From an uncultured Campylobacter sp. (lineage in GTDB: Bacteria; Campylobacterota; Campylobacteria; Campylobacterales; Campylobacteraceae): a stretch of 64,000 nucleotides of DNA. Each line of letters opens with the position of its first letter. The stretch's first letter is position 1. The position numbers and the translations under genes were made by a program. Below are positions 1 to 64,000 of this stretch, in pieces. The notes below the pieces were generated by a model. It made no database searches. It saw nothing but the letters and a program-made list of their open reading frames with translations, and had not been told where the DNA came from. Location of the stretch: NCBI GenBank assembly GCA_945873855.1, contig CAMCEN010000006.1:1-64000 (forward strand). Reading direction: 5' to 3'.

Positions 1-9
1 TTTTGGTGC

Positions 10-89
10 TTTTTACCAAAGTTCGCTTGTGCTTCGTCTTCGACGGACACCAAGTCCGTCTCATTCGCAGACACTCACTTTGGCAAAAA
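10..89. repeat. Variable-arm hairpin repeat, copy 1
   Basis: Outer arms at 10-22 and 77-89 pair over 13 positions with one mismatch (ACCAAAGT against ACTTTGGC). Inside is a perfect 7-bp hairpin, GACGGAC at 42-48 and GTCCGTC at 54-60, followed by TCTCATTCGCAG. The same core layout recurs at 24611-24732 and 63862-63962 with different outer arms. It is non-coding; function is unknown, possibly terminator or REP-like. Confidence 0.6.
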
Positions 90-171
90 TCCCTCAAAAA
101 TACTCGCAAGTTTATCTTTTACAAGATAATTATAGAATTTATTAAACTTTGGCTTTTAACTTTAACAAACT

Positions 172-273
172 AGCATTGTTAATTAAGAAATTACAATTTA
201 TCTAGGGAATTCCAGAATTCCTATAAGAAAGAAAATAAAAAAAAGACGAAGTAATTTTTTAATTAACAATGCT
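172..273. repeat. 23-bp inverted repeat immediately upstream of 5S rRNA
   Basis: Positions 172-194 and 251-273 are reverse complements over 23 bp with one mismatch, enclosing about 56 bp that holds a degenerate GAATTC palindrome (206-221). The right arm ends at the 5' end of the 5S RNA. This could be an rRNA processing stem, as commonly flanks mature rRNAs, or another inserted hairpin. The pairing is seen directly; the role is inferred. Confidence 0.6.
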
Positions 274-387
274 CGTGGCTATACAGACGAGGAAACGCCT
301 TGCTCCATCTCGAACCAAGAAGCTAAGCTCGTCATGGCTGATGATACTATCTCTTACTGGGACTGGAAAAGTAGGTCGCTGCGAGCT
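271..387 (+). rRNA. rrf: 5S ribosomal RNA
   Basis: The segment has the 5S signature: GAGGAAACGCC, CCATCTCGAACC, AGAAGCTAAGC and a 3' strand that closes a terminal stem. Positions 271-279 pair with 378-386 over nine base pairs including wobbles. Length is about 116 nt, normal for bacterial 5S. A T-rich tract follows at 399-425 and may help termination. No recognisable 23S 3' end lies in the 270 bp upstream, so the gene is either spaced well away from 23S or is a detached copy. Confidence 0.93.
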
Positions 388-578
388 TTGTTAAAAGATT
401 TCTTTTTTATTCTTATTTCTTTTTTAATCCTATTTCACAAAATCAATTTAGAATAATTAAAATATTTTTTATTAAAAGCTTTATAAACTTTTATTTTTAA
501 ATAAATTCATTTTACTTGTTAATTTCTTTTTATTTTACGCTATAATTAAAACTTCAATTTTATTTTAAAGGAATTACT

Positions 579-803
579 ATGAAAAAATTACTTCTAGCTA
601 TGCTAGCTAGCCTTGCCTTTGCTGCTGTGGATATTAACACAGCTAGCAAAGAAGAGCTGATGAGTTTAAAAGGCATAGGTGCTGCTAAGGCTGAAGCCAT
701 TATCGCAGCTCGTCCTTTTACAAGCACTGATGAGATTAAAAAGGTAAAAGGCATAGGCGAGGGTATTTACAATAATATCAAAGATGAGATTATTGTAAAG
801 TAA
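579..803 (+). CDS. comEA: ComEA-like periplasmic helix-hairpin-helix DNA-binding protein
   Basis: This 74-residue protein starts with a signal peptide (MKKLLLAMLASLAFA, about residues 1-15). A single ComEA-type helix-hairpin-helix pair follows: hairpins SLKGIGAAKAE (about 29-39) and KVKGIGEG (about 55-62), with the family entry motif VDINTASKEEL. In naturally competent bacteria ComEA binds incoming double-stranded DNA in the periplasm; C. jejuni Cj0011c is a similarly short exported form that affects transformation. The start is supported by AAAGGAATTAC just upstream. The gene stands alone between 5S rRNA and a long repeat tract, with a LigE-type ligase next on the same strand. Family assignment is strong; a role in competence here is by homology. 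Confidence 0.88.
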   Translation: MKKLLLAMLASLAFAAVDINTASKEELMSLKGIGAAKAEAIIAARPFTSTDEIKKVKGIGEGIYNNIKDEIIVK

Positions 804-1558
804 GCTTGTTGTGTTATGCTAGGAATTCTAGAATTTTTTGTGATGAGATCCCCCGAAGGGGTCGGGGGATGACACAAGGCTTGGGAATTCTAGAATTCCT
901 AGTAAATTTAAGTAGGAATTCTAGATTAAGAATTATAGATTTAGTCCTAGGAATTCTAAAATTTAGAAAAATCTAGAATTCCTAGCTTAAATTTAGCTAG
1001 AAAATTAGAATTCCTAGTAAATCTAAGTAGGAATTCTCTTTGGGAATTCTAGAATTCCTAGAAAAATTGCTAAGAAAATCTAGAATTCTTAGTAAATCTA
1101 AGCAGGAATTCTAGATTAGGAATTTTAGAATTCCTAGGCTTTTTTTGGGAGGTGGGGGTATTTTTTAGGAATTCTAGTTTAAGAATTCTAGAATCCCTAG
1201 TAAATATTAAGTAGGAATTCTAGATTAGGAATTTTAGAATTCCTAGGCTTTTTGGGGGTTGGGGGGTATTTTTTTAGCTTAGGAATTTTTATAATTCCCT
1301 GTCACCCCTCAGCTTAACTGGGGAATCTCTATATGGAATTCTAGAATTCTTTGTGATGAGATCCCCCGAAGGGGTCGGGGATGATACAAGGCAGTCAAGG
1401 TGAATAATTTTTATAGAGATTGTCCGTAGGGGCCGGACAATGACAAAAGTGGTTGGGAATTTTGGAATTCCTAAAAGATGCCCCCTGACCCCCAGAAAAC
1501 TAGTTGCCAAGTGAGTTGGTTTAGGGAATTTTAATTTATGAATTTTAGTTTTTAAATT
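804..1558. repeat. Dense palindromic repeat tract with no gene
   Basis: These 755 bp hold no convincing gene. They are packed with GGAATTCTAGAATTCC and its halves: perfect copies at 884-899 and 1043-1058, and partial copies near 915, 945, 971, 1029, 1106, 1122, 1170, 1213, 1229 and 1335. Interspersed are REP-like GAGATCCCCCGAAGGGG hairpins (841-880, 1352-1392), a degenerate relative at 1300-1336 and a GC-rich stem at 1411-1448. A motif GGGGGTATTTTT-like (about 1150 and 1265) recurs beside the palindromes. Confidence 0.9.
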
Positions 1559-2374
1559 ATGAAATTTTTATTTTTAATAATACTTAATGTAATATTTGCA
1601 AATGCTGCAATGCTGCTTAAAAACTACGATGGCAGAGAGCTTTCTGGCTGGGTGATGAGCCAAAAGTATGATGGCGTGCGAGCTATCTGGGATGGAAAAA
1701 AGCTAAAATCACGCCAAGGCAAAGAGTTTTGTGCCCCAAAAAGCTTCATTTCACAGCTGCCGCCTTTTAGCATTGATGGCGAGCTCTACGCTGGGACAGG
1801 AGCTTTTGAAAAAACCGCTAGCATCACCGCGCGCTGCGATGAGGACTGGGGCGAGCTTGATTTCCTTATCTTTGATGCGCCAGAAATCAAGGGCGATTTG
1901 CCCACTAGACTAGCACCGCTTAAGGACTTTTTAGCCAAAAATCAAGGCTCGCAAATAAAAATCATAGAACAAATAAAAATAAAAAGTACAAAAGAGGCTT
2001 TTGATTATCTAGATAAAATCACAGCTGGTGGCGGCGAGGGCGTAGTCGTGCGTGACCCAAATGCGCCTTATAAAGACAGTCGCCAAAGCAGCATAATGAA
2101 GCTAAAAAAGTTTTACGACGCTGAGTGCGAGGTAGTTGGCATAAAGCCACGAAAAGATGAAAATAGCGTGGTTGGCTCTGTGGAGTGCAAGGACAGTAAA
2201 AATACCTTTAAAATCGGCTCTGGCTTTGGCAGCCTAAAAATCTGTAAAGGGGCAACCCCAGAAGAAAACTGCCTTAAGACCGGCGATATCATCACCTACA
2301 AATACCAAAATCTAACCAAAAATAAAAAACCTCGCTTTGGAGTGTTTTTGAGAAAAAGAACTGATTTGCGCTAA
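1559..2374 (+). CDS. ligE: Exported ATP-dependent DNA ligase, LigE type
   Basis: This 271-residue protein has a signal peptide (about residues 1-17, ending ANA) and then a minimal ATP-dependent DNA ligase. Visible nucleotidyltransferase motifs: KYDGVR with the adenylated lysine at 36, DGELYAG (73-79), FLIFDAP (102-108), EGVVVRD (160-166) and KLKKFYDAE (181-189), followed by an OB-fold region. Length and lack of extra domains match the LigE group of Haemophilus, Neisseria and Campylobacter (C. jejuni Cj1669c), thought to seal nicks in the periplasm, perhaps on incoming DNA. It uses ATP, so an energy source outside the cytoplasm is an open question for the family. The start is ATG in an AT-rich leader with no strong Shine-Dalgarno. 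It lies between two repeat tracts and 755 bp from comEA. Confidence 0.9.
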   Translation: MKFLFLIILNVIFANAAMLLKNYDGRELSGWVMSQKYDGVRAIWDGKKLKSRQGKEFCAPKSFISQLPPFSIDGELYAGTGAFEKTASITARCDEDWGELDFLIFDAPEIKGDLPTRLAPLKDFLAKNQGSQIKIIEQIKIKSTKEAFDYLDKITAGGGEGVVVRDPNAPYKDSRQSSIMKLKKFYDAECEVVGIKPRKDENSVVGSVECKDSKNTFKIGSGFGSLKICKGATPEENCLKTGDIITYKYQNLTKNKKPRFGVFLRKRTDLR

Positions 2375-2975
2375 GTTTTATTTGCCAAAGAGTTAGTTTT
2401 TCTGGGGGTTAGGGGGTGTCTTTTATCTTAGGGAATTTTAGAATTCTCTACTTTGTCATCCCCCAGCCCCCCCCTTTTTTTTGGGGGGATCTCTATATGG
2501 AATTCTAGAATTTTCGTCATTGCGAGCGAAGCAAAGCAATCTCTAGGAATTCTAGAATTATGCTCGCTTTAGTGGGGTAAGCCCCACTGCTCGCAAATTT
2601 TATAAGGGCTACGCCCTAACCCTTAGGACCCCTAAAACCCCCGCTAAAATCTAGAATTCTCTTGCTTTATCTGCGTTTTTGGGGGAATTCTAAATTTATC
2701 CTTGGGAATTCTAAATTTTGCTTAAAAGAAACCCCCTAACCCCCAGAAAACTAGAATTCCTAGAGATTGCTTTGGTCGCTTTGCTCTCCCCTCAATGACG
2801 GAATTTTAAATGAGATCCCCCGATCAAGTCGGGGGATGACACAAGGCATGTCGGGATGACATAAGTAATAAAGGCGGGTGATTTTTATAGAGATTACTTC
2901 GGTCGCTTTGCTCCCCCCTCAATGACGGAATTTTAGAATTCCTAGAATTCGCTAAAAGAGCAGCACAAAAAACTA
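2375..2975. repeat. Mixed REP-like and GAATTC repeat tract with no gene
   Basis: About 600 bp without a credible gene. It contains GTCATCCCCC...GGGGGATCTC palindromes (2454-2496, 2811-2850), GTCATTGCGAGCGAAGC...GCAATCTC elements in both orientations (2515-2552, 2761-2800, 2898-2932), a GGGGTAAGCCCC hairpin (about 2573-2584), a GGGCTACGCCC stem (about 2607) and many GAATTC half-sites. Several of these families alternate head to tail, as though they inserted into or duplicated beside one another. Confidence 0.85.
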
Positions 2976-3389
2976 CTATATCTTACTAAACTCGCTTTTT
3001 AGTTTGTGTTGCAAGGCATCTGCTAGCATGTCTTTGCCTTGCGAGCGAAGTAGGCTATCAAGGCGGATTAACACATCGGCGATTTTTTGACTCCACACTT
3101 GCTCAGAGCTATTTGTATTCATTTTAGCGATGTGGCGCAGCTCTCTGCTAAAATCGCCTAAAGATTCTTTTAGGCTCTCAGCCGTGTTCTCATCATCTGT
3201 GATAAGCTCGATCTCTCTTATAACTAGGTCGCAAAAATGCTCAAACTCTGCGCTTTTGTTTTGCTTACCAAAGCCATTTTTGCTTTCTTTTTCATCTATT
3301 TCATCGCTGATTTTGTTTATGTTAAAATAAATAAGACTTGAGACCAAAATTACTGCCGCAAGCATCATAAAAAGATTTGAACTATCCAT
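2976..3389 (-). CDS. Small single-pass membrane protein, unknown
   Basis: A 137-residue protein with a short N-terminal segment (MDSSN) and one hydrophobic membrane span at about residues 6-23. A charged region rich in Lys and Glu follows, then a long helical, acidic and likely coiled-coil tail (about 45-137). I do not recognise a family. The topology suggests an anchored protein with a helical domain on one side of the inner membrane. It is transcribed toward the repeat tract and shares the minus strand with the next small gene, 130 bp upstream, but the gap suggests its own promoter. AAAAAGGAT precedes the ATG in the coding strand. Confidence 0.75.
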   Translation of the reverse strand: MDSSNLFMMLAAVILVSSLIYFNINKISDEIDEKESKNGFGKQNKSAEFEHFCDLVIREIELITDDENTAESLKESLGDFSRELRHIAKMNTNSSEQVWSQKIADVLIRLDSLLRSQGKDMLADALQHKLKSEFSKI

Positions 3390-3519
3390 TTTTATCCTTT
3401 TTAATGATTATAGTATTTTGGGCTGTTTTAGTCAAGTAAAAAGGGGGATTTTGGGGCGAGATTTTACTCTAAATAAAATCTCGCTTAAAAGTTTTGCTAG
3501 CTTAAAACTCTTTGCTAGC

Positions 3520-3876
3520 TTAATTCATAGGTCTTGCTGGGCAGTTTCCGACTTTGCAATTTGGCATTTTAGCACCTCTCATAAATACCTTGCAAGCAGA
3601 TGGATAAAACTCCTCGTCTTTGCCAAGCTTAGCCATGTTTTGGCGCATTTCGTATTTGTATTCTTTGCGGAATTTTTTTGCGTCTGCTTCGCTCATGTCT
3701 TTTGTAGCATCCATCATTAAAGCTTGTTTTTGCTCGCAGATTTTACCAAGTTTTTGCATTAGCTCGCTTGCTTGTTTATTTAGCTCAAAGCTTTTTGCCG
3801 CTACATCCTTAGCATCAGCACCAAAGGCAAAACTAGCAAGTAAAGCACTTGCAACAATGATTTTTAGATTTTTCAT
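3520..3876 (-). CDS. Small periplasmic protein, unknown
   Basis: A 118-residue protein with a clear signal peptide (MKNLKIIVASALLASFAFGA, cleaved near residue 20-22). The mature part is helical and lysine-rich with cysteines near residue 47 and three more in the last 26 residues, including CKVGNCP. Cysteine spacing suggests a disulfide or metal site at the C-terminus. AAAGGAGAAAAC lies directly upstream of the ATG, a strong ribosome-binding site. I know of no function; small exported Cys-containing proteins of this type are common in Campylobacter. Confidence 0.8.
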   Translation of the reverse strand: MKNLKIIVASALLASFAFGADAKDVAAKSFELNKQASELMQKLGKICEQKQALMMDATKDMSEADAKKFRKEYKYEMRQNMAKLGKDEEFYPSACKVFMRGAKMPNCKVGNCPARPMN

Positions 3877-3929
3877 GTTTTCTCCTTTAAAAAAGTTAAT
3901 AAATTTTATAGCAAAATTGTGAAATTTAA

Positions 3930-4020
3930 GTGAAGGAATTCTAGAATTTTTAACAAAATCCAGAATTCCCTAGAGAATTCTAAAATTCCCTAGAGAATTC
4001 CAGCAAAAAAATAAAATAAA
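3930..4020. repeat. GAATTC half-site cluster
   Basis: Four degenerate GGAATTCTAGAATT/ GAATTCCCTAGAGAATTC units occur between 3935 and 4005 in the space upstream of the small periplasmic gene and beyond the 3' end of typA. Confidence 0.8.
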
Positions 4021-4032
4021 TTTTAGAATAGG

Positions 4033-4137
4033 CGTAGTGTGCTTGAACTAAAAAGTTGCCGCCGTAGCCGTAGAATACGAAATTCACGGCAAGGCAGCGG
4101 CTTTTTAGTTCAAGCACAATCCGTCACTAATAACAAT
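4033..4137 (-). repeat. 105-bp long-hairpin repeat, copy 1 (3' of typA)
   Basis: The arms 4042-4063 and 4093-4114 pair over about 20 of 22 positions (CTTGAACTAAAAAG against CTTTTTAGTTCAAG and onward). The whole unit, including flanks ATTGTTATTAGTGACGGATT and the closing CACACTACGC, recurs at 24499-24604. In both copies the ATTGTTATTAGTGACGG end lies a few bases after a stop codon, here that of typA, in the same orientation relative to the gene. A mobile hairpin or large terminator are both possible. Confidence 0.8.
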
Positions 4138-4148
4138 TTAAGCAAACC

Positions 4149-5954
4149 CTAGTCTTTTTTACTCATTCTTTTACGTACATTTGGATCAAGATAGCGTTTG
4201 CGAACACGGATATTCTCAGGTGTAACCTCTACTAGCTCATCTTCTTCTATCCACTCTAAGGCACGCTCTAGCGTATTTTTGCGTGGTGGGACTAGCTTGA
4301 TAGCATCATCGCTTCCGCTAGCACGCACATTTGTTAGGTTCTTGCCTTTGATAGGATTTACTTCTAGATCGTTTGTGCGGCTATGCTCGCCTATTATCAT
4401 ACCCACATAGACCTTATCTTGCGGAGAGCAAAACAGCACGCCTCTATCTTGTAAGTTCCATAGCGAATACGCAAGTGCTACGCCGTTTTCCATGCTTATT
4501 AGCGCACCATTGCTGCGGCGTATCTCGCCACTGCTTAGCGGACGAAATTCCAAAAAGCTATGATTCATCACGCCCTCGCCTTTTGTATCAGTTAAAAACT
4601 GCGAGCGAAAGCCTATAAGCCCACGAGCAGGTATCTCAAACTCTATTCTAGTTTGCCCATCGCCTGTTGGGTTCATCGCTTTCATCTCAGCCTTTCTTTT
4701 GCCAAGCTTTTCGATCACAGTGCCAGTACAATCATCAGGCGCATCAATCACCAAGTGCTCAAAAGGCTCGCATTTAACCCCGTCAATCTCACGCACAATA
4801 ACCTCAGGCCTGCCAAGACAAAACTCAAAGCCCTCTCTGCGCATATTCTCAGCCAAAATTGTGATTTGTAGCTCACCACGACCGCTTACTTTAAACTTAC
4901 CTTCGCCCACATTTTCGTATTTCATAGCAATATTTGTTTTCATCTCAGCTTCTAAGCGCTCAGCGATTTTATTGCTAGTTACAAACTTACCCTCAGTTCC
5001 AGCCAAAGGCCCGTCATTTACCGCAAAAACCACGCTTAAAGTAGGCTCTTCAATGTGAAGTGGATCTAGTGGGGCAGGGTTAGTAGGATCAACTATGCTA
5101 TCTCCCACATCAAGAGCCTCAAAGCCAGCGATTGCTACTATATCGCCAGTTCCAGCCTCGTTTATCTCAGTTCGCTCTAGCCCCATAAAGCCTATTAGTT
5201 TGCTAATTCTGCCAGTTGTCTTTGTGCCATCGGCTTTTGCTAGCATTACATTTGCGCCTTTTGCGATTTTGCCATTAAAAATTCTAGCGATACCGATTTT
5301 GCCCACATAATTATCATAATCCAGCGTGAAAACTTGAAGTTGAAGTGGATTGCTATCAGCCCCGCTTGGTGCTGGCACATGAGAGATAATAGTCTCAAAA
5401 AGTGGGATCATATTTTCGTTTGGATCTTCAAGCGCTAGCTTAGCATAGCCGTTTTTAGCAGCTGCGTAGACTACTGGGAATTCTAGTTGCTCATCATTTG
5501 CCCCAAGCGCTACAAAAAGATCAAATATTTCATTTACCACTCTATCTGGGTCGCCGGCTGGCTTATCAATTTTATTTACTACCACAATCGGACGAAGTCC
5601 TAGACTAAGGGCTTTTTTAACGACAAACTTAGTCTGTGGCATAACGCCTTCTTGCGCATCGACTAGCAAAAGCACACCATCAACCATTTTTAGCACACGC
5701 TCAACCTCACCGCCAAAATCAGCGTGTCCTGGAGTGTCAATGATGTTTATTTTATAGTCTTTGTATTTAATAGCAGTGTTTTTACTTAGGATTGTGATTC
5801 CACGCTCTTTTTCTATATCATTGCTGTCCATAACGCGCTCTAAGACTTGCTGATGTTCGCTAAAAGTGCCTGATTGTTTTAGCAGCTCATCTACCATTGT
5901 AGTTTTGCCGTGGTCGACATGTGCGATAACGGCGATATTGCGAATATTACTCAT
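4149..5954 (-). CDS. typA: Ribosome-associated GTPase TypA/BipA
   Basis: A 601-residue translational GTPase. The G domain opens with AHVDHGKTT (residues 11-19), then ERGITI in switch I, DTPGHADF (G3) and NKID (G4). EF-G-like domains II, III and V follow, then the BipA-specific C-terminal domain with [20 protein letters not shown]-like features. TypA binds the ribosome and aids 50S assembly and stress adaptation. The longest frame begins 24 codons earlier, but [16 protein letters not shown] at 5954 is preceded by CAAGGAATTTTC and matches the family start. It is divergent from fliK with 96 bp between. Its 3' end carries the long-hairpin repeat. Confidence 0.97.
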
Positions 5955-6000
5955 GAAAATTCCTTGGATATTTTTAAAAGCTCTTATTATAGCTAAAATT

Positions 6001-6016
6001 TGGAATAATTTTTGCA
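6001..6016 (+). promoter_or_regulatory. Sigma-54 promoter of fliK
   Basis: TGGAAT-N5-TTGCA: GG at 6002-6003 and GC at 6014-6015 are exactly 10 bp apart, as RpoN needs. It lies 35 bp before the fliK ATG. Campylobacter hook and rod genes are known RpoN targets. The last base of the -24 box (T for C) deviates from consensus. Confidence 0.75.
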
Positions 6017-6050
6017 TATAAATCAAAAAAATATTTTTTTGGAGTGAAAA

Positions 6051-7769
6051 ATGCTAAACCTTCAAACCACAGCAAGCTCAAAAAACGAACAAAACCCAAT
6101 CCAAAGTGCTACCCAAAATAAAAAAGAAGGTGGCAATGGCGACTTTTTGGGCGCATTGCTAGCTAGTCTAAGCAAAGATACTAGCCACACTGGCTCAAAT
6201 GTATCAAATGAGAACAAAACCCCGCAAAGCAATACGCAAAATACACAAAGCACACAAAATTCTAGCCAAAACTCACCTCAAGCTGAGTTTGACGAACAAA
6301 GTAGTCAAACAATTAACCAAAATTCTAGCAGCCAAAACTCTAGCGAACAAGCAATAAACGATGCAGCGCTAGAAGCAGAAGAAGGCAAAAGCGTGGCACT
6401 TAGCGAACTAAGTGCAAGCAAAGGTGATGTAAGCATAGAAAATATGCCAGAGCAAGAAGCTATAAATGATGAAGGTTTTATGCAAGTGCTAAGCGTATTA
6501 GAGGGCATTTTTGGTGGTGAGGCACCAAATATCGCAAAAATCAGCTCCAGCCTAGAAAAGTTAATTAGCATAGAAGAAAACCTAGCCCAGCTAAAAGATG
6601 TAAAAGATCTAAAAGACCTGCTAAAAATCGCAGAAAAACTAAAACTAGGACTAGAAAAACTAAGCATTACAAACGAGGCTCTAGGTGCTCTAAAATCAAA
6701 ATTTCCAGCACTAGATAAGGCAAATTTCTTTAAGCCTATTGATATAAGCTTAAATCAAGCTGCCCTTAGCGCAAAAAATGCTAAACCAGCCCAGCCAGTA
6801 CTGCTAGCTAGTCTGCTTGGTAAAACTGCGCCAAAGAGCATAACTCAGGTTCTAAAAGAAGCCGAGCTAGAAGCTACAAAAACCCCAAAAACTACCCCAA
6901 AAGAAAGTGGGCTAAAGGGGCTGCTTAATGGCGATGATATAAAAACAAAAGCTCCAAAACAAAGCGCAAACGAGATTGTAGAAAAAGTCCAAAATAAAGT
7001 AGAGCAAAAATCAGCAGCTACTGATCTAAAAGATTTTTTAAAAATCTCTGAGAAAAGCACAAAAGAGCCAAAAATTGCTCCAAGCCCACTGCCAAGCGCA
7101 CCAAAGGTGGCAAAAAGCGAAGTTGATGAGCTAAAAGCCTTTGATATACAAAACTATCTAAATAGCATTAGCAAAAAGGCGGCATCTGCGATAGAAACTA
7201 CCACTCCAAGCGGTGCTGGGACGATAGCTGATATGCAAAGTGAGCCTAGCAATGAGAGCCGCCCTAGCTTTGGCGATGCGATAGAAAACCGCCTAAGCGA
7301 TAATAACTTTAAAGACATGATAACTGCGCTAAAAATGCAAGATAAAATCATCAGCCGTGATATACAACAAAATAGCGTTCGCACCTTTGCTGCCCAAATG
7401 GTAGAAAAAATCAGCGAGTTTAAGCCGCCAGTAACTCGCGTAAATCTCCAGCTGCACCCAGCAGAGCTTGGAGAGGTAAATATTACCATGATAGCACGCG
7501 CAAACAACCTACATGTAAATGTAACTAGCGCAAATGCGACCATGGCTTTGTTTTTACAAAACCAAGCTGAGTTTAAGGCAAACCTTGTAAATATGGGCTT
7601 TAGCGATATACAAATGAGCTTTAGCGACCACAAAGAAGGTAGCAATACACAGCAAAATGCCAACAAAGCCAAAAAAAGCTATGAGAGCGACGAAGATGGT
7701 GTTATGATAAATGAGTTTGAAGGCAGTGCTGAGAGCACGCTAGAAATCGTCTTGCCTAGATATATATAG
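6051..7769 (+). CDS. fliK: Flagellar hook-length control protein FliK
   Basis: A 572-residue protein. The N-terminal two thirds are low-complexity, rich in Ser, Gln, Asn, Lys and Glu, as in FliK molecular rulers. The C-terminal domain (about 445-540) has the conserved hook-length core [18 protein letters not shown] and [18 protein letters not shown]. FliK is secreted while the hook grows and switches the export gate from hook to filament substrates. A sigma-54 promoter and GGAG site precede the ATG, matching the RpoN class of hook genes. In C. jejuni fliK sits with flgD and flgE; here it stands alone, about 55 kb from flgE in this window. Its TAG stop abuts a GAATTC repeat. Confidence 0.93.
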
Positions 7770-7937
7770 GAATTCTAGAATTTAAATTCCTAGGGAATTC
7801 TAGATTTTATTTTTTTGTGTTTTTAAAAAATCTAGAATTCCTAGGGAATTCTAGATTTTATTTTTTTGGGTTTTTAAAAAATCTAGAATTTCTAGGGAAT
7901 TCTAGATTTTAAAATTCCTTGGGAATTCTAGAATTCC
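7770..7937. repeat. 51-bp tandem hairpin repeat ending in a perfect palindrome
   Basis: Units beginning TAGGGAATTCTAGATTTT start at 7791, 7842 and 7893, a strict 51-bp period. Each has arms GGAATTCTAGATTTT and AAAATCTAGAATTCC around a T-rich loop, so each copy alone can form a stem-loop. A perfect GGAATTCTAGAATTCC ends the tract at 7922-7937. The tract follows fliK and precedes the convergent tRNA gene, and could end transcription from both sides. Confidence 0.88.
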
Positions 7938-8010
7938 TAATATTATTACTTTACTCTTGACTTTTTGATTGATAAAAAATATTTAAAAAATAGATTTATA
8001 ATTTTTGAAG

Positions 8011-8085
8011 TGGTGACCCCTACGAGACTCGAACTCGTGTTACCGCCGTGAAAGGGCGATGTCCTAACCGCTAGACGAAGGGGCC
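8011..8085 (-). tRNA. tRNA-Glu (anticodon TTC)
   Basis: The reverse complement folds as a 75-nt tRNA with encoded CCA: acceptor arm GGCCCCT/GGGGTCA, D-arm TAGCGGTTAGGA, anticodon loop CTTTCAC giving UUC, and T-arm GAGTTCGAGTCTC. The only visible weakness is a G-C/wobble variation in the acceptor stem. Confidence 0.96.
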
Positions 8086-8153
8086 ACAGCGGTTTTAAAA
8101 AAGAACTGGAATTATACCAAGTTTTGCTTAAAAATATATAAAATGGAGAAAAT

Positions 8154-8654
8154 ATGAAAAAAATGCTGTTTTTCAGGGCTTTTGTGCTTAGTTTTTTTGC
8201 GCTATTTTTTATCTCTTGTGCTAGTAAAAATCCAGCGCAAAACAGCGAGCAATATGAGAGTAAGGCTGTGCAAATGCTGATTATTTCGCCACTTGTGCGT
8301 ATAAATGATGCTGGTTTTATTCACTTTAACAAAAACGCTCTAAAGGTGCAGATTTACTCAGCTGGTGCTGGGCTTTTTGAGCTAAAAATCGCTGAGAAAA
8401 TCTGTGTAAATAGCACTTGTTACGCTCCAAAAGACTTTAATGTGAAATTTTTAGGCGATATTTACTATGAAAATATTTTAGCTGATGTAATTGCCTCAAA
8501 ACCACTTTATAATAGAAAACCACAGCCTAATCTTTGTGGCGGATTTAGCCAAAGTTTTGCTGATATTAGCTACGAAGTTTGCGCTGATAAAACAAGCTTT
8601 AAAAGCAAAAAAGCAAAAATCGAGTTTAGAGCTAGCAATGATAAAGAATTTTAA
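8154..8654 (+). CDS. Putative lipoprotein, unknown
   Basis: A 166-residue protein with a type II signal peptide: basic MKKM, a phenylalanine-rich hydrophobic core and a lipobox ISCAS with the lipidated Cys near residue 22. The mature part mixes strands and short helices and has Cys pairs (KICVNSTCYAP near residue 84, LCGG near 128, YEVC near 142) that could form disulfides in the periplasm. No family is recognised. GGAGAAAAT precedes the ATG. It ends 41 bp before gmhA on the same strand and may be co-transcribed with it. Confidence 0.82.
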   Translation: MKKMLFFRAFVLSFFALFFISCASKNPAQNSEQYESKAVQMLIISPLVRINDAGFIHFNKNALKVQIYSAGAGLFELKIAEKICVNSTCYAPKDFNVKFLGDIYYENILADVIASKPLYNRKPQPNLCGGFSQSFADISYEVCADKTSFKSKKAKIEFRASNDKEF

Positions 8655-8695
8655 AATTTGTGCTAGAATTGCTTAAAAAATTTTAAGGATAAAAG

Positions 8696-9259
8696 ATGAA
8701 AGATTTTTTTAGCGCAGAGCTTAGAGCACACTTAGAGACCGCAAAGCTAATGGAGGCTTTAAATGATAAAATTAACGAGGCTTGCGCTCTTGTAGTAAAT
8801 ACGCTAAAAAGCGGCGGTAAGGTGCTAATTTGCGGAAATGGTGGCAGCGCAGCTGATGCCCAGCACTTCGCAGCCGAGCTAACTGGCAGATACAAAACCG
8901 AGCGAACCCCTTTGCCAGCAATCGCCCTTAGCACCGATACTAGCGCACTTACAGCTATTGGTAATGACTATGGCTTTGATATGGTTTTTGAGAGGCAGAC
9001 CCTAGCCTTGTGTGCTAAAAATGACTTGCTAATAGGCATCTCAACTAGCGGAAATAGCGCAAATGTTGTAGGGGCCATAAACGCAGCCAAAAAAATCGGT
9101 GCAAAAACCCTTGGTCTGCTCGGCCGTGATGGTGGCGAGCTAGGTAGGCTGTGTGAGCACTCTATCATCATCCCAGCCAGCGATACTGCGCGCATTCAAG
9201 AGATGCATATTTTGGTGATTCATACGCTGTGTATGGCGACAGATGAGGCGTATAAATAA
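8696..9259 (+). CDS. gmhA: Phosphoheptose isomerase (sedoheptulose 7-phosphate isomerase)
   Basis: A 187-residue SIS-domain enzyme that turns sedoheptulose 7-phosphate into D-glycero-D-manno-heptose 7-phosphate, the first step of ADP-heptose synthesis for the lipooligosaccharide core. Visible: [20 protein letters not shown] (about 46-65) with metal-binding His57 and Glu61, STSGNSANV (117-124) for the phosphate, and [11 protein letters not shown] (166-176) with further metal ligands. Length is typical. TTAAGGATAAAAG precedes the ATG. Here it is separate from the rest of the heptose cluster, at least within this window. Confidence 0.95.
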
Positions 9260-9274
9260 GGCATTTGCCTTTTT
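9258..9274 (+). terminator. Short intrinsic terminator of gmhA
   Basis: AAGGC (9258-9262), loop ATTT, GCCTT (9267-9271), then further T residues. The stem overlaps the TAA stop. It is short, so the strength is uncertain. Confidence 0.5.
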
Positions 9275-9277
9275 ATA

Positions 9278-9386
9278 GGCTCATCTTGCGGAGGCTTTTT
9301 ATTGCTGCGCACTTGGTGAATTTATTATCCTATCTTCGTGGTGTGACAGGCGCGCGAAGCAAAAATCGCCTCGCAATTTTAGAGCC
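9278..9386. repeat. Degenerate inverted-repeat element 3' of gmhA
   Basis: GGCTC...TTGCGGAGGC...TTTTT at 9278-9305 pairs imperfectly with AAAAATCGCCTCGCAA...GAGCC at 9357-9386. The right arm AAAATCGCCTCGCAATTTT closely matches AAAATCGTCTCGCAATCTT inside the element 3' of trxB (59159-59353). No protein is evident. Confidence 0.5.
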
Positions 9387-9420
9387 GTTTTAGAGCGAGA
9401 GTTGTAAAGACTGACAATTC

Positions 9421-9540
9421 TAGGGAATTCTAGAATTCACTTTAAAATTTACTAGGAATTCTAGATTTTATTTTGAAATTTTACTAGGGAATTCTAGAAT
9501 TCACTTTAAAATTTACTAGGAATTCTAGAATTCCCTAGAA
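9421..9540. repeat. 64-bp direct duplication of GAATTC palindromes
   Basis: A unit starting TAGGGAATTCTAGAATTCAC occurs at 9421 and again at 9485, with the following CTTTAAAATTTACTAGG preserved. The second copy runs into a perfect GGAATTCTAGAATTCC (9519-9534). It lies just upstream of the phosphoethanolamine transferase gene. Confidence 0.85.
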
Positions 9541-9595
9541 ATTATCAAAAAATTTACCTTTCTAAATTAAAATTATTCTTAAAAAAAGGTTATTT

Positions 9596-11140
9596 GTGAA
9601 AATTTCTTATCATAAGGTATTATTTGCGCTTGCGGCGTATTTGTGTGCTTTAAACTTCGTGTTTTTTACTGCTGTTTTTGGTGGGCTTAAAAAGGCTGAA
9701 GATCCCGTGCTTTTGGGCTTTACTATCTTTGCTGGGGTGTTTTTTATCTTGCTTTCTACGCTTTATGTTCTCGCACCTCCAAGGCTTATTAAAATCACAG
9801 GTTCATTTTTTATCGCAGTAAGTGCTTTTAGTGCGTATTTTATGTATAATTATGGTGCCTTGCTAAACCAAGACATGATGATAACAGTGCTAGAAACTGA
9901 TAATAAAGAAGCCTTCAGCTACCTAAACTTCAAGCTTATTTTATGGACGCTTTTTTTGGTAATTTTGCCAATAGGGCTTTTAATAGCTCTAAAATTAGAG
10001 TATAAAAAAGGCATTAAAACAGCGTTTTTACGGGGCTTTTGTGGCTTTGTGCTTAGCCTTGGTTTTGCTGGCGTGCCCCTGCTTTTAAACTCTCAGAGCG
10101 TAATTCCATTTTTCCGCAACAATTCAAATCTAAAAAAGCTTCATTTGCCGTATTATCCGATTATTTCTTTTGCTAGGGCGGTAAATTCAAAACTAAGTCC
10201 GCCAAAGCCACTTGAAATGATAGCCGCAGACGCTACTAGAGCTTCAAGCGATGCTAGCAAGCCAAAACTGCTAGTTTTTGTGCTTGGCGAGACTGCAAGA
10301 GCAGCAAGTTATAGCGCGCTAGGATATAGTAAAAACGACACAAACGCCTACACAAAGCCTTTTGTAGCTGCTAATAAAGCGGCGTATTTTGACGCTCTTT
10401 CTTGTGGGACGCTAACTGCTGTTTCTGTGCCGTGTATGTTTTCTCACCAGCCAAGAGTGGCTTACGATGATGATATAAACGCGCAAAATGCTATTGACTT
10501 TTTGGCTAGTACTGGCGTGAATGTGAGCTGGTATGGCAATAATAACGGCGGCTGTAAAGGCGTGTGTGATAGAGCGACTGGGCTGTATTTTGGCAAGGAA
10601 TTTGATGATATTTTAATCACTGCGCTAAAAAATCAGCTCTCTAACTATGAAAATCAGCCAAAAGACGCTATAATCGTGCTTCATATCCTCGGCTCGCACG
10701 GACCTACCTACTATCAGCGCTATCCAAATGAGATGAAAAAGTTCACGCCAACTTGCGATACAAGCGATTTGGCAAAATGTAGTAGCGATGAGATAATAAA
10801 CACTTATGATAACACGATTTTATACACTGATTATTTAATCAGCGAGTTTATAGCTGAGCTTGAAAAAAACGAGAGTTTTGAGGGCTCGCTTATTTATATT
10901 AGCGACCACGGCGAGAGTCTTGGTGAAAATGGCATTTATTTACATGGGCTGCCTTATGCTATCGCTCCTGATGAGCAAACACATGTGCCGCTGATGTTTT
11001 ATAGCAAAAATGCTGATTTGATGAGTAAGCTTAAAAAAGGTGTGAGTTTTAGCCAAGATAATATTTTTCACACCTTGCTAGGGCATTTTGGCGTTTTAAG
11101 CAAATACTATGACAAAAATCTTGATATGTTTGAAAGATAG
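9596..11140 (+). CDS. eptC: Phosphoethanolamine transferase, EptA/EptC family
   Basis: A 514-residue inner-membrane enzyme. Residues 1-165 hold five hydrophobic segments (DUF1705-type); residues 222-514 form a periplasmic sulfatase-fold domain. GETARAASYS places the phosphorylated nucleophile at Thr233 beside Glu232; SDHGES (436-441) and His450 are zinc/catalytic sites; cysteines 270, 280, 320, 324, 387 and 395 fit the family's disulfides. The enzyme moves phosphoethanolamine from phosphatidylethanolamine to targets; C. jejuni EptC modifies lipid A, FlgG and N-glycans, giving polymyxin resistance. The start is GTG after AAAAAGG. It follows a repeat tract and ends at a 33-bp palindrome. Which substrate is used here cannot be told. 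Confidence 0.93.
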   Translation: MKISYHKVLFALAAYLCALNFVFFTAVFGGLKKAEDPVLLGFTIFAGVFFILLSTLYVLAPPRLIKITGSFFIAVSAFSAYFMYNYGALLNQDMMITVLETDNKEAFSYLNFKLILWTLFLVILPIGLLIALKLEYKKGIKTAFLRGFCGFVLSLGFAGVPLLLNSQSVIPFFRNNSNLKKLHLPYYPIISFARAVNSKLSPPKPLEMIAADATRASSDASKPKLLVFVLGETARAASYSALGYSKNDTNAYTKPFVAANKAAYFDALSCGTLTAVSVPCMFSHQPRVAYDDDINAQNAIDFLASTGVNVSWYGNNNGGCKGVCDRATGLYFGKEFDDILITALKNQLSNYENQPKDAIIVLHILGSHGPTYYQRYPNEMKKFTPTCDTSDLAKCSSDEIINTYDNTILYTDYLISEFIAELEKNESFEGSLIYISDHGESLGENGIYLHGLPYAIAPDEQTHVPLMFYSKNADLMSKLKKGVSFSQDNIFHTLLGHFGVLSKYYDKNLDMFER

Positions 11141-11148
11141 GCTTAGCA

Positions 11149-11181
11149 AAATCTAGAATTCCTACTAGGAATTCTAGATTT
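11149..11181. terminator. 33-bp near-perfect palindrome after eptC
   Basis: AAATCTAGAATTCCTA, one central C, then its exact reverse complement. It begins 9 bp after the eptC stop and ends in a T-rich run (TTTATTTCT). A 16-bp stem at a gene end suggests a terminator, built here from the dispersed GAATTC palindrome. Confidence 0.6.
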
Positions 11182-11245
11182 ATTTCTACTTCAATTTTAA
11201 AATTTTGCTATAATTCAAATCTTTAAAAAAGATTTTAGGTTAAAA

Positions 11246-12472
11246 ATGGGTTTTTATGATTTTCGCTGGGTGATGAGTCTTTTTGGCACAGCTGTTGGGG
11301 CTGGGATACTCTTTTTGCCTATCAAGACTGGGGTAAGTGGCATTTATCCAGTGTTTTTTATGATGATTATTGCCTTGCCGATGGTGTATTTTAGCCACTG
11401 GGGGCTTTGTAGATATTGCTTTGGGCACAAGGGTGATATCAGCGATGTAAGCCGTGAGTATTACGGGGCTAAGGTCGGTTTTTTCATTACTGCGCTTTAC
11501 TTTTTTGCCTTTTTGCCAGCTTGTGTGATGTATGGTGTGGGCATTACAAATACCATAATCTCTTTTGCGCAAAATCAGCTTGGTATGATGGATATTTCAC
11601 GCGCTCTTGTGGTTTTTGCGCTTATTTCTTTTCTCATGCTTGTAATGGTACTAAAAGAAGATTTGGTAATTAGGGTTTGTGAGGCGCTAGTTTATCCGCT
11701 GTGTGTGATACTGCTAGTTTTTTCGCTGTATTTGATACAGTTTTGGGATTTTGGCGTTTTTAGTGTAGAGTTTAGTTGGAGCGATTTTTTGCTTACTTGC
11801 TTTTTTGCCCTGCCGATTTTGGCTTTTGCTTTTGAGCATACGCCAGCAGTTTCAACCTTTGCTAGTTCTATGCGGCGCAGATACGGCGAGGATAAGGGCA
11901 TAGAAAAAGCCAAAAAAGTGCTGTTTTTAAACTCTATTTTGCTACTTTTTTTCATAATGTTTTTTGTTTTTTCTTCGCTCATGTGTTTGGGTAGCGATGA
12001 TTTAGCCAAGGCAAAAGAGCTAAATATTTCAGTAGTTAGCTACTTTGCTATCAAGCTTAATAATGATTTTATAGGATATAGTGCGCCTGTGATTGCCTTT
12101 TTGGCGATTGCTACTAGCTTTTTTGGACATTATTTTGGTGCTAGGGAGGGCTTTTGTGGACTTGTGGATAAAGGCTGCGAGCTAGTGGGGAAACCTGCGC
12201 CAAAGCCAAAGACTCTAAGTAGATTTTGCGATTTGCTTTTTTATGTTTTGATGCTGGTTTGTTCGTATCTAAACCCTAGCATTATTGGGATAATTGATAA
12301 TCTAACTGGTCCTATTATTGCTGGGATTTTGTTTTTGTTGCCGGTAATTGGCTTTTATAGCGTGCCTAGTTTGAAAAAATACCGCAACATTTGGGCGGAT
12401 GCTTTTATTTTCATTTTTGGGGCAGTTACGATTTGTACTGTTGGCTTTAATGTAATTAAAGATTTTTTCTAG
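11246..12472 (+). CDS. sdaC: Serine/threonine-type amino-acid transporter (HAAAP family)
   Basis: A 408-residue polytopic membrane protein with about 11 hydrophobic segments. The first span FGTAVGAGILFLPIKTG (about 12-28) is the glycine-rich N-terminal motif of the SdaC/TdcC hydroxy and aromatic amino-acid permease family, in which substrate enters with protons or sodium. Serine is a major carbon source for Campylobacter and C. jejuni sdaC sits beside the serine dehydratase gene; no dehydratase gene is adjacent here, so the substrate is an inference. It starts with ATG after TTAGGTTAAAA. The TAG stop (12470-12472) is fused to a GGAATTC repeat. TdcC-like or tryptophan permease roles remain possible. 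Confidence 0.82.
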   Translation: MGFYDFRWVMSLFGTAVGAGILFLPIKTGVSGIYPVFFMMIIALPMVYFSHWGLCRYCFGHKGDISDVSREYYGAKVGFFITALYFFAFLPACVMYGVGITNTIISFAQNQLGMMDISRALVVFALISFLMLVMVLKEDLVIRVCEALVYPLCVILLVFSLYLIQFWDFGVFSVEFSWSDFLLTCFFALPILAFAFEHTPAVSTFASSMRRRYGEDKGIEKAKKVLFLNSILLLFFIMFFVFSSLMCLGSDDLAKAKELNISVVSYFAIKLNNDFIGYSAPVIAFLAIATSFFGHYFGAREGFCGLVDKGCELVGKPAPKPKTLSRFCDLLFYVLMLVCSYLNPSIIGIIDNLTGPIIAGILFLLPVIGFYSVPSLKKYRNIWADAFIFIFGAVTICTVGFNVIKDFF

Positions 12473-12473
12473 G

Positions 12474-12554
12474 GAATTCTAGAATTTTCTCTAGGGAATT
12501 CTAGAATTCCTGCGAGCAAAATCTAGAATTCCTAGGTAGGAATTCTAGAATTCC
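12474..12554. repeat. Cluster of three palindromes
   Basis: Perfect GGAATTCTAGAATTCC at 12495-12510 and 12539-12554, preceded by a near-copy at 12474-12489 and with a half-site at 12522-12532. It fills most of the space between the transporter and the DUF475 gene. Confidence 0.92.
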
Positions 12555-12580
12555 TAAAACTAATTTAAAAAGGATTTATT

Positions 12581-13579
12581 GTGAAATATTTTTATTCATC
12601 ATTTGCAATTTCACTTGTAGGCATTGGAGCTGTGTGGTATTTTGCTGGGATTGCTGGGGCGTATATCTGCGCCTTGCTTGCGGTCTTAGAAATTAGCCTT
12701 AGCTTTGATAATGCTGTGGTAAATGCTAAGGTGCTAGGCGGCATGGATGAGGTGTGGAGAAGGCGTTTTATCGTCTGGGGTATACCTATAGCAGTTTTTG
12801 GCATGCGTTTTGCCTTTCCTATTATTATTGTTAGCGTGGCTGCTGGTATAAGTCTGCTTGAGACATTAAACCTTGCTATAAACGATATAGCCGCTTACCA
12901 CGAGCATTTAGAGGCTCACAAAATGGAGATTTACACCTTTGGTGGGGCGTTTTTGCTTATGGTGGCTTTGGAGTTTTTCTTTGCTGGGCGTAGCATTCGC
13001 TGGATACCGCTAATTGAGAGTAATAAAGTAATGCTAGCACTAAGTAGAGCAAAAAATGCTAGCGTGTTTGTGGCGATTTTGCTTGGTGTTTTTATCGTGT
13101 ATTTTGTGGGGCAGATAAGCTGTGCTATTGCGTATTTTGCTGCGATTTTGGCACATATGAGCCTAGGAATTTTGTCTGAGTGGCTAGGTGGGGACGAGTC
13201 TAGCGCAAATGAAAGTGCGGCTAGAACAGGGCTTGCTGGGTTTTTGTATCTAGAGACCTTGGATGCGTCATTTAGCTTTGATGGTGTTATAGGCGCATTT
13301 GCGATGAGTAATAATGTATTTATTATTATGATCGGTCTTGGCATAGGCGCATTTTTTGTTAGAGCACTTACGCTATATATGGTAGAAAAAGGCACTTTAA
13401 GCGAGTTTAGATTTTTAGAGCATGGGGCGCATTATGCGATTTTAGCCCTTGCTATAATAATGTTTATAAATCTCTTTAGCGAAGTGGGTGAGATCATTAC
13501 AGGCACGCTTAGCTTTGCGCTTATTGTGCTTGCGTTTTTACACTCAGTTTTGTTAAATAAAAAAGAAAAAAATGCTTGA
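12581..13579 (+). CDS. DUF475 family integral membrane protein
   Basis: A 332-residue membrane protein with roughly nine hydrophobic segments. The first third carries LEISLSFDNAVVNAKVL (about 36-52), and the second half ETLDASFSFDGVIGAFAMSN (about 226-245). These duplicated acidic FDN/FDG motifs in membrane helices characterise DUF475 and the related TerC proteins, suspected of metal-ion handling or of metallating exported proteins. The start is GTG after AAAGGATTTATT. It overlaps rnhB by 8 bp, implying translational coupling. The family call is good; the transported ion is unknown. Confidence 0.88.
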   Translation: MKYFYSSFAISLVGIGAVWYFAGIAGAYICALLAVLEISLSFDNAVVNAKVLGGMDEVWRRRFIVWGIPIAVFGMRFAFPIIIVSVAAGISLLETLNLAINDIAAYHEHLEAHKMEIYTFGGAFLLMVALEFFFAGRSIRWIPLIESNKVMLALSRAKNASVFVAILLGVFIVYFVGQISCAIAYFAAILAHMSLGILSEWLGGDESSANESAARTGLAGFLYLETLDASFSFDGVIGAFAMSNNVFIIMIGLGIGAFFVRALTLYMVEKGTLSEFRFLEHGAHYAILALAIIMFINLFSEVGEIITGTLSFALIVLAFLHSVLLNKKEKNA

Positions 13580-14162
13580 GAATTCTTTGTTTGGGACTGA
13601 GATTTTAGGGCGTATTTGTGGGATTGACGAGGCTGGGCGTGGTGCCTTGGCTGGAGAGCTAGCTGTGGCAGGATGCGCTTTTGGGGATAGTTTTAGCGAG
13701 TTTGGCTTGCTTGATGATTCTAAGAAAATAAGCGAGAAAAAACGAGAAGAAATCTTTGATATAATCACGAGAAAATGCGATTATATTGTGGTTTATTTTA
13801 GAAATACTATTATTGATGAGCTAGGTCTATCAGCCTGCCTTGCAAGAGCTTTAAGGGTGATAAAGGCGCATTTTAAAGACTGCTCTTTTATCTACGATGG
13901 TAATTGTAACTACGGCGTAAGCGGCATCTCCACGCTAGTAAAGGCTGATAGCATGGTAGCACAAGTCTCAGCTGCTAGCATAATCGCAAAGGTAAGCCGT
14001 GACCGCTCTATGAGGGCTTGGGGGCAAAAATACCCTGAGTTTGGCTATGAAATCCATAAAGGCTATGGCACAAAAGCACACCAAGACGCCTTAGCAAAAT
14101 ACGGCGCAAACGAGCTAACTAGAAAAAGCTTTAAGCTAAAAGGGAATTCTAGAATTCCCTAA
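13572..14162 (+). CDS. rnhB: Ribonuclease HII
   Basis: A 196-residue enzyme that cleaves the RNA strand of RNA-DNA hybrids and removes single ribonucleotides from DNA. GIDEAGRGALAGEL (about 16-29) gives the catalytic Asp-Glu pair; KADSMVAQVSAASIIAKVSRD (about 121-141) holds the third acidic residue; the SMRAWGQKYPEFGYEIHKGYGT-like segment fits the C-terminal signature. The start lies inside the upstream DUF475 gene. The last residues GNSRIP are encoded by a perfect GGAATTCTAGAATTCC palindrome (14143-14158) which directly precedes the TAA, so the natural end of the protein seems to have been remodelled by the repeat. Confidence 0.95.
   Translation: MLENSLFGTEILGRICGIDEAGRGALAGELAVAGCAFGDSFSEFGLLDDSKKISEKKREEIFDIITRKCDYIVVYFRNTIIDELGLSACLARALRVIKAHFKDCSFIYDGNCNYGVSGISTLVKADSMVAQVSAASIIAKVSRDRSMRAWGQKYPEFGYEIHKGYGTKAHQDALAKYGANELTRKSFKLKGNSRIP
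14143..14158. repeat. Perfect palindrome forming the 3' end of rnhB
   Basis: GGAATTCTAGAATTCC is read as NSRIP in the rnhB frame and is followed by the stop codon. Two more half-sites follow at 14167 and 14183. Confidence 0.95.
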
Positions 14163-14204
14163 AAGAGAATTCCGTAAAACTAGAATTCCCTAAAAAGAGA
14201 ATAA

Positions 14205-15236
14205 ATGTTAAAGTTTTTATATGAAAATCAGCCAAAAGAGCGTAGTTTTATCCCGCGAAAGCTTGAAATAAAAAGTGCTAAGACCTTGCTTTTTGGCTCT
14301 ATTTTAAGTGGCAAAACTAGCCTAGGGCTCAAATGGTGTAATGAGCGTAAAAATGCTTTTTACATTGATGCTAGCGACTTGCGCTATAATATTGATTTTA
14401 AAGCACTTTGCGAGTTTGTGCGCCAGCAAAATATAAGCGCACTTTGCGTAGATAACCTTAAAGTAAATCCTGAAATTTTGCCAGATTGTGATGAGATTTT
14501 GCTAATTTCTAGGCAAAAAAGCCTTAAAATCGCTGGTTTTGAGAGCGTTTTGCTTAGTGGGCTTGATTTTGAAGAGTTCATTGCTTTTAGCAAAAATAGC
14601 GATGAAAGCACGGCATTTGCGGCTTTTATGAGTAGTGGGAATTCCCTGCCAACTGCGCTTAGTAGAGAACTTTTGGCTTACTCAGTTTTTGCAAATACTA
14701 GCGAGCTTGGCTTAAAAGCACTTAGCGCAAATTGCTTGTATGAGAGCCTAAACTTTAATGCAATAGCTGTTTTTAGAGAGCTTAAAGAAAAGAGTAAGCT
14801 TAGCAAAAACGCTCTTTATAGCGAGTTTGAAGCCTTAGAAGATAAAGGAATAATCGCTTTTGCTAGAAATTATGATGAGAATTCTAGATTTAAGCGTATG
14901 TATTTTTGTGATTTTGCTTTGCGAAAGCTTTTTGTGCTTGGTAAAAATCCTAGAAAAATCATTGAAAATATGGTATTTTGCGAGCTTGCAAAAACCGGAG
15001 AGCAGGTTTATTTTAAAGGCGAGTTTGATTTTTACTTGCCTAAAAGTAGGGCTGGAGTGTTAGTTTTGCCGTTTTTGCCACCTGAGCTAGCACTTCTAAG
15101 GGCAAAAAAGCTAGCAAACGATGAAATAAAAGAAATAATAATAATCTCAAACGCCACAGCAAAAAGCGAGAACCTAAACTCTTGCGTAGTGCGCTTTATG
15201 AGCTTTGCCACCTTTGCTGTGGGGTATTTGGAGTAA
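14205..15236 (+). CDS. AAA-type ATPase with DUF4143-like tail
   Basis: A 343-residue predicted ATPase. Walker A is GSILSGKTS (31-39), a Walker B-like strand is ALCVDNL (about 80-86), and the second half has a winged-helix-like stretch (about 185-235) followed by NPRKIIENMVFCELAKTG (about 248-265) and a strand-rich end, typical of AAA_14/DUF4143 proteins. Such proteins occur singly in many bacteria without a firm role; a nuclease-like C-terminal fold is sometimes proposed. ATG follows AAAAAGAGAATAA. A GAATTC half-site within the frame encodes NSR near residue 226. It ends 19 bp before a strand switch. Confidence 0.78.
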   Translation: MLKFLYENQPKERSFIPRKLEIKSAKTLLFGSILSGKTSLGLKWCNERKNAFYIDASDLRYNIDFKALCEFVRQQNISALCVDNLKVNPEILPDCDEILLISRQKSLKIAGFESVLLSGLDFEEFIAFSKNSDESTAFAAFMSSGNSLPTALSRELLAYSVFANTSELGLKALSANCLYESLNFNAIAVFRELKEKSKLSKNALYSEFEALEDKGIIAFARNYDENSRFKRMYFCDFALRKLFVLGKNPRKIIENMVFCELAKTGEQVYFKGEFDFYLPKSRAGVLVLPFLPPELALLRAKKLANDEIKEIIIISNATAKSENLNSCVVRFMSFATFAVGYLE

Positions 15237-15255
15237 TCCTAGGGAATTCTAGATT

Positions 15256-15612
15256 TTATTCAAAGGTAAAAGTATAGGTATCATCCATAGTTTCTACTTC
15301 AAACTTATAGACTCTTTGACAAAAATTTGTTTGAAATGCATATTCTATAGCTTGTCCTTTTTTTAGAATTACAGGTAATTTAGGATTTACGAAAGGTAAC
15401 GGCGCACAATCTCCATCATTACCTTGTAAATCCATTATTTCTACTTGGTCTGCTATCGCCCTTATGCGAAGATTTGGATACTGAAAGTATTCACCTGTTT
15501 GGTGACTTTGCGTAGTTCTATATTCTATAGAAACTCTTATTGGCGCATCATCTGCTGCGGTATTAGAGCATCCTACCAAGCTAAGCAATACGGCAACTAA
15601 AATTTTTTTCAT
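15256..15612 (-). CDS. Small putative lipoprotein of an accessory cassette
   Basis: A 118-residue product with signal peptide MKKILVAVLLSLVGCS and lipobox LVGC (Cys15). The mature part is strand-rich with three cysteines and looks like a small beta-sandwich, but no family is recognised. AAGGAGATAA lies immediately before the ATG at 15612; a start five codons earlier would contain that site and is rejected. It is the last of four minus-strand genes that sit between the ATPase and the HTH gene, 23 bp after the Sel1-like gene, so probably in one operon with it. Confidence 0.78.
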   Translation of the reverse strand: MKKILVAVLLSLVGCSNTAADDAPIRVSIEYRTTQSHQTGEYFQYPNLRIRAIADQVEIMDLQGNDGDCAPLPFVNPKLPVILKKGQAIEYAFQTNFCQRVYKFEVETMDDTYTFTFE

Positions 15613-15635
15613 TTTATCTCCTTGCATTTTTATTA

Positions 15636-16190
15636 CTATCGCATCTTGTTTTTTATAATTTTATAATTACCACAAGCACCTTTATTTCCAGCTTTACAAG
15701 CCTTTTTATAATAGCTCAATGCTTTGTTATAATCTATTGGGTGCCCGCAATGACCTTCAGTATATAATACGCCTACATTATTACAGTAGTGAATAGCACC
15801 TCCGTTACAAGCTTTTTCATCAAATTCAACTGCTTTGCAATGGTCGTTTTTTTCATGATAATAAAAACCTAATCGACCGCAAGAATCTGGGTTGCCGAAT
15901 TTACATCCAAGCTCTGCGTAGAAAAATTGTTTCTTTCTATCTCGAGTTATACCACAATATTTTCTTCTATCTCCATCAGAGAGCTTTTTTACTGATGGTG
16001 AAGCATATGCTGTATAGCCATTTACCAAGTCATTACAAGCATCACCATTTCCTGCTTGACATAGTCTATCCAAAATCGGAATATCGCTGTCCTTACAAAT
16101 GCCATTTTCTACATTAGCACGAACTTGTGCATACTCATCGCCCAAAATCACGCTACAAAATAGCGTTAAAACAAAAATGATTTTTTTCAT
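15636..16190 (-). CDS. Cysteine-rich Sel1-like repeat protein, exported
   Basis: A 184-residue protein with a signal peptide (MKKIIFVLTLFCSVILGD). Three to four Sel1-like units follow with paired cysteines about every 36 residues: CQAGNGDACNDL, CKFGNPDSCGRL, CNGGAIHYCNNVG and CKAGNKGACGNY. This is the Helicobacter cysteine-rich protein (Hcp) pattern, in which each alpha/alpha hairpin is stapled by a disulfide. Such proteins are secreted or periplasmic and bind partners. AAAAGGAGAAAAA precedes the ATG at 16190; the 18-codon upstream extension lacks a site. Neighbours are a lipoprotein gene downstream and a 69-codon gene upstream. Confidence 0.87.
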   Translation of the reverse strand: MKKIIFVLTLFCSVILGDEYAQVRANVENGICKDSDIPILDRLCQAGNGDACNDLVNGYTAYASPSVKKLSDGDRRKYCGITRDRKKQFFYAELGCKFGNPDSCGRLGFYYHEKNDHCKAVEFDEKACNGGAIHYCNNVGVLYTEGHCGHPIDYNKALSYYKKACKAGNKGACGNYKIIKNKMR

Positions 16191-16210
16191 TTTTTCTCCT
16201 TTTAATGCTT

Positions 16211-16420
16211 TTATAATTCGCCACGCTCTTTTAAATGGTAGCAAGCAGCTAAAAATTCAGAGCTACTTTTTCTGTGGCTGTACTCTTCCATAATGTTTCT
16301 TAGCTCGGAACTACTTTTGCTTGCGTATGCTCGCTTTTTTTCATCCATATCAGCTAATTTATTCATTGCGTTTTTAGCAACACTTTTACCTACATCTCTA
16401 AGAAAAGAGCCAAATCCCAT
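16211..16420 (-). CDS. Small hypothetical protein in accessory cassette
   Basis: A 69-residue charged protein: a helical N-terminus (MGFGSFLRDVGKSVAKNA), a Lys/Glu-rich middle and an ending HLKERGEL. There is no signal peptide, membrane span or recognised motif. CAAAGGAGAAAAC precedes the ATG, which supports real translation. It lies 20 bp upstream of the Sel1-like gene and 41 bp downstream of the HNH-like gene, all with near-identical strong ribosome-binding sites, so one operon is likely. Confidence 0.7.
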   Translation of the reverse strand: MGFGSFLRDVGKSVAKNAMNKLADMDEKKRAYASKSSSELRNIMEEYSHRKSSSEFLAACYHLKERGEL

Positions 16421-16461
16421 TGTTTTCTCCTTTGAATTAAATTTGTTTTGTTTGGTTTAAA

Positions 16462-16737
16462 TTATCTAACAGTCACAATCAATCTATTATCACAAAGGTC
16501 AAGATCTCTGACGCTAAAATGATTGTGAGACCTACAAAGTGGTACTATGTACCAAGCAGTATTTCCACCACCTTTTTCTTGGACATGAGCACCGACTTCT
16601 GCTTTATTTGTACAGCCTCTGTGGGCGCAAGTGCCGAACTTTCTGCCAGTAGTTCTTTCCCAATGTTCTTTCCAGTTAGAACATCCACAAGGACAAGAAC
16701 GATCAGTGGTTCCTTTAATATTGATGAAATCAGCCAT
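16462..16737 (-). CDS. Small Cys/His zinc-binding protein, HNH-like
   Basis: A 91-residue protein with CPCGCSNW (about 15-22), CAHRGCTN (about 37-44), AHVQ (about 50) and VPLCRSHNHF (about 66-75). The Cys-x-Cys, Cys-x4-Cys and Cys-x2-His spacings predict one or two zinc sites, and the AHV...LCRSHN ending resembles an HNH/ McrA-type beta-beta-alpha metal fold. A nuclease role is possible but catalytic residues are not certain; it could equally be a structural zinc protein. AGAAAGGAGAAAA precedes the ATG. It is the first gene of the minus-strand cassette and starts 165 bp from the divergent HTH gene. Confidence 0.7.
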   Translation of the reverse strand: MADFINIKGTTDRSCPCGCSNWKEHWERTTGRKFGTCAHRGCTNKAEVGAHVQEKGGGNTAWYIVPLCRSHNHFSVRDLDLCDNRLIVTVR

Positions 16738-16796
16738 TTTTCTCCTTTCTAAAAAATTTAGTGATGTGAATTGTATTTTTCTAAATCTTAAAAATT

Positions 16797-16850
16797 AACA
16801 GCATAATATTTCGTCTTTTTTATCATAAAAAACATAAATATTATGCTGTT
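16797..16850. promoter_or_regulatory. Perfect 15-bp inverted repeat between the divergent HNH-like and HTH genes
   Basis: AACAGCATAATATTT (16797-16811) and AAATATTATGCTGTT (16836-16850) are exact reverse complements across a 24-bp spacer. It is unlike the GAATTC repeats of the window. Position between a divergent small-gene operon and a HTH gene suggests an operator; a recombination site is another option. Confidence 0.55.
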
Positions 16851-16902
16851 TTTATTTAACTATTTTTCTCTTACACTTTGCCAAAATTTTTTGAGTAAAG
16901 CG

Positions 16903-17088
16903 ATGACAAAACGAGATATAGCAGGATACCTTGGCGTAGATGTGCAGACCCTAAGAAACTGGCGCAAAACTAGGCCAAATTTGTATAAAACCATAATGCT
17001 TGGGCTTGAAGTAGAAAATATAATTAAAGAAAGCAAAGAACACTTAGAAAGGTTAGAGAAGCTAAAAAATCCAAACAACTATAATTAA
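16903..17088 (+). CDS. Small helix-turn-helix protein
   Basis: A 61-residue protein, MTKRDIAGYLGVDVQTLRNW onwards: residues 3-22 form a helix-turn-helix (IAGYLGVDVQTLRNWRK) and the rest is a charged helix ending in a likely coiled coil (VENIIKESKEHLERLEKLK). Similar short HTH proteins are scattered in Campylobacter and Helicobacter genomes, often near mobile DNA. A 20-codon longer version from 16843 exists, but its ATG falls within the inverted repeat and the extra residues are not HTH-like, so the inner ATG is preferred; no strong Shine-Dalgarno precedes either. It may control the divergent cassette. Confidence 0.68.
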   Translation: MTKRDIAGYLGVDVQTLRNWRKTRPNLYKTIMLGLEVENIIKESKEHLERLEKLKNPNNYN

Positions 17089-17145
17089 GAAATTTAAGTT
17101 AAACTTAGTTACAATTTGCGTTTTAAAAAACTTAAGGAATTTTAG

Positions 17146-18168
17146 ATGAAAAGAAAAAAAATTTACAATCCAGCAAGCACAGAGAGCCTTAGCGAACGCA
17201 AGGTATTTAACGGCAATCCACACGGAATTCTAAATTTCACAAAGGCAAAATACGAGTGGGCACTAAAACTTTGGGATCTAATGGAGGCAAACACTTGGTT
17301 TCCAAAAGAAGTAGATACCACCGATGATGTGCGAGACTACGCCTTTAATCTCACAGCGCATGAAAAACGCATGTATGATCTAGTGTGGAGTCAGCTTATT
17401 TCTATGGATAGCTTTCAGACAAACAACCTAGCTGATAATATAAATCCTTATATCACAGCCCCTGAGATAAATGCGATTTTAGCTCGCCAAGCCTACGAAG
17501 AGGCAAATCACAGCAAATCATACGCTGTAATGGTAGAGGCAATCTGCGATAATACCGATCTAATTTATGAAATGGAAAAGCACGATGAGGTTTTGCGCCG
17601 TAAAAATGACTATATTTCAAGCGTTTATGAAGAGCTAGCAGGTGAGGTAACTGATGAAAAGCTGCTTTTAGCAATGGTGGCAAATCAAATTTTAGAAGGA
17701 ATTTATTTTTACAGCGGATTTTCTGCTATTTACGCGCTTGCAAGGGCAGGCAAAATGCTAGGTTCTGCGCAAATGATACGCTTTATCCAAAGAGATGAGA
17801 TTACGCATCTACTGCTTTTTCAAAACATGATAAATAGCGTGAGAAAAGAACGCCCTGAGCTATTTACCGATAAACTTTGCGAGAAAATCTATGATATGTT
17901 TAGAAAAGCTGGCGAGCTAGAAATCGAGTGGGGCAAATACATAACTCAAAACCAAATCATGGGCTTAACTGATGAAATAATCACAGAATACATCCACTAC
18001 CTAGTAGATAACCGCCTAACATCAATAGGGCTAAAAAAACTTTATGATGCTAAGCATCCTATTAAATGGGTGGATGATTTTAGTAAATTTAACGATCAAA
18101 AAAGCAACTTTTTTGAAAGCAAGGTTACAAATTACAGCAAAGGTAGCCTAAGTTTTGATGATTTTTAA
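17146..18168 (+). CDS. nrdB: Class I ribonucleotide reductase, small (radical) subunit
   Basis: A 340-residue protein that holds the diiron-tyrosyl cofactor and passes the radical to NrdA for reduction of ribonucleotides to deoxyribonucleotides. Visible ligands: EEANHSKSY (Glu, His and the radical Tyr four residues after His), EGIYFYSGF (Glu) and [10 protein letters not shown] (Glu and His). Length is typical of Campylobacter NrdB. CTTAAGGAATTTTAG precedes the ATG. nrdA is not adjacent, as in C. jejuni. A weak GCTAAAA/TTTTAGC hairpin at 18186-18209 follows and may end transcription before pal. Confidence 0.96.
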
Positions 18169-18230
18169 AAAAATATATAAAAATAGCTAAAATTAAGTTT
18201 GTTTTTAGCTTTAAAAAAATAAAAGTGTGA

Positions 18231-18236
18231 TATAAT
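18231..18236 (+). promoter_or_regulatory. -10 box upstream of pal
   Basis: TATAAT preceded by GTGTGA, 33 bp before the pal ATG, following an A/T-rich stretch in place of a clear -35, as is usual for Campylobacter sigma-70 promoters. Confidence 0.65.
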
Positions 18237-18268
18237 GCGCTTTTGCAATTCTAAACAAAGGTAAAACA

Positions 18269-18742
18269 ATGAAAAAATTAGTTTTCTTGTCTGCGGTTTT
18301 CGCAGCTATTTTCATGGCTGGTTGTAGCTCAAAAGCTCCAACTACAACTACAAACAATGATATGTATAGCAAAGACATGGCTAGCATTATCAACGGAATT
18401 AACAGCAGAGTTCAAAATATCTATTTTGACTTTGATAAGTTCAACATCCGTGCTGACCAACAAGGCGCACTAAATAGCAATGCTGCTCTATTCAACAGTG
18501 GCGATGCAATGGGTCTTCGTGTTCTTGTAGAGGGTAACTGCGATGAGTGGGGTTCTGATGAGTATAACTATGCTCTTGGCGTAAAACGCGCTAAAACTGC
18601 AAAAGATGCTCTAGTAGCTCAAGGCGTAAGCGAGAGTCGCATCGAAATCGCTTCAAATGGTGAGAGCAAACCAGTTTGCACTGAGCGTTCAAAAGCTTGC
18701 GATGCTCAAAATCGTCGCGACGAATTTAGAGTAATGCAATAA
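18269..18742 (+). CDS. pal: Peptidoglycan-associated lipoprotein Pal
   Basis: A 157-residue outer-membrane lipoprotein: signal peptide, lipobox FMAGC, short linker, then an OmpA-like domain (about 50-155) with NIYFDFDKFNIR and the peptidoglycan-binding GNCDEWGSDEYNYALGVKRA segment. Pal binds diaminopimelate in peptidoglycan and TolB, linking outer membrane to wall during division. In C. jejuni pal follows tolB directly; here tolB is 31 kb away at 50020-51282 and pal follows nrdB under its own promoter. cpoB follows after 20 bp. Confidence 0.97.
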   Translation: MKKLVFLSAVFAAIFMAGCSSKAPTTTTNNDMYSKDMASIINGINSRVQNIYFDFDKFNIRADQQGALNSNAALFNSGDAMGLRVLVEGNCDEWGSDEYNYALGVKRAKTAKDALVAQGVSESRIEIASNGESKPVCTERSKACDAQNRRDEFRVMQ

Positions 18743-18762
18743 GCTCTAAAAAGAGATAATTG

Positions 18763-19572
18763 ATGAAATTTCATCTTATCTTGCTAGCCTTGCTAGGGGC
18801 TAGCTCACTTTTTAGCGCAGAAACTTCAGCTTTTAAAAGCAAAGCCGCCCAAAATGAAGCTATATCAAATGCTCAGTCTGATATAGTAGACGCTAAGCAA
18901 AATATCGAAGGCTTACAAAGCGTAGTAGGTGGACTAAGCGAAGCTAATCAAAAACTAAGTATCAGAATAGGTGATGTAGAAAGTGCTCTAAAAGACGATA
19001 TCAGCGTCCAAATAGAACAAATCAAAAAAAGCCAAGCAGAACAAAGCGAAAAGCTTGATAAGCTAACCGAGGCTGTAAAAGCACTAGGTGCTGCTATGGG
19101 AGCTAAGACAAAAACCGAAAAAACTGATAAAAAAAGAGATGGCAAGCAAGAAGAGAAAAAAAACTCTAAAGAACAAACAAAATCTGTAGCAAAAGAAAAT
19201 ACCCCAGATATAACTAAAATGGAGCCAAAAGCCGTTTTAGACCTTGCTGATAAAGCTTACAAAGATAAAAAGTATAGCGATGCAAAAAAGGCCTTTGCCT
19301 TGCTTTTAGATAAAAACTATAAGCCAGCTTATGCTAACTTTATGCTAGGCGAAATCGCTTACAATTCAAAACAATACGCTGATGCTATTCCTTATTACAG
19401 AGCTAGTGTAAATCTATATGATAAAGGCAACTATATGCCTAAACTACTTTATCACACTGCAATTAGCTGTGATAAAATCGGCGATACTGCAAACGCAAAT
19501 AAGTTTTACGCTGCGCTAAAACAAGCCTATCCAGATAGTGCTGAGGCAAAAGTAGCGCCAACTCGCAACTAA
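18763..19572 (+). CDS. cpoB: Cell division coordinator CpoB (YbgF), Tol-Pal associated
   Basis: A 269-residue periplasmic protein with a signal peptide (MKFHLILLALLGASSLFSA), a coiled-coil segment (about 30-115), a Lys-rich linker (about 115-145) and TPR repeats (about 155-265: LADKAYKDKKYSDAKKAF and later repeats). CpoB ties peptidoglycan synthesis to outer-membrane constriction with the Tol system. The ATG at 18763 is chosen over an in-frame TTG one codon earlier, with AAAGAG just upstream. Its position right after pal preserves half of the tol-pal operon. Confidence 0.92.
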   Translation: MKFHLILLALLGASSLFSAETSAFKSKAAQNEAISNAQSDIVDAKQNIEGLQSVVGGLSEANQKLSIRIGDVESALKDDISVQIEQIKKSQAEQSEKLDKLTEAVKALGAAMGAKTKTEKTDKKRDGKQEEKKNSKEQTKSVAKENTPDITKMEPKAVLDLADKAYKDKKYSDAKKAFALLLDKNYKPAYANFMLGEIAYNSKQYADAIPYYRASVNLYDKGNYMPKLLYHTAISCDKIGDTANANKFYAALKQAYPDSAEAKVAPTRN

Positions 19573-19575
19573 ACA

Positions 19576-20640
19576 ATGCTAGTTCATATCTGCTGTAGCG
19601 TAGATAGCGATTATTTTTTAAGACGCCTTTGCGCTACGCAGGATAAAAGTAAAATCACAGCCTACTTCTACGACCCAAATATCCATCCTTATAGTGAGTA
19701 TTTGCTGCGCCTAAATGATGTAAAACGCTCGTGTAAAAAACTAGGAATTGCTCTAATTGCTGGCGAATACGACTATGAAAGCTGGCTAAAAGGCACAAAA
19801 GGGCTTGAAAACGAGCCTGAAAAAGGCGAACGCTGTAAATATTGCTTTGATTTTCGCCTTGAAAATACTGCCAAAAAGGCTTTAGAACTTGACAAAAAGT
19901 GTATTACAACCACACTTTTAATGAGTCCAAAAAAAGAGTTTAAGCTTCTAGAAAATCGCCTAAAAGAAATCTCGCAAAAATATAATATAGAGTATCTTGC
20001 CCCTGATTTTCGCAAAGGCGGAGGCACTAGCGAACAATTTGCCAATGCCAAAAAAGAACAACTCTATCACCAAAACTACTGCGGCTGTCTATACGCTCTA
20101 AATATGAGTAGGGCTGAGGCATATCTAAGTGAGCTTAGCTGTCCTATAAGCAAGCAAATCCAGCCAGCAAGCGCATTAGAGCGAATAAAACTTTATAAAA
20201 AAGTAGAAAAATACGAAAAAAGCAATAGCGCCTTTGAGCTTAGAAAAACTAGAATTCAAAATTACCGCTTAATTAGCGCAAGTCTTGAAATAGATTCAAA
20301 AATCAAGCCTAGCTACATCCTTTTTGGCTCTCTTTTGCCAAAAGAAAAAAGCTCATTTAAGCTTGAAAAAAAAGCTCATATCGCTTGCGCGAAAGACTAT
20401 ATTTGGCTAGTAGATTTAAAAACCTTTAATAAAATCGCAAAAACTAAGTATAAAAGCACAAAAGAGCTGTATTTTAGCGCCCCAAGCCTAAAAAAAGAGT
20501 TAAAAATGCGCCAAAAGCTAAGCGGAATGCTCTCAAACAACCCTATAATCGTGCTGGATAAGATAAAAACCGCAAATTATACTTTAAAACTAAAAAGTTT
20601 GTCATTTTCTAGCACTACTGAAATTCTTTCAAAAATTTAG
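19576..20640 (+). CDS. queH: Epoxyqueuosine reductase QueH
   Basis: A 354-residue member of the DUF208/QueH family that reduces epoxyqueuosine to queuosine at the wobble position of tRNAs with GUN anticodons. Iron-sulfur and catalytic cysteines are visible: HICCSVD (Cys6, Cys7), CKYC (Cys87, Cys90) and YCGC (Cys169, Cys171). The region after about 180 is lysine-rich and less conserved. It starts 3 bp after cpoB, so is probably co-transcribed, although the functions are unrelated. QueG, the other reductase, is not seen here. Confidence 0.92.
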   Translation: MLVHICCSVDSDYFLRRLCATQDKSKITAYFYDPNIHPYSEYLLRLNDVKRSCKKLGIALIAGEYDYESWLKGTKGLENEPEKGERCKYCFDFRLENTAKKALELDKKCITTTLLMSPKKEFKLLENRLKEISQKYNIEYLAPDFRKGGGTSEQFANAKKEQLYHQNYCGCLYALNMSRAEAYLSELSCPISKQIQPASALERIKLYKKVEKYEKSNSAFELRKTRIQNYRLISASLEIDSKIKPSYILFGSLLPKEKSSFKLEKKAHIACAKDYIWLVDLKTFNKIAKTKYKSTKELYFSAPSLKKELKMRQKLSGMLSNNPIIVLDKIKTANYTLKLKSLSFSSTTEILSKI

Positions 20641-20713
20641 TCTAACAAAGCAAAAAATAAGTAAAAATTAGCTAAAATCAGCGACTTACAAAATAAAAAT
20701 TAAAGGAAATACC

Positions 20714-22366
20714 ATGGCGGTACAAAAACACCAAATCCACGAAACCGATGAGGATTTCGCAACTCTACTTGAAGAGTCTTTCAAAAAAGAATCAAACGGT
20801 TCTCTATGCGAAGGTGAAATTGTCAATATCAAGGACAATGAAGTCCTAGTCGATGTTCGCAAAAAATCTGATGGAGTAATGGATATCAGCGAAATCACAG
20901 CAAACGACGGCTCTTTAAAATACAAAATTGGCGATAAAATCGAAGTTCTAATCACAGGCTCAAGAGGTGGTCGCCCGATAGTATCACACAAAAAAGCTCT
21001 TGCTAAATCAAAAGTAGCTGATTTTATTGCAAAATACGATGAAAATGCTGAAAATGTATTTGAAGTAAAAATCGCTAGCAAAAATAAAGGCGGATATGTA
21101 GCATATGATGAAAATGGCGTAGAGTTTTTCATCCCTCGTTCGCAAATGAGAGAGACAAATGTAGGAACTATAACAAAAGTAAAAGTTATCAAAGTAGATG
21201 CTGAGGAAAATAGTATCGTAGCTTCAAAACGCCGCATAAGCGATGCAGGTCGCAAAGAGCGCAAAGAAGCTTTGGAGCAAATTGCAGCACGCACTGGCGA
21301 GGTTGTAACTGGTGTGATCAAAAAAATCACAAGCTATGGAATGTTTGTTGATGTAGGTGGCGCAGATGGCTTAGTTCATTATAAAGAAATCAGCTACAAA
21401 GGCCCTATCAATCCAGCTTCGCTATACAAAGAAGGCGATAGCGTGGATGTGAAAATCATTAGCTACGATAAAGATAAAAAACACCTTTCATTATCAATCA
21501 AAGCCGCTCAGCCAGATCCATGGAGCGAGATAAAAGAAGGTCTTAGCGTAGGCGATGCTATACGCGTAACTGTTAGCAATATCGAACCTTATGGTGCATT
21601 TGTAGACCTTGGCAATGATGTAGAGGGCTTTTTACACATTAGCGAGATTAGCTGGGATAAAAATATCAGCAATCCAAAAGACTTTATCAAAGAAGGCGAG
21701 AGCATTGATGTAGAGGTTATCGAGATAAACCACGACACTCGTCGCCTAAGAGTGAGCTTAAAAAATCTTCTTGCTAAACCTTTTGATGAGTTTAAAGCTG
21801 AGCATAAAGCGGGCGATATTTTAAAAGGTGAGATAGTTAGCACAACTGAATTTGGTGCTTTTGTGAAAATTCCTACAAAATCAAGCTTTGTAGAAGGTTT
21901 ACTACACAATGAAGATGCCAGCTGGGATAGAGGCAAGAGATGTAAAGATTTCTTAAAAGTAGGCGAGAAAATCGAAGTAAAACTTATCAAAATTGATGAT
22001 AAAGCCGGCAAAATTTCTCTTAGCCTAAAAGAGCTTCAAGACAGTCCTATTGCAGACTTTGCTAGCAAGCACAGCGTAGGCGATAAAGTAACTGGCAACA
22101 TTAAAGATGTAAAAGATTTTGGCGCATTTGTAGAGCTTGTTGGTGGCGTAGAAGCACTAATTCGCAAAGAAGACGCTACTGATGAGCTAAGTGTTGGTGC
22201 TAGCATTGAAGCGGCTATTGCTGATATTGATAAAAGCAAGGCTAGAATTCGCCTTAGCCAAAAGAAACTAAGAGTTCAAAAAGAGCGTGAGGCACTTGAT
22301 AAATTTAACGCTGCTAGCGATGATAAAATCACAATCGGTGATATTATCAAAGAACAGCTAAACTAG
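20714..22366 (+). CDS. rpsA: 30S ribosomal protein S1
   Basis: A 550-residue protein with six S1 (OB-fold) repeats, e.g. GVIKKITSYGMFVDVGGADG (about 198-217), VSNIEPYGAFVDLGNDVEG, IVSTTEFGAFVKI and IKDVKDFGAFVELVGGVEA. S1 brings mRNA to the ribosome, especially weakly structured or Shine-Dalgarno-poor leaders. TTAAAGGAAATACC precedes the ATG. Synteny with the following membrane gene and serA is as in C. jejuni (Cj0893-Cj0891). A 36-bp perfect palindrome starts 9 bp after the stop. Confidence 0.97.
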   Translation: MAVQKHQIHETDEDFATLLEESFKKESNGSLCEGEIVNIKDNEVLVDVRKKSDGVMDISEITANDGSLKYKIGDKIEVLITGSRGGRPIVSHKKALAKSKVADFIAKYDENAENVFEVKIASKNKGGYVAYDENGVEFFIPRSQMRETNVGTITKVKVIKVDAEENSIVASKRRISDAGRKERKEALEQIAARTGEVVTGVIKKITSYGMFVDVGGADGLVHYKEISYKGPINPASLYKEGDSVDVKIISYDKDKKHLSLSIKAAQPDPWSEIKEGLSVGDAIRVTVSNIEPYGAFVDLGNDVEGFLHISEISWDKNISNPKDFIKEGESIDVEVIEINHDTRRLRVSLKNLLAKPFDEFKAEHKAGDILKGEIVSTTEFGAFVKIPTKSSFVEGLLHNEDASWDRGKRCKDFLKVGEKIEVKLIKIDDKAGKISLSLKELQDSPIADFASKHSVGDKVTGNIKDVKDFGAFVELVGGVEALIRKEDATDELSVGASIEAAIADIDKSKARIRLSQKKLRVQKEREALDKFNAASDDKITIGDIIKEQLN

Positions 22367-22374
22367 ATAGTTTT

Positions 22375-22410
22375 AAAATCTAGAATTCCTAGCTAGGAAT
22401 TCTAGATTTT
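22375..22410. terminator. 36-bp perfect palindrome after rpsA
   Basis: AAAATCTAGAATTCCTAG is followed immediately by its exact reverse complement, then TTAAG. An 18-bp uninterrupted stem directly after a highly expressed gene suggests a terminator or mRNA-stabilising hairpin assembled from two GAATTC half-sites. Confidence 0.65.
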
Positions 22411-22433
22411 TAAGATAAAAAAAAGGACTTGGC

Positions 22434-22922
22434 TTGAACATTCGTGTGATGTATTTTGCGCTAGTGTTTTTGGGTGTTTTTGTTTTTATGGCTGGACTTT
22501 TGCTACTAAAATATGCACAAGTTAGCCCACTAAATTTCACCGCCGAAAATATAGAGACAAATGTCCTAAACCAAGAAAATACCGCTACTGCAAGTGGCTG
22601 GATAAGCAAGGTAGCTCAGTTTAAAGCTAGCACAGAGGTCTTGCCAGTAAATTTCATTCATATAGAAATCAACGACAATTACCCTAAGCCTATCCCGCCA
22701 GCCCCAAAGATAAACTACGAAGTAATAGTGGCAAAATGCACGGATTATTCGTTATTTTGCATGAGGCGTCTGGCTAGGTCTATGGATATAGATTTGAGCG
22801 TAGCAAAGGTAGGAGATGTGCATAACATCATCATCGCAGCACCTTCAGCAGCAGCGGCAAATAGCTTTGTAACAGAGCTAAAACAATACAATATCAACTC
22901 AAAAATAAAGGCTTTAAAATGA
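22434..22922 (+). CDS. Single-pass membrane protein, unknown (Cj0892-like)
   Basis: A 162-residue protein with one N-terminal membrane span (about 5-27) and a periplasmic region. The C-terminal 60 residues (VIVAKCTDYSLFCMRRLARS ... SFVTELKQYNINSKIKAL) have an alpha/beta pattern that loosely recalls SPOR-like folds, but I cannot assign a domain. The start is TTG (22434) after AAAAAGGACTTGGC; it overlaps serA by 4 bp, so the two are translationally coupled. Its place between rpsA and serA is as recalled for C. jejuni. Confidence 0.78.
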   Translation: MNIRVMYFALVFLGVFVFMAGLLLLKYAQVSPLNFTAENIETNVLNQENTATASGWISKVAQFKASTEVLPVNFIHIEINDNYPKPIPPAPKINYEVIVAKCTDYSLFCMRRLARSMDIDLSVAKVGDVHNIIIAAPSAAAANSFVTELKQYNINSKIKALK

Positions 22923-24493
22923 AAAAAGTCATAGTTTGTGATGCTATTCATCCGGTGGGATTTGAAATCCTAAGAGCGCAAAAAGACATCGAAGTAATCG
23001 ACGCTGCCAGCGTCCCAAAAGACGAACTCCCAGCACTTGTAAAGGGCTGTGATGTAGCAATTACTAGAAGTTCTACTGATTGTGGTAAGGAGTTTATAAA
23101 CTCAGTTCTTGGCTTAAAAGCATTAGTAAGAGCTGGTGTGGGCGTGGATAATGTAGACATTGATGAGTGTTCAAAACATGGAATAATCGTAATGAATGTC
23201 CCTACAGCAAACACAATCGCAGCTGTAGAGATGACAATGTGCCACCTGCTAAACTCAGCTCGCAACTACATAGCAAGCGTAAATGACTTGCAACAAAACA
23301 AAACTTGGAAGCGTGAGAAGTGGTATGGCACTGAGCTTTTTGGCAAAACGCTTGGAATAATCGGCTTTGGAAATATCGGCTCTCGCGTGGGAGTAAGAGC
23401 GCTAGGCTTTGGTATGAAAGTCATCACTTACGACCCATATATAGAACCTAGCAAGGCTACAAGCGTTGGCGTAGAATACACCAAAAACTTCGATGATATC
23501 CTAAAATGTGATTTTATCACTATTCACACGCCAAAAAACAAAGAAACTATAAATATGATAGATGAAGAGCAAATCGCAAAAATGAAAGACGGCGTTCGCT
23601 TAATAAACTGCGCTCGTGGCGGTCTATACAACGAAGATGCGCTGCTAAAAAATCTACAAAACGGCAAAATTGCCTTTGCTGGCATTGATGTGTTTGTAAA
23701 AGAACCAGGCAATACTCATCCGCTACTAGATCTAGCAAATGTAAGTGCGACTCCGCACCTTGGCGCAAATACGCTAGAAAGCCAAGAAAACATAGCGCGT
23801 GACGCAGCCGAGCAAGCTATACAAGCAGCCAGAGGCATTTGCTATCCAAATGCTCTAAATCTACCGATAAAAACAGAAGAACTGCCTGCTTATGTAGAGC
23901 CATTTATCGAGCTAACTAGCAAGATTGCGTATTTTGCTGCTCAGCTTAGCGAGGGTGCTATCAAAAATATAACTCTTTTTGCTAATGGCGATATAGCAGA
24001 GCATGCAAATAACATGCTAGCCTTTGCTTTGGTGGGTGCTTTAAAAAGTAGCCTTGGAGAGGCGATAAACTATGTAAATGCTAGCTTTGTAGCAGAGGAA
24101 AAAGGTATACAAACCGCTATACAAACCAAGCCTGCAAGTGGATATAAAAACAAAATCAGCGTCCAAATCACCACAGATAATGGTAGCGTAAAAATCGGCG
24201 GAACTGTCTTTGGCGATGATGAGCAACGCATTGTTACTATGGGAGACTTTAAGACTGATTTTAAACCAAAAGGTCGCATGATAGTCTTTAAAAACACTGA
24301 TGTGCCAGGCGTTATCCGTGATGTATCAAGCATTCTAGCAAGTGCTAATATCAATATAGCTGATTTCCGCCTAGGCCGTGGGGATGGTGGGGCTTTGGCC
24401 GTTATCTTGGTAGACCAAGAAGTAAGCAAAGAAGTGCTAGCGAAGCTAAATGCGCTAGAGACTTGCATTTGGGCACGCTGCGCTGAGCTATAA
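22919..24493 (+). CDS. serA: D-3-phosphoglycerate dehydrogenase
   Basis: A 524-residue long-form SerA that oxidises 3-phosphoglycerate to start serine synthesis. The NAD-binding GFGNIGSRVGVRALGFGM (about 148-165) and catalytic Arg/Glu/His sites in INCARGGLYNEDAL, the EP segment and ATPHLGANT fit the family. An intervening ASB domain and a C-terminal ACT domain (about 450-524, MIVFKNTDVPGVIRDVSSIL) suggest feedback control by serine. TAA is followed within 5 bp by the 105-bp hairpin repeat. Confidence 0.96.
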   Translation: MKKVIVCDAIHPVGFEILRAQKDIEVIDAASVPKDELPALVKGCDVAITRSSTDCGKEFINSVLGLKALVRAGVGVDNVDIDECSKHGIIVMNVPTANTIAAVEMTMCHLLNSARNYIASVNDLQQNKTWKREKWYGTELFGKTLGIIGFGNIGSRVGVRALGFGMKVITYDPYIEPSKATSVGVEYTKNFDDILKCDFITIHTPKNKETINMIDEEQIAKMKDGVRLINCARGGLYNEDALLKNLQNGKIAFAGIDVFVKEPGNTHPLLDLANVSATPHLGANTLESQENIARDAAEQAIQAARGICYPNALNLPIKTEELPAYVEPFIELTSKIAYFAAQLSEGAIKNITLFANGDIAEHANNMLAFALVGALKSSLGEAINYVNASFVAEEKGIQTAIQTKPASGYKNKISVQITTDNGSVKIGGTVFGDDEQRIVTMGDFKTDFKPKGRMIVFKNTDVPGVIRDVSSILASANINIADFRLGRGDGGALAVILVDQEVSKEVLAKLNALETCIWARCAEL

Positions 24494-24498
24494 GACAA

Positions 24499-24604
24499 AT
24501 TGTTATTAGTGACGGATTGCGACTTAAACTAAAAAGCCACCGCCTTGCCCTGAATTACGTATTCTAGGGTTACGGCGGCAGCTTTTTAGTTTAAGCACGC
24601 TACG
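24499..24604 (+). repeat. 105-bp long-hairpin repeat, copy 2 (3' of serA)
   Basis: Arms 24523-24544 (CTTAAACTAAAAAGCCACC on) and 24574-24595 (GGCGGCAGCTTTTTAG on) pair at 20 of 22 positions. It matches the copy at 4033-4137 read on the opposite strand, from ATTGTTATTAGTGACGGATT to GCACGCTACG. Several differences between the copies fall on both arms and keep pairing (GAAC/GTTC against AAAC/GTTT). Confidence 0.82.
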
Positions 24605-24610
24605 TTGAAA

Positions 24611-24732
24611 TTTAGCGCTCTTGCCACGCTTATTGCGACTAAACTTCGCTTCTGCTTCACAAGGGCGCACGCTTAGTGCGTCTCATTCGCAGTCGCTCAG
24701 TTTAGCCACACTAAGCGGACAATAGCACTAAA
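24611..24732. repeat. Variable-arm hairpin repeat, copy 2
   Basis: Outer arms TTTAGCGCTCTTG (24611-24623) and CAATAGCACTAAA (24720-24732) pair at 11 of 13; inner arms CTAAAC (24639-24644) and GTTTAG (24700-24705) pair exactly; the core hairpin CGCAC-GCTTA-GTGCG (24666-24680) is followed by TCTCATTCGCAG as in copy 1. Confidence 0.7.
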
Positions 24733-24773
24733 TTTTACTTTAAATATATAAACTAAATAAAAAAGGAGAAAAA

Positions 24774-25343
24774 ATGGCAAGTTATCAAATGGGAGATCTA
24801 AAAAAAGGTCTAAAAATAGAAATAGACGGAATTCCATTTAAAATCGTGGAGTATCAGCATGTAAAACCTGGCAAAGGTCCAGCTTTTGTGCGCGTAAAAA
24901 TCAAAAGCTTTATAGATGGCAAAGTGCTTGAAAAGACCTTCCACGCAGGCGATAAATGCGATGCACCAAACCTTGAAGAAAAGCAAATGCAATACCTCTA
25001 TGATGATGGCGAGAACTGTCAGTTTATGGATACTGAGAGTTACGAGCAAGTAGCTATTAGTGATGAGGATGTAGGCGAGGCAAAAAAATGGATGATTGAT
25101 GGACTTATGGTTCAAGTGCTATTTCACAATGGCAAAGCTATCGGCGTAGAAGTTCCACAAGTTGTAGAGCTAAAAATCGTAGAAACTCAGCCAAACTTCC
25201 GTGGTGACACTCAGGGCTCAAACAAAAAGCCAGCTACGCTAGAAAGTGGTGCAGTTGTTCAAATACCATTTCATGTATTAGAGGGCGAGGTTATACGCGT
25301 AGATACTGTGCGTGGCGAGTATATAGAGCGCGCTGGCAAATAA
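24774..25343 (+). CDS. efp: Elongation factor P
   Basis: A 189-residue, three-domain EF-P that rescues ribosomes stalled at polyproline. The tRNA-facing loop reads [10 protein letters not shown], placing the usually modified lysine at residue 34. The C-terminal signature [19 protein letters not shown] is intact. AAAAAGGAGAAAAA precedes the ATG. The gene stands alone between repeat tracts. The modifying enzyme is not in the window. Proline-rich clients here include the TonB/TolA-like protein at 49181-50002. Confidence 0.97.
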
Positions 25344-25744
25344 AATATAAAGTTACTTAAAGCCTTAGGAATTCTAGATTTTGGGGTTAGGGGGTATTTA
25401 AGCCCCTAGGAATTCTAGATTAAGGAATTCTAGAATTCTAGTTTAAGGAATTCTAGAATTCCTAAGAAAATTTTCTACTTTTCTACTTTAAAAACTCTAG
25501 GAATTCTAGTTTAGGAATTCTAGTTTAAGAATTTTAGTTTAAGGAATTCTAGAATTCCTAATAAAATTTTATAATTTTCTACTTTAAAAACTCTAGGAAT
25601 TCTAGAATTCTTCCTAGTTCTTTTTAGTCTTTTTAAAAACTCTTTTTCTAATAAAAAATTTAATGAAAAGCTGAATTTTACAACAATTTTACAAAAAATT
25701 TCTAAAATTGCCCAATTTTTTTTTGAAAATAAGGAGGGTGTAAA
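25344..25744. repeat. Palindromic repeat tract between efp and the chemoreceptor gene
   Basis: Perfect GGAATTCTAGAATTCC at 25447-25462 and 25543-25558, near-copies at about 25409, 25424, 25497, 25512 and 25595. The phrase ATTTTCTACTTTAAAAACTC occurs at about 25478 and again at about 25574, marking a roughly 96-bp duplication. An AT-rich promoter region follows from 25630. Confidence 0.88.
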
Positions 25745-27397
25745 ATGAACTTTTCAAGTATGAAGGTGGGCTCTAGAATAGGCCTTGGTTTTGGCATTGT
25801 GATCGTGCTTATTTTGTTGCTTGTAGGCATCGGCATCGTGCAAATCAACAAAGTAAATAGTATGCTATCACAAATCAATGATATAAACGCAAAGCAACAA
25901 CGCTATGCTATCAACTTCCGTGGCTCAGTTCACGATAGAGCAATTGCTATTCGTGATGTGGTGCTAGTAGATGAAGAAACCCAGCTAAATGCTCTACTTG
26001 CTACCATAAATAAGCTAAATGAGTTTTACATCGCTAGCTACAATGACATGGAGGCTATGAACAAAACCGGCGTAGCGACAAGCGAAGAGCTTAGCATACT
26101 AAAAAGTATCCAAGACATAAGAGTAAAAACCGAAGCATCATACAAAAATGTTATAGAGCTAAAAAAAGCAGGTGACACCGCAAAGGCAAAAGAGCTTTTG
26201 ATGCACGAAACAGCCGGATATTTTGTTAGTTGGTTAGCTGCTATTAACAAATTCATTGACCTTGAAGAAAAGCTAAACACCGAGCTTACAAATGAAGTCC
26301 GCTCGATCACTGGTGGCTTTATCAATCTTATGATAGTAATGGGGCTAATCGCTATTGCAATTGCGATTTTCATCACTATAGCAGTGGCTAGAAGTATTAT
26401 TACTCAGCTTGGAGGCGAACCAGGAGATGTTAGCCGTGTGGTTCAACAAGTAGCTCGTGGTAATCTATGCGTAAAAGCTACTACAAAGTATCCAGACAGC
26501 CTTTTAGCACACACAATAGCGATGAAAAACAAGCTAGCTGAAATCTCAGGCAATGTCCAAGCAGCCATTAACTCAGTAGAAGACAAAACTGCGATTTTGA
26601 TAAATAACTTTAGCAAAGTAAGCAGCAACATCACAGAACAAAGCAAAATCACAAGCACTAGCTCAGAAATCATCACTAGCGTCGTAGCTGGTACTAATGA
26701 GATGATGAAAATGACTAGTGAGACAGGCGTGAACTCAAACGAAGCTACCAAGCTAAGCAAAGAGGGCAAAGAAGCTAGTGATTATGTAGCAAGCAAAATG
26801 CAAGAAATCCGTGAAAATGTAATAAAACAAGCCGAGCAAATCAAGTTGCTTAGCAATCACGCAAATGAAATCGGTGGCGCTACTGAGCTTATTAGCGAGA
26901 TAACTGATCAAACAAATCTGCTTGCGCTAAATGCAGCTATTGAGGCAGCTAGAGCTGGTGAGGTTGGTCGTGGATTTGCTGTTGTGGCTGATGAGATCCG
27001 CTCGCTTGCAGAGCGCACAGGTAGTGCTACTGATGAGATAGCAAATACTATCAAGCTTATCCAACAAGAAGTAGCTAACGCAGTCCAAATCATCGAAGCT
27101 AGCGTGCCAAGAGTAGAAGAGGGTTACGAGCTAGCAAATAATGTGGCTGCAATGCTAAATAATATTTACACCACAAGCTCTGACTCATCTCAAAAAGCAA
27201 ATAATGCTGTAAAAGTAGCCCAGGCTGGCGAAAAATCGATGAAAGAGCTAAACGCAAATGTAGAAAGCATAGTTGAGACTGCAAAATCTACAAAAGAAAA
27301 TATGGATACAAGCTTAGAGAAAATCGCAGAAATGAAACAAGAAGTAAGAGCTCTTGGCAAGGTTATGGAGTTCTTTATTTGCGATATTAAAGCCTAG
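25745..27397 (+). CDS. Methyl-accepting chemotaxis protein
   Basis: A 550-residue chemoreceptor. Membrane spans lie at about 12-32 and 192-215; the periplasmic part between them (about 35-185) is all-helical, like a four-helix-bundle sensor (4HB_MCP). HAMP follows (about 215-268), then a helical signalling domain with the highly conserved hairpin tip [19 protein letters not shown] and [18 protein letters not shown]. The tip binds CheW and CheA to steer flagellar rotation. A strong AAGGAGGGTG site precedes the ATG. The ligand cannot be predicted. No C-terminal CheR pentapeptide is present. Confidence 0.95.
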
Positions 27398-27681
27398 TTT
27401 AGCTATCTTTTTGTGGCTTTTAGGGAATTCTAGAATTCCCTACTATGTCATCGCCCCTTTAGGGGATCTCTCTTTCTGTCATCCCCCAGCTTGACCCGAG
27501 GATCTCTATGGGATTTTAGAATTCCTAGCTGTATTTTCATAAGGAATTCTAGATTCTAGGAATTCTAGATTATTTGGGGGCAAAATATAAAAATCACAAA
27601 GAAAAGATTTGCTAATTATCCTAGAAAAATACCAAGTAATTGCTAAAATTATGCTATCATTTGAGTTTTTAAAGGATTTTT
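27398..27681. repeat. REP-like and GAATTC repeats before pglC
   Basis: A perfect palindrome at 27424-27439 is followed by two GTCATC...GGATCTC hairpins (27446-27472 and 27479-27510) and a GAATTCTAGATTC cluster at 27541-27571. No gene is seen. Confidence 0.85.
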
Positions 27682-28287
27682 ATGTATAAGCATTTTTTTA
27701 AACGCATTTTAGATTTTATTGCTGCTTTGCTTTTGATTATTTTATTTTCGCCTATTATGCTTTGGGCTGCGTGGCGCATAAGGCGTGAGCTTGGCTCGCC
27801 GGTGCTTTTTACCCAAGCACGCCCTGGCCTAAATGCCAAGATTTTTAAGATTTATAAGTTTCGCACGATGAGTGATGAGCGTGATGAAAATGGTAATTTG
27901 CTCCCTGATGAGCTTCGCCTAAAAGGCTTTGGCGCAAAGCTTAGGGCTTCAAGCATTGATGAGTTGCCACAGCTTTTTAATGTGCTAAAAGGCGATATGA
28001 GTTTTATTGGCCCACGCCCTTTGCTTGTAGAGTATTTGCCGCTTTACTCGCCTAGGCAAGCTAGCAGGCACTCTGTGCGCCCTGGTATAACTGGCCTTGC
28101 GCAAGTAAATGGCAGAAACGACATCAGCTGGGCAGCAAAGCTAGAACACGACGCCATTTATGCTGAGAATTTAAGCTTTTTGCTTGATATTAAAATCGCA
28201 CTTCTTACCATAAAAAAAGTGCTAAAAAAAGAAGGCGTAAGCAAGGCTGGCATGGCTACTACGGAGAAGTTTAATGGCAAAAACTAA
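27682..28287 (+). CDS. pglC: Undecaprenyl phosphate N,N'-diacetylbacillosamine 1-phosphate transferase
   Basis: A 201-residue monotopic phosphoglycosyl transferase. One N-terminal re-entrant hydrophobic helix (about 10-30), [17 protein letters not shown] (47-63), and the catalytic pair Asp93-Glu94 in [13 protein letters not shown], then FIGPRPLL and [13 protein letters not shown] match PglC closely, including the residue numbers of the catalytic dyad. It starts N-glycan assembly on undecaprenyl phosphate. AAAGGATTTTT precedes ATG. It overlaps pglD by 14 bp. The rest of the pgl genes lie outside this window. Confidence 0.92.
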
Positions 28288-28876
28288 AACTATATACATT
28301 TACGGTGCTGGCGGACATGGGCTAGTTTGCGCTGATATCGCTAGGGCTATGGGATACGAAAATATCATCTTTTTAGACGACAGCCCTGCGCTTGATGGCG
28401 ATATAACCTCTCTTTGCTATCACGATGAGCTTGAGCGTTATGATATGTTTGTAGCAATAGGTTCAAGCACAGCGCGAGAAAAAATCAGCCAAAAAATCCA
28501 AAACGCAGGCTTTAATCTAATAAGCCTAATCCATCCAAATGCGCTTATCTCAAGCTCTGCTAGCCTGTCAGCTGGCGTGTGCGTGATGCCAGGGGCTATC
28601 ATAAACGCAAAGGCTAAAATCAGCTCAGGCGCTATCATAAACTCTGGCGCACTCATAGAACACGAATGCACTATCGGCGAGTATGCTCACATCTGCCCGC
28701 GAGTAGCGCTTGCTGGGGCTTGCGTGGTGGGCGCTCATGCGTGGGTTGGTATAGGCAGCTGCACTATTCAGGGCATAAAAATCGGTGCAAATGCTATGAT
28801 AGGCGCAGGCTCAGTTATCGTGCGAGATATCCCAGAAAATGCCAAAGCCTATGGCAATCCAGCCAAAGTGCGCTAG
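28274..28876 (+). CDS. pglD: UDP-4-amino sugar N-acetyltransferase PglD
   Basis: A 200-residue protein with a Rossmann-like N-terminal domain ([16 protein letters not shown], about 4-20) and a left-handed beta-helix of hexapeptide repeats (about 85-200: [19 protein letters not shown] and onward). His residues in [14 protein letters not shown] supply the catalytic base. It acetylates UDP-4-amino-4,6-dideoxy-GlcNAc with acetyl-CoA to give UDP-diacetylbacillosamine, the PglC substrate. The overlap with pglC shows coupled expression. The TAG stop abuts a GGAATTTTAG repeat. Confidence 0.92.
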
Positions 28877-29120
28877 GAATTTTAGATTTTAAAATTCCTT
28901 GGGAATTCTAGAATTCCCTACTATGTCATTGCCAACTTGACTGGGCGATCTCATTACAAAGAATTTAGAATTCCATATAGAGATCCCCCAGTCAAGCTGG
29001 GGGATGACAGGGACTAGGGAGTTTTAGAATTTAAAATTTTTGCCTTAAAATTCCCTAGGAATTCTAGAATTTAAAATTTTTGCCTTAAAATTCCTTGGGA
29101 ATTCTAGAATTCCTAGGGTA
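28877..29120. repeat. GAATTC and REP-like repeats before the 6S-like RNA
   Basis: Perfect palindromes at 28902-28917 and 29098-29113. Between them are a GTCATTGCC...GCGATCTC element (28924-28953) and a GAGATCCCCCAGTC...GGGGGATGACA hairpin (28979-29009), facing each other, and a duplicated TTAAAATTTTTGCCTTAAAATTCC-type unit near 29031 and 29072. Confidence 0.86.
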
Positions 29121-29127
29121 TTTTTGC

Positions 29128-29133
29128 TATAAT
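29128..29133 (+). promoter_or_regulatory. -10 box of the 6S-like RNA
   Basis: TATAAT, preceded by TTTTTGC, is 7-8 bp before the predicted 5' end of the structured RNA at about 29141. Confidence 0.7.
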
Positions 29134-29140
29134 ACCTTTG

Positions 29141-29309
29141 CCTGAATAGTTCGTGGCACGTTTTTATGGGGGTCTAACGAAATAGTATTGGCAAGATCGC
29201 TTGCGTGCGGTGTGATGACGGCGGGCTAGTCCGCGCTGTCCCTAAAGTGCGTGGCTCATTGCAAGTTTGGCTTATGTAGGCCGAGCAAAGGAACGGACGG
29301 CTATTTGGG
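29141..29309 (+). ncRNA. ssrS: 6S RNA / purD-motif RNA
   Basis: About 169 nt upstream of purD with no open frame. CCTGAATAG (29141-29149) pairs with CTATTTGGG (29301-29309) over nine positions, and TTCGT (29150-29154) with ACGGA (29293-29297), giving the rod closed by end-to-end pairing expected of 6S RNA. A purD-linked RNA motif is known in epsilonproteobacteria and, as I recall, was later equated with 6S RNA, which mimics an open promoter and traps sigma-70 RNA polymerase. Its own TATAAT supports a separate transcript. A cis-acting leader of purD is the alternative. Confidence 0.75.
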
Positions 29310-29324
29310 TATAAAAGGATAAAA

Positions 29325-30581
29325 ATGAAAGTTTTGATAATAGGAAATGGCGGGCGTGAATACGCTATTGCTAGAAGACTAAAAAATGATGGTTGCGAGC
29401 TTTTTGTAGCACCGGGTAATGCTGGGACTGCAAAAATCGCTACAAATGTTGATATAAAGGGCTTTGATGAGCTTGCTACTTGGGCAAAGGATAATAAAAT
29501 CGAGCTTTGCGTAGTTGGCCCTGAAAATGCTCTAAGCGATGGTGTGGTTGATATTTTCAAAAGTCATGGGCTAAATATCTTTGGCCCTAGCAAGGCAGCA
29601 GCTAGATTAGAGGGCTCAAAGGCCTTTATGAAGGAGTTTTTAGCTCGCCAAAATATCCGCACAGCACGTTTTATAAACACGCATGATAAAGCAGAAGCAA
29701 ATGAGTTTATTGAAGCAATTTTTAATGGCGGAAATCGCAAAATCGTAGTAAAAGCTGATGGGCTCTGTGCTGGAAAAGGCGTGATAATCGCTTCTAGCGC
29801 AGATGAGGCAAAAAGGGCAGCTGCTGATATGCTAAGTGGTGCTAGCTTTGGTGATGCTGGCAAAAGAGTGGTGATTGAGGAGTTTTTAGACGGCTTTGAG
29901 CTAAGCTTTTTTGCTATTTGTGATGGCAAAAACTTCGTTAGTCTGCCAGTAGCCCAAGATCATAAAAGACTAAAAGATAACGATGAGGGCCCAAATACTG
30001 GTGGCATGGGGGCTTATGCGCCAAGTATGCTAGCAAATGCAGCTCTTATTACTAGAGTAGAAAATGAGATTGTTCGCCCTACGCTTGATGGTATGAGCCG
30101 TGAGGGCGCGCCTTTTTGTGGAGTGCTTTTTGTAGGGCTTATGGTAGTTGGCGATACGCCTTATGTGCTTGAGTTTAATGTGCGTTTTGGCGATCCTGAG
30201 TGTGAGGTGCTAATGCCTTTGATCGAAGGAAATTTTGCAAAAACTCTGCTAAATGCAGCGCAAGGTAAGCTAGAAGATATCAAGCTTGCTGGTAAATTTG
30301 CTGTGGGTGTGGTGATGGCAAGCCATAACTATCCATATGGCGCAAGTAAGCCAGCACAAATTTTTGTAGAAAACGAACCTGAGGGCTCTCACATCTGCTA
30401 CGCAGGCGTTAGCGATGATGCTGGCAAGCTAGTAGCAAGTGGAGGGCGAGTTTTAGTGGCTGTGGGACTAGGCACTAGTATAGAAGCAGCACAGGCTAAG
30501 GCCTACGAGCTGGTTGGTAAAATCAGCTTTGAGGGTGCGCAGTGGCGCAAAGATATAGCCTATCAAGCATTAAGAAAATAA
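29325..30581 (+). CDS. purD: Phosphoribosylamine-glycine ligase
   Basis: A 418-residue ATP-grasp enzyme joining phosphoribosylamine and glycine in purine synthesis. The N-terminal [13 protein letters not shown] (about 7-19) binds [59 protein letters not shown] and [10 protein letters not shown] are the GARS signatures. AAAAGGATAAAA lies before the ATG, directly after the structured RNA. Length is normal. Confidence 0.97.
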
Positions 30582-30930
30582 AATTACTCAGGAATTCTAG
30601 AATTCCTAGAAGCAAAATCTAGAATTCCTAGGACTTAAATCTAGAATTCCATAAACTAGAATTCCATAAACTAGAATTCCTTAAACTAGAATTCCTTAAA
30701 CTAGAATTACTTAAACTAAAATTCCCAATCTAGAATTCCTAGAGTTAAATCTAAAATTCCTTAAACTAAAACTACTAATCTAGAATTCCTTAAACTAGAA
30801 TTACTTAAACTAGAATTCCATAAACTAGAATTCCATAAACTAGAATTCCTAAAACTAGAATTCCTAGGGCTTAAATACCCCCTAACCCCCAAAATCTAGA
30901 ATTCCTAGAATCAAAATCTAGAATTCCTTG
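30582..30930. repeat. Two 15-bp-period tandem arrays of GAATTC half-sites
   Basis: After a perfect palindrome at 30591-30606, the unit CTAGAATTCCATAAA repeats at exact 15-bp steps starting at 30641, 30656, 30671, 30686, 30701 and 30716, and again at 30780, 30795, 30810, 30825, 30840 and 30855. Variants alternate CATAAA and CTTAAA. A GGGGGTTAGGGGG-like GC-rich phrase (complement) sits at about 30876-30893, as next to other arrays. No gene is seen. It is not CRISPR: there are no spacers. Confidence 0.95.
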
Positions 30931-31018
30931 AAAAAATCACGAAAATTTTCTAAAAATAAAGCAATTCAAAGCAAAATCTGCTAAAATACAGCTTTAAATA
31001 TTTTTGATTGGGTAAAAA

Positions 31019-31471
31019 ATGAAGAGTATCGCTGAACGCTTAGAGCGTGAAAATATCAGGCTCGCAAGCTTTAATAAACGCTTGTTTGCGTATTTGATCG
31101 ATGATGTGATTATCTCGGCGCTATTTTTTGTGATATATTATGATGCGTTTAAAAACGCTGCTAGCGATGCGCAGACGATGATAGCTGTGATAAACTCGTT
31201 TATCTGGCAATTAGTGCTTTTAAAGGTGCTTTATCATACATTTTTTGTGTGGCGATACGGCGCAAGTCTTGGAAAAATCGTAATGAAAATCATGGTGCTA
31301 GATGGCGAAATTTTAGACTTTCCAAGCCTACCAAAGGCACTGATTAGAGCTTGCGTGCGGATTATAAGCGAGTGGTGTTTTTATCTAGGATTTATCTGGA
31401 TGCTAGGAAATGCTGCTAAGCAAAGCTGGCATGATAAACTAAGTGGGACTATTGTTTGTGAAAATAAATAA
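31019..31471 (+). CDS. RDD family membrane protein
   Basis: A 150-residue protein with the RDD layout: RLFAYLIDDVIISALFFVIYY (about 21-41) has the Arg and Asp-Asp residues, a second span lies at about 55-75, and ASLGKIVMKIMVLDG (about 81-95) is the usual loop; WHDKLSGTIV closes. RDD proteins are inner-membrane proteins of poorly known role, some linked to Na+/H+ exchange. It overlaps lptD, so the two are coupled; a link with outer-membrane biogenesis is only positional. Confidence 0.82.
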   Translation: MKSIAERLERENIRLASFNKRLFAYLIDDVIISALFFVIYYDAFKNAASDAQTMIAVINSFIWQLVLLKVLYHTFFVWRYGASLGKIVMKIMVLDGEILDFPSLPKALIRACVRIISEWCFYLGFIWMLGNAAKQSWHDKLSGTIVCENK

Positions 31472-33632
31472 ATCTTTTATACTTTTTGCGCTGTTTTTAT
31501 CTAGCTTACAGGCTAGGGTAGAAAATGTAGAGTTTGTGGCAAAAGAAGTCCATAAAGAGGGCTCAATAGTAACAGCCACTGGCGATGTGCTAGTATATAG
31601 CCCAAGCTACTTAATAAGCGCAAAAAGAGCCAAATACGACGAAAAAAATGAGATTGTAGAGCTTTTTGAAAATGTAAGTATTTTGCGAAATAATGAAGAA
31701 GCTACAAACTCAAATTACGCAAAAATCAATCTAAAAACAAACGAAATCACCACAGATAACGCCTTTGCTATGCATCAAAACAAAGAGCTGTGGATAGCTA
31801 GCGAGCAGTTTTGTTCAAGCGATGCTCGCATAGATACAAGCAAATCAATAGTCTCAAGCTGTAATGTGGATGAGCCTGACTGGCATATAGAGTATAAAGA
31901 TGGATATTTAGATAAGCAAAAAAAATATCTACATATTTATAATCCAGTTTTTTATGGAAATTTACCTTTTGTTGGTAATACGCCTTTGTTTTATTTACCT
32001 TATTTTGGCTTTAGCACCGATAAAACTCGCAGAACTGGCTTTTTAACGCCTAACATTGCGTTTTCAAAAAGCGAAGGGTTGTTTTTTGAACAGCCTTTTT
32101 ATATAGCTGAGTATAACGAGTGGGATTTAGAGCTAAATCCTCAGATTCGCACAAACCGCGGTGCCGGATTATACGCTACATTTCGTTTTGCAGATTCGCC
32201 TTATTCTAGTGGATATATTCGCACAGGATTTTTCAAAGACTCTAAAAAATACCAAGACAAAAACAGCCTAAAATACAGCACTCATACAGGCGTTGAGGTA
32301 GAATATGATAGAGATAAGCTGGCAAAATACCTAGTTAATGGAGATTATGGCGAGGGGCTTTATGTGCGTTTTAAGCATTTAAATGACTTTGATTATTTAA
32401 ACTTGCGCGAAAATGGCAACTCAGCCTATGACTCTTTGGTTCACTCAAAAATAAATTATTTTGTAAATACAAAAGAGCATTATTTTGGAATTTATGCAGA
32501 TTATTACATAAACACAGCTAAAATCGCTACAAAATACGGTAATAAAGACACGCTTCAAGAATTGCCTACTTTACAATACCATAGCTACTTAGATAGCTTT
32601 TTAAGTAAAAACCTTACTTACTCACTAGATGTAAAATACCATAACTATACTAGAAAAATAGGCACAAAAGCGCAACAATTTGAGCTAAATCTGCCTGTTG
32701 GATTAAATTTTACTTTGCCTAATGGCTGGGCAAACCTTAGTTACACGCACAATCTTTATGCCTCGCACATAAGCTATCAAAAAAGCTTTGAGCTAGATAA
32801 AAATGGCTTTATGAGAGACAAAAATAATGAAAAATATGCTCGCAGCTGGAGCGAGATAGCACTAAGCAGTGATTTGGCTAGGGCTTATGATGTCTTTGGT
32901 GGGCTATTTCATACTATGAACTTAAAGCTTTCTTATATCCAACCAGGATATAAATACGGAGAAATCGCAGAGCGTTTGTATGCTTTTGATAAAGATGAGA
33001 GCGAAGAAAACTTTGTAGAGCAGCTTGATGAAAAATATCAAAGACAAACGCTAAATGCTGGCGTCATTCAGTATCTTTTTAATAGCGATAATAAAAAAAT
33101 CCTAAGGCACTCTTTAAATACTAGCTATTACACAAACAAAGGCAGGTTTGTAACTACTGATAATCGCCTTGATTTGTATTTTGATTATTTTACTGCTTTT
33201 AGCAAGCTTACTTACGACCATGAAAAAAAGAAGCTAATCTCTGCGCAAAATGGTATAGCTACTACTTATAATAAGCTATATTTTGATATTCGTGATAGCT
33301 ATGATGTGAAATTTGATGATTTTAATATAAAAAGCAAATCACATTTTCTTCAAACATCAGCGCATTATACCTTCCCAAAAGACATAAGGGTATTTGGATC
33401 TTATGCTTATGACTATGTAGAAAAATACACAAAAATGTGGCAAATAGGTATCTCTCAATATCGCAAATGCTGGAATTATGGAATTTACTTTAGGCGAAAT
33501 ACAGACCCTATAAACACCTCATATGGTCCTGAGCCAAAGACTAAAAATAGTGTAATGGTATTTTTTGCCTTTTATCCTTTTGGTGATTTTAACTATGACT
33601 TTTCGCTTAAATCAAAAGATGTGATGTATTAA
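31458..33632 (+). CDS. lptD: LPS-assembly outer-membrane protein LptD
   Basis: About 724 residues: a signal peptide (MKINKSFILFALFLSSLQA), an OstA/LptA-like jellyroll (about 20-150: VEFVAKEVHKEGSIVTATGD), then a long beta-barrel. WLP-type signatures appear as FVGNTPLFYLPYFGFSTDKTR. LptD with LptE inserts lipooligosaccharide into the outer leaflet. A frame from 31443 (GTG) is also open, but GTG at 31458 gives a textbook signal peptide. The two N-terminal cysteines of E. coli LptD are replaced by FCSSDAR and SSCNVDEP at about 116 and 134. It ends 10 bp before the next gene. Confidence 0.88.
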   Translation: MKINKSFILFALFLSSLQARVENVEFVAKEVHKEGSIVTATGDVLVYSPSYLISAKRAKYDEKNEIVELFENVSILRNNEEATNSNYAKINLKTNEITTDNAFAMHQNKELWIASEQFCSSDARIDTSKSIVSSCNVDEPDWHIEYKDGYLDKQKKYLHIYNPVFYGNLPFVGNTPLFYLPYFGFSTDKTRRTGFLTPNIAFSKSEGLFFEQPFYIAEYNEWDLELNPQIRTNRGAGLYATFRFADSPYSSGYIRTGFFKDSKKYQDKNSLKYSTHTGVEVEYDRDKLAKYLVNGDYGEGLYVRFKHLNDFDYLNLRENGNSAYDSLVHSKINYFVNTKEHYFGIYADYYINTAKIATKYGNKDTLQELPTLQYHSYLDSFLSKNLTYSLDVKYHNYTRKIGTKAQQFELNLPVGLNFTLPNGWANLSYTHNLYASHISYQKSFELDKNGFMRDKNNEKYARSWSEIALSSDLARAYDVFGGLFHTMNLKLSYIQPGYKYGEIAERLYAFDKDESEENFVEQLDEKYQRQTLNAGVIQYLFNSDNKKILRHSLNTSYYTNKGRFVTTDNRLDLYFDYFTAFSKLTYDHEKKKLISAQNGIATTYNKLYFDIRDSYDVKFDDFNIKSKSHFLQTSAHYTFPKDIRVFGSYAYDYVEKYTKMWQIGISQYRKCWNYGIYFRRNTDPINTSYGPEPKTKNSVMVFFAFYPFGDFNYDFSLKSKDVMY

Positions 33633-33642
33633 AAGAGAAAAA

Positions 33643-34347
33643 ATGTTTGAAGATCAAATAAATGCTGCTGATATACTCTTTGATATGCTCCCAGCCGAGC
33701 AGTTAAAAAGTAGCAATTTTTTATTAGTTTGTCTTAGTTTAGAAGGCGTTGCTTTTTGTAACCACTTAGCTAGCAAGCTTGATCTTGATTATGAGCTGTT
33801 TTTTAGTGCTGGCATAATGGCGCCAAATAACCCTGAGTGTGAGATAGCCTGTGTTGGAGAGAGTGAAGAGATAGTGCTAAATGATGCTCTTATAACTTGC
33901 TTTGGTATCACACAAGACTTTGTATATGGTCAAGCAAAAAGGGTGTATGAAGAAAAAGTACTAAAACAAGTTTATAAATACCGCAAAGGCAATTTGCTAA
34001 GCTTTATAAAAGGGCGAAATATTCTTTTGGTAAATGATGGCTGCGAGAGTGGCGCAAAGCTAACAGTAGCAGCTAAGAGCATGGCTAGCCTTGGGGCAGC
34101 TAGTATTAGCCTTGCTTGTGCGGTGATGCCTGAGAGCTTAGCTATTAGCTCGGCTGCTTTTTTAGACTTTATTTACTGCGCAAAAAAGGCGCAAAAGTTT
34201 GTAAACACAGCATTTTATTACAAAAACAAAGTAGTTTTTAGTGAAGCTGAGGTGCTAAAAATTCTAGAAGAAAGCCCACACTACCTGCCACTTCAAAAAG
34301 TAAAAGAACAAAGCAAAGAACAAAATAAAGAGCAAATCAAGGAGTAA
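33643..34347 (+). CDS. Phosphoribosyltransferase-fold protein (Cj1252-like)
   Basis: A 234-residue protein with an alpha/beta pattern of type I phosphoribosyltransferases: [22 protein letters not shown] (about 126-147) stands where such enzymes have VLLVDDxxxTG. The PRPP loop is not canonical, since Asp-Gly-Cys-Glu-Ser-Gly replaces Asp-Asp-x-x-x-Thr-Gly, so catalysis is uncertain. The last 20 residues are a repetitive [10 protein letters not shown] tail whose DNA also provides the AAGGAG site of pnp, 2 bp downstream. Coupling to pnp may hint at an RNA-related role. Confidence 0.7.
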
Positions 34348-34349
34348 AG

Positions 34350-36518
34350 ATGAAAGTTCAAGTAGATTTACAAAACCAAACACAGATTTTTGAGGTTAAT
34401 AAAGTAGCTCGCCAAGCCGCAGGAGCAGTACTTTTGCGTATAGGAAAAACAGTACTACTCGCTACAGTTGCGCGCGACCCTGAGCCTGTGAGTGAGGATT
34501 TTTTGCCCCTTACAGTCCAATACATTGAAAAGCAATACGCAGTAGGCAGAATTCCTGGTGGATATATAAAAAGGGAGACAAAGCCAGGAGATTTTGAGAC
34601 TCTTACTTCTCGCATTATAGATCGCTCTTTAAGACCACTTTTTCCAAAAGGCTATACTTATCCAACACAAATAACCGTGCTAGTGCTCTCAGCTGATGAG
34701 ACTACAGACCTTCAAACAGCAGCGCTAAATGCTGCCTCAGCTGCTCTTTATCTAAGCGATATTCCTGTTAATTATAATGTTTATGGTGTGCGTGTGGGCT
34801 GCTGTGACGGTGAGCTAAAACTAAATCCTGGCTTAGAAGAGCTAGAAAACTCTACACTAGATCTTTATCTAGCAGGACACAAAGACGAGCTACTTATGAT
34901 AGAAATGCGCTCACTGCCAACAAGTGATAATATAGGGGCTCTAAGTCTAGCAGATAGCTTTATAGATTTGCCCCAAATCTCTCAAAATATGAACGAGTTT
35001 AGCGAATCTAGAATTCTTGAAGCTATAAATCTAGGCGCAAAAGCCATAGAAGAAGCTAGCGCAAAATACGAAGCTGCCTTTGCCCCACATAAAAAAGCAG
35101 ATGCAAATATCGCACTTCGCAGTGAGGTTCATAATCAGGCAGTCTATGAGCATATAAAAAATTCCTACGCTAGCGAAGTAGCAATAGCTATAAACCAAAT
35201 GGCAAAAAGCGAAAGAGCTAGCGAGCTTAATATAATCGCAAATAAAATCTTAGCTAGTGATATAGCTAGAATTGAAAACTGGACTAGCGAAGAAATCTCA
35301 AACGCCCTTGATAAATACAAACGCAAAGTAGTAAGAGAACAAATCATAAACGAAGGCCTAAGAGCAGATGGCAGAAGACTTGATGAGGTTCGCCCTATTA
35401 GCATAGAGACAAATATCTTGCCTTGCGCGCATGGCAGCTGTCTTTTTACTCGTGGGCAAACACAAGCTTTGGTAGTAGCCACTCTTGGTGGGGATAATGA
35501 TGCACAGCTAAGCGAAATGCTACACAAAAAAGGCGCAGTGCCTGAGAGATTTATGTTTAATTACAATTTCCCTGGCTTTAGTGTGGGCGAAGCTAGCATG
35601 ATAAAAGCCCCAGGACGCCGTGAGCTTGGGCATGGAAATCTAGCAAAAAGAGCTCTTTATCCTAGTATAGATTTAGCTAGTCCTTATACTATTCGCTTAG
35701 TTAGCGAGATACTAGAGAGCAATGGTTCTAGCTCTATGGCTAGCGTTTGTGGTGGCTCTTTGGCTCTAAGGGCAGCTGGAATAAACACCGTAAAACTAGT
35801 AGCAGGCGTGGCAATGGGGCTAGTTTTTGAGGGTGAAAAACACGCCGTGCTAACTGATATCATGGGGCTAGAAGACCACGATGGCGATATGGACTTTAAA
35901 GTAGCTGGTACAGATGAGGGTATAACAGCCTTGCAAATGGATATCAAGCTTGGTGGCATAAAAGAAGAGGTGCTAAGAGAAGCGCTAGAACAAGCTAGAC
36001 TAGCTAGAATTCACATCCTAGGGCTTATGCAAAACGCAGATGAGCAAATAGTGCTAAATGAAGATGTATTGCCAAAACTAGAGCTTTTTAGCGTTGATCC
36101 TAGTAAAATCGTAGACATCATCGGTCAAGCTGGTAAAACCATAAAAGAAATTATAGAAAAATGGGGCGTTGGCATAGACCTTGATAGAGATAAAGGCGAG
36201 GTTAAAATCACAGGCTCTGATAAAAGCTCAGTTGATGGTGCAAAAGAACACATCCTAGAAATCACGCAAAATAGCTCTAGCAAGGGCAAACCAGCACCTA
36301 AGTTTAGGGCTGATATACACTCATTTAGCATAGGCGAGCGCTTTAATGGCGTGGTAAAAAATAAAACCGCCTTTGGAGCATTTATCAGCCTGCGTGATGG
36401 TATGGACGGACTTCTTCACATCAGCAAGATAAAAGGCGAGCTAAAAGAAGGGGATAGTATAAAAGTAAAAATCGCTGATATCAAAAATGGCAAGATTTCT
36501 TTGGAATTATGTGAGTAG
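34350..36518 (+). CDS. pnp: Polyribonucleotide nucleotidyltransferase (PNPase)
   Basis: A 722-residue 3'-5' exoribonuclease that uses phosphate. Two RNase PH domains (about 1-220 and 330-560) surround a helical linker; [12 protein letters not shown] and [15 protein letters not shown] mark the second; [22 protein letters not shown] holds the catalytic acidic residues. A KH domain (about 575-630, [15 protein letters not shown]) and an S1 domain (about 650-720, [15 protein letters not shown]) end the protein. The TAG stop runs straight into a perfect GGAATTCTAGAATTCC (36519-36534). Confidence 0.97.
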
Positions 36519-36626
36519 GGAATTCTAGAATTCCTATACGAAAGATTTTGAAAGATTTTGTTGGAATTCTAGAATTCTTGTTTTTAGTCTACTTTTAATG
36601 CTACAAAATAAGTAGGAATTCTAGAA
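36519..36626. repeat. Palindrome fused to the pnp stop codon, with two near-copies
   Basis: Perfect GGAATTCTAGAATTCC at 36519-36534 immediately after the TAG; near-copies at 36562-36577 and 36614-36629. A short duplication AAAGATTTTG is seen at 36541 and 36551. The motA leader follows. Confidence 0.9.
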
Positions 36627-36692
36627 TTTCACGAACTTTAAGTAAAAATTTGGCAAAATTGCACACTCAAAATTTTTTTAAGGCTTTAAAAT

Positions 36693-37463
36693 ATGGATAT
36701 GGCTACCTTGCTGGGAATGATATTATCAGTTACCAGTATCTCTATCGGCGACATTTTGGAGGGTGGTAACCCACTGCATGTTATTCACCTAAGCTCTTGT
36801 ATGATCGTGATCCCAACGGCGATGTTTTCGTCTATGACAGCTACAAACAAACGCTATGTTGGTCCAGCTTTTAAAGAGCTTGGCTTAGTTTTTAAAGGTG
36901 CTGGCGTGGATCTAAACAAGCGCATTGAAGAGCTTGTTGGCTACTCGCAAGTCGCTAGAAAAGACGGAATTCTAGCTCTAGAAGCAAAGGCAGCTAACAT
37001 TGATAATGAGTTTTTAAAAACCGGTCTTAGCATGCTAGTTGATGGCCAGCCAATAGATGAGGTAAAAGAAAACCTTGAGCTTGAGATGGAAGTAACTGAG
37101 GAGTATTACCACGAGTGTGCGCACTTTTGGATACGAACAGGAGAGAGTTGCCCTACATTTGGACTAGTTGGAGCCGTTATGGGTCTAATGCTTGCGCTTC
37201 AGCTACTTGATAACCCACAGGCGATGGCAGCTGGTATTGCGGGTGCCTTTACAGCGACGGTTACTGGAATTATGGGTGCGTATGCGTTTTTTGGTCCGTG
37301 GGGAAATAAGCTAGTTAATAACTCAAAAGACATTATCCGTGAGCGTGCGCTTATCATCGAAGCATTAGTAGGCATCGCAGAGGGCTCAAACCCACGCAAC
37401 TTAGAGGCGAAATTATTTAATTTCTTAGAGAAATCTCAACCTAGAGTTTCGCAGTTTAACTAA
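36693..37463 (+). CDS. motA: Flagellar motor stator protein MotA
   Basis: A 256-residue membrane protein with four spans (about 1-22, 33-52, 150-175, 185-205) and a large cytoplasmic loop. CPTFGLVGAVMGLMLAL and TATVTGIMGAYAFFGPWGNKL are the MotA/TolQ/ExbB-type pore helices. With MotB it conducts protons to drive the flagellum. A GGAATTCTAG half-site lies in-frame as DGILALEA near residue 90. The start at 36693 has only AAGGCTTT upstream. motB begins 2 bp after the stop. Confidence 0.95.
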   Translation: MDMATLLGMILSVTSISIGDILEGGNPLHVIHLSSCMIVIPTAMFSSMTATNKRYVGPAFKELGLVFKGAGVDLNKRIEELVGYSQVARKDGILALEAKAANIDNEFLKTGLSMLVDGQPIDEVKENLELEMEVTEEYYHECAHFWIRTGESCPTFGLVGAVMGLMLALQLLDNPQAMAAGIAGAFTATVTGIMGAYAFFGPWGNKLVNNSKDIIRERALIIEALVGIAEGSNPRNLEAKLFNFLEKSQPRVSQFN

Positions 37464-37464
37464 A

Positions 37465-38277
37465 ATGGCAAAGAAAAAAAAGTGTCCTGAATGTCCCGCC
37501 GGCGAAAAATGGGCGGTACCATACGCAGACTTCCTTTCATTGCTACTAGCACTGTTTATTGCGCTATGGGCTATATCAGAGTCCGATGCTGCAAAGGCAA
37601 ATGAAGTAAAAGAAGCCTTTATCCAAATCTTTGATTTTCCTAGGGCTGAGAGTCCAACAAAGAAAAAGGACGCTGAGCGCTCAGGTCAAAGCGAACGCAC
37701 AGCACAAAGTAACTCGCGCACGATCGAAAACTCAAATCAAGAAAACAAAAACAACGAACGCTACAATGTAGCCCTAGACCAAGCTGAAAATCAAGTAGCA
37801 ATAGACCTGCCAACTTCAGTGCGCTTTGATAAGCTTAGTTCAGATGTTACCACAGAAGAGACAAAGATTTTTTTGCGAACTGTGAGCATGATAATCTCAA
37901 AGCTACCAAGTAGCGTAGATGTAGAAGTTAGAGGCTATGCTGATGATAATGCTGATTATGTAGAAAACTACCGCCTCTCAGCTGCTCGTAGCTTTACTGT
38001 GCTAAACCACCTTATAGCAAACGGCTCAGATCCAAGGCAAATGCAATTTTCAGCCTATGCTAATAATTTTAGCGGTTTTAGAAGTGAAAAAGATTTACAA
38101 ATCGCAAAAATTTATTTTCGTATAGACAGAGATGATATAAAAACGCAAAAATCAGTACTAGATCTAATCGGCGCAGTAGCCCCAGCTAATGAGCCAGCTC
38201 AGGACATCACGCCAAACATTGCTCCAAATTTAGCCCCAGGAGCACCAGATGTAGTGGGCAATATCACAGCAAATTAG
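37465..38277 (+). CDS. motB: Flagellar motor stator protein MotB
   Basis: A 270-residue protein with a charged N-terminus containing CPECPAGEKWAVPYADFLSL (about 8-27); the proton-carrying aspartate is Asp23 in YADF. One membrane span follows (about 24-43), then a plug/linker and an OmpA-like peptidoglycan-binding domain (about 100-215, RGYADDNADYVENYRLSAAR). Four cysteine/proline residues at the start (KKKKCPECPAG) are as often seen in Campylobacter MotB. The C-terminal tail is Pro/Ala-rich. proB follows after 9 bp. Confidence 0.95.
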   Translation: MAKKKKCPECPAGEKWAVPYADFLSLLLALFIALWAISESDAAKANEVKEAFIQIFDFPRAESPTKKKDAERSGQSERTAQSNSRTIENSNQENKNNERYNVALDQAENQVAIDLPTSVRFDKLSSDVTTEETKIFLRTVSMIISKLPSSVDVEVRGYADDNADYVENYRLSAARSFTVLNHLIANGSDPRQMQFSAYANNFSGFRSEKDLQIAKIYFRIDRDDIKTQKSVLDLIGAVAPANEPAQDITPNIAPNLAPGAPDVVGNITAN

Positions 38278-38286
38278 GATTTTGGT

Positions 38287-39048
38287 ATGAAAAAGCGAAT
38301 AGTTATAAAGGTCGGCTCTCATGTGCTAAGCGAGCATGGCGCACTTTGTGATGAGAGAATGGACGCACTTTGTGGGCTTATTGCTGAGCTTATGGGTGTT
38401 TATGATGTGATTTTAGTAAGCTCAGCAGCTATTAGCGCAGGGCAGAGTAAGATAGATTTAAAGCGTGATAGCGTAGTTCACAAGCAGATTTTAGCAGCTG
38501 TGGGTCAGCCTCATCTCATGGCTACTTATGAGAAAAAAATGAGCGTTTACGCCAAAAAAACAGCCCAGCTTCTACTAAATGCGGCTGATTTTGACTCAAA
38601 GCACCGTAGCACACATGCTAAAAATTTAGTTTTTGGGCTTTTAGAACTTGGCATTTTGCCTATAATAAATGAAAATGACGCCACAGCTACAGCTGAGATT
38701 GTTTATGGCGACAATGATAGGCTCTCAGCCGATGCTGCGCTGTGCTTTGATGCTTATATGCTGGTGATGCTAAGCGACATAGATGGCTACTATGATAGCA
38801 ATCCAAATGAGAACAAAAACGCCAAGATCCGCCCAGTAGTAAATACTCTAAGTGAGGCTGAAATAGCAAGCGCAGGCGGTGCTGGCAGTGAGCATGGCAC
38901 AGGTGGAATCGCTACAAAGCTAATGGCTGCTAGTATGCTTTTAGCGCAGGGTAAGAAAATGTTTTTAGCTAGTGGTTTTGATTTATCTGCGGTGCGTAGC
39001 TTTTTGCTTGATGGCAAGCAAAATGGTGGCACGATTTTTGAGAATTAA
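38287..39048 (+). CDS. proB: Glutamate 5-kinase
   Basis: A 253-residue amino-acid kinase that phosphorylates glutamate in proline synthesis. KVGSHVL at the N-terminus, VSSAAISAGQSKI, NENDATATAEIVYGDNDRLSA and GTGGIATKLMAA are the conserved sites. It lacks the PUA domain of E. coli ProB, which is usual for Campylobacter. The obg-proB-fmt-birA order known from C. jejuni is only partly present: motB, not obg, precedes it. A repeat tract separates it from fmt. Confidence 0.95.
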   Translation: MKKRIVIKVGSHVLSEHGALCDERMDALCGLIAELMGVYDVILVSSAAISAGQSKIDLKRDSVVHKQILAAVGQPHLMATYEKKMSVYAKKTAQLLLNAADFDSKHRSTHAKNLVFGLLELGILPIINENDATATAEIVYGDNDRLSADAALCFDAYMLVMLSDIDGYYDSNPNENKNAKIRPVVNTLSEAEIASAGGAGSEHGTGGIATKLMAASMLLAQGKKMFLASGFDLSAVRSFLLDGKQNGGTIFEN

Positions 39049-39056
39049 ACTTTATG

Positions 39057-39262
39057 GGAATTCTAGAATTCCTAGATTTCTAAACTGAATTCTAAACTGG
39101 AATTCCTAGAAGTTTTATTGGGAATTTTGGAATTCCTAGAATTCTAAACTAGAATTCCCAGAATTTTTTATTGGGAATTTTAGAATTCCTAGAATTCTAA
39201 ACTAGAATTCCCAGAATTTTTTATTGGGAATTTTAGAATTCCCTAGAATTTTTATTAGGAAT
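39057..39262. repeat. Palindrome followed by a 53-bp tandem repeat
   Basis: A perfect palindrome (39057-39072) is followed by units starting TTGGGAATTTT at 39118, 39171 and 39224, an exact 53-bp period. Each unit contains AATTCCTAGAATTCTAAACTAG-like and CCCAGAATTTTTTA stretches. The third copy is cut short by CCCTAG at 39241. Confidence 0.88.
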
Positions 39263-39285
39263 TCTAGTTTGCTTAAAGAGTTTGT

Positions 39286-40194
39286 ATGAAAAAAATAGTT
39301 TTTATGGGGACGCCAGATTACGCCCTTAGCGTGCTAAAAGCACTTTGCGAGCATTTTGAGATTGTAGGCGTTTTTACTCAGCCTGATAAACCAGTTGGCA
39401 GAAAGGCAGTGCTTAGCCAGCCACCTGTAAAAGAATTCGCACTTAGCAAGGGCTTTGCTATTTTTCAGCCACAAAATTTAAAAAACGGCGCTGCAGCGCA
39501 AATTGCTCTTTTAAAACCTGATTTTATCGTAGTGGCTGCTTATGGACAGATTTTGGGCGAGGATATTTTAAACATTGCGCCTTGTATAAACCTGCATGCT
39601 TCGATTTTGCCAGAGTTTCGTGGTGCTAGTCCCGTGCAGCAAATGGTGTTAAATGGCAAAAAACTTGGCGGCATAACAGCTATGAAAATGGGCGTGGGGC
39701 TTGATGATGGCGATATGCTAGGCTTTGAAGTTTGCGATATAGAGGGCAAAAGTAGCGCAGAACTTTTTAGCATTTTTGCCGCTATGGCTGGCAAGCTAGC
39801 TCTTAAAACTCTAGAAAATTATGAAAAAATCAATCCTATAGCACAGTTTTCAGCCCTAAGCTCAAAATGTAAAAAAATCAAAAAAGAAGAAGGTCTAATC
39901 AGCTTTGATGATGAAATTAGCATAATTTGGCGCAAGTTCTTAGCCTTTAATCCTTGGCCTAGCATTTATTTTAGCAATGGCACAAAATTGCTTAAAATCA
40001 AAATTCACAGCCAAAACGTAGCTCGCGAGCAAATCGGCAAAATCTGCGCTATAAATCAAAATAGCTTTTGCGTGGGAGCAAAAAAGGGACTTGTGGAGAT
40101 TTTTAGCATTCAAGAAGCAGGCAAAAAAGCCCTTGATGCAAAAGAATATTTAAATGGTAAAAGGCTAGGTCTTGGAGATAATATATTTAGCTAA
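39286..40194 (+). CDS. fmt: Methionyl-tRNA formyltransferase
   Basis: A 302-residue enzyme that formylates initiator Met-tRNA with 10-formyl-THF. FMGTPDYALSVLKAL at the N-terminus, the catalytic NLHASILPEFRGASPVQ (about 103-119) with Asn, His and the later Asp of GLDDGDML, and a C-terminal OB-like domain (about 205-300) are visible. No strong ribosome-binding site: only AAAGAG. It overlaps birA by 23 bp. Confidence 0.95.
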   Translation: MKKIVFMGTPDYALSVLKALCEHFEIVGVFTQPDKPVGRKAVLSQPPVKEFALSKGFAIFQPQNLKNGAAAQIALLKPDFIVVAAYGQILGEDILNIAPCINLHASILPEFRGASPVQQMVLNGKKLGGITAMKMGVGLDDGDMLGFEVCDIEGKSSAELFSIFAAMAGKLALKTLENYEKINPIAQFSALSSKCKKIKKEEGLISFDDEISIIWRKFLAFNPWPSIYFSNGTKLLKIKIHSQNVAREQIGKICAINQNSFCVGAKKGLVEIFSIQEAGKKALDAKEYLNGKRLGLGDNIFS

Positions 40195-40804
40195 TTGCGA
40201 CTCAACGCAAACTAGGCTCATGGAAGCTCTAAAAAATGGCGAGCTAGAAGCTCCGGTCATACTCACAGCCGCTAGCCAAAGCGCAGGATATGGCAGCAGG
40301 GCAAATCTCTGGGAGAGCGAAGAGGGCAATTTGTATTTTAGCTTTGCTTTAAAGCAAGATATGCTGCCTGATGATTTGCCACTTAGCGCAATTAGCATTT
40401 ATTTTGCTTATCTTATGACGCAGGTTTTGCGCTCGCTTGGCTCAAAAGCGTGGCTAAAGTGGCCAAATGACTTTTATTTAGAGCAAAAAATAGGGGGAAT
40501 TCTAAGTACAAAATTCCGTGATTTTATAGTATGTGGCATAGGCATCAATATAGCCAAAGCACCGATATACGCGCAAACTTTAGATATTGATATAGAGCCG
40601 ATGACGCTTTTATCGCACTTTGAAAAAAGTTTGAAAAATTTGCCAAAATGGAAAGAGATTTTAAGCAAATTCTTGCTAGAATTCGAAAAATCAAAAAAAT
40701 TTAGCGTTCATATAGATGGCAAAGCAACACCCCTTCGTGATGCAAGCCTAGCAGATGATGGCGCAATTATCATAAATAATAAAAAGGTATATTTAGCAAG
40801 ATGA
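40172..40804 (+). CDS. birA: Biotin-[acetyl-CoA-carboxylase] ligase (class I)
   Basis: A 210-residue biotin protein ligase. SAGYGSRANLWES (about 34-46) matches the biotinyl-AMP loop (GRGRRGR type, here less basic), and KWPNDFY and GIGINI match the active site. There is no N-terminal winged helix, so it should not act as a repressor. The start is TTG inside fmt, giving EIIYLANCDSTQTRLME, the family N-terminus. It overlaps parA by 4 bp. Confidence 0.9.
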   Translation: MEIIYLANCDSTQTRLMEALKNGELEAPVILTAASQSAGYGSRANLWESEEGNLYFSFALKQDMLPDDLPLSAISIYFAYLMTQVLRSLGSKAWLKWPNDFYLEQKIGGILSTKFRDFIVCGIGINIAKAPIYAQTLDIDIEPMTLLSHFEKSLKNLPKWKEILSKFLLEFEKSKKFSVHIDGKATPLRDASLADDGAIIINNKKVYLAR

Positions 40805-41574
40805 GCGAAGTAATAACAATAGCTAATCAAAAAGGTGGAGTAGGCAAAACCACCACCGCTGTAAATCTCTCAGCTTCACTAGCAGTAGCAGGCAAAAAGG
40901 TACTTTTGCTTGATATAGACCCACAGGCAAACGCAACCACTGGACTTGGATTTTCACGCAGAGACTATGAGTTTAACATTTATCATGTGCTAACTGGCAG
41001 CAAAAAGCTAAGCGAAATCGTGCTAGAAACTCAAATTCCTGATCTATACCTAGCTCCATCAAATATTGGTCTAGTAGGTATTGAACAAGAGTTTTCTCGC
41101 GACGAACAAGACTATAAAACCATCTTGCGTGAAAAAATCAGCGAAATTGCTAAAGAATATGACTATATCATCATTGATACACCGCCAACTTTGGGTAGTC
41201 TTACTATAAATGCGCTTTGTGCTAGTGCTAGTGTGATTATTCCTATTCAGTGCGAGTTTTACGCTATGGAGGGACTTGCGCAGATTTTAAATACCATCAA
41301 AGTAGTAAAAGAAACCATAAATAAAAAACTAAAAATCAAAGGCTTTTTGCCAACAATGTATAGCGCACAAAACAACCTATCAAAAGAAGCAGTAGCCGAT
41401 CTAAAAGACCACTTTAAGAGCAAGCTATTTAAAACTGGAGAAGAGTTTATCATTATCCCACGAAATGTAAAGCTAGCTGAGAGTCCAAGCTTTGGTAAAC
41501 CGGTGATTTTATACGATGGTAAATCAACTGGTTCTATCGCTTATCAAAGCCTAGCAACATCGATAATGAGGTAA
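40801..41574 (+). CDS. parA: Chromosome partitioning ATPase ParA (Soj)
   Basis: A 257-residue deviant-Walker ATPase: NQKGGVGKTTTAVNLSA (9-25) with the signature lysine, DIDPQANATTG (about 38-48) and YIIIDTPPTLGSLT (Walker B). ParA binds DNA with ATP and moves ParB-parS complexes to separate origins. It overlaps birA at the start and is 3 bp before parB. No obvious parS consensus was seen near the pair, but I could not search exhaustively. Confidence 0.96.
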   Translation: MSEVITIANQKGGVGKTTTAVNLSASLAVAGKKVLLLDIDPQANATTGLGFSRRDYEFNIYHVLTGSKKLSEIVLETQIPDLYLAPSNIGLVGIEQEFSRDEQDYKTILREKISEIAKEYDYIIIDTPPTLGSLTINALCASASVIIPIQCEFYAMEGLAQILNTIKVVKETINKKLKIKGFLPTMYSAQNNLSKEAVADLKDHFKSKLFKTGEEFIIIPRNVKLAESPSFGKPVILYDGKSTGSIAYQSLATSIMR

Positions 41575-41577
41575 AAA

Positions 41578-42399
41578 ATGGCACTTGGCAAAGGACTTAG
41601 CGCACTTTTAGATGATGCCCAGTTTGACTATGATAGAGAGTTAAATAGCAATAAAGTTCTAGATATCAATCTTTCTTATATCAAAGCAAATCCGTTTCAA
41701 CCTCGCAAAAACTTTGATGAGAGTGCACTAAAAGAACTCTCAGCTAGTATAAAAGAACACGGACTAATACAGCCAATAGTGGTTCTAAAACGCAGTGAAA
41801 AAGACTATTTGCTAATAGCAGGTGAGCGCCGTATGCGTGCTACAAAAATGCTAGGAAAGACCCAAATAAAAGCGATTGTGCTAAGCACAGCTGAAAAAAA
41901 CCTACGAGAACTAGCCTTAATAGAAAATATCCAAAGAGAAAATCTAAATCCAATAGAGCTAGCAAAATCACTAAAAGAACTAATCAGCGAACACGATATA
42001 ACACAAGAAGAGCTAGCAAGTTCGCTAAAAAAATCACGTACTTGGGTTACAAATACCCTGCGTCTACTAAGCCTAGATGAGAAAACACAAAAACTAATAG
42101 AAGATAAAAAAATCTCAAGCGGACATGCAAAAGTGCTAGTAGGGCTTAGCAAAAATGATGAAAAAATGCTAGCTGATAGCATAGTAGGGCAAAATCTAAG
42201 CGTAAGAGATACTGAAGAACTAGTAAAAAAAATCAAAAAGCCAAAGACCGCAGATGAGCTAAATAGTGGTGTTTTAAAGCTAAAAAACCGCTTTAAAGAA
42301 CTAGGTTTTTCAAGCACTACAAGTGGGAATAAAATCACTTTGAGCTTTAAAGAACTTAAAGAAATTGATAAATTATTGGCAAAATTAAGCAAAGTTTAG
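41578..42399 (+). CDS. parB: Chromosome partitioning protein ParB (Spo0J)
   Basis: A 273-residue ParB with the N-terminal KGLSALLDD motif for ParA, the CTPase fold (about 25-120: NPFQPRKNFDE, AGERRMRATKMLGKTQI, ENIQRENLNPIE), a HTH domain (about 135-185) and a C-terminal dimerisation part. ParB loads at parS and slides as a CTP-dependent clamp. GAGGTAAAAA precedes the ATG. A short spacer with a GAATTC palindrome half (42443-42458) separates it from the ATP synthase genes. Confidence 0.96.
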   Translation: MALGKGLSALLDDAQFDYDRELNSNKVLDINLSYIKANPFQPRKNFDESALKELSASIKEHGLIQPIVVLKRSEKDYLLIAGERRMRATKMLGKTQIKAIVLSTAEKNLRELALIENIQRENLNPIELAKSLKELISEHDITQEELASSLKKSRTWVTNTLRLLSLDEKTQKLIEDKKISSGHAKVLVGLSKNDEKMLADSIVGQNLSVRDTEELVKKIKKPKTADELNSGVLKLKNRFKELGFSSTTSGNKITLSFKELKEIDKLLAKLSKV

Positions 42400-42481
42400 A
42401 CTTTATTATTGTAAGATTACAAAAAATTTTTGAGAATTTATAGGGAATTCTAGAATTCTCAAACTTTATGAAAGGGGTAAA

Positions 42482-42904
42482 ATGCTTGAAATTGATCCAA
42501 AACTGCTTGGAATTACAGTAGTAGTTTTTCTAGTTATGATTTACTTGCTAAATGTGATTTTATACAAGCCTATTTTAAGCTTTGTGGATAACCGTAATGA
42601 AAGCATCGCAAATGAAGAAAAAGAGCTTTCAAAATACGGCAACGACACAAAAAAATACGAAGAAGAGTGTGCTGCTATCCTAGCAAGTGCTAGGGATGAA
42701 GTATCTAAGCTAAAAGCAGCAGCTATTCAAAGTGCAAATGAACTTAGCAAGAGTAAAATCGATGCTGAGCGAGCTAGACTTGAGGCTGATTATAAGGAAT
42801 TTGAAGCTAGTCTAAAAACTGAGCAAGAAGCTCTAAAAGTAGCCTTAAGCGATAATTTACCTATAATCAAAACTGAGATAAAATCAGTTTTATCAAAGCT
42901 TTAA
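42482..42904 (+). CDS. atpF': ATP synthase subunit b' (AtpF')
   Basis: A 140-residue peripheral-stalk subunit: one membrane helix (about 10-30, ITVVVFLVMIYLLNVILYKP) and a long charged helix. Campylobacter and relatives carry two unlike b subunits; this is the first. ATGAAAGGGGTAAA gives a good ribosome-binding site. It starts the run of seven ATP synthase genes; subunits a and c are encoded elsewhere. Confidence 0.92.
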   Translation: MLEIDPKLLGITVVVFLVMIYLLNVILYKPILSFVDNRNESIANEEKELSKYGNDTKKYEEECAAILASARDEVSKLKAAAIQSANELSKSKIDAERARLEADYKEFEASLKTEQEALKVALSDNLPIIKTEIKSVLSKL

Positions 42905-42914
42905 GGGGTTAGTA

Positions 42915-43418
42915 ATGAAAGCATTATTGTTATTTTTACCATTACTTGCTTTTGGTGCTAAAGATGGTGTGCCTGACTATGATATAGTAGCTAGGACTAT
43001 TAACTTTGTTATCTTTGCAGGAATTTTATATTACTTCATTGCAAATCCTATTAAAAATGCTTATAAAGGTCGCATTGAAGCTATAGAAAAGAAAATGACG
43101 CAATCAAGAAATAAAATTCTTGAAGCCCAACGCAAAGAAGAAGAAGCTAGAACTAAGGCTGAAAAAATGAAGGTTCAGGCTGCTGAGTTTATAGAAAACG
43201 GTAAAGTAGAAGCCAAACTACTAAAAGAAAAAATCGAGCGTGATACAGAGTCTGCTATTAGAATTTTAAATGAGAGCTTTGCTGAACAAAAAGAATTCGC
43301 TCGCCGTGATAGTGTCCGTAAAACTGTAGCCAGCGTGCTTGATAACGCATTTAGCGATAAAGATATTGCTGTGAGCGAACAAGCTCTTGTAGATATTATT
43401 AAGAAAAAGGTTAGCTAA
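42915..43418 (+). CDS. atpF: ATP synthase subunit b
   Basis: A 167-residue b subunit with a short signal-like hydrophobic start (KALLLFLPLLAFGA), a membrane helix (about 29-48, INFVIFAGILYYFIANPIKN) and a long coiled coil. It pairs with b' to hold F1 still against the rotor. It overlaps atpH by one base. Confidence 0.94.
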   Translation: MKALLLFLPLLAFGAKDGVPDYDIVARTINFVIFAGILYYFIANPIKNAYKGRIEAIEKKMTQSRNKILEAQRKEEEARTKAEKMKVQAAEFIENGKVEAKLLKEKIERDTESAIRILNESFAEQKEFARRDSVRKTVASVLDNAFSDKDIAVSEQALVDIIKKKVS

Positions 43419-43951
43419 TGCATGAAGTGGTCGCAAAAAAATATGTAGGCGCATTGCTTTCATCTCTAGATGCTAGCGAGATTGCGCAAATTGATAGTGC
43501 ATTAAGCAATATAAAATCAGCTTTTGCCTCATCAAAATTTGTAGATATAATAAATCTACCAAGTCTAAGTGCTGAGAAAAAGGCTGAGTTTTTACTAAGC
43601 CTTGTAGAGTGTAATAGTGCAAAATTTTCAAACTTTTTGCTAACTTTGGCTAAAGCTAAGCGCTTAGAGGCTTTGCCTGATATTTCTAAGGAGTTTTCAT
43701 ATCAAAAAGCTCTTAGAGATAATAAATTCAAAGGCACAATTTTTAGCTCGTTTGAGCTAAACGAAGCTAGCAAAAAAGAACTAGAAGATAAATTTTCTAA
43801 AAAACTAAACGCAAACATTGAGTTTGAAAGCAAAAAAGTAGATTATGATGGTATCAAAATTGAGCTTTCTGATTTGGGGTTTGAGGCAAGTTTTTCTATG
43901 AATTTATTCAAAGAAAAACTAACTGAACATATATTAAAAGCAATTAAATAA
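43418..43951 (+). CDS. atpH: ATP synthase subunit delta
   Basis: A 177-residue delta subunit, which joins the peripheral stalk to the top of F1. The N-terminal helical domain starts VVAKKYVGALLSSLDA; the C-terminal region (about 105-177) has the usual KELEDKFSKKLNANIEFESK and a closing amphipathic helix. Confidence 0.94.
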   Translation: MHEVVAKKYVGALLSSLDASEIAQIDSALSNIKSAFASSKFVDIINLPSLSAEKKAEFLLSLVECNSAKFSNFLLTLAKAKRLEALPDISKEFSYQKALRDNKFKGTIFSSFELNEASKKELEDKFSKKLNANIEFESKKVDYDGIKIELSDLGFEASFSMNLFKEKLTEHILKAIK

Positions 43952-43960
43952 GGAGATAGC

Positions 43961-45478
43961 GTGAGTGCAAGATTAAAAGCAGACGAGATTAGCAGTATAA
44001 TCAAAGAGCGTATTGCTAGCTACGATCTAAGCGTAAATGTCGAGGAAACTGGAAAGGTCATTTCAGTAGCTGATGGTGTTGCCAGAGTTTATGGTCTTAA
44101 AAATGTAATGGCTGGCGAAATGGTGGAGTTTGAAAATGGCGAAAAAGGCCTTGCTCAAAACCTAGAAGAAAGTAGCGTTGGTGTCGTTATTCTTGGTAAA
44201 AGTGATAAAATCGTAGAGGGCACTAGCGTTAAACGCCTTGGCAAACTGCTTCGTGTGCCAGTAGGTGATGCTATGATAGGACGCGTGGTAAACTCACTTG
44301 GCGAGCCTCTTGATGCAAAAGGCACAATTGATGCAACTGAGAGTAGATTTATCGAAGAAAAAGCAAAAGGTATCATGGCTAGAAAAAGTGTTCATGAACC
44401 ACTTCAAACTGGTATCAAAGCTATCGATGCTCTAGTTCCAATCGGTCGTGGTCAACGCGAGCTTATCATTGGTGACCGCCAAACTGGTAAAACAACAGTA
44501 GCAGTAGATACTATCATCAACCAAAAAGGTCAAGATGTAATCTGTATTTATGTAGCAATTGGTCAAAAACAATCAACCGTAGCTCAAGTGGTTAAAAAAC
44601 TAGAAGAATACGGAGCTATGGAATATACTATCGTAGTAGCAGCTTCTGCTAGTGACCCAGCAGCACTTCAATACCTAGCACCTTATGCTGGTGTAACAAT
44701 GGGTGAGTATTTCCGTGACAATGGTCGCCACGCACTTATTGTCTATGATGATCTAAGTAAACACGCTGTAGCTTACCGTGAGATGTCACTTATCCTTCGC
44801 CGCCCACCAGGTCGTGAGGCTTATCCTGGCGATGTATTCTACCTACACTCTCGCTTGCTTGAGCGTGCTAGTAAGCTAAGTGATGCACTAGGAGCTGGTT
44901 CTCTAACAGCACTACCTATTATCGAAACACAAGCAGGTGATGTATCAGCATATATCCCAACAAATGTTATTTCTATTACAGATGGACAAATCTTCTTGGA
45001 GAGCGACCTATTTAACTCAGGTGTTCGCCCAGCGATCAATGTTGGTCTTTCTGTTAGCCGTGTTGGTGGTGCAGCACAAATCAAAGCTATCAAAAAAGTC
45101 TCAGGCACACTTCGCCTAGAACTAGCTCAATACCGTGAGCTTCAAGCTTTTGCTCAGTTTGCTAGCGACCTTGATGAGAGCAGCCGTAAACAACTTGAGC
45201 GTGGTCAACGCATGGTTGAGGTTCTAAAACAACCTCCATATAGCCCACTTCCAGTAGAAAATCAAGTAGTGCTAATCTATGCTGGTTCTCATGGCTACCT
45301 AGATGATATTCCAGCTTCAGCTGTAAATAAATTTGAAGCTGAGTTATATCCGTATATTGAGGCAAAGTATCCTGATATTTTTGAGCAAATTCGTTCTAAA
45401 AAATCAGTAGAAAAAGATATTGAAGAAAAACTTGAAAAAGCGTTAAGTGAGTTTAAGGCTACTTTTAGCGCTGAGTAA
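43961..45478 (+). CDS. atpA: ATP synthase subunit alpha
   Basis: A 505-residue alpha subunit. P-loop [13 protein letters not shown] (about 169-181), [12 protein letters not shown] (Walker B) and the [17 protein letters not shown] ATPase signature (about 363-379) are intact. Three copies alternate with beta in F1. GTG start after AAGGAGATAGC. The codon choice shifts toward more C-ending and frequent codons, typical of high expression. Confidence 0.98.
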
Positions 45479-45486
45479 GGGCGAAC

Positions 45487-46380
45487 ATGGCTAGTTTAAA
45501 AGATATAAAAAGGAAAATCAAGAGCGTTCAAAATACCCAAAAAACAACGAACGCTATGAAGCTAGTTTCTGTTGCTAAGCTAAAAAAGGCAGAAGAAGCT
45601 GCCAAAAAGTCAAAGCTCTATGCACAAAAAATTAGAGATATTTTAAGTGAAATATCGTATAAAATCCACAAATATGGCTCTGCTATTAGCAATCCAAAAT
45701 TTTACGATGTGGATGCGCCGGTGAATAAAGTTGATATCATCTTTATTACTGCAGATAAAGGGCTTTGCGGTGGCTTTAACATGGCGACAATCCATGCTAC
45801 TCAGAAGCTCATTGAAGAATATAAAGCCAAAAAAGTCAAGGTTCGCCTAAGAGCTATTGGCAAAAAAGGCATTGAGTTTTTTAATTTCCAGGGTATAGAT
45901 ATTTTGGAAAGCTATAGAGGCGTTAGTTCTACGCCTACTTATGAAAAAGCTCAAAGCATTATCGATGAGGCTATAAAAGACTTTAACTCAGGAGCAACTG
46001 ATAAGATTATCATGGTGCATAATGGCTATAAAAATATGATAAGCCAAGAGATTCGCATCAAGGATATCGTACCGATTCAAATGCCACTTGATATGGGAAG
46101 TGCTGAGAAGTTTGACTCTTTAATGGAAGTTGAGCCTAGCAATGAAGATGACACTATCATCGGCGAGCTTTTGAAAAAATACCTAGAATACGGTATGTAT
46201 TACTCGCTGATAGATAGTCTTGCAGCTGAGCACTGCTCGCGCATGCAGGCTATGGATAATGCTAGTAAAAACGCCAAAGCAAAGGTAAAAGAACTAGACC
46301 TTGCTTACAACAAAGCACGCCAAGGCAACATCACCACTGAGCTAATTGAAATTATTAGTGGTGTTGAGAGTATGAAATAA
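45487..46380 (+). CDS. atpG: ATP synthase subunit gamma
   Basis: A 297-residue central rotor shaft. N-terminal [20 protein letters not shown] and the C-terminal [20 protein letters not shown] helix, which pair as the coiled coil inside F1, are conserved; DKGLCGGFN marks the globular part. It is followed by two palindromes before atpD. Confidence 0.97.
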
Positions 46381-46383
46381 TCT

Positions 46384-46424
46384 AGAATTCTAGAATTCCT
46401 AGGATAGAGGAATTCTAGAATTCC
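46384..46424. repeat. Palindrome pair within the ATP synthase operon
   Basis: A fused half-and-whole TCTAGAATTCTAGAATTCC at 46381-46399 and a perfect GGAATTCTAGAATTCC at 46409-46424 lie between atpG and atpD, the only sizeable gap in the operon. If these elements ended transcription strongly, atpD and atpC would be under-expressed, so here at least they must be permissive. Confidence 0.9.
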
Positions 46425-46434
46425 TAATGAGTAA

Positions 46435-47853
<1,419 letters not shown>

Positions 47854-47856
47854 CCT

Positions 47857-48237
47857 GTGGAAACTTTACATTTAGAAATCGTAACACCTAATGGTTTGAT
47901 ATTTTCTAACGATGTAAAAAGCGTAGTTTTGCCGGGCAAAGAAGGTGAGTTTGGTGTTTTGCCTAGACACGCTTCTTTGGTCTCATTGCTAAATGCTGGA
48001 GTAGTAGATATCGAACTAAGCAGTGGTAATCATGAAATCGTAGCGGTTGATTGGGGCTATGCAGAAGTGTCTGAAAACAAAGTAGATGTACTTGTAGATG
48101 GTGCTATTTTAGTATCAGGTAGCAATGAAAGTGAAATAGCCAAAAAGCTAGAAGATGCAAAAGCTCTTATTGGCAAAATGGGCTATGATGATGCTACCCT
48201 AAGAGTTGCTATGACAAAACTAGAAGGCGGGCGTTAG
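47857..48237 (+). CDS. atpC: ATP synthase subunit epsilon
   Basis: A 126-residue epsilon subunit with the N-terminal beta sandwich (LHLEIVTPNGLIFSNDVKSV; PGKEGEFGVLPRHASLVSLL) and C-terminal helices that can brake the rotor. GTG start 3 bp after atpD. It ends the ATP synthase genes and exbB begins 6 bp later. Confidence 0.95.
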   Translation: METLHLEIVTPNGLIFSNDVKSVVLPGKEGEFGVLPRHASLVSLLNAGVVDIELSSGNHEIVAVDWGYAEVSENKVDVLVDGAILVSGSNESEIAKKLEDAKALIGKMGYDDATLRVAMTKLEGGR

Positions 48238-48243
48238 AATACA

Positions 48244-48798
48244 ATGTGGAATGCTATAGCCACTTTTCTTACAAATAGCTCGGCTATTACTATTATAGTG
48301 ATAGCTTGGCTATCTGTTTATTTTATTTTGAGTTTTACTATTTTGCTTTCACGCTATTTAGCACTTGGTGTTTGGAGAGCAAAGGAACAATCAGCTTTAG
48401 AGAGTATTTTGATTGGTGGCAAGATAGAAAACACAAGTTCAGTGCTAAAAAAATGCAGTAGTAGCGTAAATAAAGAAAAACTAGATGTTTACATCGGCTT
48501 AGCTGAGAGTAGATCTACTAGCGGGCTTACATTGCTTGCTATAGTAGCTTCTACTTCGCCTTTTATAGGGCTTTTTGGTACTGTGGTGGGAATTCTAGAA
48601 ACCTTTGCTGACTTAGGCGATGGAACAGGTGGTATAAATGCTATTGCTCGTTCTATCTCAGAAGCTTTGGTGGCTACTGGATGCGGTATTTTTGTAGCGA
48701 TTCCAGCTTATAGCTTCAATCTTTTGATTAAACGCAAAGCCTATGAAATTTTAAGTCTAATAAAGCGTGAAGCTAGTGTACTTTTAAGTAACAAATGA
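48244..48798 (+). CDS. exbB: ExbB/TolQ-type proton channel protein
   Basis: A 184-residue membrane protein with three spans (about 12-38, 98-120, 138-160). The signature TSPFIGLFGTVVGILETFADL (about 102-122) and ISEALVATGCGIFVAIPAY (about 138-156) line the channel. With ExbD/TolR it uses the proton gradient to power TonB or TolA. GGAATTCTAG within the frame encodes the GIL of VVGILETF. Being next to tolB supports a Tol role. Confidence 0.93.
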   Translation: MWNAIATFLTNSSAITIIVIAWLSVYFILSFTILLSRYLALGVWRAKEQSALESILIGGKIENTSSVLKKCSSSVNKEKLDVYIGLAESRSTSGLTLLAIVASTSPFIGLFGTVVGILETFADLGDGTGGINAIARSISEALVATGCGIFVAIPAYSFNLLIKRKAYEILSLIKREASVLLSNK

Positions 48799-49184
48799 TA
48801 AACTACGACGAAAATCCAGAATTAAATATCACCCCTTTGGTGGATATTATGCTAGTGTTGTTGGCGATTCTTATGGTCGCCATGCCAGCACTTATTTATG
48901 AAGAAAAAATCATAGTCCCACAAGGCACACAAAGCAAATCAAAGCCTATGGATAAAAAAGCTTTAACTATCCGTATTACTTTAGATAGAAAAGTTTATAT
49001 TGATAAAGATATATTTGAGCTAAGTGCGCTTGCTGATCGTCTTGTGCTACTTCAAAGTCAGTATAGCACAGACTCTCAAGTCTACCTAAAAGCAGATGAG
49101 GGGCTAAGATACGCAGATGTTATGAGTGTGCTTCGCTCATTAAAGCTTGCTCGATATAACAATGTCGCATTAGAGACACGATGA
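48795..49184 (+). CDS. exbD: ExbD/TolR-type proton channel protein
   Basis: A 129-residue protein: NPELNITPLVDIMLVLLAIL (about 5-24) has the essential membrane aspartate in LVDIM; the remainder is periplasmic. Overlaps exbB by 4 bp and the TonB-like gene by 4 bp, so the three are translated together. Confidence 0.93.
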   Translation: MINYDENPELNITPLVDIMLVLLAILMVAMPALIYEEKIIVPQGTQSKSKPMDKKALTIRITLDRKVYIDKDIFELSALADRLVLLQSQYSTDSQVYLKADEGLRYADVMSVLRSLKLARYNNVALETR

Positions 49185-50002
49185 AACAGCGCAAAATCGG
49201 CGAAAATTTTCCTACATTTAACGCCTTTATTATTTCTCTTGCTATTTATATAGCACTTTTGGGCTTTATAGTGCATAAAGCAGGCACGGCTACGCAAATA
49301 GCAGAGAAATACACAGACACACCTGATGCTTTTATGGATGTTATGATAGTGACAGAAGAAAGAGCAGATGTTGTCACTGCTCCAAAGGTAGAAAAACCAG
49401 AACCAAAGCCCATAGAACCTGAGCCGCCAAAACCTGAGCCTGATAAAATAGAGCCAATAGAAGAGCAGATCACTACAAATAAAGCCGTAGAAACGCCAAA
49501 AGAGTCTGAGTCACAGCCTGCACCACCTGAGCCAGAACCAGTGGATATGGGAGCGTTATTTAATGATATAAAAGTGCCACCAAAGCCACCAGCTAAACCA
49601 AAAGCTACTCAAAGCAATAAAAAAAGTGCTAAAAAAAATAAAAGCGCTGAGCAAAAAGCAATGGATGCTCTAAATGCCTTGCAGACTAGCGATAAAGTAG
49701 CTGCGCCAAAAGCGGGGCTAACTGGGGAATTTGACGCATATGTTGGAAGAATTAATAGAATTGCGCAGTCTCTTTGGATTAAGTATTTAAATCCTAGTGA
49801 TAGCGAGACCATAATTGTTAATTTTATCATGACAGGAAATGGTAAATTAGTGACTTATCGTTTTACTAAATCAACTTACGACCAAGAACTTATGAGTAAA
49901 GCAAGGGATTTGATGGAAAAGTTAAAGCTTATGGAATTTCCACCACCTCCAAACGGGGAGAGGTTTGAGTTTGAACTTTTGTTAGAACCACCTAAACAAT
50001 AA
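49181..50002 (+). CDS. TonB/TolA-like energy transducer
   Basis: A 273-residue protein with one membrane span near the N-terminus (about 14-32), a Pro/Glu/Lys-rich stretch (about 70-125, repeated EPKP/EPPKPEP) and a C-terminal TonB/TolA-like domain (about 185-270, YVGRINRIAQSLWIKYLNPS). By position before tolB it should act as TolA, carrying force to Pal or TolB at the outer membrane. The proline clusters need EF-P, encoded at 24774. TonB identity cannot be excluded. Confidence 0.82.
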   Translation: MKQRKIGENFPTFNAFIISLAIYIALLGFIVHKAGTATQIAEKYTDTPDAFMDVMIVTEERADVVTAPKVEKPEPKPIEPEPPKPEPDKIEPIEEQITTNKAVETPKESESQPAPPEPEPVDMGALFNDIKVPPKPPAKPKATQSNKKSAKKNKSAEQKAMDALNALQTSDKVAAPKAGLTGEFDAYVGRINRIAQSLWIKYLNPSDSETIIVNFIMTGNGKLVTYRFTKSTYDQELMSKARDLMEKLKLMEFPPPPNGERFEFELLLEPPKQ

Positions 50003-50019
50003 AATTTAAAGGAGTAATA

Positions 50020-51282
50020 ATGAAAAAAATTTTAGTTTTGTTAGCATTTTTCGCTAGCTTATTTGCAGCCGATGCTACAATATCAGTAACAAGTGGCTCA
50101 CTTGAATTGCCAAAAATTATAATTCAAGACGCCACTACAAACTTTGCTAGTAGTGATGTAAAAGAGCGTTTTTCACGCATGATAGCAGGCGATTTGACAG
50201 TGGGTTCTGCTTTTGAGGTGATTGAGGGAATTGAGAAGACAACATACGATGCCCCACTAGGTGCTGAAATAGCTGCTAAAAATCCAGCTTTTGTGCTTCG
50301 CTATGAACTAGCTGGCGGTAGTGGCGAGACTATGCTAAAAGTAAAGTTAATTGACACTAAAGATAGCAGTGTAAGATTTGAGGCAAATTACTCTCAAAGC
50401 GACCTTAAACGCTGGCCTTTTCTATCTCACAGAGCAATCGCTGATATAGCTAGAAATCTTGAGCTCTCACCTATTGAGTGGATGGATAAAAGCATTGTTA
50501 TTTCGCAGTATACAAAGCCAGGTGAGGCTCGCATAATAATTGCTGATTATACCCTTACTTATCAAAATGTAGTGCTAAGCGGTGGGCTAAATATTTTCCC
50601 AAAATGGGCAAATGTAGAACAAAGTGCCTTTTACTACACTACACACGAAAAAGGCAAGCCAACGCTATACAAATACGACCTTGCAACAAGGCAAAAATCA
50701 CGCATCACAAGCAGTGGCGGCATGGTAGTAGCAAGCGATGTTAGCAAAGATGGCTCAAAGCTACTTCTTACAATGGCTCCAGCTGATCAAAGTGATATTT
50801 TTCTCTACGACCTAAACACTCGCTCAGCCAAGCGTATCACAAGCTATTCTGGTATTGATGTAAATGGAAATTTCGTAGATAATGATAGCAGAGTGGTTTT
50901 TGTAAGCGATAGAATGGGCAATCCAAATATTTTTGCAACTAGCATAAATGGCGGCTCAGTCGAACAGCTAGTATATCACGGCAAAAACAACAGCTCAGTT
51001 TCTACTTGGGAAAATTATGTAGTCTACTCTAGCCGTGAGAGTGGCGCAGAGTATAGCCAGCGCACATTTAATCTATATTTAATCTCTACAAAGAGTGATT
51101 ATATCCGTCAGCTTACAGCAACTGGGGTAAATACCTTTCCGCGCTTTTCTAGTGATGGTGGCAGCATCGTGTATATCAAAGACGCAGGCAGCCAGAGTGC
51201 GGTGGGAATAATCCGTGTAAATGAGAATAAAAGCTTTAGCTTCCCATTAAATCTAGGTAAGCTTCAATCAATTGACTGGTAG
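50020..51282 (+). CDS. tolB: Tol-Pal system protein TolB
   Basis: A 420-residue periplasmic protein with a signal peptide (MKKILVLLAFFASLFAADA), an N-terminal alpha/beta domain (about 20-165) and a six-bladed propeller (about 190-420), with repeats such as GSKLLLTMAPADQSDIFLYD and DSRVVFVSDRMGNPNIFA. TolB connects TolA to Pal. AAAGGAGTAATA precedes the ATG. In C. jejuni pal follows directly; here the TAG stop is fused to GAATTC repeats and rpmE follows, so pal has been separated. Confidence 0.95.
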   Translation: MKKILVLLAFFASLFAADATISVTSGSLELPKIIIQDATTNFASSDVKERFSRMIAGDLTVGSAFEVIEGIEKTTYDAPLGAEIAAKNPAFVLRYELAGGSGETMLKVKLIDTKDSSVRFEANYSQSDLKRWPFLSHRAIADIARNLELSPIEWMDKSIVISQYTKPGEARIIIADYTLTYQNVVLSGGLNIFPKWANVEQSAFYYTTHEKGKPTLYKYDLATRQKSRITSSGGMVVASDVSKDGSKLLLTMAPADQSDIFLYDLNTRSAKRITSYSGIDVNGNFVDNDSRVVFVSDRMGNPNIFATSINGGSVEQLVYHGKNNSSVSTWENYVVYSSRESGAEYSQRTFNLYLISTKSDYIRQLTATGVNTFPRFSSDGGSIVYIKDAGSQSAVGIIRVNENKSFSFPLNLGKLQSIDW

Positions 51283-51378
51283 GAATTCTAGTTGGCAGAA
51301 TTCTAGTTGGTAGGAATTTTAGTTGCTAGGAATTCTAGATTGAAGCTCTTACTAAGGAATTCTAGAATTCCTTAGTAA
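51283..51378. repeat. GAATTC cluster ending in a 30-bp perfect palindrome
   Basis: Four GAATTCTAGTTGG-type units (51283, 51299, 51312, 51328) follow the tolB stop. Then 51349-51378 is a perfect 30-bp palindrome, TTACTAAGGAATTCT and its exact reverse complement, containing a full 16-mer at 51356-51371. It occupies the place where pal would be expected. Confidence 0.92.
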
Positions 51379-51444
51379 AATTCAGCCTAGTTTAAAGGCA
51401 ATTTTTATAAAATGCCAACCTTAATCTCAAAAAAAGGATAAACA

Positions 51445-51645
51445 ATGAAAAAAGACATACATCCAGAATATGTTGAATGCAATGTTACTTGCGCTTGTGG
51501 CAATACTTTTAAAACCCGCTCAAACAAAGCAGAAATCCGTGTAGATATCTGCTCTGCTTGCCACCCGTTCTTTACTGGTAGCGAGAAAATCGTTGATAGT
51601 GCAGGTCGTGTGGATAAATTCAAGAAAAAATACGGCTTACAATAA
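51445..51645 (+). CDS. rpmE: 50S ribosomal protein L31
   Basis: A 66-residue L31 of the zinc-binding type: [15 protein letters not shown] (Cys residues at 13, 17 and 19 region) and [11 protein letters not shown] (Cys-x2-Cys). A metal-free paralogue is not seen here. AAAAAAGGATAAACA precedes ATG. rsmI starts 3 bp after the stop, as in C. jejuni. Confidence 0.96.
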
Positions 51646-51648
51646 GCT

Positions 51649-52452
51649 TTGCTATACTTTTTGCCGACGCCTATTGGCAATTTAGGCGATATCTCAGCTA
51701 GATGTCTGGACATCTTAGAGGCTGGTGAAATCATCATTTGCGAGGATACTCGTGTCGGCAAATCACTACTTAATCTACTAAATATTTCTTTAAAAAACAA
51801 AGAGTTTTACTGCCTAAACTCTCATAATTTTGATACTTTTATTGCTAATTTTGATGAGCGGAATTTTAATGAGAAATGCTGTATTTACATGAGCGATGCT
51901 GGTATGCCTTGTATAAGCGACCCTGGTACAGAGCTAGTAGAGTTTGCGCAAAATTCTAGAATTCCTTATGAGGTTTTGCCTGGGGCAAATGCACTTTTGC
52001 TAGCAGTGGCAGCTAGCGCTCTTGTGAGCAAAGAGTTTAGCTTTTTGGGCTTTTTGCCAAATACTGGTCATCAAAGGCAAGTAGAGCTTGAAAGAGCATT
52101 AAATTCTAGAATTCCTACCGTGATTTACGAAAGCCCAAAGAGAATTCTAGATTTAATAGAAAAAATAGCGGGGCTTGAGGCAGAGCGAAAAATCTTTGCG
52201 ATCAAAGAAGCTACAAAAAAGTTTGAAGCTAAGTTTTTTGGCACAGCAAAAGAAGTAGCAGCTGCCCTAAAAAACGCAAATCTAAATGGTGAATGGGCAC
52301 TAGTAATCTCAGCCAAAGCTAGCCCAAGTGGCGTAGGTATCAGCAGGGATGATATCTTAGAGCTTGATATCGCTCCAAAAATTAAAGCAAAACTTCTTGC
52401 TAAACTCACTGGGCAAAACGCAAAAAAAATTTACGAAAATCTTACAAAATAA
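51649..52452 (+). CDS. rsmI: 16S rRNA 2'-O-methyltransferase RsmI
   Basis: A 267-residue SAM-dependent enzyme that methylates the ribose of C1402 in 16S rRNA. LYFLPTPIGNLGDISARCL at the start, CEDTRVGKSLL, MSDAGMPCISDPG and YESPKRIL are family signatures. TTG start. Oddity: the dispersed palindrome is read in-frame as NSRIP twice (residues 102-106 and 152-156), and a GAATTCTAGAT half-site encodes RILD just after the second. The alignment with other RsmI proteins remembered from memory needs no gap, so the motif replaced rather than lengthened the sequence. Confidence 0.95.
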   Translation: MLYFLPTPIGNLGDISARCLDILEAGEIIICEDTRVGKSLLNLLNISLKNKEFYCLNSHNFDTFIANFDERNFNEKCCIYMSDAGMPCISDPGTELVEFAQNSRIPYEVLPGANALLLAVAASALVSKEFSFLGFLPNTGHQRQVELERALNSRIPTVIYESPKRILDLIEKIAGLEAERKIFAIKEATKKFEAKFFGTAKEVAAALKNANLNGEWALVISAKASPSGVGISRDDILELDIAPKIKAKLLAKLTGQNAKKIYENLTK

Positions 52453-52487
52453 GCTAAAAATTTAAAGATTTTAGCTACAATTGCGCG

Positions 52488-53183
52488 ATGATTATTTTTG
52501 GTAAACAGTTATTTTTGCATATTTTGGATAAGCATAGCCAAAAGTTTAGAGCGATTTATCTAAGCAAAGAGCTTGATAAAACGCTATTTGCGCGTATTGC
52601 TAAGCTTGGTCTTAAAATCCAAAAAATAGATGAGCGCAAAGCCCAAAGTCTAGCAAGAGGTGGCAATCATCAAGGCTTTATAGCCGAGGTTGATGAGTTT
52701 AGTTTCACACCCTTTGCTAGCTTGAAAAATGCTAGTAGCATAGTGTTTTTATGTGGCATTAGCGATGTGGGAAATATCGGTTCTATCGTGCGAAGCTCTT
52801 TGGCACTAGGAGCTGATGCTTTAATCATCGCAAACCGCCAAGGACTAAGCGAACAGGGGATTTCTGGTATGCTTAGAACTAGCAGTGGGGCTGGCTATGA
52901 GCTTGATATTTGTGTGGTAAATGATGATTTAAGCGCATTAAATGAGCTAAAGCAGGCTGGATTTACCTTGCTTGGAGCTGATGCTAGTGGGCAAGATGTG
53001 CGTGCTCTAGCACCAAAGCCTGAGAAATTCGTTCTTTTAATGGGAGCAGAAGATAAAGGCATAGGTAAAAAAGCTATGGCAAAATGTGATAAAATAGTCG
53101 CAATAAAAATGAAAAATAACTGGGATAGCCTAAATGTAGGTGTCGCAACAGCAATATTATTTGATAGGATAAAAAATGGCTAA
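52488..53183 (+). CDS. rlmB: 23S rRNA (guanosine-2'-O-)-methyltransferase RlmB family
   Basis: A 231-residue SPOUT methyltransferase: a short L30e-like substrate domain (1-75) and a trefoil-knot domain (about 85-230) with SDVGNIGSIVRSSLALGAD, LLMGAEDKGIG and NNWDSLNVGVATAILFDR, the three SpoU motifs. RlmB makes Gm2251; other TrmH-family targets are possible. Only a weak ribosome-binding site is seen. It overlaps the next gene by 8 bp. Confidence 0.9.
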   Translation: MIIFGKQLFLHILDKHSQKFRAIYLSKELDKTLFARIAKLGLKIQKIDERKAQSLARGGNHQGFIAEVDEFSFTPFASLKNASSIVFLCGISDVGNIGSIVRSSLALGADALIIANRQGLSEQGISGMLRTSSGAGYELDICVVNDDLSALNELKQAGFTLLGADASGQDVRALAPKPEKFVLLMGAEDKGIGKKAMAKCDKIVAIKMKNNWDSLNVGVATAILFDRIKNG

Positions 53184-54066
53184 TGAAATAGCAAAGCTTT
53201 TGGATTTTGACATTAAAGAAGTTCAACGTCAAACAAAAATTCCACTTGAGTACTTAGAAGCCATATATGCTAAGAACTACGACATCCTAAAAGATACAAA
53301 TCTTAAAGCTTATTTGAGAATTCTAAGCCGTGAGTTTAATATCGATTTAGACGGATATTTGGAGGATTTTGAGAATTACTGCTCTGAGAATTCTAGCGAT
53401 GATAGTAAAATCCAAGTCAATCCAAGGCTCACAGGCTATGTGGCAAAAGAAAGCAAAAGCTCGTTTGGTTGGCTAGTTTTGGTCTTAATCTTGCTAGGCG
53501 TTGGCGTCTGGGGCTTTAAGTTTATAAAGGATTTAGATTTTAATTGGAGTGATTTAAAGCCTGATTTTGGCTCTAAGAGTGAAGTAAATGTAAGCGAAGA
53601 AAATATAGCTATAATCAAACCAAATGCTGATGTGATAGAAAATATCGTAGTAGATGAGGCGCTAGATCAAAACACTAGTAAAGAAGAAATCCTAGTAGTT
53701 GATGAAAATGCTACTACAGAACAAAATTTAGCAGAAGAGCAAATAAAAGAACAAAAAGAAGAAGTGCAAGTAAAAGAGGCCACTGCTAATGTAATAAAAA
53801 TCATCCCAGCAACAAAGGTATGGATAGGAATAAAAAATCTAAATGATATGAGCAAACGCTCGCTTAGCACTAGTGAGGCTTACGAGCTAAATGCAACTGG
53901 AAATCGCCTGATTCTTACTGGAAACGGCATGCTAGATCTAGTAAATGGTGATAATAATAAAAGCTACCGCACCCGTGATGCTCTAAGATTTCATATTCAC
54001 GATGGAATAATTGAGGAAATTGATTATGCAAAATATGTAGAGCTAAATAAGGGCAAAACATGGTAA
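53176..54066 (+). CDS. RodZ-like membrane protein
   Basis: A 296-residue protein: residues 1-80 resemble the HTH-like cytosolic domain of RodZ (KEVQRQTKIPLEYLEAIYAKN and LKAYLRILSREFNID), one span at about 97-117, an acidic linker and a C-terminal strand-rich domain (about 205-290, DUF4115-like, VWIGIKNLNDMSKRSL). RodZ links MreB to the wall machinery. A GAATTCTAG motif encodes ENSS near residue 75. The start lies within rlmB. The C-terminal match is by pattern only. Confidence 0.75.
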   Translation: MANEIAKLLDFDIKEVQRQTKIPLEYLEAIYAKNYDILKDTNLKAYLRILSREFNIDLDGYLEDFENYCSENSSDDSKIQVNPRLTGYVAKESKSSFGWLVLVLILLGVGVWGFKFIKDLDFNWSDLKPDFGSKSEVNVSEENIAIIKPNADVIENIVVDEALDQNTSKEEILVVDENATTEQNLAEEQIKEQKEEVQVKEATANVIKIIPATKVWIGIKNLNDMSKRSLSTSEAYELNATGNRLILTGNGMLDLVNGDNNKSYRTRDALRFHIHDGIIEEIDYAKYVELNKGKTW

Positions 54067-54839
54067 AAAAAGCTTTTTTTGCTTCTTTTGCTTCTTTGCT
54101 TTTTGCTTTTGGAGTTGATTTAAGGGGCGATTTAGGTCGCATTTTAGGCGAAAATCACCCAGCAATAGAAAATATAATGCAAAACGAAAGAAGCTTTATA
54201 GATGAGCGAAATAATGTAAATTATAATGCACTTTTTGCTAGGCTAAAAAACCAAGGGCTTTTAGAGCCAAGCAATAGTGCAAATATACAAATAGGCTTTT
54301 CTAGCTCTGATGACAATGCTATTTTGATGGTAAAGGCAGTAGGCGAAGTGCTAAGTAAAATGGGTTATAAATACTACCTTACTACGCATTTTGATGCAAA
54401 TTTGGCTCAGTGGGGCATAGCACTTAGTTCTAGAAACTCACTAGAACCTGGAGTGCTTTACTCTCAGCTAGCTAACAGCAAAATTTATATCAAAAAAATC
54501 AGCAAACAAGAAGCAAATTTCTATATTTATGAGCTAGATTTGAGCAGAGCAAGTGTGGATAGTGACACACTAAATGCAAATCAAATCCGCCCACAAAAGC
54601 CGTATTTTCTAAATGTAGCAGGTAAAAAAAGCCTTAGCATAGAAGCAGATAGCGATGATAGCTTTCAGCCTTTTATCAGAGTTTTTGATAAAAATCTCAA
54701 ACTTATCAAAACACAAAAAAGCAATACTATCACATATTCTTTAACCATAGAATTGCCAGCTGAGGCAAACTACGCTTTAATAGAAGATTCTTTTAGCTTA
54801 GAAAATATTAAACACGGACTAAAAATCAACCTAAATTAA
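54060..54839 (+). CDS. Exported protein of unknown function
   Basis: A 259-residue protein with a signal peptide (MVKKAFFASFASLLFAFG). The mature part has a helical N-terminal half (IENIMQNERSFIDERNNVNY) and a strand-rich C-terminal domain ending IKHGLKINLN. I know no domain. It overlaps the RodZ-like gene by 7 bp and precedes alaC by 10 bp; the same order is recalled from C. jejuni (Cj0151-Cj0152). Confidence 0.8.
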   Translation: MVKKAFFASFASLLFAFGVDLRGDLGRILGENHPAIENIMQNERSFIDERNNVNYNALFARLKNQGLLEPSNSANIQIGFSSSDDNAILMVKAVGEVLSKMGYKYYLTTHFDANLAQWGIALSSRNSLEPGVLYSQLANSKIYIKKISKQEANFYIYELDLSRASVDSDTLNANQIRPQKPYFLNVAGKKSLSIEADSDDSFQPFIRVFDKNLKLIKTQKSNTITYSLTIELPAEANYALIEDSFSLENIKHGLKINLN

Positions 54840-54849
54840 GGAAAACAAA

Positions 54850-56058
54850 ATGTTTGATGAAATCAGATTTAACACTATTGACCGCTTGCCAAATTATGGT
54901 TTTGCCGAAGTTAATGCTATCAAAATGGCAGCACGCAGAAATGGCGCTGATATAATAGACTTTTCTATGGGAAACCCTGATGGCAGAACGCCACAGCACA
55001 TCATAGACAAGCTTTGTGAAAGCGCACAGAAGGACAAAACACAAGGATATAGCGTAAGTATAGGTATATACAAACTCCGCCTTGCTATTTGTAACTGGTA
55101 TAAGCGCAAATACGGCGTGGAACTTGACCCTGAGAGCGAGGCTTGTGCGACAATAGGCTCAAAAGAAGGCTTTGTTCATATGGTTACAGCTATCACAAAC
55201 CCAGGCGATGTAGCCGTGGTGCCTGATCCTGCGTATCCTATTCATACGCAAGCATTTCTTATAGCTGGTGGAAATGTAGCAAAAATGCCTTTGCCTTATA
55301 ACCACGAAAACTTTGAGCTTGATGAAAATGAGTTTTTTGCGCAATTAGAAAATGTGATAAATGAAACTATGCCACGCCCAAAATATGTAGTAGTAAATTT
55401 CCCACATAACCCAACTACCGTAGTTTGCCATAAAAGCTTTTATGAACGCCTTGTAGCAATGGCAAAAAAAGAGCGTTTTTATATCATTAGCGATATTGCT
55501 TATGCTGAGCTTGGCTTTGATGGATATAAAAGCCCAAGTATCTTTGAAGTAGAAGGGGCAAAAGATGTAGCTGTGGAGTGCTATACACTATCAAAAAGCT
55601 ATAATATGGCTGGCTGGCGTGTGGGCTTTGTGTGTGGAAACCGCAAGCTAGTAGGCGCACTTAAAAAGATCAAATCTTGGTTTGATTATGGTATGTTTAC
55701 GCCTATTCAAGTAGCAGCCACAGTAGCACTTGATGGCCCACAAGACTGCGTAGAAGAGATACGCAAAAACTACGAGCATCGCCGTGATGTGCTTTGTGAT
55801 GCATTTGCGCAGGCTGGCTGGGAAGTAGCAAAACCACAAGCTAGTATGTTTGTATGGGGCAAACTGCCTAGCTGCGTGGGGGCAATGGACTCAAAAGAGT
55901 TTTCAAAACTTCTGCTAACAAAGGCAAATGTAGCTGTTAGCCCTGGTCTTGGCTTTGGTGCACAGGGGGCTAATTATGTCCGTATAGCGTTAATAGAAAA
56001 TGATAACCGCATACATCAAGCCGCTCGCAATATCAAAAAATTTCTTAAAGAATTCTAG
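54850..56058 (+). CDS. alaC: Alanine aminotransferase-type class I/II aminotransferase
   Basis: A 402-residue PLP enzyme closely resembling E. coli AlaC: FNTIDRLPNYGFAEVNAIKM, DIIDFSMGNPDGRTPQHII, GSKEGFVHM, FPHNPT and the PLP lysine in TLSKSYNMAGWRVGF (about 240-254). It likely makes alanine from pyruvate and glutamate. AAGGAAAACAAA precedes the ATG. The final codons GAA-TTC-TAG are a GAATTCTAG half-site, and hom begins at the next base. Confidence 0.92.
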   Translation: MFDEIRFNTIDRLPNYGFAEVNAIKMAARRNGADIIDFSMGNPDGRTPQHIIDKLCESAQKDKTQGYSVSIGIYKLRLAICNWYKRKYGVELDPESEACATIGSKEGFVHMVTAITNPGDVAVVPDPAYPIHTQAFLIAGGNVAKMPLPYNHENFELDENEFFAQLENVINETMPRPKYVVVNFPHNPTTVVCHKSFYERLVAMAKKERFYIISDIAYAELGFDGYKSPSIFEVEGAKDVAVECYTLSKSYNMAGWRVGFVCGNRKLVGALKKIKSWFDYGMFTPIQVAATVALDGPQDCVEEIRKNYEHRRDVLCDAFAQAGWEVAKPQASMFVWGKLPSCVGAMDSKEFSKLLLTKANVAVSPGLGFGAQGANYVRIALIENDNRIHQAARNIKKFLKEF

Positions 56059-57327
56059 ATGAAAATAGCGATTTTAGGCGTTGGCACTGTTGGCAGTGGT
56101 GTTTTAGAGGTTTTAGAGCAAAATGCTAGCATTATAGCAGCTAGGGCTGGCGAGAGTATAACGCCTGTGGCTGCCTTGGTGCGTGATAAAAGCAAGGCAA
56201 AAGAAAATGTAAAGCATTTAAAAGTCTACGATGACTTTGATGAGCTTATAGAAAATGATGAAATAGATGTATTTGTAGAGCTTATCGGTGGTGTGGATTT
56301 GCCTTATAAGATGATAAAAAAACTTCTTAGCAAGGGTAAGGCAGTAGTAACTGCGAATAAAGCACTTCTAGCCTATCATAGAAGCGAGCTTGAAAGCCTT
56401 GCTGGTGAGATACCTTTTGGCTTTGAGGCAAGCGTAGCAGGTGGAATTCCTATCATAAAAGCCCTACGCGAAGGCCTTGCTGCAAATCACATAAATAGCA
56501 TAACTGGAATTCTAAATGGCACTTGTAATTATATACTTACAAATATGATGAATAAAGGCCTAGCCTTTGATGAAGTGCTAAAAACTGCCCAAGAGCTAGG
56601 ATATGCTGAGGCTGATCCTACCTTTGATGTAGGTGGCTTTGATGCGGCACACAAACTGCTTATTTTAGCAAGCATTGCTTACAAGCTTGATGCTAAGCCA
56701 GATGATATTTTGATTGAGGGTATTAGCGATATTAGTGCTGAGGATATTTATTTTGCTAGTGAGTTTGGCTATACGATAAAGCTACTTGCTGTGGCAAAAA
56801 GAAATGAAAATAACTTAGAGCTTAGAGTTCATCCAGCGCTTCTTAGTAAGGATAAAATGATAGCTAAGGTTGATGGCGTGATGAATGCTATTAGCGTAGT
56901 TGGCGATCAGGTAGGCGAGAGCCTATACTATGGCGCTGGTGCTGGCAGCAGGGCAACTGCTAGTGCTGTGATAAGCGATCTAATAGACATCGCTCGCAAA
57001 ATCAAAACCCCTATGCTAGGATATAAAGATAAAGGCTTAGATAGCGGTCTAAAACTGCTAAAAAGTGATGAAATATCAAGTAAGTTTTATTTGCGTCTAA
57101 AAGTGCGTGATGAGCTTGGCGTAATTGCCAAAATCACAAATATAATGAGCGCAAATGGCGTCTCAATCGATAGCTTTTTACAAAAACCAAATAGCAACGG
57201 AGGCGATGCTACGATATATTTTACAACCCACACTTGTAAAAGTGCTCAAATGAAGGCTCTTATAGATGCTATAAGAACTCTAGAATTTGTAGTGGGTGAG
57301 CCTTTTGTAATAAGGATAGAAAAATAG
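56059..57327 (+). CDS. hom: Homoserine dehydrogenase
   Basis: A 422-residue enzyme reducing aspartate semialdehyde to homoserine for threonine and methionine. GVGTVGSGVLEVL (7-19) binds NAD(P); ANKALLAYH, ASVAGGIPIIKALREGLAANH and GILNGTCNYILT, with ELGYAEADPTFDVGGFDAAHK, are signature sites. An ACT domain (about 345-420) should give threonine feedback. It starts directly after the alaC stop and its own TAG overlaps the likely start of yraN. Confidence 0.97.
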   Translation: MKIAILGVGTVGSGVLEVLEQNASIIAARAGESITPVAALVRDKSKAKENVKHLKVYDDFDELIENDEIDVFVELIGGVDLPYKMIKKLLSKGKAVVTANKALLAYHRSELESLAGEIPFGFEASVAGGIPIIKALREGLAANHINSITGILNGTCNYILTNMMNKGLAFDEVLKTAQELGYAEADPTFDVGGFDAAHKLLILASIAYKLDAKPDDILIEGISDISAEDIYFASEFGYTIKLLAVAKRNENNLELRVHPALLSKDKMIAKVDGVMNAISVVGDQVGESLYYGAGAGSRATASAVISDLIDIARKIKTPMLGYKDKGLDSGLKLLKSDEISSKFYLRLKVRDELGVIAKITNIMSANGVSIDSFLQKPNSNGGDATIYFTTHTCKSAQMKALIDAIRTLEFVVGEPFVIRIEK

Positions 57328-57662
57328 CTACAAAAAATTATAATTTTGGCTTTGAGGCTGAGGATAGAGCGTGCGAGTACTTGCAGAGCTTGGACTACAA
57401 TATAATTGAGCGAAATTTTCATAGTAAATTTGGTGAGATTGACATCATCGCCAAAAAAGCTGATATGCTACATTTTATAGAGGTCAAAGCCACAAATACC
57501 GCAAACTCAGCTATTTATCGCATCACACCTGCTAAGATGACAAAAATTTTGCGAACGATAGAGTTTTATTTTTTGCGCAAAGGAATTATGTGTGCTTATG
57601 AAATAGACGCACTTTGTATAGATAAAAACAAAGTGGAATTAATAAAAAATATTACTTTATAA
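57324..57662 (+). CDS. yraN: YraN/UPF0102 family nuclease-like protein, probable AUA start
   Basis: About 112 residues of the UPF0102 family, with an endonuclease-like core EIDIIAKKADMLHFIEVKAT. A TTG at 57381 would drop the conserved N-terminus, but the frame upstream reads NFGFEAEDRACEYLQSLDYN, the family's GxxAEdxAxxyL start, back to a TGA at 57297. No ATG, GTG or TTG lies there. The best start is ATA at 57324, seven bases after AAGGA and overlapping the hom stop as ATAG. An AUA start is rare but known; a mutation or sequencing error from ATG is the alternative. Role may be in Holliday-junction or competence-related DNA processing; unproven. Confidence 0.75.
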   Translation: MATKNYNFGFEAEDRACEYLQSLDYNIIERNFHSKFGEIDIIAKKADMLHFIEVKATNTANSAIYRITPAKMTKILRTIEFYFLRKGIMCAYEIDALCIDKNKVELIKNITL

Positions 57663-57745
57663 AATATTTAAAAAAATTGCTTTCGTTTATCTTGCGTTAT
57701 CTTTAAAAATATAGAATTCGCACAAATATTTTTAAGGAGAAAACA

Positions 57746-58066
57746 ATGGGAAAATACATTGAAATTGCTGACAAAGCACAATTTGATAGTCTAGTAGCTG
57801 AGGGCGTTACTTTTGTAGACTTTTGGGCTCCATGGTGCGGACCATGCCGTATGCTTGCCCCTATCATTGACGAGCTAGCTGCTGAGTATGAGGGCAAAGC
57901 TAAAATTTGTAAAGTAAATACTGATGAGGTTCAAGACCTTGCAGTTGAGTTTGGCGTTCGCTCTATACCAACTATGCTATTTTTCAAAAATGGCGAAGTA
58001 AAAGAAACTCTAATTGGTGCGCAAAGCAAAGTAGCAATCAGCGACAAAATCAACTCTCTACTTTAA
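57746..58066 (+). CDS. trxA: Thioredoxin
   Basis: A 106-residue thioredoxin with the active site WAPWCGPCRM (Cys31, Cys34), the cis-Pro in SIPTML and the FFKNGE turn. It reduces protein disulfides, ribonucleotide reductase among them (nrdB lies at 17146). TTTTTAAGGAGAAAAC precedes ATG. An intrinsic terminator follows at once. Confidence 0.98.
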   Translation: MGKYIEIADKAQFDSLVAEGVTFVDFWAPWCGPCRMLAPIIDELAAEYEGKAKICKVNTDEVQDLAVEFGVRSIPTMLFFKNGEVKETLIGAQSKVAISDKINSLL

Positions 58067-58072
58067 TTCAAA

Positions 58073-58090
58073 AAGCCCCTTTTGGGGCTT
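58073..58090 (+). terminator. Intrinsic terminator of trxA
   Basis: AAGCCCC, loop TTTT, GGGGCTT: a perfect 7-bp stem 7 bp after the trxA stop. The usual T-run is missing (GGAAGTGG follows), so efficiency is unclear; the T run precedes the stem on the other strand. Confidence 0.6.
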
Positions 58091-58091
58091 G

Positions 58092-58176
58092 GAAGTGGCT
58101 TGTTAGGCCTGTTTTGGAAGAACGAGGCGTATATTAAAGCAAAATCGTTAATCTTTTGTGAAAAACAAGCTACTTC
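58092..58176. other. Possible structured RNA between trxA and trxB
   Basis: GAAGTGGCTTGTT (58092-58104) pairs with AACAAGCTACTTC (58164-58176), 13 positions with one G-U pair, closing an 85-nt segment that contains AGGCCT, GAACGAGGCG and AT-rich parts. No open frame. It is a candidate small RNA or leader of trxB; no known family is recognised. Confidence 0.4.
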
Positions 58177-58213
58177 TATTCATTTTATTTAATCAAAAAT
58201 TTAAGGAGATAAA

Positions 58214-59149
58214 ATGCTAGATTTAGCAATTATTGGTGGTGGTCCTGCTGGGCTTGCAGCTGGATTATACGCAACTCGTGGTGGCATAAAAAATGTAGTT
58301 ATGTTTGAAAAAGGTATGCCAGGCGGACAAATCACATCAAGTTCTGAGATGGAAAACTATCCAGGCGTGCCTCAAGTAGTAGATGGCATCACCTTCATGG
58401 CTCCATGGACTGAGCAATGCACTCGCTTTGGCCTAAAAATCGAGATGGAAAACGCAGTTCGTGTAGAAAAAGTTGGCTCTCATTTTGTAGTTCACTTTGA
58501 AGGTGGCAAAAGCGTAGAGGCAAAAGCTGTAATTGTAGCCACAGGCTCAAAACCAAAAAGAGCTGGCGTAAAAGGTGAGGATGAGTATTTTGGCCGTGGA
58601 GTTAGCACTTGTGCTACTTGCGATGGCTTTTTTTACAAAGGCAAAGAAGTAGCAGTTCTTGGTGGTGGAGATACAGCACTTGAAGAGGCTCAGTATCTTG
58701 CAAACATCTGCTCAAAAGTATATCTAATACACAGAAGAGATGAGTTTAGAGCAGCTCCAAGCACAGTAGAGCGTGCTAAAAAATGCGATAAAATCGAGTT
58801 TGTGCTAAATGCTGTCGTGGATGAAATTCTAGGCGATGCTAGCGGTGTAACTGGTGTAAAAGTTAGCCTAAAAGATGGTAGCTCTCGCCAAATCAATGTG
58901 CCTGGAATTTTTACCTTCGTTGGTCTAAATGTTCAAAACGGAGTGCTAAAAGATGATGCTGGCAATAGCATTTGCGAGCTTACACCAGGCGGCAATGTAA
59001 AAGTAAATCACAAAATGCAAACAAGCTTGCCAGGTCTTTTTGCAGCAGGCGACTTGCGTGAGGACTCACCAAAACAAGTAGTTTGTGCAGCTAGTGATGG
59101 TGCTATTGCAGCGCTTAGTGTGATTGATTATCTACGCGAACACGCTTAA
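58214..59149 (+). CDS. trxB: Thioredoxin-disulfide reductase
   Basis: A 311-residue FAD/NADPH enzyme that reduces thioredoxin. [17 protein letters not shown] (8-24) binds [11 protein letters not shown] holds the redox Cys133 and Cys136; [10 protein letters not shown] binds [15 protein letters not shown] closes the FAD site. AAGGAGATAAA precedes ATG. Separated from trxA by the terminator and a possible RNA. Confidence 0.98.
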
Positions 59150-59158
59150 TATTTTTTT

Positions 59159-59353
59159 AAGGTTCAGCTTGTGGGCGCTTTTTAGCCTTTTTGGCCCCAG
59201 CAGCCCAGTCGCTCTGTGAAAACTTTTACACCGTTTTTCTGCGCCTATATTCGGCTTAAAAATTCGGTGCAAAATTTTCGTAGCTGCTACCGCAGATGCG
59301 CCTCTAGCCCTGCGCCAAAAAAGCAAAAAATCGTCTCGCAATCTTTGAACCTT
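59159..59353. repeat. Degenerate 195-bp inverted-repeat element 3' of trxB
   Basis: Ends AAGGTTCA (59159-59166) and TGAACCTT (59346-59353) are exact reverse complements; inner parts GCTTTTTAGCCTTTTTGG and CCAAAAAAGCAAAAAATCG also pair with mismatches. The right side shares AAAATCG-CTCGCAAT with the element 3' of gmhA. No gene is evident; it looks like a decayed miniature inverted-repeat element or a structural RNA. Confidence 0.5.
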
Positions 59354-59478
59354 TTATTTTTACTTAATGTTATTAGAATTTTATTCTAGAATTCCCACTT
59401 CATCAAAAAATATCAAAATTTAGCCTTTTATAAAGCAGATTTTTATATAATTTCTTTCTAAATTTTTAGGGGATTTTT

Positions 59479-60084
59479 ATGAAACATATCAAAAAATTTA
59501 AAGAACTAGCTAGTAAAGGTGCTTTAGCAGCTATCATGGCAACTGGCCTTGCAGGCTGTAATTCTAGCGGGAGCGAGCAAGCAAACACCGCAGTAGTAAA
59601 GCAAAACGCCACTGTTTTTATAGAAAAAACAGACCAAGGCTACAAAATCGCAGATGAGTTTCCTAGCAATGAAACCCGTGTGTTTTTGCGTGAAAAAGAC
59701 GCTGAGGGCAATATGAATGAAAGACTTTTAAGTCAAGCTGAAATCGACAAGCTGCTAAAAGAAGAAAACGCCAAAATTGACGCTGGCACAAGCAATCTTA
59801 CAAACGGTAATGCCCAAATGAGTAGCGGCGGCATGAGCTTAGGCGAGGCGATACTAGCAAGCGCAGCTGGCGCAATCATCGGTTCGTGGATAGGCTCAAA
59901 GCTCTTTGGTAGCCCAGGCTTTAACGCTGCTAGGCAAGGTGCTTACTCAAATCCAAGCGCTTACTCACGCAGCCAAAGTAGCTTTGGTGGCGCAAAAACA
60001 GGCGCAGCCAGCAGTGGGGCAAAAAGCGGCTTTTTTGGTGGCAACAAAGCAGCAAGCGCAGCCGGTTCTAGTTTTGGTGGCTGA
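59479..60084 (+). CDS. UPF0323 family lipoprotein
   Basis: A 201-residue lipoprotein: long signal region (MKHIKKFKELASKGALAAIM) with lipobox GLAGC (Cys27), a conserved globular part (about 40-110, VFIEKTDQGYKIADEFPS), then a glycine- and alanine-rich segment (about 118-140, EAILASAAGAIIGSWIGSKLFG) and a Ser/Ala/Gly-rich low-complexity tail. It matches the UPF0323 lipoproteins of Campylobacter and relatives; function unknown. A GGGGATTTTT site precedes ATG. Confidence 0.85.
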   Translation: MKHIKKFKELASKGALAAIMATGLAGCNSSGSEQANTAVVKQNATVFIEKTDQGYKIADEFPSNETRVFLREKDAEGNMNERLLSQAEIDKLLKEENAKIDAGTSNLTNGNAQMSSGGMSLGEAILASAAGAIIGSWIGSKLFGSPGFNAARQGAYSNPSAYSRSQSSFGGAKTGAASSGAKSGFFGGNKAASAAGSSFGG

Positions 60085-60105
60085 TAAAAACTAAAAGGAG
60101 AAAAA

Positions 60106-60282
60106 ATGGAGCAAATTAGTATAGAACAAAAAATGTTAATGACTTTGTTAGGCGCAGAACTAGCAAAAAATGGAAAAGATTTGAGCGACCTAAGTCAATT
60201 GCTAATTGATATAGAAAGTACAAATGATGTAGGTCAAATTTTTAAAATCATAACAAAATACTTCCCAAAACAAGTAAAATAA
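60106..60282 (+). CDS. 58-residue small protein
   Basis: ATG at 60106 follows AAAAGGAGAAAAA, a strong ribosome-binding site, 21 bp after the lipoprotein gene. The product (MEQISIEQKMLMTLLGAELA...FPKQVK) is an acidic amphipathic helix followed by LSQLLIDIESTNDVGQIFK. No motif or export signal is seen. Placement suggests co-expression with the lipoprotein. Confidence 0.65.
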   Translation: MEQISIEQKMLMTLLGAELAKNGKDLSDLSQLLIDIESTNDVGQIFKIITKYFPKQVK

Positions 60283-60299
60283 AGCTTTGCTAATATATT

Positions 60300-60353
60300 A
60301 AATTCTAGAATTCCTAGCAAAAAGCCCAAAAAGCCTAGGAATTCTAGAATTCC
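60300..60353. repeat. Two palindromes between convergent genes
   Basis: A partial copy at 60300-60314 and a perfect GGAATTCTAGAATTCC at 60338-60353, the last base of which is in the stop codon of uppP. An AAAAAGCCCAAAAAGCC stretch lies between. It sits exactly between two convergent transcripts, where a two-way terminator would be useful. Confidence 0.92.
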
Positions 60354-61153
60354 TACAACACAAAAATCAAAAATACCGTACCGATAATGATGCGATAAAC
60401 CCCAAAGCTTATATAAGAAAACTTGCTAACAAAGCTCAAAAAAGCTCTTAGCACAAAAAGCGCTACCACAAAGGCAACCGCTGCGCCAAGCAAGAATAAA
60501 TAAATATTATCAGCATTTGAGATAAAAAGCTCTCTGTTTTTAAACACATCATAAAAAGTCGCCGCAAACATCGTAGGCAGCGCAAGCAAAAAGCTAAATG
60601 CCGCAGCCCCTGTGCGAGAAAGCCCGCAAAGCAAGCCCGCTACTATCGTAGAGCCGCTACGAGAGGTGCCTGGTATCATCGCAAGGCACTGCGCAAGTCC
60701 TATTATGAAAGCTTGTTTGTAGCTGATTTTAGCGATTTCGTCATGGCTGCCAGCCTCAAAGCTGATTTTTTCAGGGTTTTTGCGGCGCATGAGTAGTTCT
60801 ACAGCTATGAAAACCACGCCGCCGATGATGAGCGCATATGCCACAACAGAGGGCGAAAAAAGCTCTTTTATATGTTTATAGAGTAGCAGACCTATAAGCC
60901 CTGTTGGCACAAAGCCGATGATAAGCTTTGCTATAAGGCTAGGTTCTGCGATTAAGCGCTTAAAAAACATCGCCGCCACAGCCAAAATGCTGCCAAGTTG
61001 AATGGCTACCTCAAAGCATTTTAAGGTATCATTACCCTCGTGTGAAAGCCCTAATAAATGCGCGCCAAGTATCATGTGTCCAGTTGAACTAACTGGCAAA
61101 AACTCAGTTAGCCCCTCTATAATACCCAAAATAATAGCTGAGAAAATATCCAT
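60353..61153 (-). CDS. uppP: Undecaprenyl-diphosphatase
   Basis: A 266-residue polytopic membrane protein (BacA family) that dephosphorylates undecaprenyl diphosphate so the lipid carrier can be reused for peptidoglycan and N-glycan. GIIEGLTEFLPVSSTGHMIL (about 10-29) and PGTSRSGSTIVAGLLCGLSR (about 159-178) are the two catalytic regions, with Glu and Arg residues intact. It serves the same lipid pool as PglC. Its stop overlaps the palindrome; AAGGACGAAA precedes the ATG. Confidence 0.96.
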   Translation of the reverse strand: MDIFSAIILGIIEGLTEFLPVSSTGHMILGAHLLGLSHEGNDTLKCFEVAIQLGSILAVAAMFFKRLIAEPSLIAKLIIGFVPTGLIGLLLYKHIKELFSPSVVAYALIIGGVVFIAVELLMRRKNPEKISFEAGSHDEIAKISYKQAFIIGLAQCLAMIPGTSRSGSTIVAGLLCGLSRTGAAAFSFLLALPTMFAATFYDVFKNRELFISNADNIYLFLLGAAVAFVVALFVLRAFLSFVSKFSYISFGVYRIIIGTVFLIFVL

Positions 61154-61310
61154 TTTCGTCCTTAAAATCTAGAATTCCTTAAGCAATTCTAGAAGTTTTT
61201 GTATGATTTTAGCTAAAATTTTACTAGAATTTATAAAATATTTTACTAAATTGTATTTTTTAATATTTTTGATGAAAAATACTAGCAAATTCTAAAACTT
61301 TTTTAAAAAA

Positions 61311-61326
61311 TGGAACGCTTTTTGCT
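61311..61326 (+). promoter_or_regulatory. Sigma-54 promoter of flgE
   Basis: TGGAAC-N5-TTGCT: GG at 61312-61313 and GC at 61324-61325, 10 bp apart, in near-consensus form, 56 bp before the flgE ATG. Confidence 0.85.
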
Positions 61327-61382
61327 TTAATCAAAATAAATTAAATCACCCAAAAGCCAAAAGGCTAGAAAGGACTTCAACT

Positions 61383-63845
61383 ATGATGCGTTCACTTTGG
61401 TCAGGCGTTTCAGGTCTGCAATCACACCAAATCGCAATGGATGTAGAAGGCGACAATATCGCTAATGTTAATACCGCAGGCTATAAATATAGCCGCGCAA
61501 ACTTCTCTGATCTTTTATCTCAAACAAGCAAGCCAGCCACAGCCCCAGAGGGCGAACTAGGCGGTAAAAACGCTATGCAAGTAGGTCTTGGAACACAAAT
61601 TATCTCAACACAACAAATATTCACCCAAGGTTCACTACAAACAACTGATGTTTGGAGCGATATGGCTATTCAAGGTGAGGGCTTTTTTGTAGTTAGTCCT
61701 GATGGCGGACTTACTAAGTACTATACTAGAAACGGAGCCTTTACTCGTGATGTGCTAGGAAATTTCGTAGATAGCAACGGATATATCGTCCAAGGCTGGA
61801 TGAGAGATGAGGATACTGGCACCATAGATCCTACTGTGCCAGTTACAAACATAAACATTGAACCAGGTCTAAGCATGCCAGCAAATCCTACTACTGAGAT
61901 AAAGTATAAAGGTAACCTAAACACCGGCGAGCATATAGGCACTCAAAGCGCAGCTATTTACAGCTTAGATAGCAACCACGGCTGGTTTGATACCTCAGGC
62001 AATGGTATACTTACAGCTGATAAGCTCTTTGCCCCTACTCGTGACGCTAGCACAGAAAACGACACTAGCAAAGACACACTATATATGGATAGCAAAAACC
62101 AAGTGCGCCTAAGAGAGCGTGGCGTGGATATGGGTGTAATATACGATGAAAACGGCGATGCGCTAAATCTAAGAGATGGTCAAGGTATCTGGGTAAGCTA
62201 CGCTGATGCTAAGGCTGTTTTTGCTGGTATAACTGCACCTAACCCACAAGGCGAAGCACTAGATATAAACATAAATGGAATAGACATAAGACGCACCGTA
62301 ACAAACCTAAACGAAGTAGTGGCTGCTATAAATGACTTTAGTGTCCAAACAGGAGTTAAAGCTAGCGTAATCAATGGAAATCAAATCCAGCTAACAAATC
62401 AAAACAACCTAGGCACAACAGCCACTGCTAAAAATATCAAAATATATGGTAATGCAGGGAATAAGATAAAATTTGATGGTCAAGACGCTGATAAGTTTAG
62501 TGCTGCTGTAATCACAGCCTATCAATATACTTATAGCTCAGTAGGTGGCGCTGCAACTCATAGCTATGATGATAGTGCTGTAAGGCAGTTTACTACCACA
62601 GAGGACTTGCGTGAGGCTATGCAACAAGACGCTAGAAAATATATAAACTATGATGGAAACTTGCTGGCTTATAATGCACCACAACAACCAGCCGGCGCCC
62701 CAAGATCAGCAGCTCTCCTATGGCAAGATGAAAAAAACGAGTACACTGAGACTGCTTATAATAACAAAAACGATGGTGTTAGAGTAACTGTAAATGCTCA
62801 AGGTCAATTTGAGATAAATAACCCAGCAGGCGATGCCTTTAACGAAGATGACTACAATGGAGATACATTTAATAAAGGTCAAGATGCGACAGCAGGTGAT
62901 GTTATCATTGATGCTACAATTGATCCTAACGCAAAACCTGAAAACAAAAACACAAAGGACGATGATAAAATAGTAACCATAGCTGTAACTGCCCTAAGCA
63001 ATGATATAGTAAATACAAATACTAGAATGGAAAAAGCATTTAGTAACCTAAATGGCTCTCTAAGTATAGGGGCAAGCACTGGCAAAACTAGCTCAGCTCT
63101 AAAAATGAGTGCGCACTCTATGACAACTGAGTTTTATGACAGCCTTGGCTCTAAGCACGAAATCACAGTAGAGTATAGAAAGGTAAGCTACAGCCCAGAA
63201 AATGGCACCGAGTGGAGCATAATGGTAACAGTGCCAGAACCAGGCGTGATAAACCTTGACCCAGAAGCAGGTGCGTATAAAAATGTGGTAACTGGAAATA
63301 TCCGCTTTGGCACTGATGGTTCGCTAATCGGCTATAGCCCAAGTACCATCAACTACACAGCAAACAACGGCTCAGCCGCAGGTCAAACAATCTCGCTAAA
63401 CTTTGGCACACTAGGTGGCTTTGATGGAATTACTAGTTATGATGAAAAATCAAACACCGAAAACATCGCACAAGATGGCTACACAGGCGGAACGCTAAAT
63501 GGCCTAAGAATCGACCAAAGCGGTAAAATCATCGGTTCTTTTACCAACGGACATAGCCTTGCTCTAGCGCAAGTTTCTATGGCTACATTTACAAACAACA
63601 ACGGTCTTGAAAAGCTTGGCGGAAATGTCTGGGGCGAGACAGCAAACAGCGGTGCCCCGGTAATAGGCGCAGCTAGCACAGGAAGCCGTGGAAAGATAAA
63701 CGCAAGCACCTTGGAGATGAGCAATGTCGACCTTAGTCACGCCTTTACTCAACTAATCGTTATCCAAAGAGGCTATCAAGCAAACTCTAAGACGATAACG
63801 ACTAGTGATAATATGCTGAATACTTTGCTACAACTAAAGCAATAG
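61383..63845 (+). CDS. flgE: Flagellar hook protein FlgE
   Basis: An 820-residue hook protein. The N-terminus (MMRSLWSGVSGLQSHQIAMDVEGDNIANVNT) and C-terminus (SNVDLSHAFTQLIVIQRGYQANSKTITTSDNML) are the conserved coiled-coil ends of rod/hook proteins; FlgE D1-D2 regions lie inside and a long surface-exposed insert fills the middle, as is usual in Campylobacter, where FlgE is about twice the E. coli length and variable. GAAAGGACTTCAACT precedes ATGATG. A perfect sigma-54 promoter drives it. A variable-arm hairpin follows. Confidence 0.96.
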   Translation: MMRSLWSGVSGLQSHQIAMDVEGDNIANVNTAGYKYSRANFSDLLSQTSKPATAPEGELGGKNAMQVGLGTQIISTQQIFTQGSLQTTDVWSDMAIQGEGFFVVSPDGGLTKYYTRNGAFTRDVLGNFVDSNGYIVQGWMRDEDTGTIDPTVPVTNINIEPGLSMPANPTTEIKYKGNLNTGEHIGTQSAAIYSLDSNHGWFDTSGNGILTADKLFAPTRDASTENDTSKDTLYMDSKNQVRLRERGVDMGVIYDENGDALNLRDGQGIWVSYADAKAVFAGITAPNPQGEALDININGIDIRRTVTNLNEVVAAINDFSVQTGVKASVINGNQIQLTNQNNLGTTATAKNIKIYGNAGNKIKFDGQDADKFSAAVITAYQYTYSSVGGAATHSYDDSAVRQFTTTEDLREAMQQDARKYINYDGNLLAYNAPQQPAGAPRSAALLWQDEKNEYTETAYNNKNDGVRVTVNAQGQFEINNPAGDAFNEDDYNGDTFNKGQDATAGDVIIDATIDPNAKPENKNTKDDDKIVTIAVTALSNDIVNTNTRMEKAFSNLNGSLSIGASTGKTSSALKMSAHSMTTEFYDSLGSKHEITVEYRKVSYSPENGTEWSIMVTVPEPGVINLDPEAGAYKNVVTGNIRFGTDGSLIGYSPSTINYTANNGSAAGQTISLNFGTLGGFDGITSYDEKSNTENIAQDGYTGGTLNGLRIDQSGKIIGSFTNGHSLALAQVSMATFTNNNGLEKLGGNVWGETANSGAPVIGAASTGSRGKINASTLEMSNVDLSHAFTQLIVIQRGYQANSKTITTSDNMLNTLLQLKQ

Positions 63846-63861
63846 TTTTTTTAGCTGCGTC

Positions 63862-63962
63862 TCGTGGGTATCTGCACTAAAATCTAGCTTCACACTTCGC
63901 TTGACGCACGCTAAGTGCGCCTGCGCTCGTGCTTGCTAGCTTTTAGCGCATCTACTCCACGA
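63862..63962. repeat. Variable-arm hairpin repeat, copy 3 (3' of flgE)
   Basis: Outer arms 63862-63882 and 63941-63962 pair over most of 21 positions (TCGTGG...TAAAA against TTTTAG...CCACGA). CTAGC at about 63884-63888 pairs with GCTAG at 63935-63939. The core CGCAC-GCTAA-GTGCG (63905-63919) is nearly the same as in copy 2 (loop GCTTA). Its position after flgE suggests transcription termination. Confidence 0.65.
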
Positions 63963-64000
63963 TACTTGCTAAAAACAAAGTTTAAGTATGTTTTGGCAAT

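Follow-up and report, generated by a model that had tools for sequence, protein, structure and literature searches.

Haemophilus and Neisseria recognise their own DNA by DNA "passwords". Known uptake words, the USS of the Pasteurellaceae and the DUS of the Neisseriaceae, are mostly not palindromes (PMC1939737). In Neisseria and Haemophilus, 35-65% of the uptake words lie in coding DNA, a larger share than in the genome described here, and the uptake sequences of Pasteurellaceae evolve by point mutation (PMC7811141). In Campylobacter jejuni, no uptake sequence had been identified by 2012 (PMC3458841); DNA uptake in this species needs RAATTY sites that the D12 methylase CtsM has methylated (PMC8627207, PMC4294202, PMC8468864; one of the three gives the CtsM site as RATTY).

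The window (the whole stretch of DNA that was analysed, 64,000 nucleotides of an uncultured Campylobacter sp.) begins with its contig, which opens shortly ahead of a 5S rRNA gene. A comEA-like gene and a gene for a LigE-type ligase follow, surrounded by palindromic repeats of one word. The features to which the text refers are:

271-387, + strand: 5S rRNA gene, end of the comEA-carrying rRNA operon (Rfam RF00001, 78 bits)
579-803, + strand: comEA-like gene, 74 aa, helix-hairpin-helix (PF12836, TIGR00426), part of the rRNA-operon repeat
804-1558: spacer with 11 half-sites GGAATTCTAG/CTAGAATTCC and 8 palindromes (up to two mismatches)
884-899: exact palindrome GGAATTCTAGAATTCC
1043-1058: exact palindrome GGAATTCTAGAATTCC
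1559-2374, + strand: LigE-type ATP-dependent DNA ligase, 271 aa, with a KYDG motif and an N-terminal signal-like segment (NF006592)
2375-2975: convergent spacer with 3 half-sites, 4 palindromes (up to two mismatches) and GC-rich dispersed repeats
30591-30930: array of the same word, richer than the 804-1558 spacer, its length differing between strains
36966-36975, + strand: coding copy GGA ATT CTA G (Gly-Ile-Leu) in the gene 36693-37463
48589-48598, + strand: coding copy GGAATTCTAG in the gene 48244-48798

We consider it probable, though well short of certain, that comEA stands beside ligE by chance and that the palindromes represent a species-specific word whose most likely role is in DNA uptake.

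Distribution and placement of the word

The word, GGAATTCTAG(A), is followed by an AT-rich stretch and is often doubled as GGAATTCTAGAATTCC. In profiles, the core GGAATTCTAG is followed by A[AT]TT, and the common forms are the palindromic TAGGAATTCTAGAATTCCTA and the asymmetric TAGGAATTCTAGATTTT. The statistics are based on 617 kb of stretches and on whole-genome pattern counts. The top over-represented 10-mers of this genome are all pieces of the GGAATTCTAG word. With up to two mismatches, the palindrome has 1,354 copies in the 1.59-Mb genome and 1,394 in a second strain of the species, and 0-13 in each of 14 congeners. The reversed palindrome pattern, used as a control, gave 0 matches in the whole of this genome. 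The 14-mer GGAATTCTAGAWTT occurs 1,022 times in forward and 987 times in reverse orientation (about 2,009 in total, near-equal on the two strands) and 2,076 times in the second strain; the 151 other genomes of the family that were searched hold 0-10 copies each. The half-site is present in about 46% of random 1-kb pieces, in 95% of 5-kb pieces, and in all sampled 10-kb pieces. Among the genus and family genomes searched, the abundant word is restricted to this species.

The spacers flanking ligE had been called palindrome-rich in the preliminary description, and both (755 bp and 601 bp) do contain many GGAATTCTAGAATTCC-type repeats, far above chance. They had also been taken for the densest palindrome field, which is not the case. 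Of 11,899 sliding 755-bp windows in 617 kb of this genome, 101 were at least as rich as the 804-1558 spacer with its 11 half-sites, placing this spacer in the top 1% or so; richer ones include 30551-31305 with 15 half-sites and others with up to 16. GC-rich dispersed repeats, unrelated to the palindrome, occupy the same intergenic spaces (843-883, 1356-1396, 2516-2545, 2761-2808, 2810-2850, and 2888-2935 in the window). Their copies in 617 kb number 43 for CGTCATTGCGAG, 35 for GGGGGATGACA, and 29 for CCCCCTAACCCCC. They are nearly missing from one congener (G004), in which ATCCTACAAGGAT is found at least 100 times, as is AGGATTTGAAAC, a word that overlaps it; they are probably a CRISPR repeat.

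Between genes, the palindromes tend to lie at gene ends and to keep clear of promoters. The share of gaps with a palindrome is 81% where the flanking genes converge, 57% where they are co-directional, and 9% where they diverge, and several palindromes begin exactly at the stop codon. About a tenth of the half-sites lay in coding DNA in our first sample. In 487 kb of coding DNA (439 genes), GGAATTCTAG was observed 125 times against 0.6 expected and its one-mismatch forms 146 times against 28 expected, the expectation being drawn from codon shuffling, which takes no account of codon-pair bias. The reversed control word had no exact match in this coding DNA. Most of the testable coding copies (14 of 19) align without gaps to congener orthologs, which points to their origin by point mutation. 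For the copy at 36966-36975, a congener reads GGC ATT CTT in the matching ungapped position; in another example, GGC ATC TTG GAG in the congener corresponds to GGA ATT CTA GAA here, both encoding GILE. The remaining 5 of 19 overlap alignment gaps, against a background of 2.5%, and some copies may have arrived with local insertions or lie where the sequence is variable. Overall, the word accumulated mostly by point mutation, a route by which mobile elements do not spread.

Two strains, about 96% identical in DNA, were compared. In intergenic DNA, 1.7% of site bases had changed, compared with 5.4% of the bases outside sites (P = 3e-12). In coding DNA, the sites also showed less change, but the difference was not significant (P = 0.5). 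Between the strains, 160 word sites were kept and 43 changed, 21 by substitution and 22 by indel; the examples touched by indels lie largely in arrays. The AT content flanking isolated sites oscillates with a period of 10.5-11 bp (beyond the 99.8th percentile of permutations). As a statistical observation, this periodicity recalls the AT-rich flanks of the Haemophilus influenzae motif.

Competence genes and the D12 methylase

The machinery that accompanies USS and DUS is present at the level of genes. The ComEC-type frame is free of stops, and a locus for secretin, AAA, TPR, T2SSE, and T2SSF proteins has open frames. With three comEA copies, the competence genes (ComEC, ComEA, secretin, T2SSE, and T2SSF) look intact, and competence is predicted from them.

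GAATTC, a case of RAATTY, lies inside the core of the word. The genome encodes an intact D12 methylase of 362 aa that shares 56-66% identity with its homologs throughout the family. The CtsM/RAATTY system is marked by a conserved D12 methylase of about 364 aa, and the enzyme is likely the CtsM ortholog. Methylases of PF01555 formed a scattered set and were uninformative. RAATTY as a whole is not over-represented in the coding DNA of this genome (0.91, against 1.0-2.2 in relatives). GAATTC is the sole enriched form (4.5-5.0-fold). AAATTT stands at 0.54 here, whereas it is over-represented 1.4-3.0-fold in the coding DNA of 11 of 12 other Campylobacteraceae sampled; in this comparison, the present genome is higher in G+C, and codon shuffling ignores codon-pair bias. 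The pattern suggests that the species may have switched its preferred uptake site from AAATTT to GAATTC. The link between the D12 enzyme and the word is loose: in genome G083, the D12 gene is broken by stops (loci L278 and L279), yet AAATTT is still in excess (1.89). Genome G127, of another genus and with an apparently intact D12 gene, is a possible second GAATTC lineage: AAATTT stands at 0.52 and GAATTC at 2.2 (small sample); 15 GAATTC sites from this genome (40 kb and one locus) have no common extension.

Explanations of the word and of the gene pair

Copy number, placement, coding enrichment, and conservation are as expected under molecular drive and make the word a candidate USS/DUS. For such a word, we infer preferential uptake, molecular drive, and possibly a role of methylation. 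The machinery of secretin, T2SSE, T2SSF, ComEA, and ComEC would prefer fragments that carry the word, and recombination of the preferred fragments would spread it where genes tolerate copies. It would settle mainly downstream of genes, and within coding sequences that allow synonymous or mild changes. As the core of the word is a RAATTY site, recognition may depend in part on its methylation by the conserved D12 enzyme. Several observations count against an uptake sequence. The word is usually palindromic or nearly so and no congener shares it; the coding share, the gap overlaps in 5 of 19 coding copies, and the non-significant conservation of coding sites also weigh against it. The suggestion in the preliminary description that the repeats might be the recognised sequence thus keeps part of its force, since most sequence-level hallmarks of uptake sequences are present, but the repeats are genome-wide and not local.

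A more specific form of the uptake reading is put forward tentatively, and we regard it as possible without expecting it to hold. The uptake word would have arisen independently of those of Neisseriaceae and Pasteurellaceae, and GGAATTCTAGA would combine a methylated GAATTC with a fixed context, replacing the degenerate methylated RAATTY (AAATTT-rich) of the relatives. If true, the species would have changed its uptake dialect recently, to one that joins methyl and sequence recognition.

The main rival to an uptake sequence, which we judge unlikely, is a palindrome of the HIP type that is kept because an orphan methyltransferase acts on it and that serves recombination, chromosome organisation, or regulation rather than uptake. 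HIP1 of cyanobacteria contains orphan methylase sites (PMC4390886), and here, the RAATTY site in the core, the conserved D12 methylase gene, and the palindromic nature of a word that is also found in coding DNA are all consistent with such a role. It accounts poorly for the strong placement 3' of genes and for the common asymmetric form, and the D12 enzyme is family-wide, yet the word belongs to one species only.

It is improbable that the word is a terminator or mRNA 3'-end element, its palindromes forming hairpins that end or stabilise transcripts. Enrichment downstream of genes, sometimes directly from the stop codon, and rarity in divergent gaps would fit. No T-run follows the hairpins (T 0.35; TTTT in 21%), so the palindromes are not ordinary intrinsic terminators, a candidate that was rejected on this ground; in addition, many half-sites are unpaired, and the coding copies arose by point mutation. 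Uptake words are known to have been co-opted as terminators, and for this reason, a terminator role need not exclude the uptake reading.

We give still less weight to a mobile palindromic element (REP- or MITE-like) spread by transposition. Intergenic clusters, array lengths that differ between strains, and abundance in one species only are what such an element would leave behind. Most sites are nevertheless conserved between the strains (160 against 43), the coding copies arose mostly by substitution, and a REP-type transposase (Y1/RAYT, PF01797) is absent from this genome, on which ground REP/RAYT mobility was rejected. A Chi- or KOPS-like strand-biased signal was rejected, as half-sites show no orientation bias either in the window (56 against 46) or overall.

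The last explanation, now hardly credible, is that of the preliminary description, in which comEA and ligE are a functional pair and form a local competence locus with the palindromes as its own target. The gene assignments behind it are sound, with both genes on the + strand. The product of 579-803 matches PF12836 (E 1.7e-17) and reaches 53.1 bits for TIGR00426, exactly the cut-off of that family, with TIGR01259 under its cut-off; it is short and exported and has a helix-hairpin-helix region of the ComEA type. The product of 1559-2374 scores 259 bits for NF006592 (cut-off 200) and has invariant K36, D38, and G39 in its KYDG motif, as a minimal ATP-dependent ligase with a signal-like N-terminus and a KxDG motif should. 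Both families plausibly act on DNA in the periplasm, and both strains of the species have the two genes as neighbours on one strand. The spacer between them measures 755 bp here; in the second strain, it is 367 bp by coordinates. A small secreted-looking protein of 118 aa is encoded further along the window (3520-3876); Pfam gives it a sub-threshold, probably spurious match to the large subunit of the eukaryotic/archaeal primase.

The 5S rRNA gene (271-387) and two further comEA copies (C10:590-814 and C24:9535-9759) had been overlooked. All three comEA copies of this genome follow shortly behind a 5S gene, and their neighbours differ. The other two are 95-96% identical to the window copy and have identical 5S genes upstream; they lie at contig ends beside quite different genes. 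Homology across the three copies runs from at or near the contig starts, upstream of the 5S gene, into the spacer. The three comEA copies differ from one another in sequence. Units of this rRNA-repeat type are found at 271-803 of the window, at L019 280-814, at L020 9535-10070, and in L028-L035. In four congeners, blocks of 4.6-6.3 kb that span comEA and the end of the rRNA operon occur as two copies with 99.97-100% identity. In much of the genus, then, comEA is carried along by the rRNA unit, with some members as exceptions. Several Campylobacter genomes have two or three comEA copies through its embedding in the rRNA-operon repeat. In congener G005, comEA is doubled in a 450-bp block with no rRNA operon nearby (L024 7016-7465 and L025 8473-8922). 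One of these copies has two exact GGGAATTCTAGAATTCC-type palindromes at a distance of less than 3 kb; they were rejected as a lead because they are isolated and comEA is unlinked to the rRNA operon there.

All 16 genomes of the genus have comEA, and all 16 have ligE, which is single wherever contig ends do not split the gene. In the congeners, the two genes are unlinked and far apart, and comEA is rrn-linked in several of them. In the present genome, only one comEA copy adjoins ligE. As comEA travels with the rRNA unit and a single one of the three units places it next to ligE, the neighbourhood is accidental, and the local competence locus was rejected. The preliminary description had named a lack of co-occurrence between the repeat and these genes as a refutation of the locus; they do not co-occur, since the genes are in 16 of 16 genomes and the abundant repeat is in one species.

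Comparison with known systems

ComEA (of the Cj0011c type) and LigE have here the domain content expected of both families; comEA differs in its three copies within rRNA units, and a functional link of ligE to it is unsupported. HIP1 (GCGATCGC), whose function is debated, is likewise a genome-wide palindrome; it contains orphan methyltransferase sites, and the present word contains a RAATTY site on which the D12 enzyme may act. The same octamer is found in many cyanobacteria, whereas the present word belongs to one species, sits 3' of genes, and has a common asymmetric form. With the CtsM/RAATTY system of C. jejuni, the word shares GAATTC, and the genome shares a conserved D12 methylase that is about equally long, but one long fixed context dominates here, and AAATTT is not over-represented.

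The likeness to USS and DUS is more extensive. It comprises a word of 9-12 bp with over a thousand copies in both orientations, an excess of near matches to the consensus, a bias towards non-coding DNA and inverted pairs at the ends of genes, and coding copies that arose by point mutation, here for a majority only (14 of 19). AT-rich flanks are shared with the USS of Haemophilus. Unlike in USS and DUS, most of which are not palindromes, the core here is largely palindromic (the palindromic and asymmetric forms are both common), the intergenic bias is stronger, and a T-run is lacking. The word is known by its sequence, in one species of a phylum for which the literature consulted has no such word. 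The cases described there are those of the Pasteurellaceae and Neisseriaceae, and an uptake word in Campylobacter would be new. A word found in one species and missing from its congeners would allow one to ask how such words begin and would address whether molecular drive alone suffices. It would also relate the methylation-based discrimination of C. jejuni to the sequence-based discrimination of Haemophilus and Neisseria.
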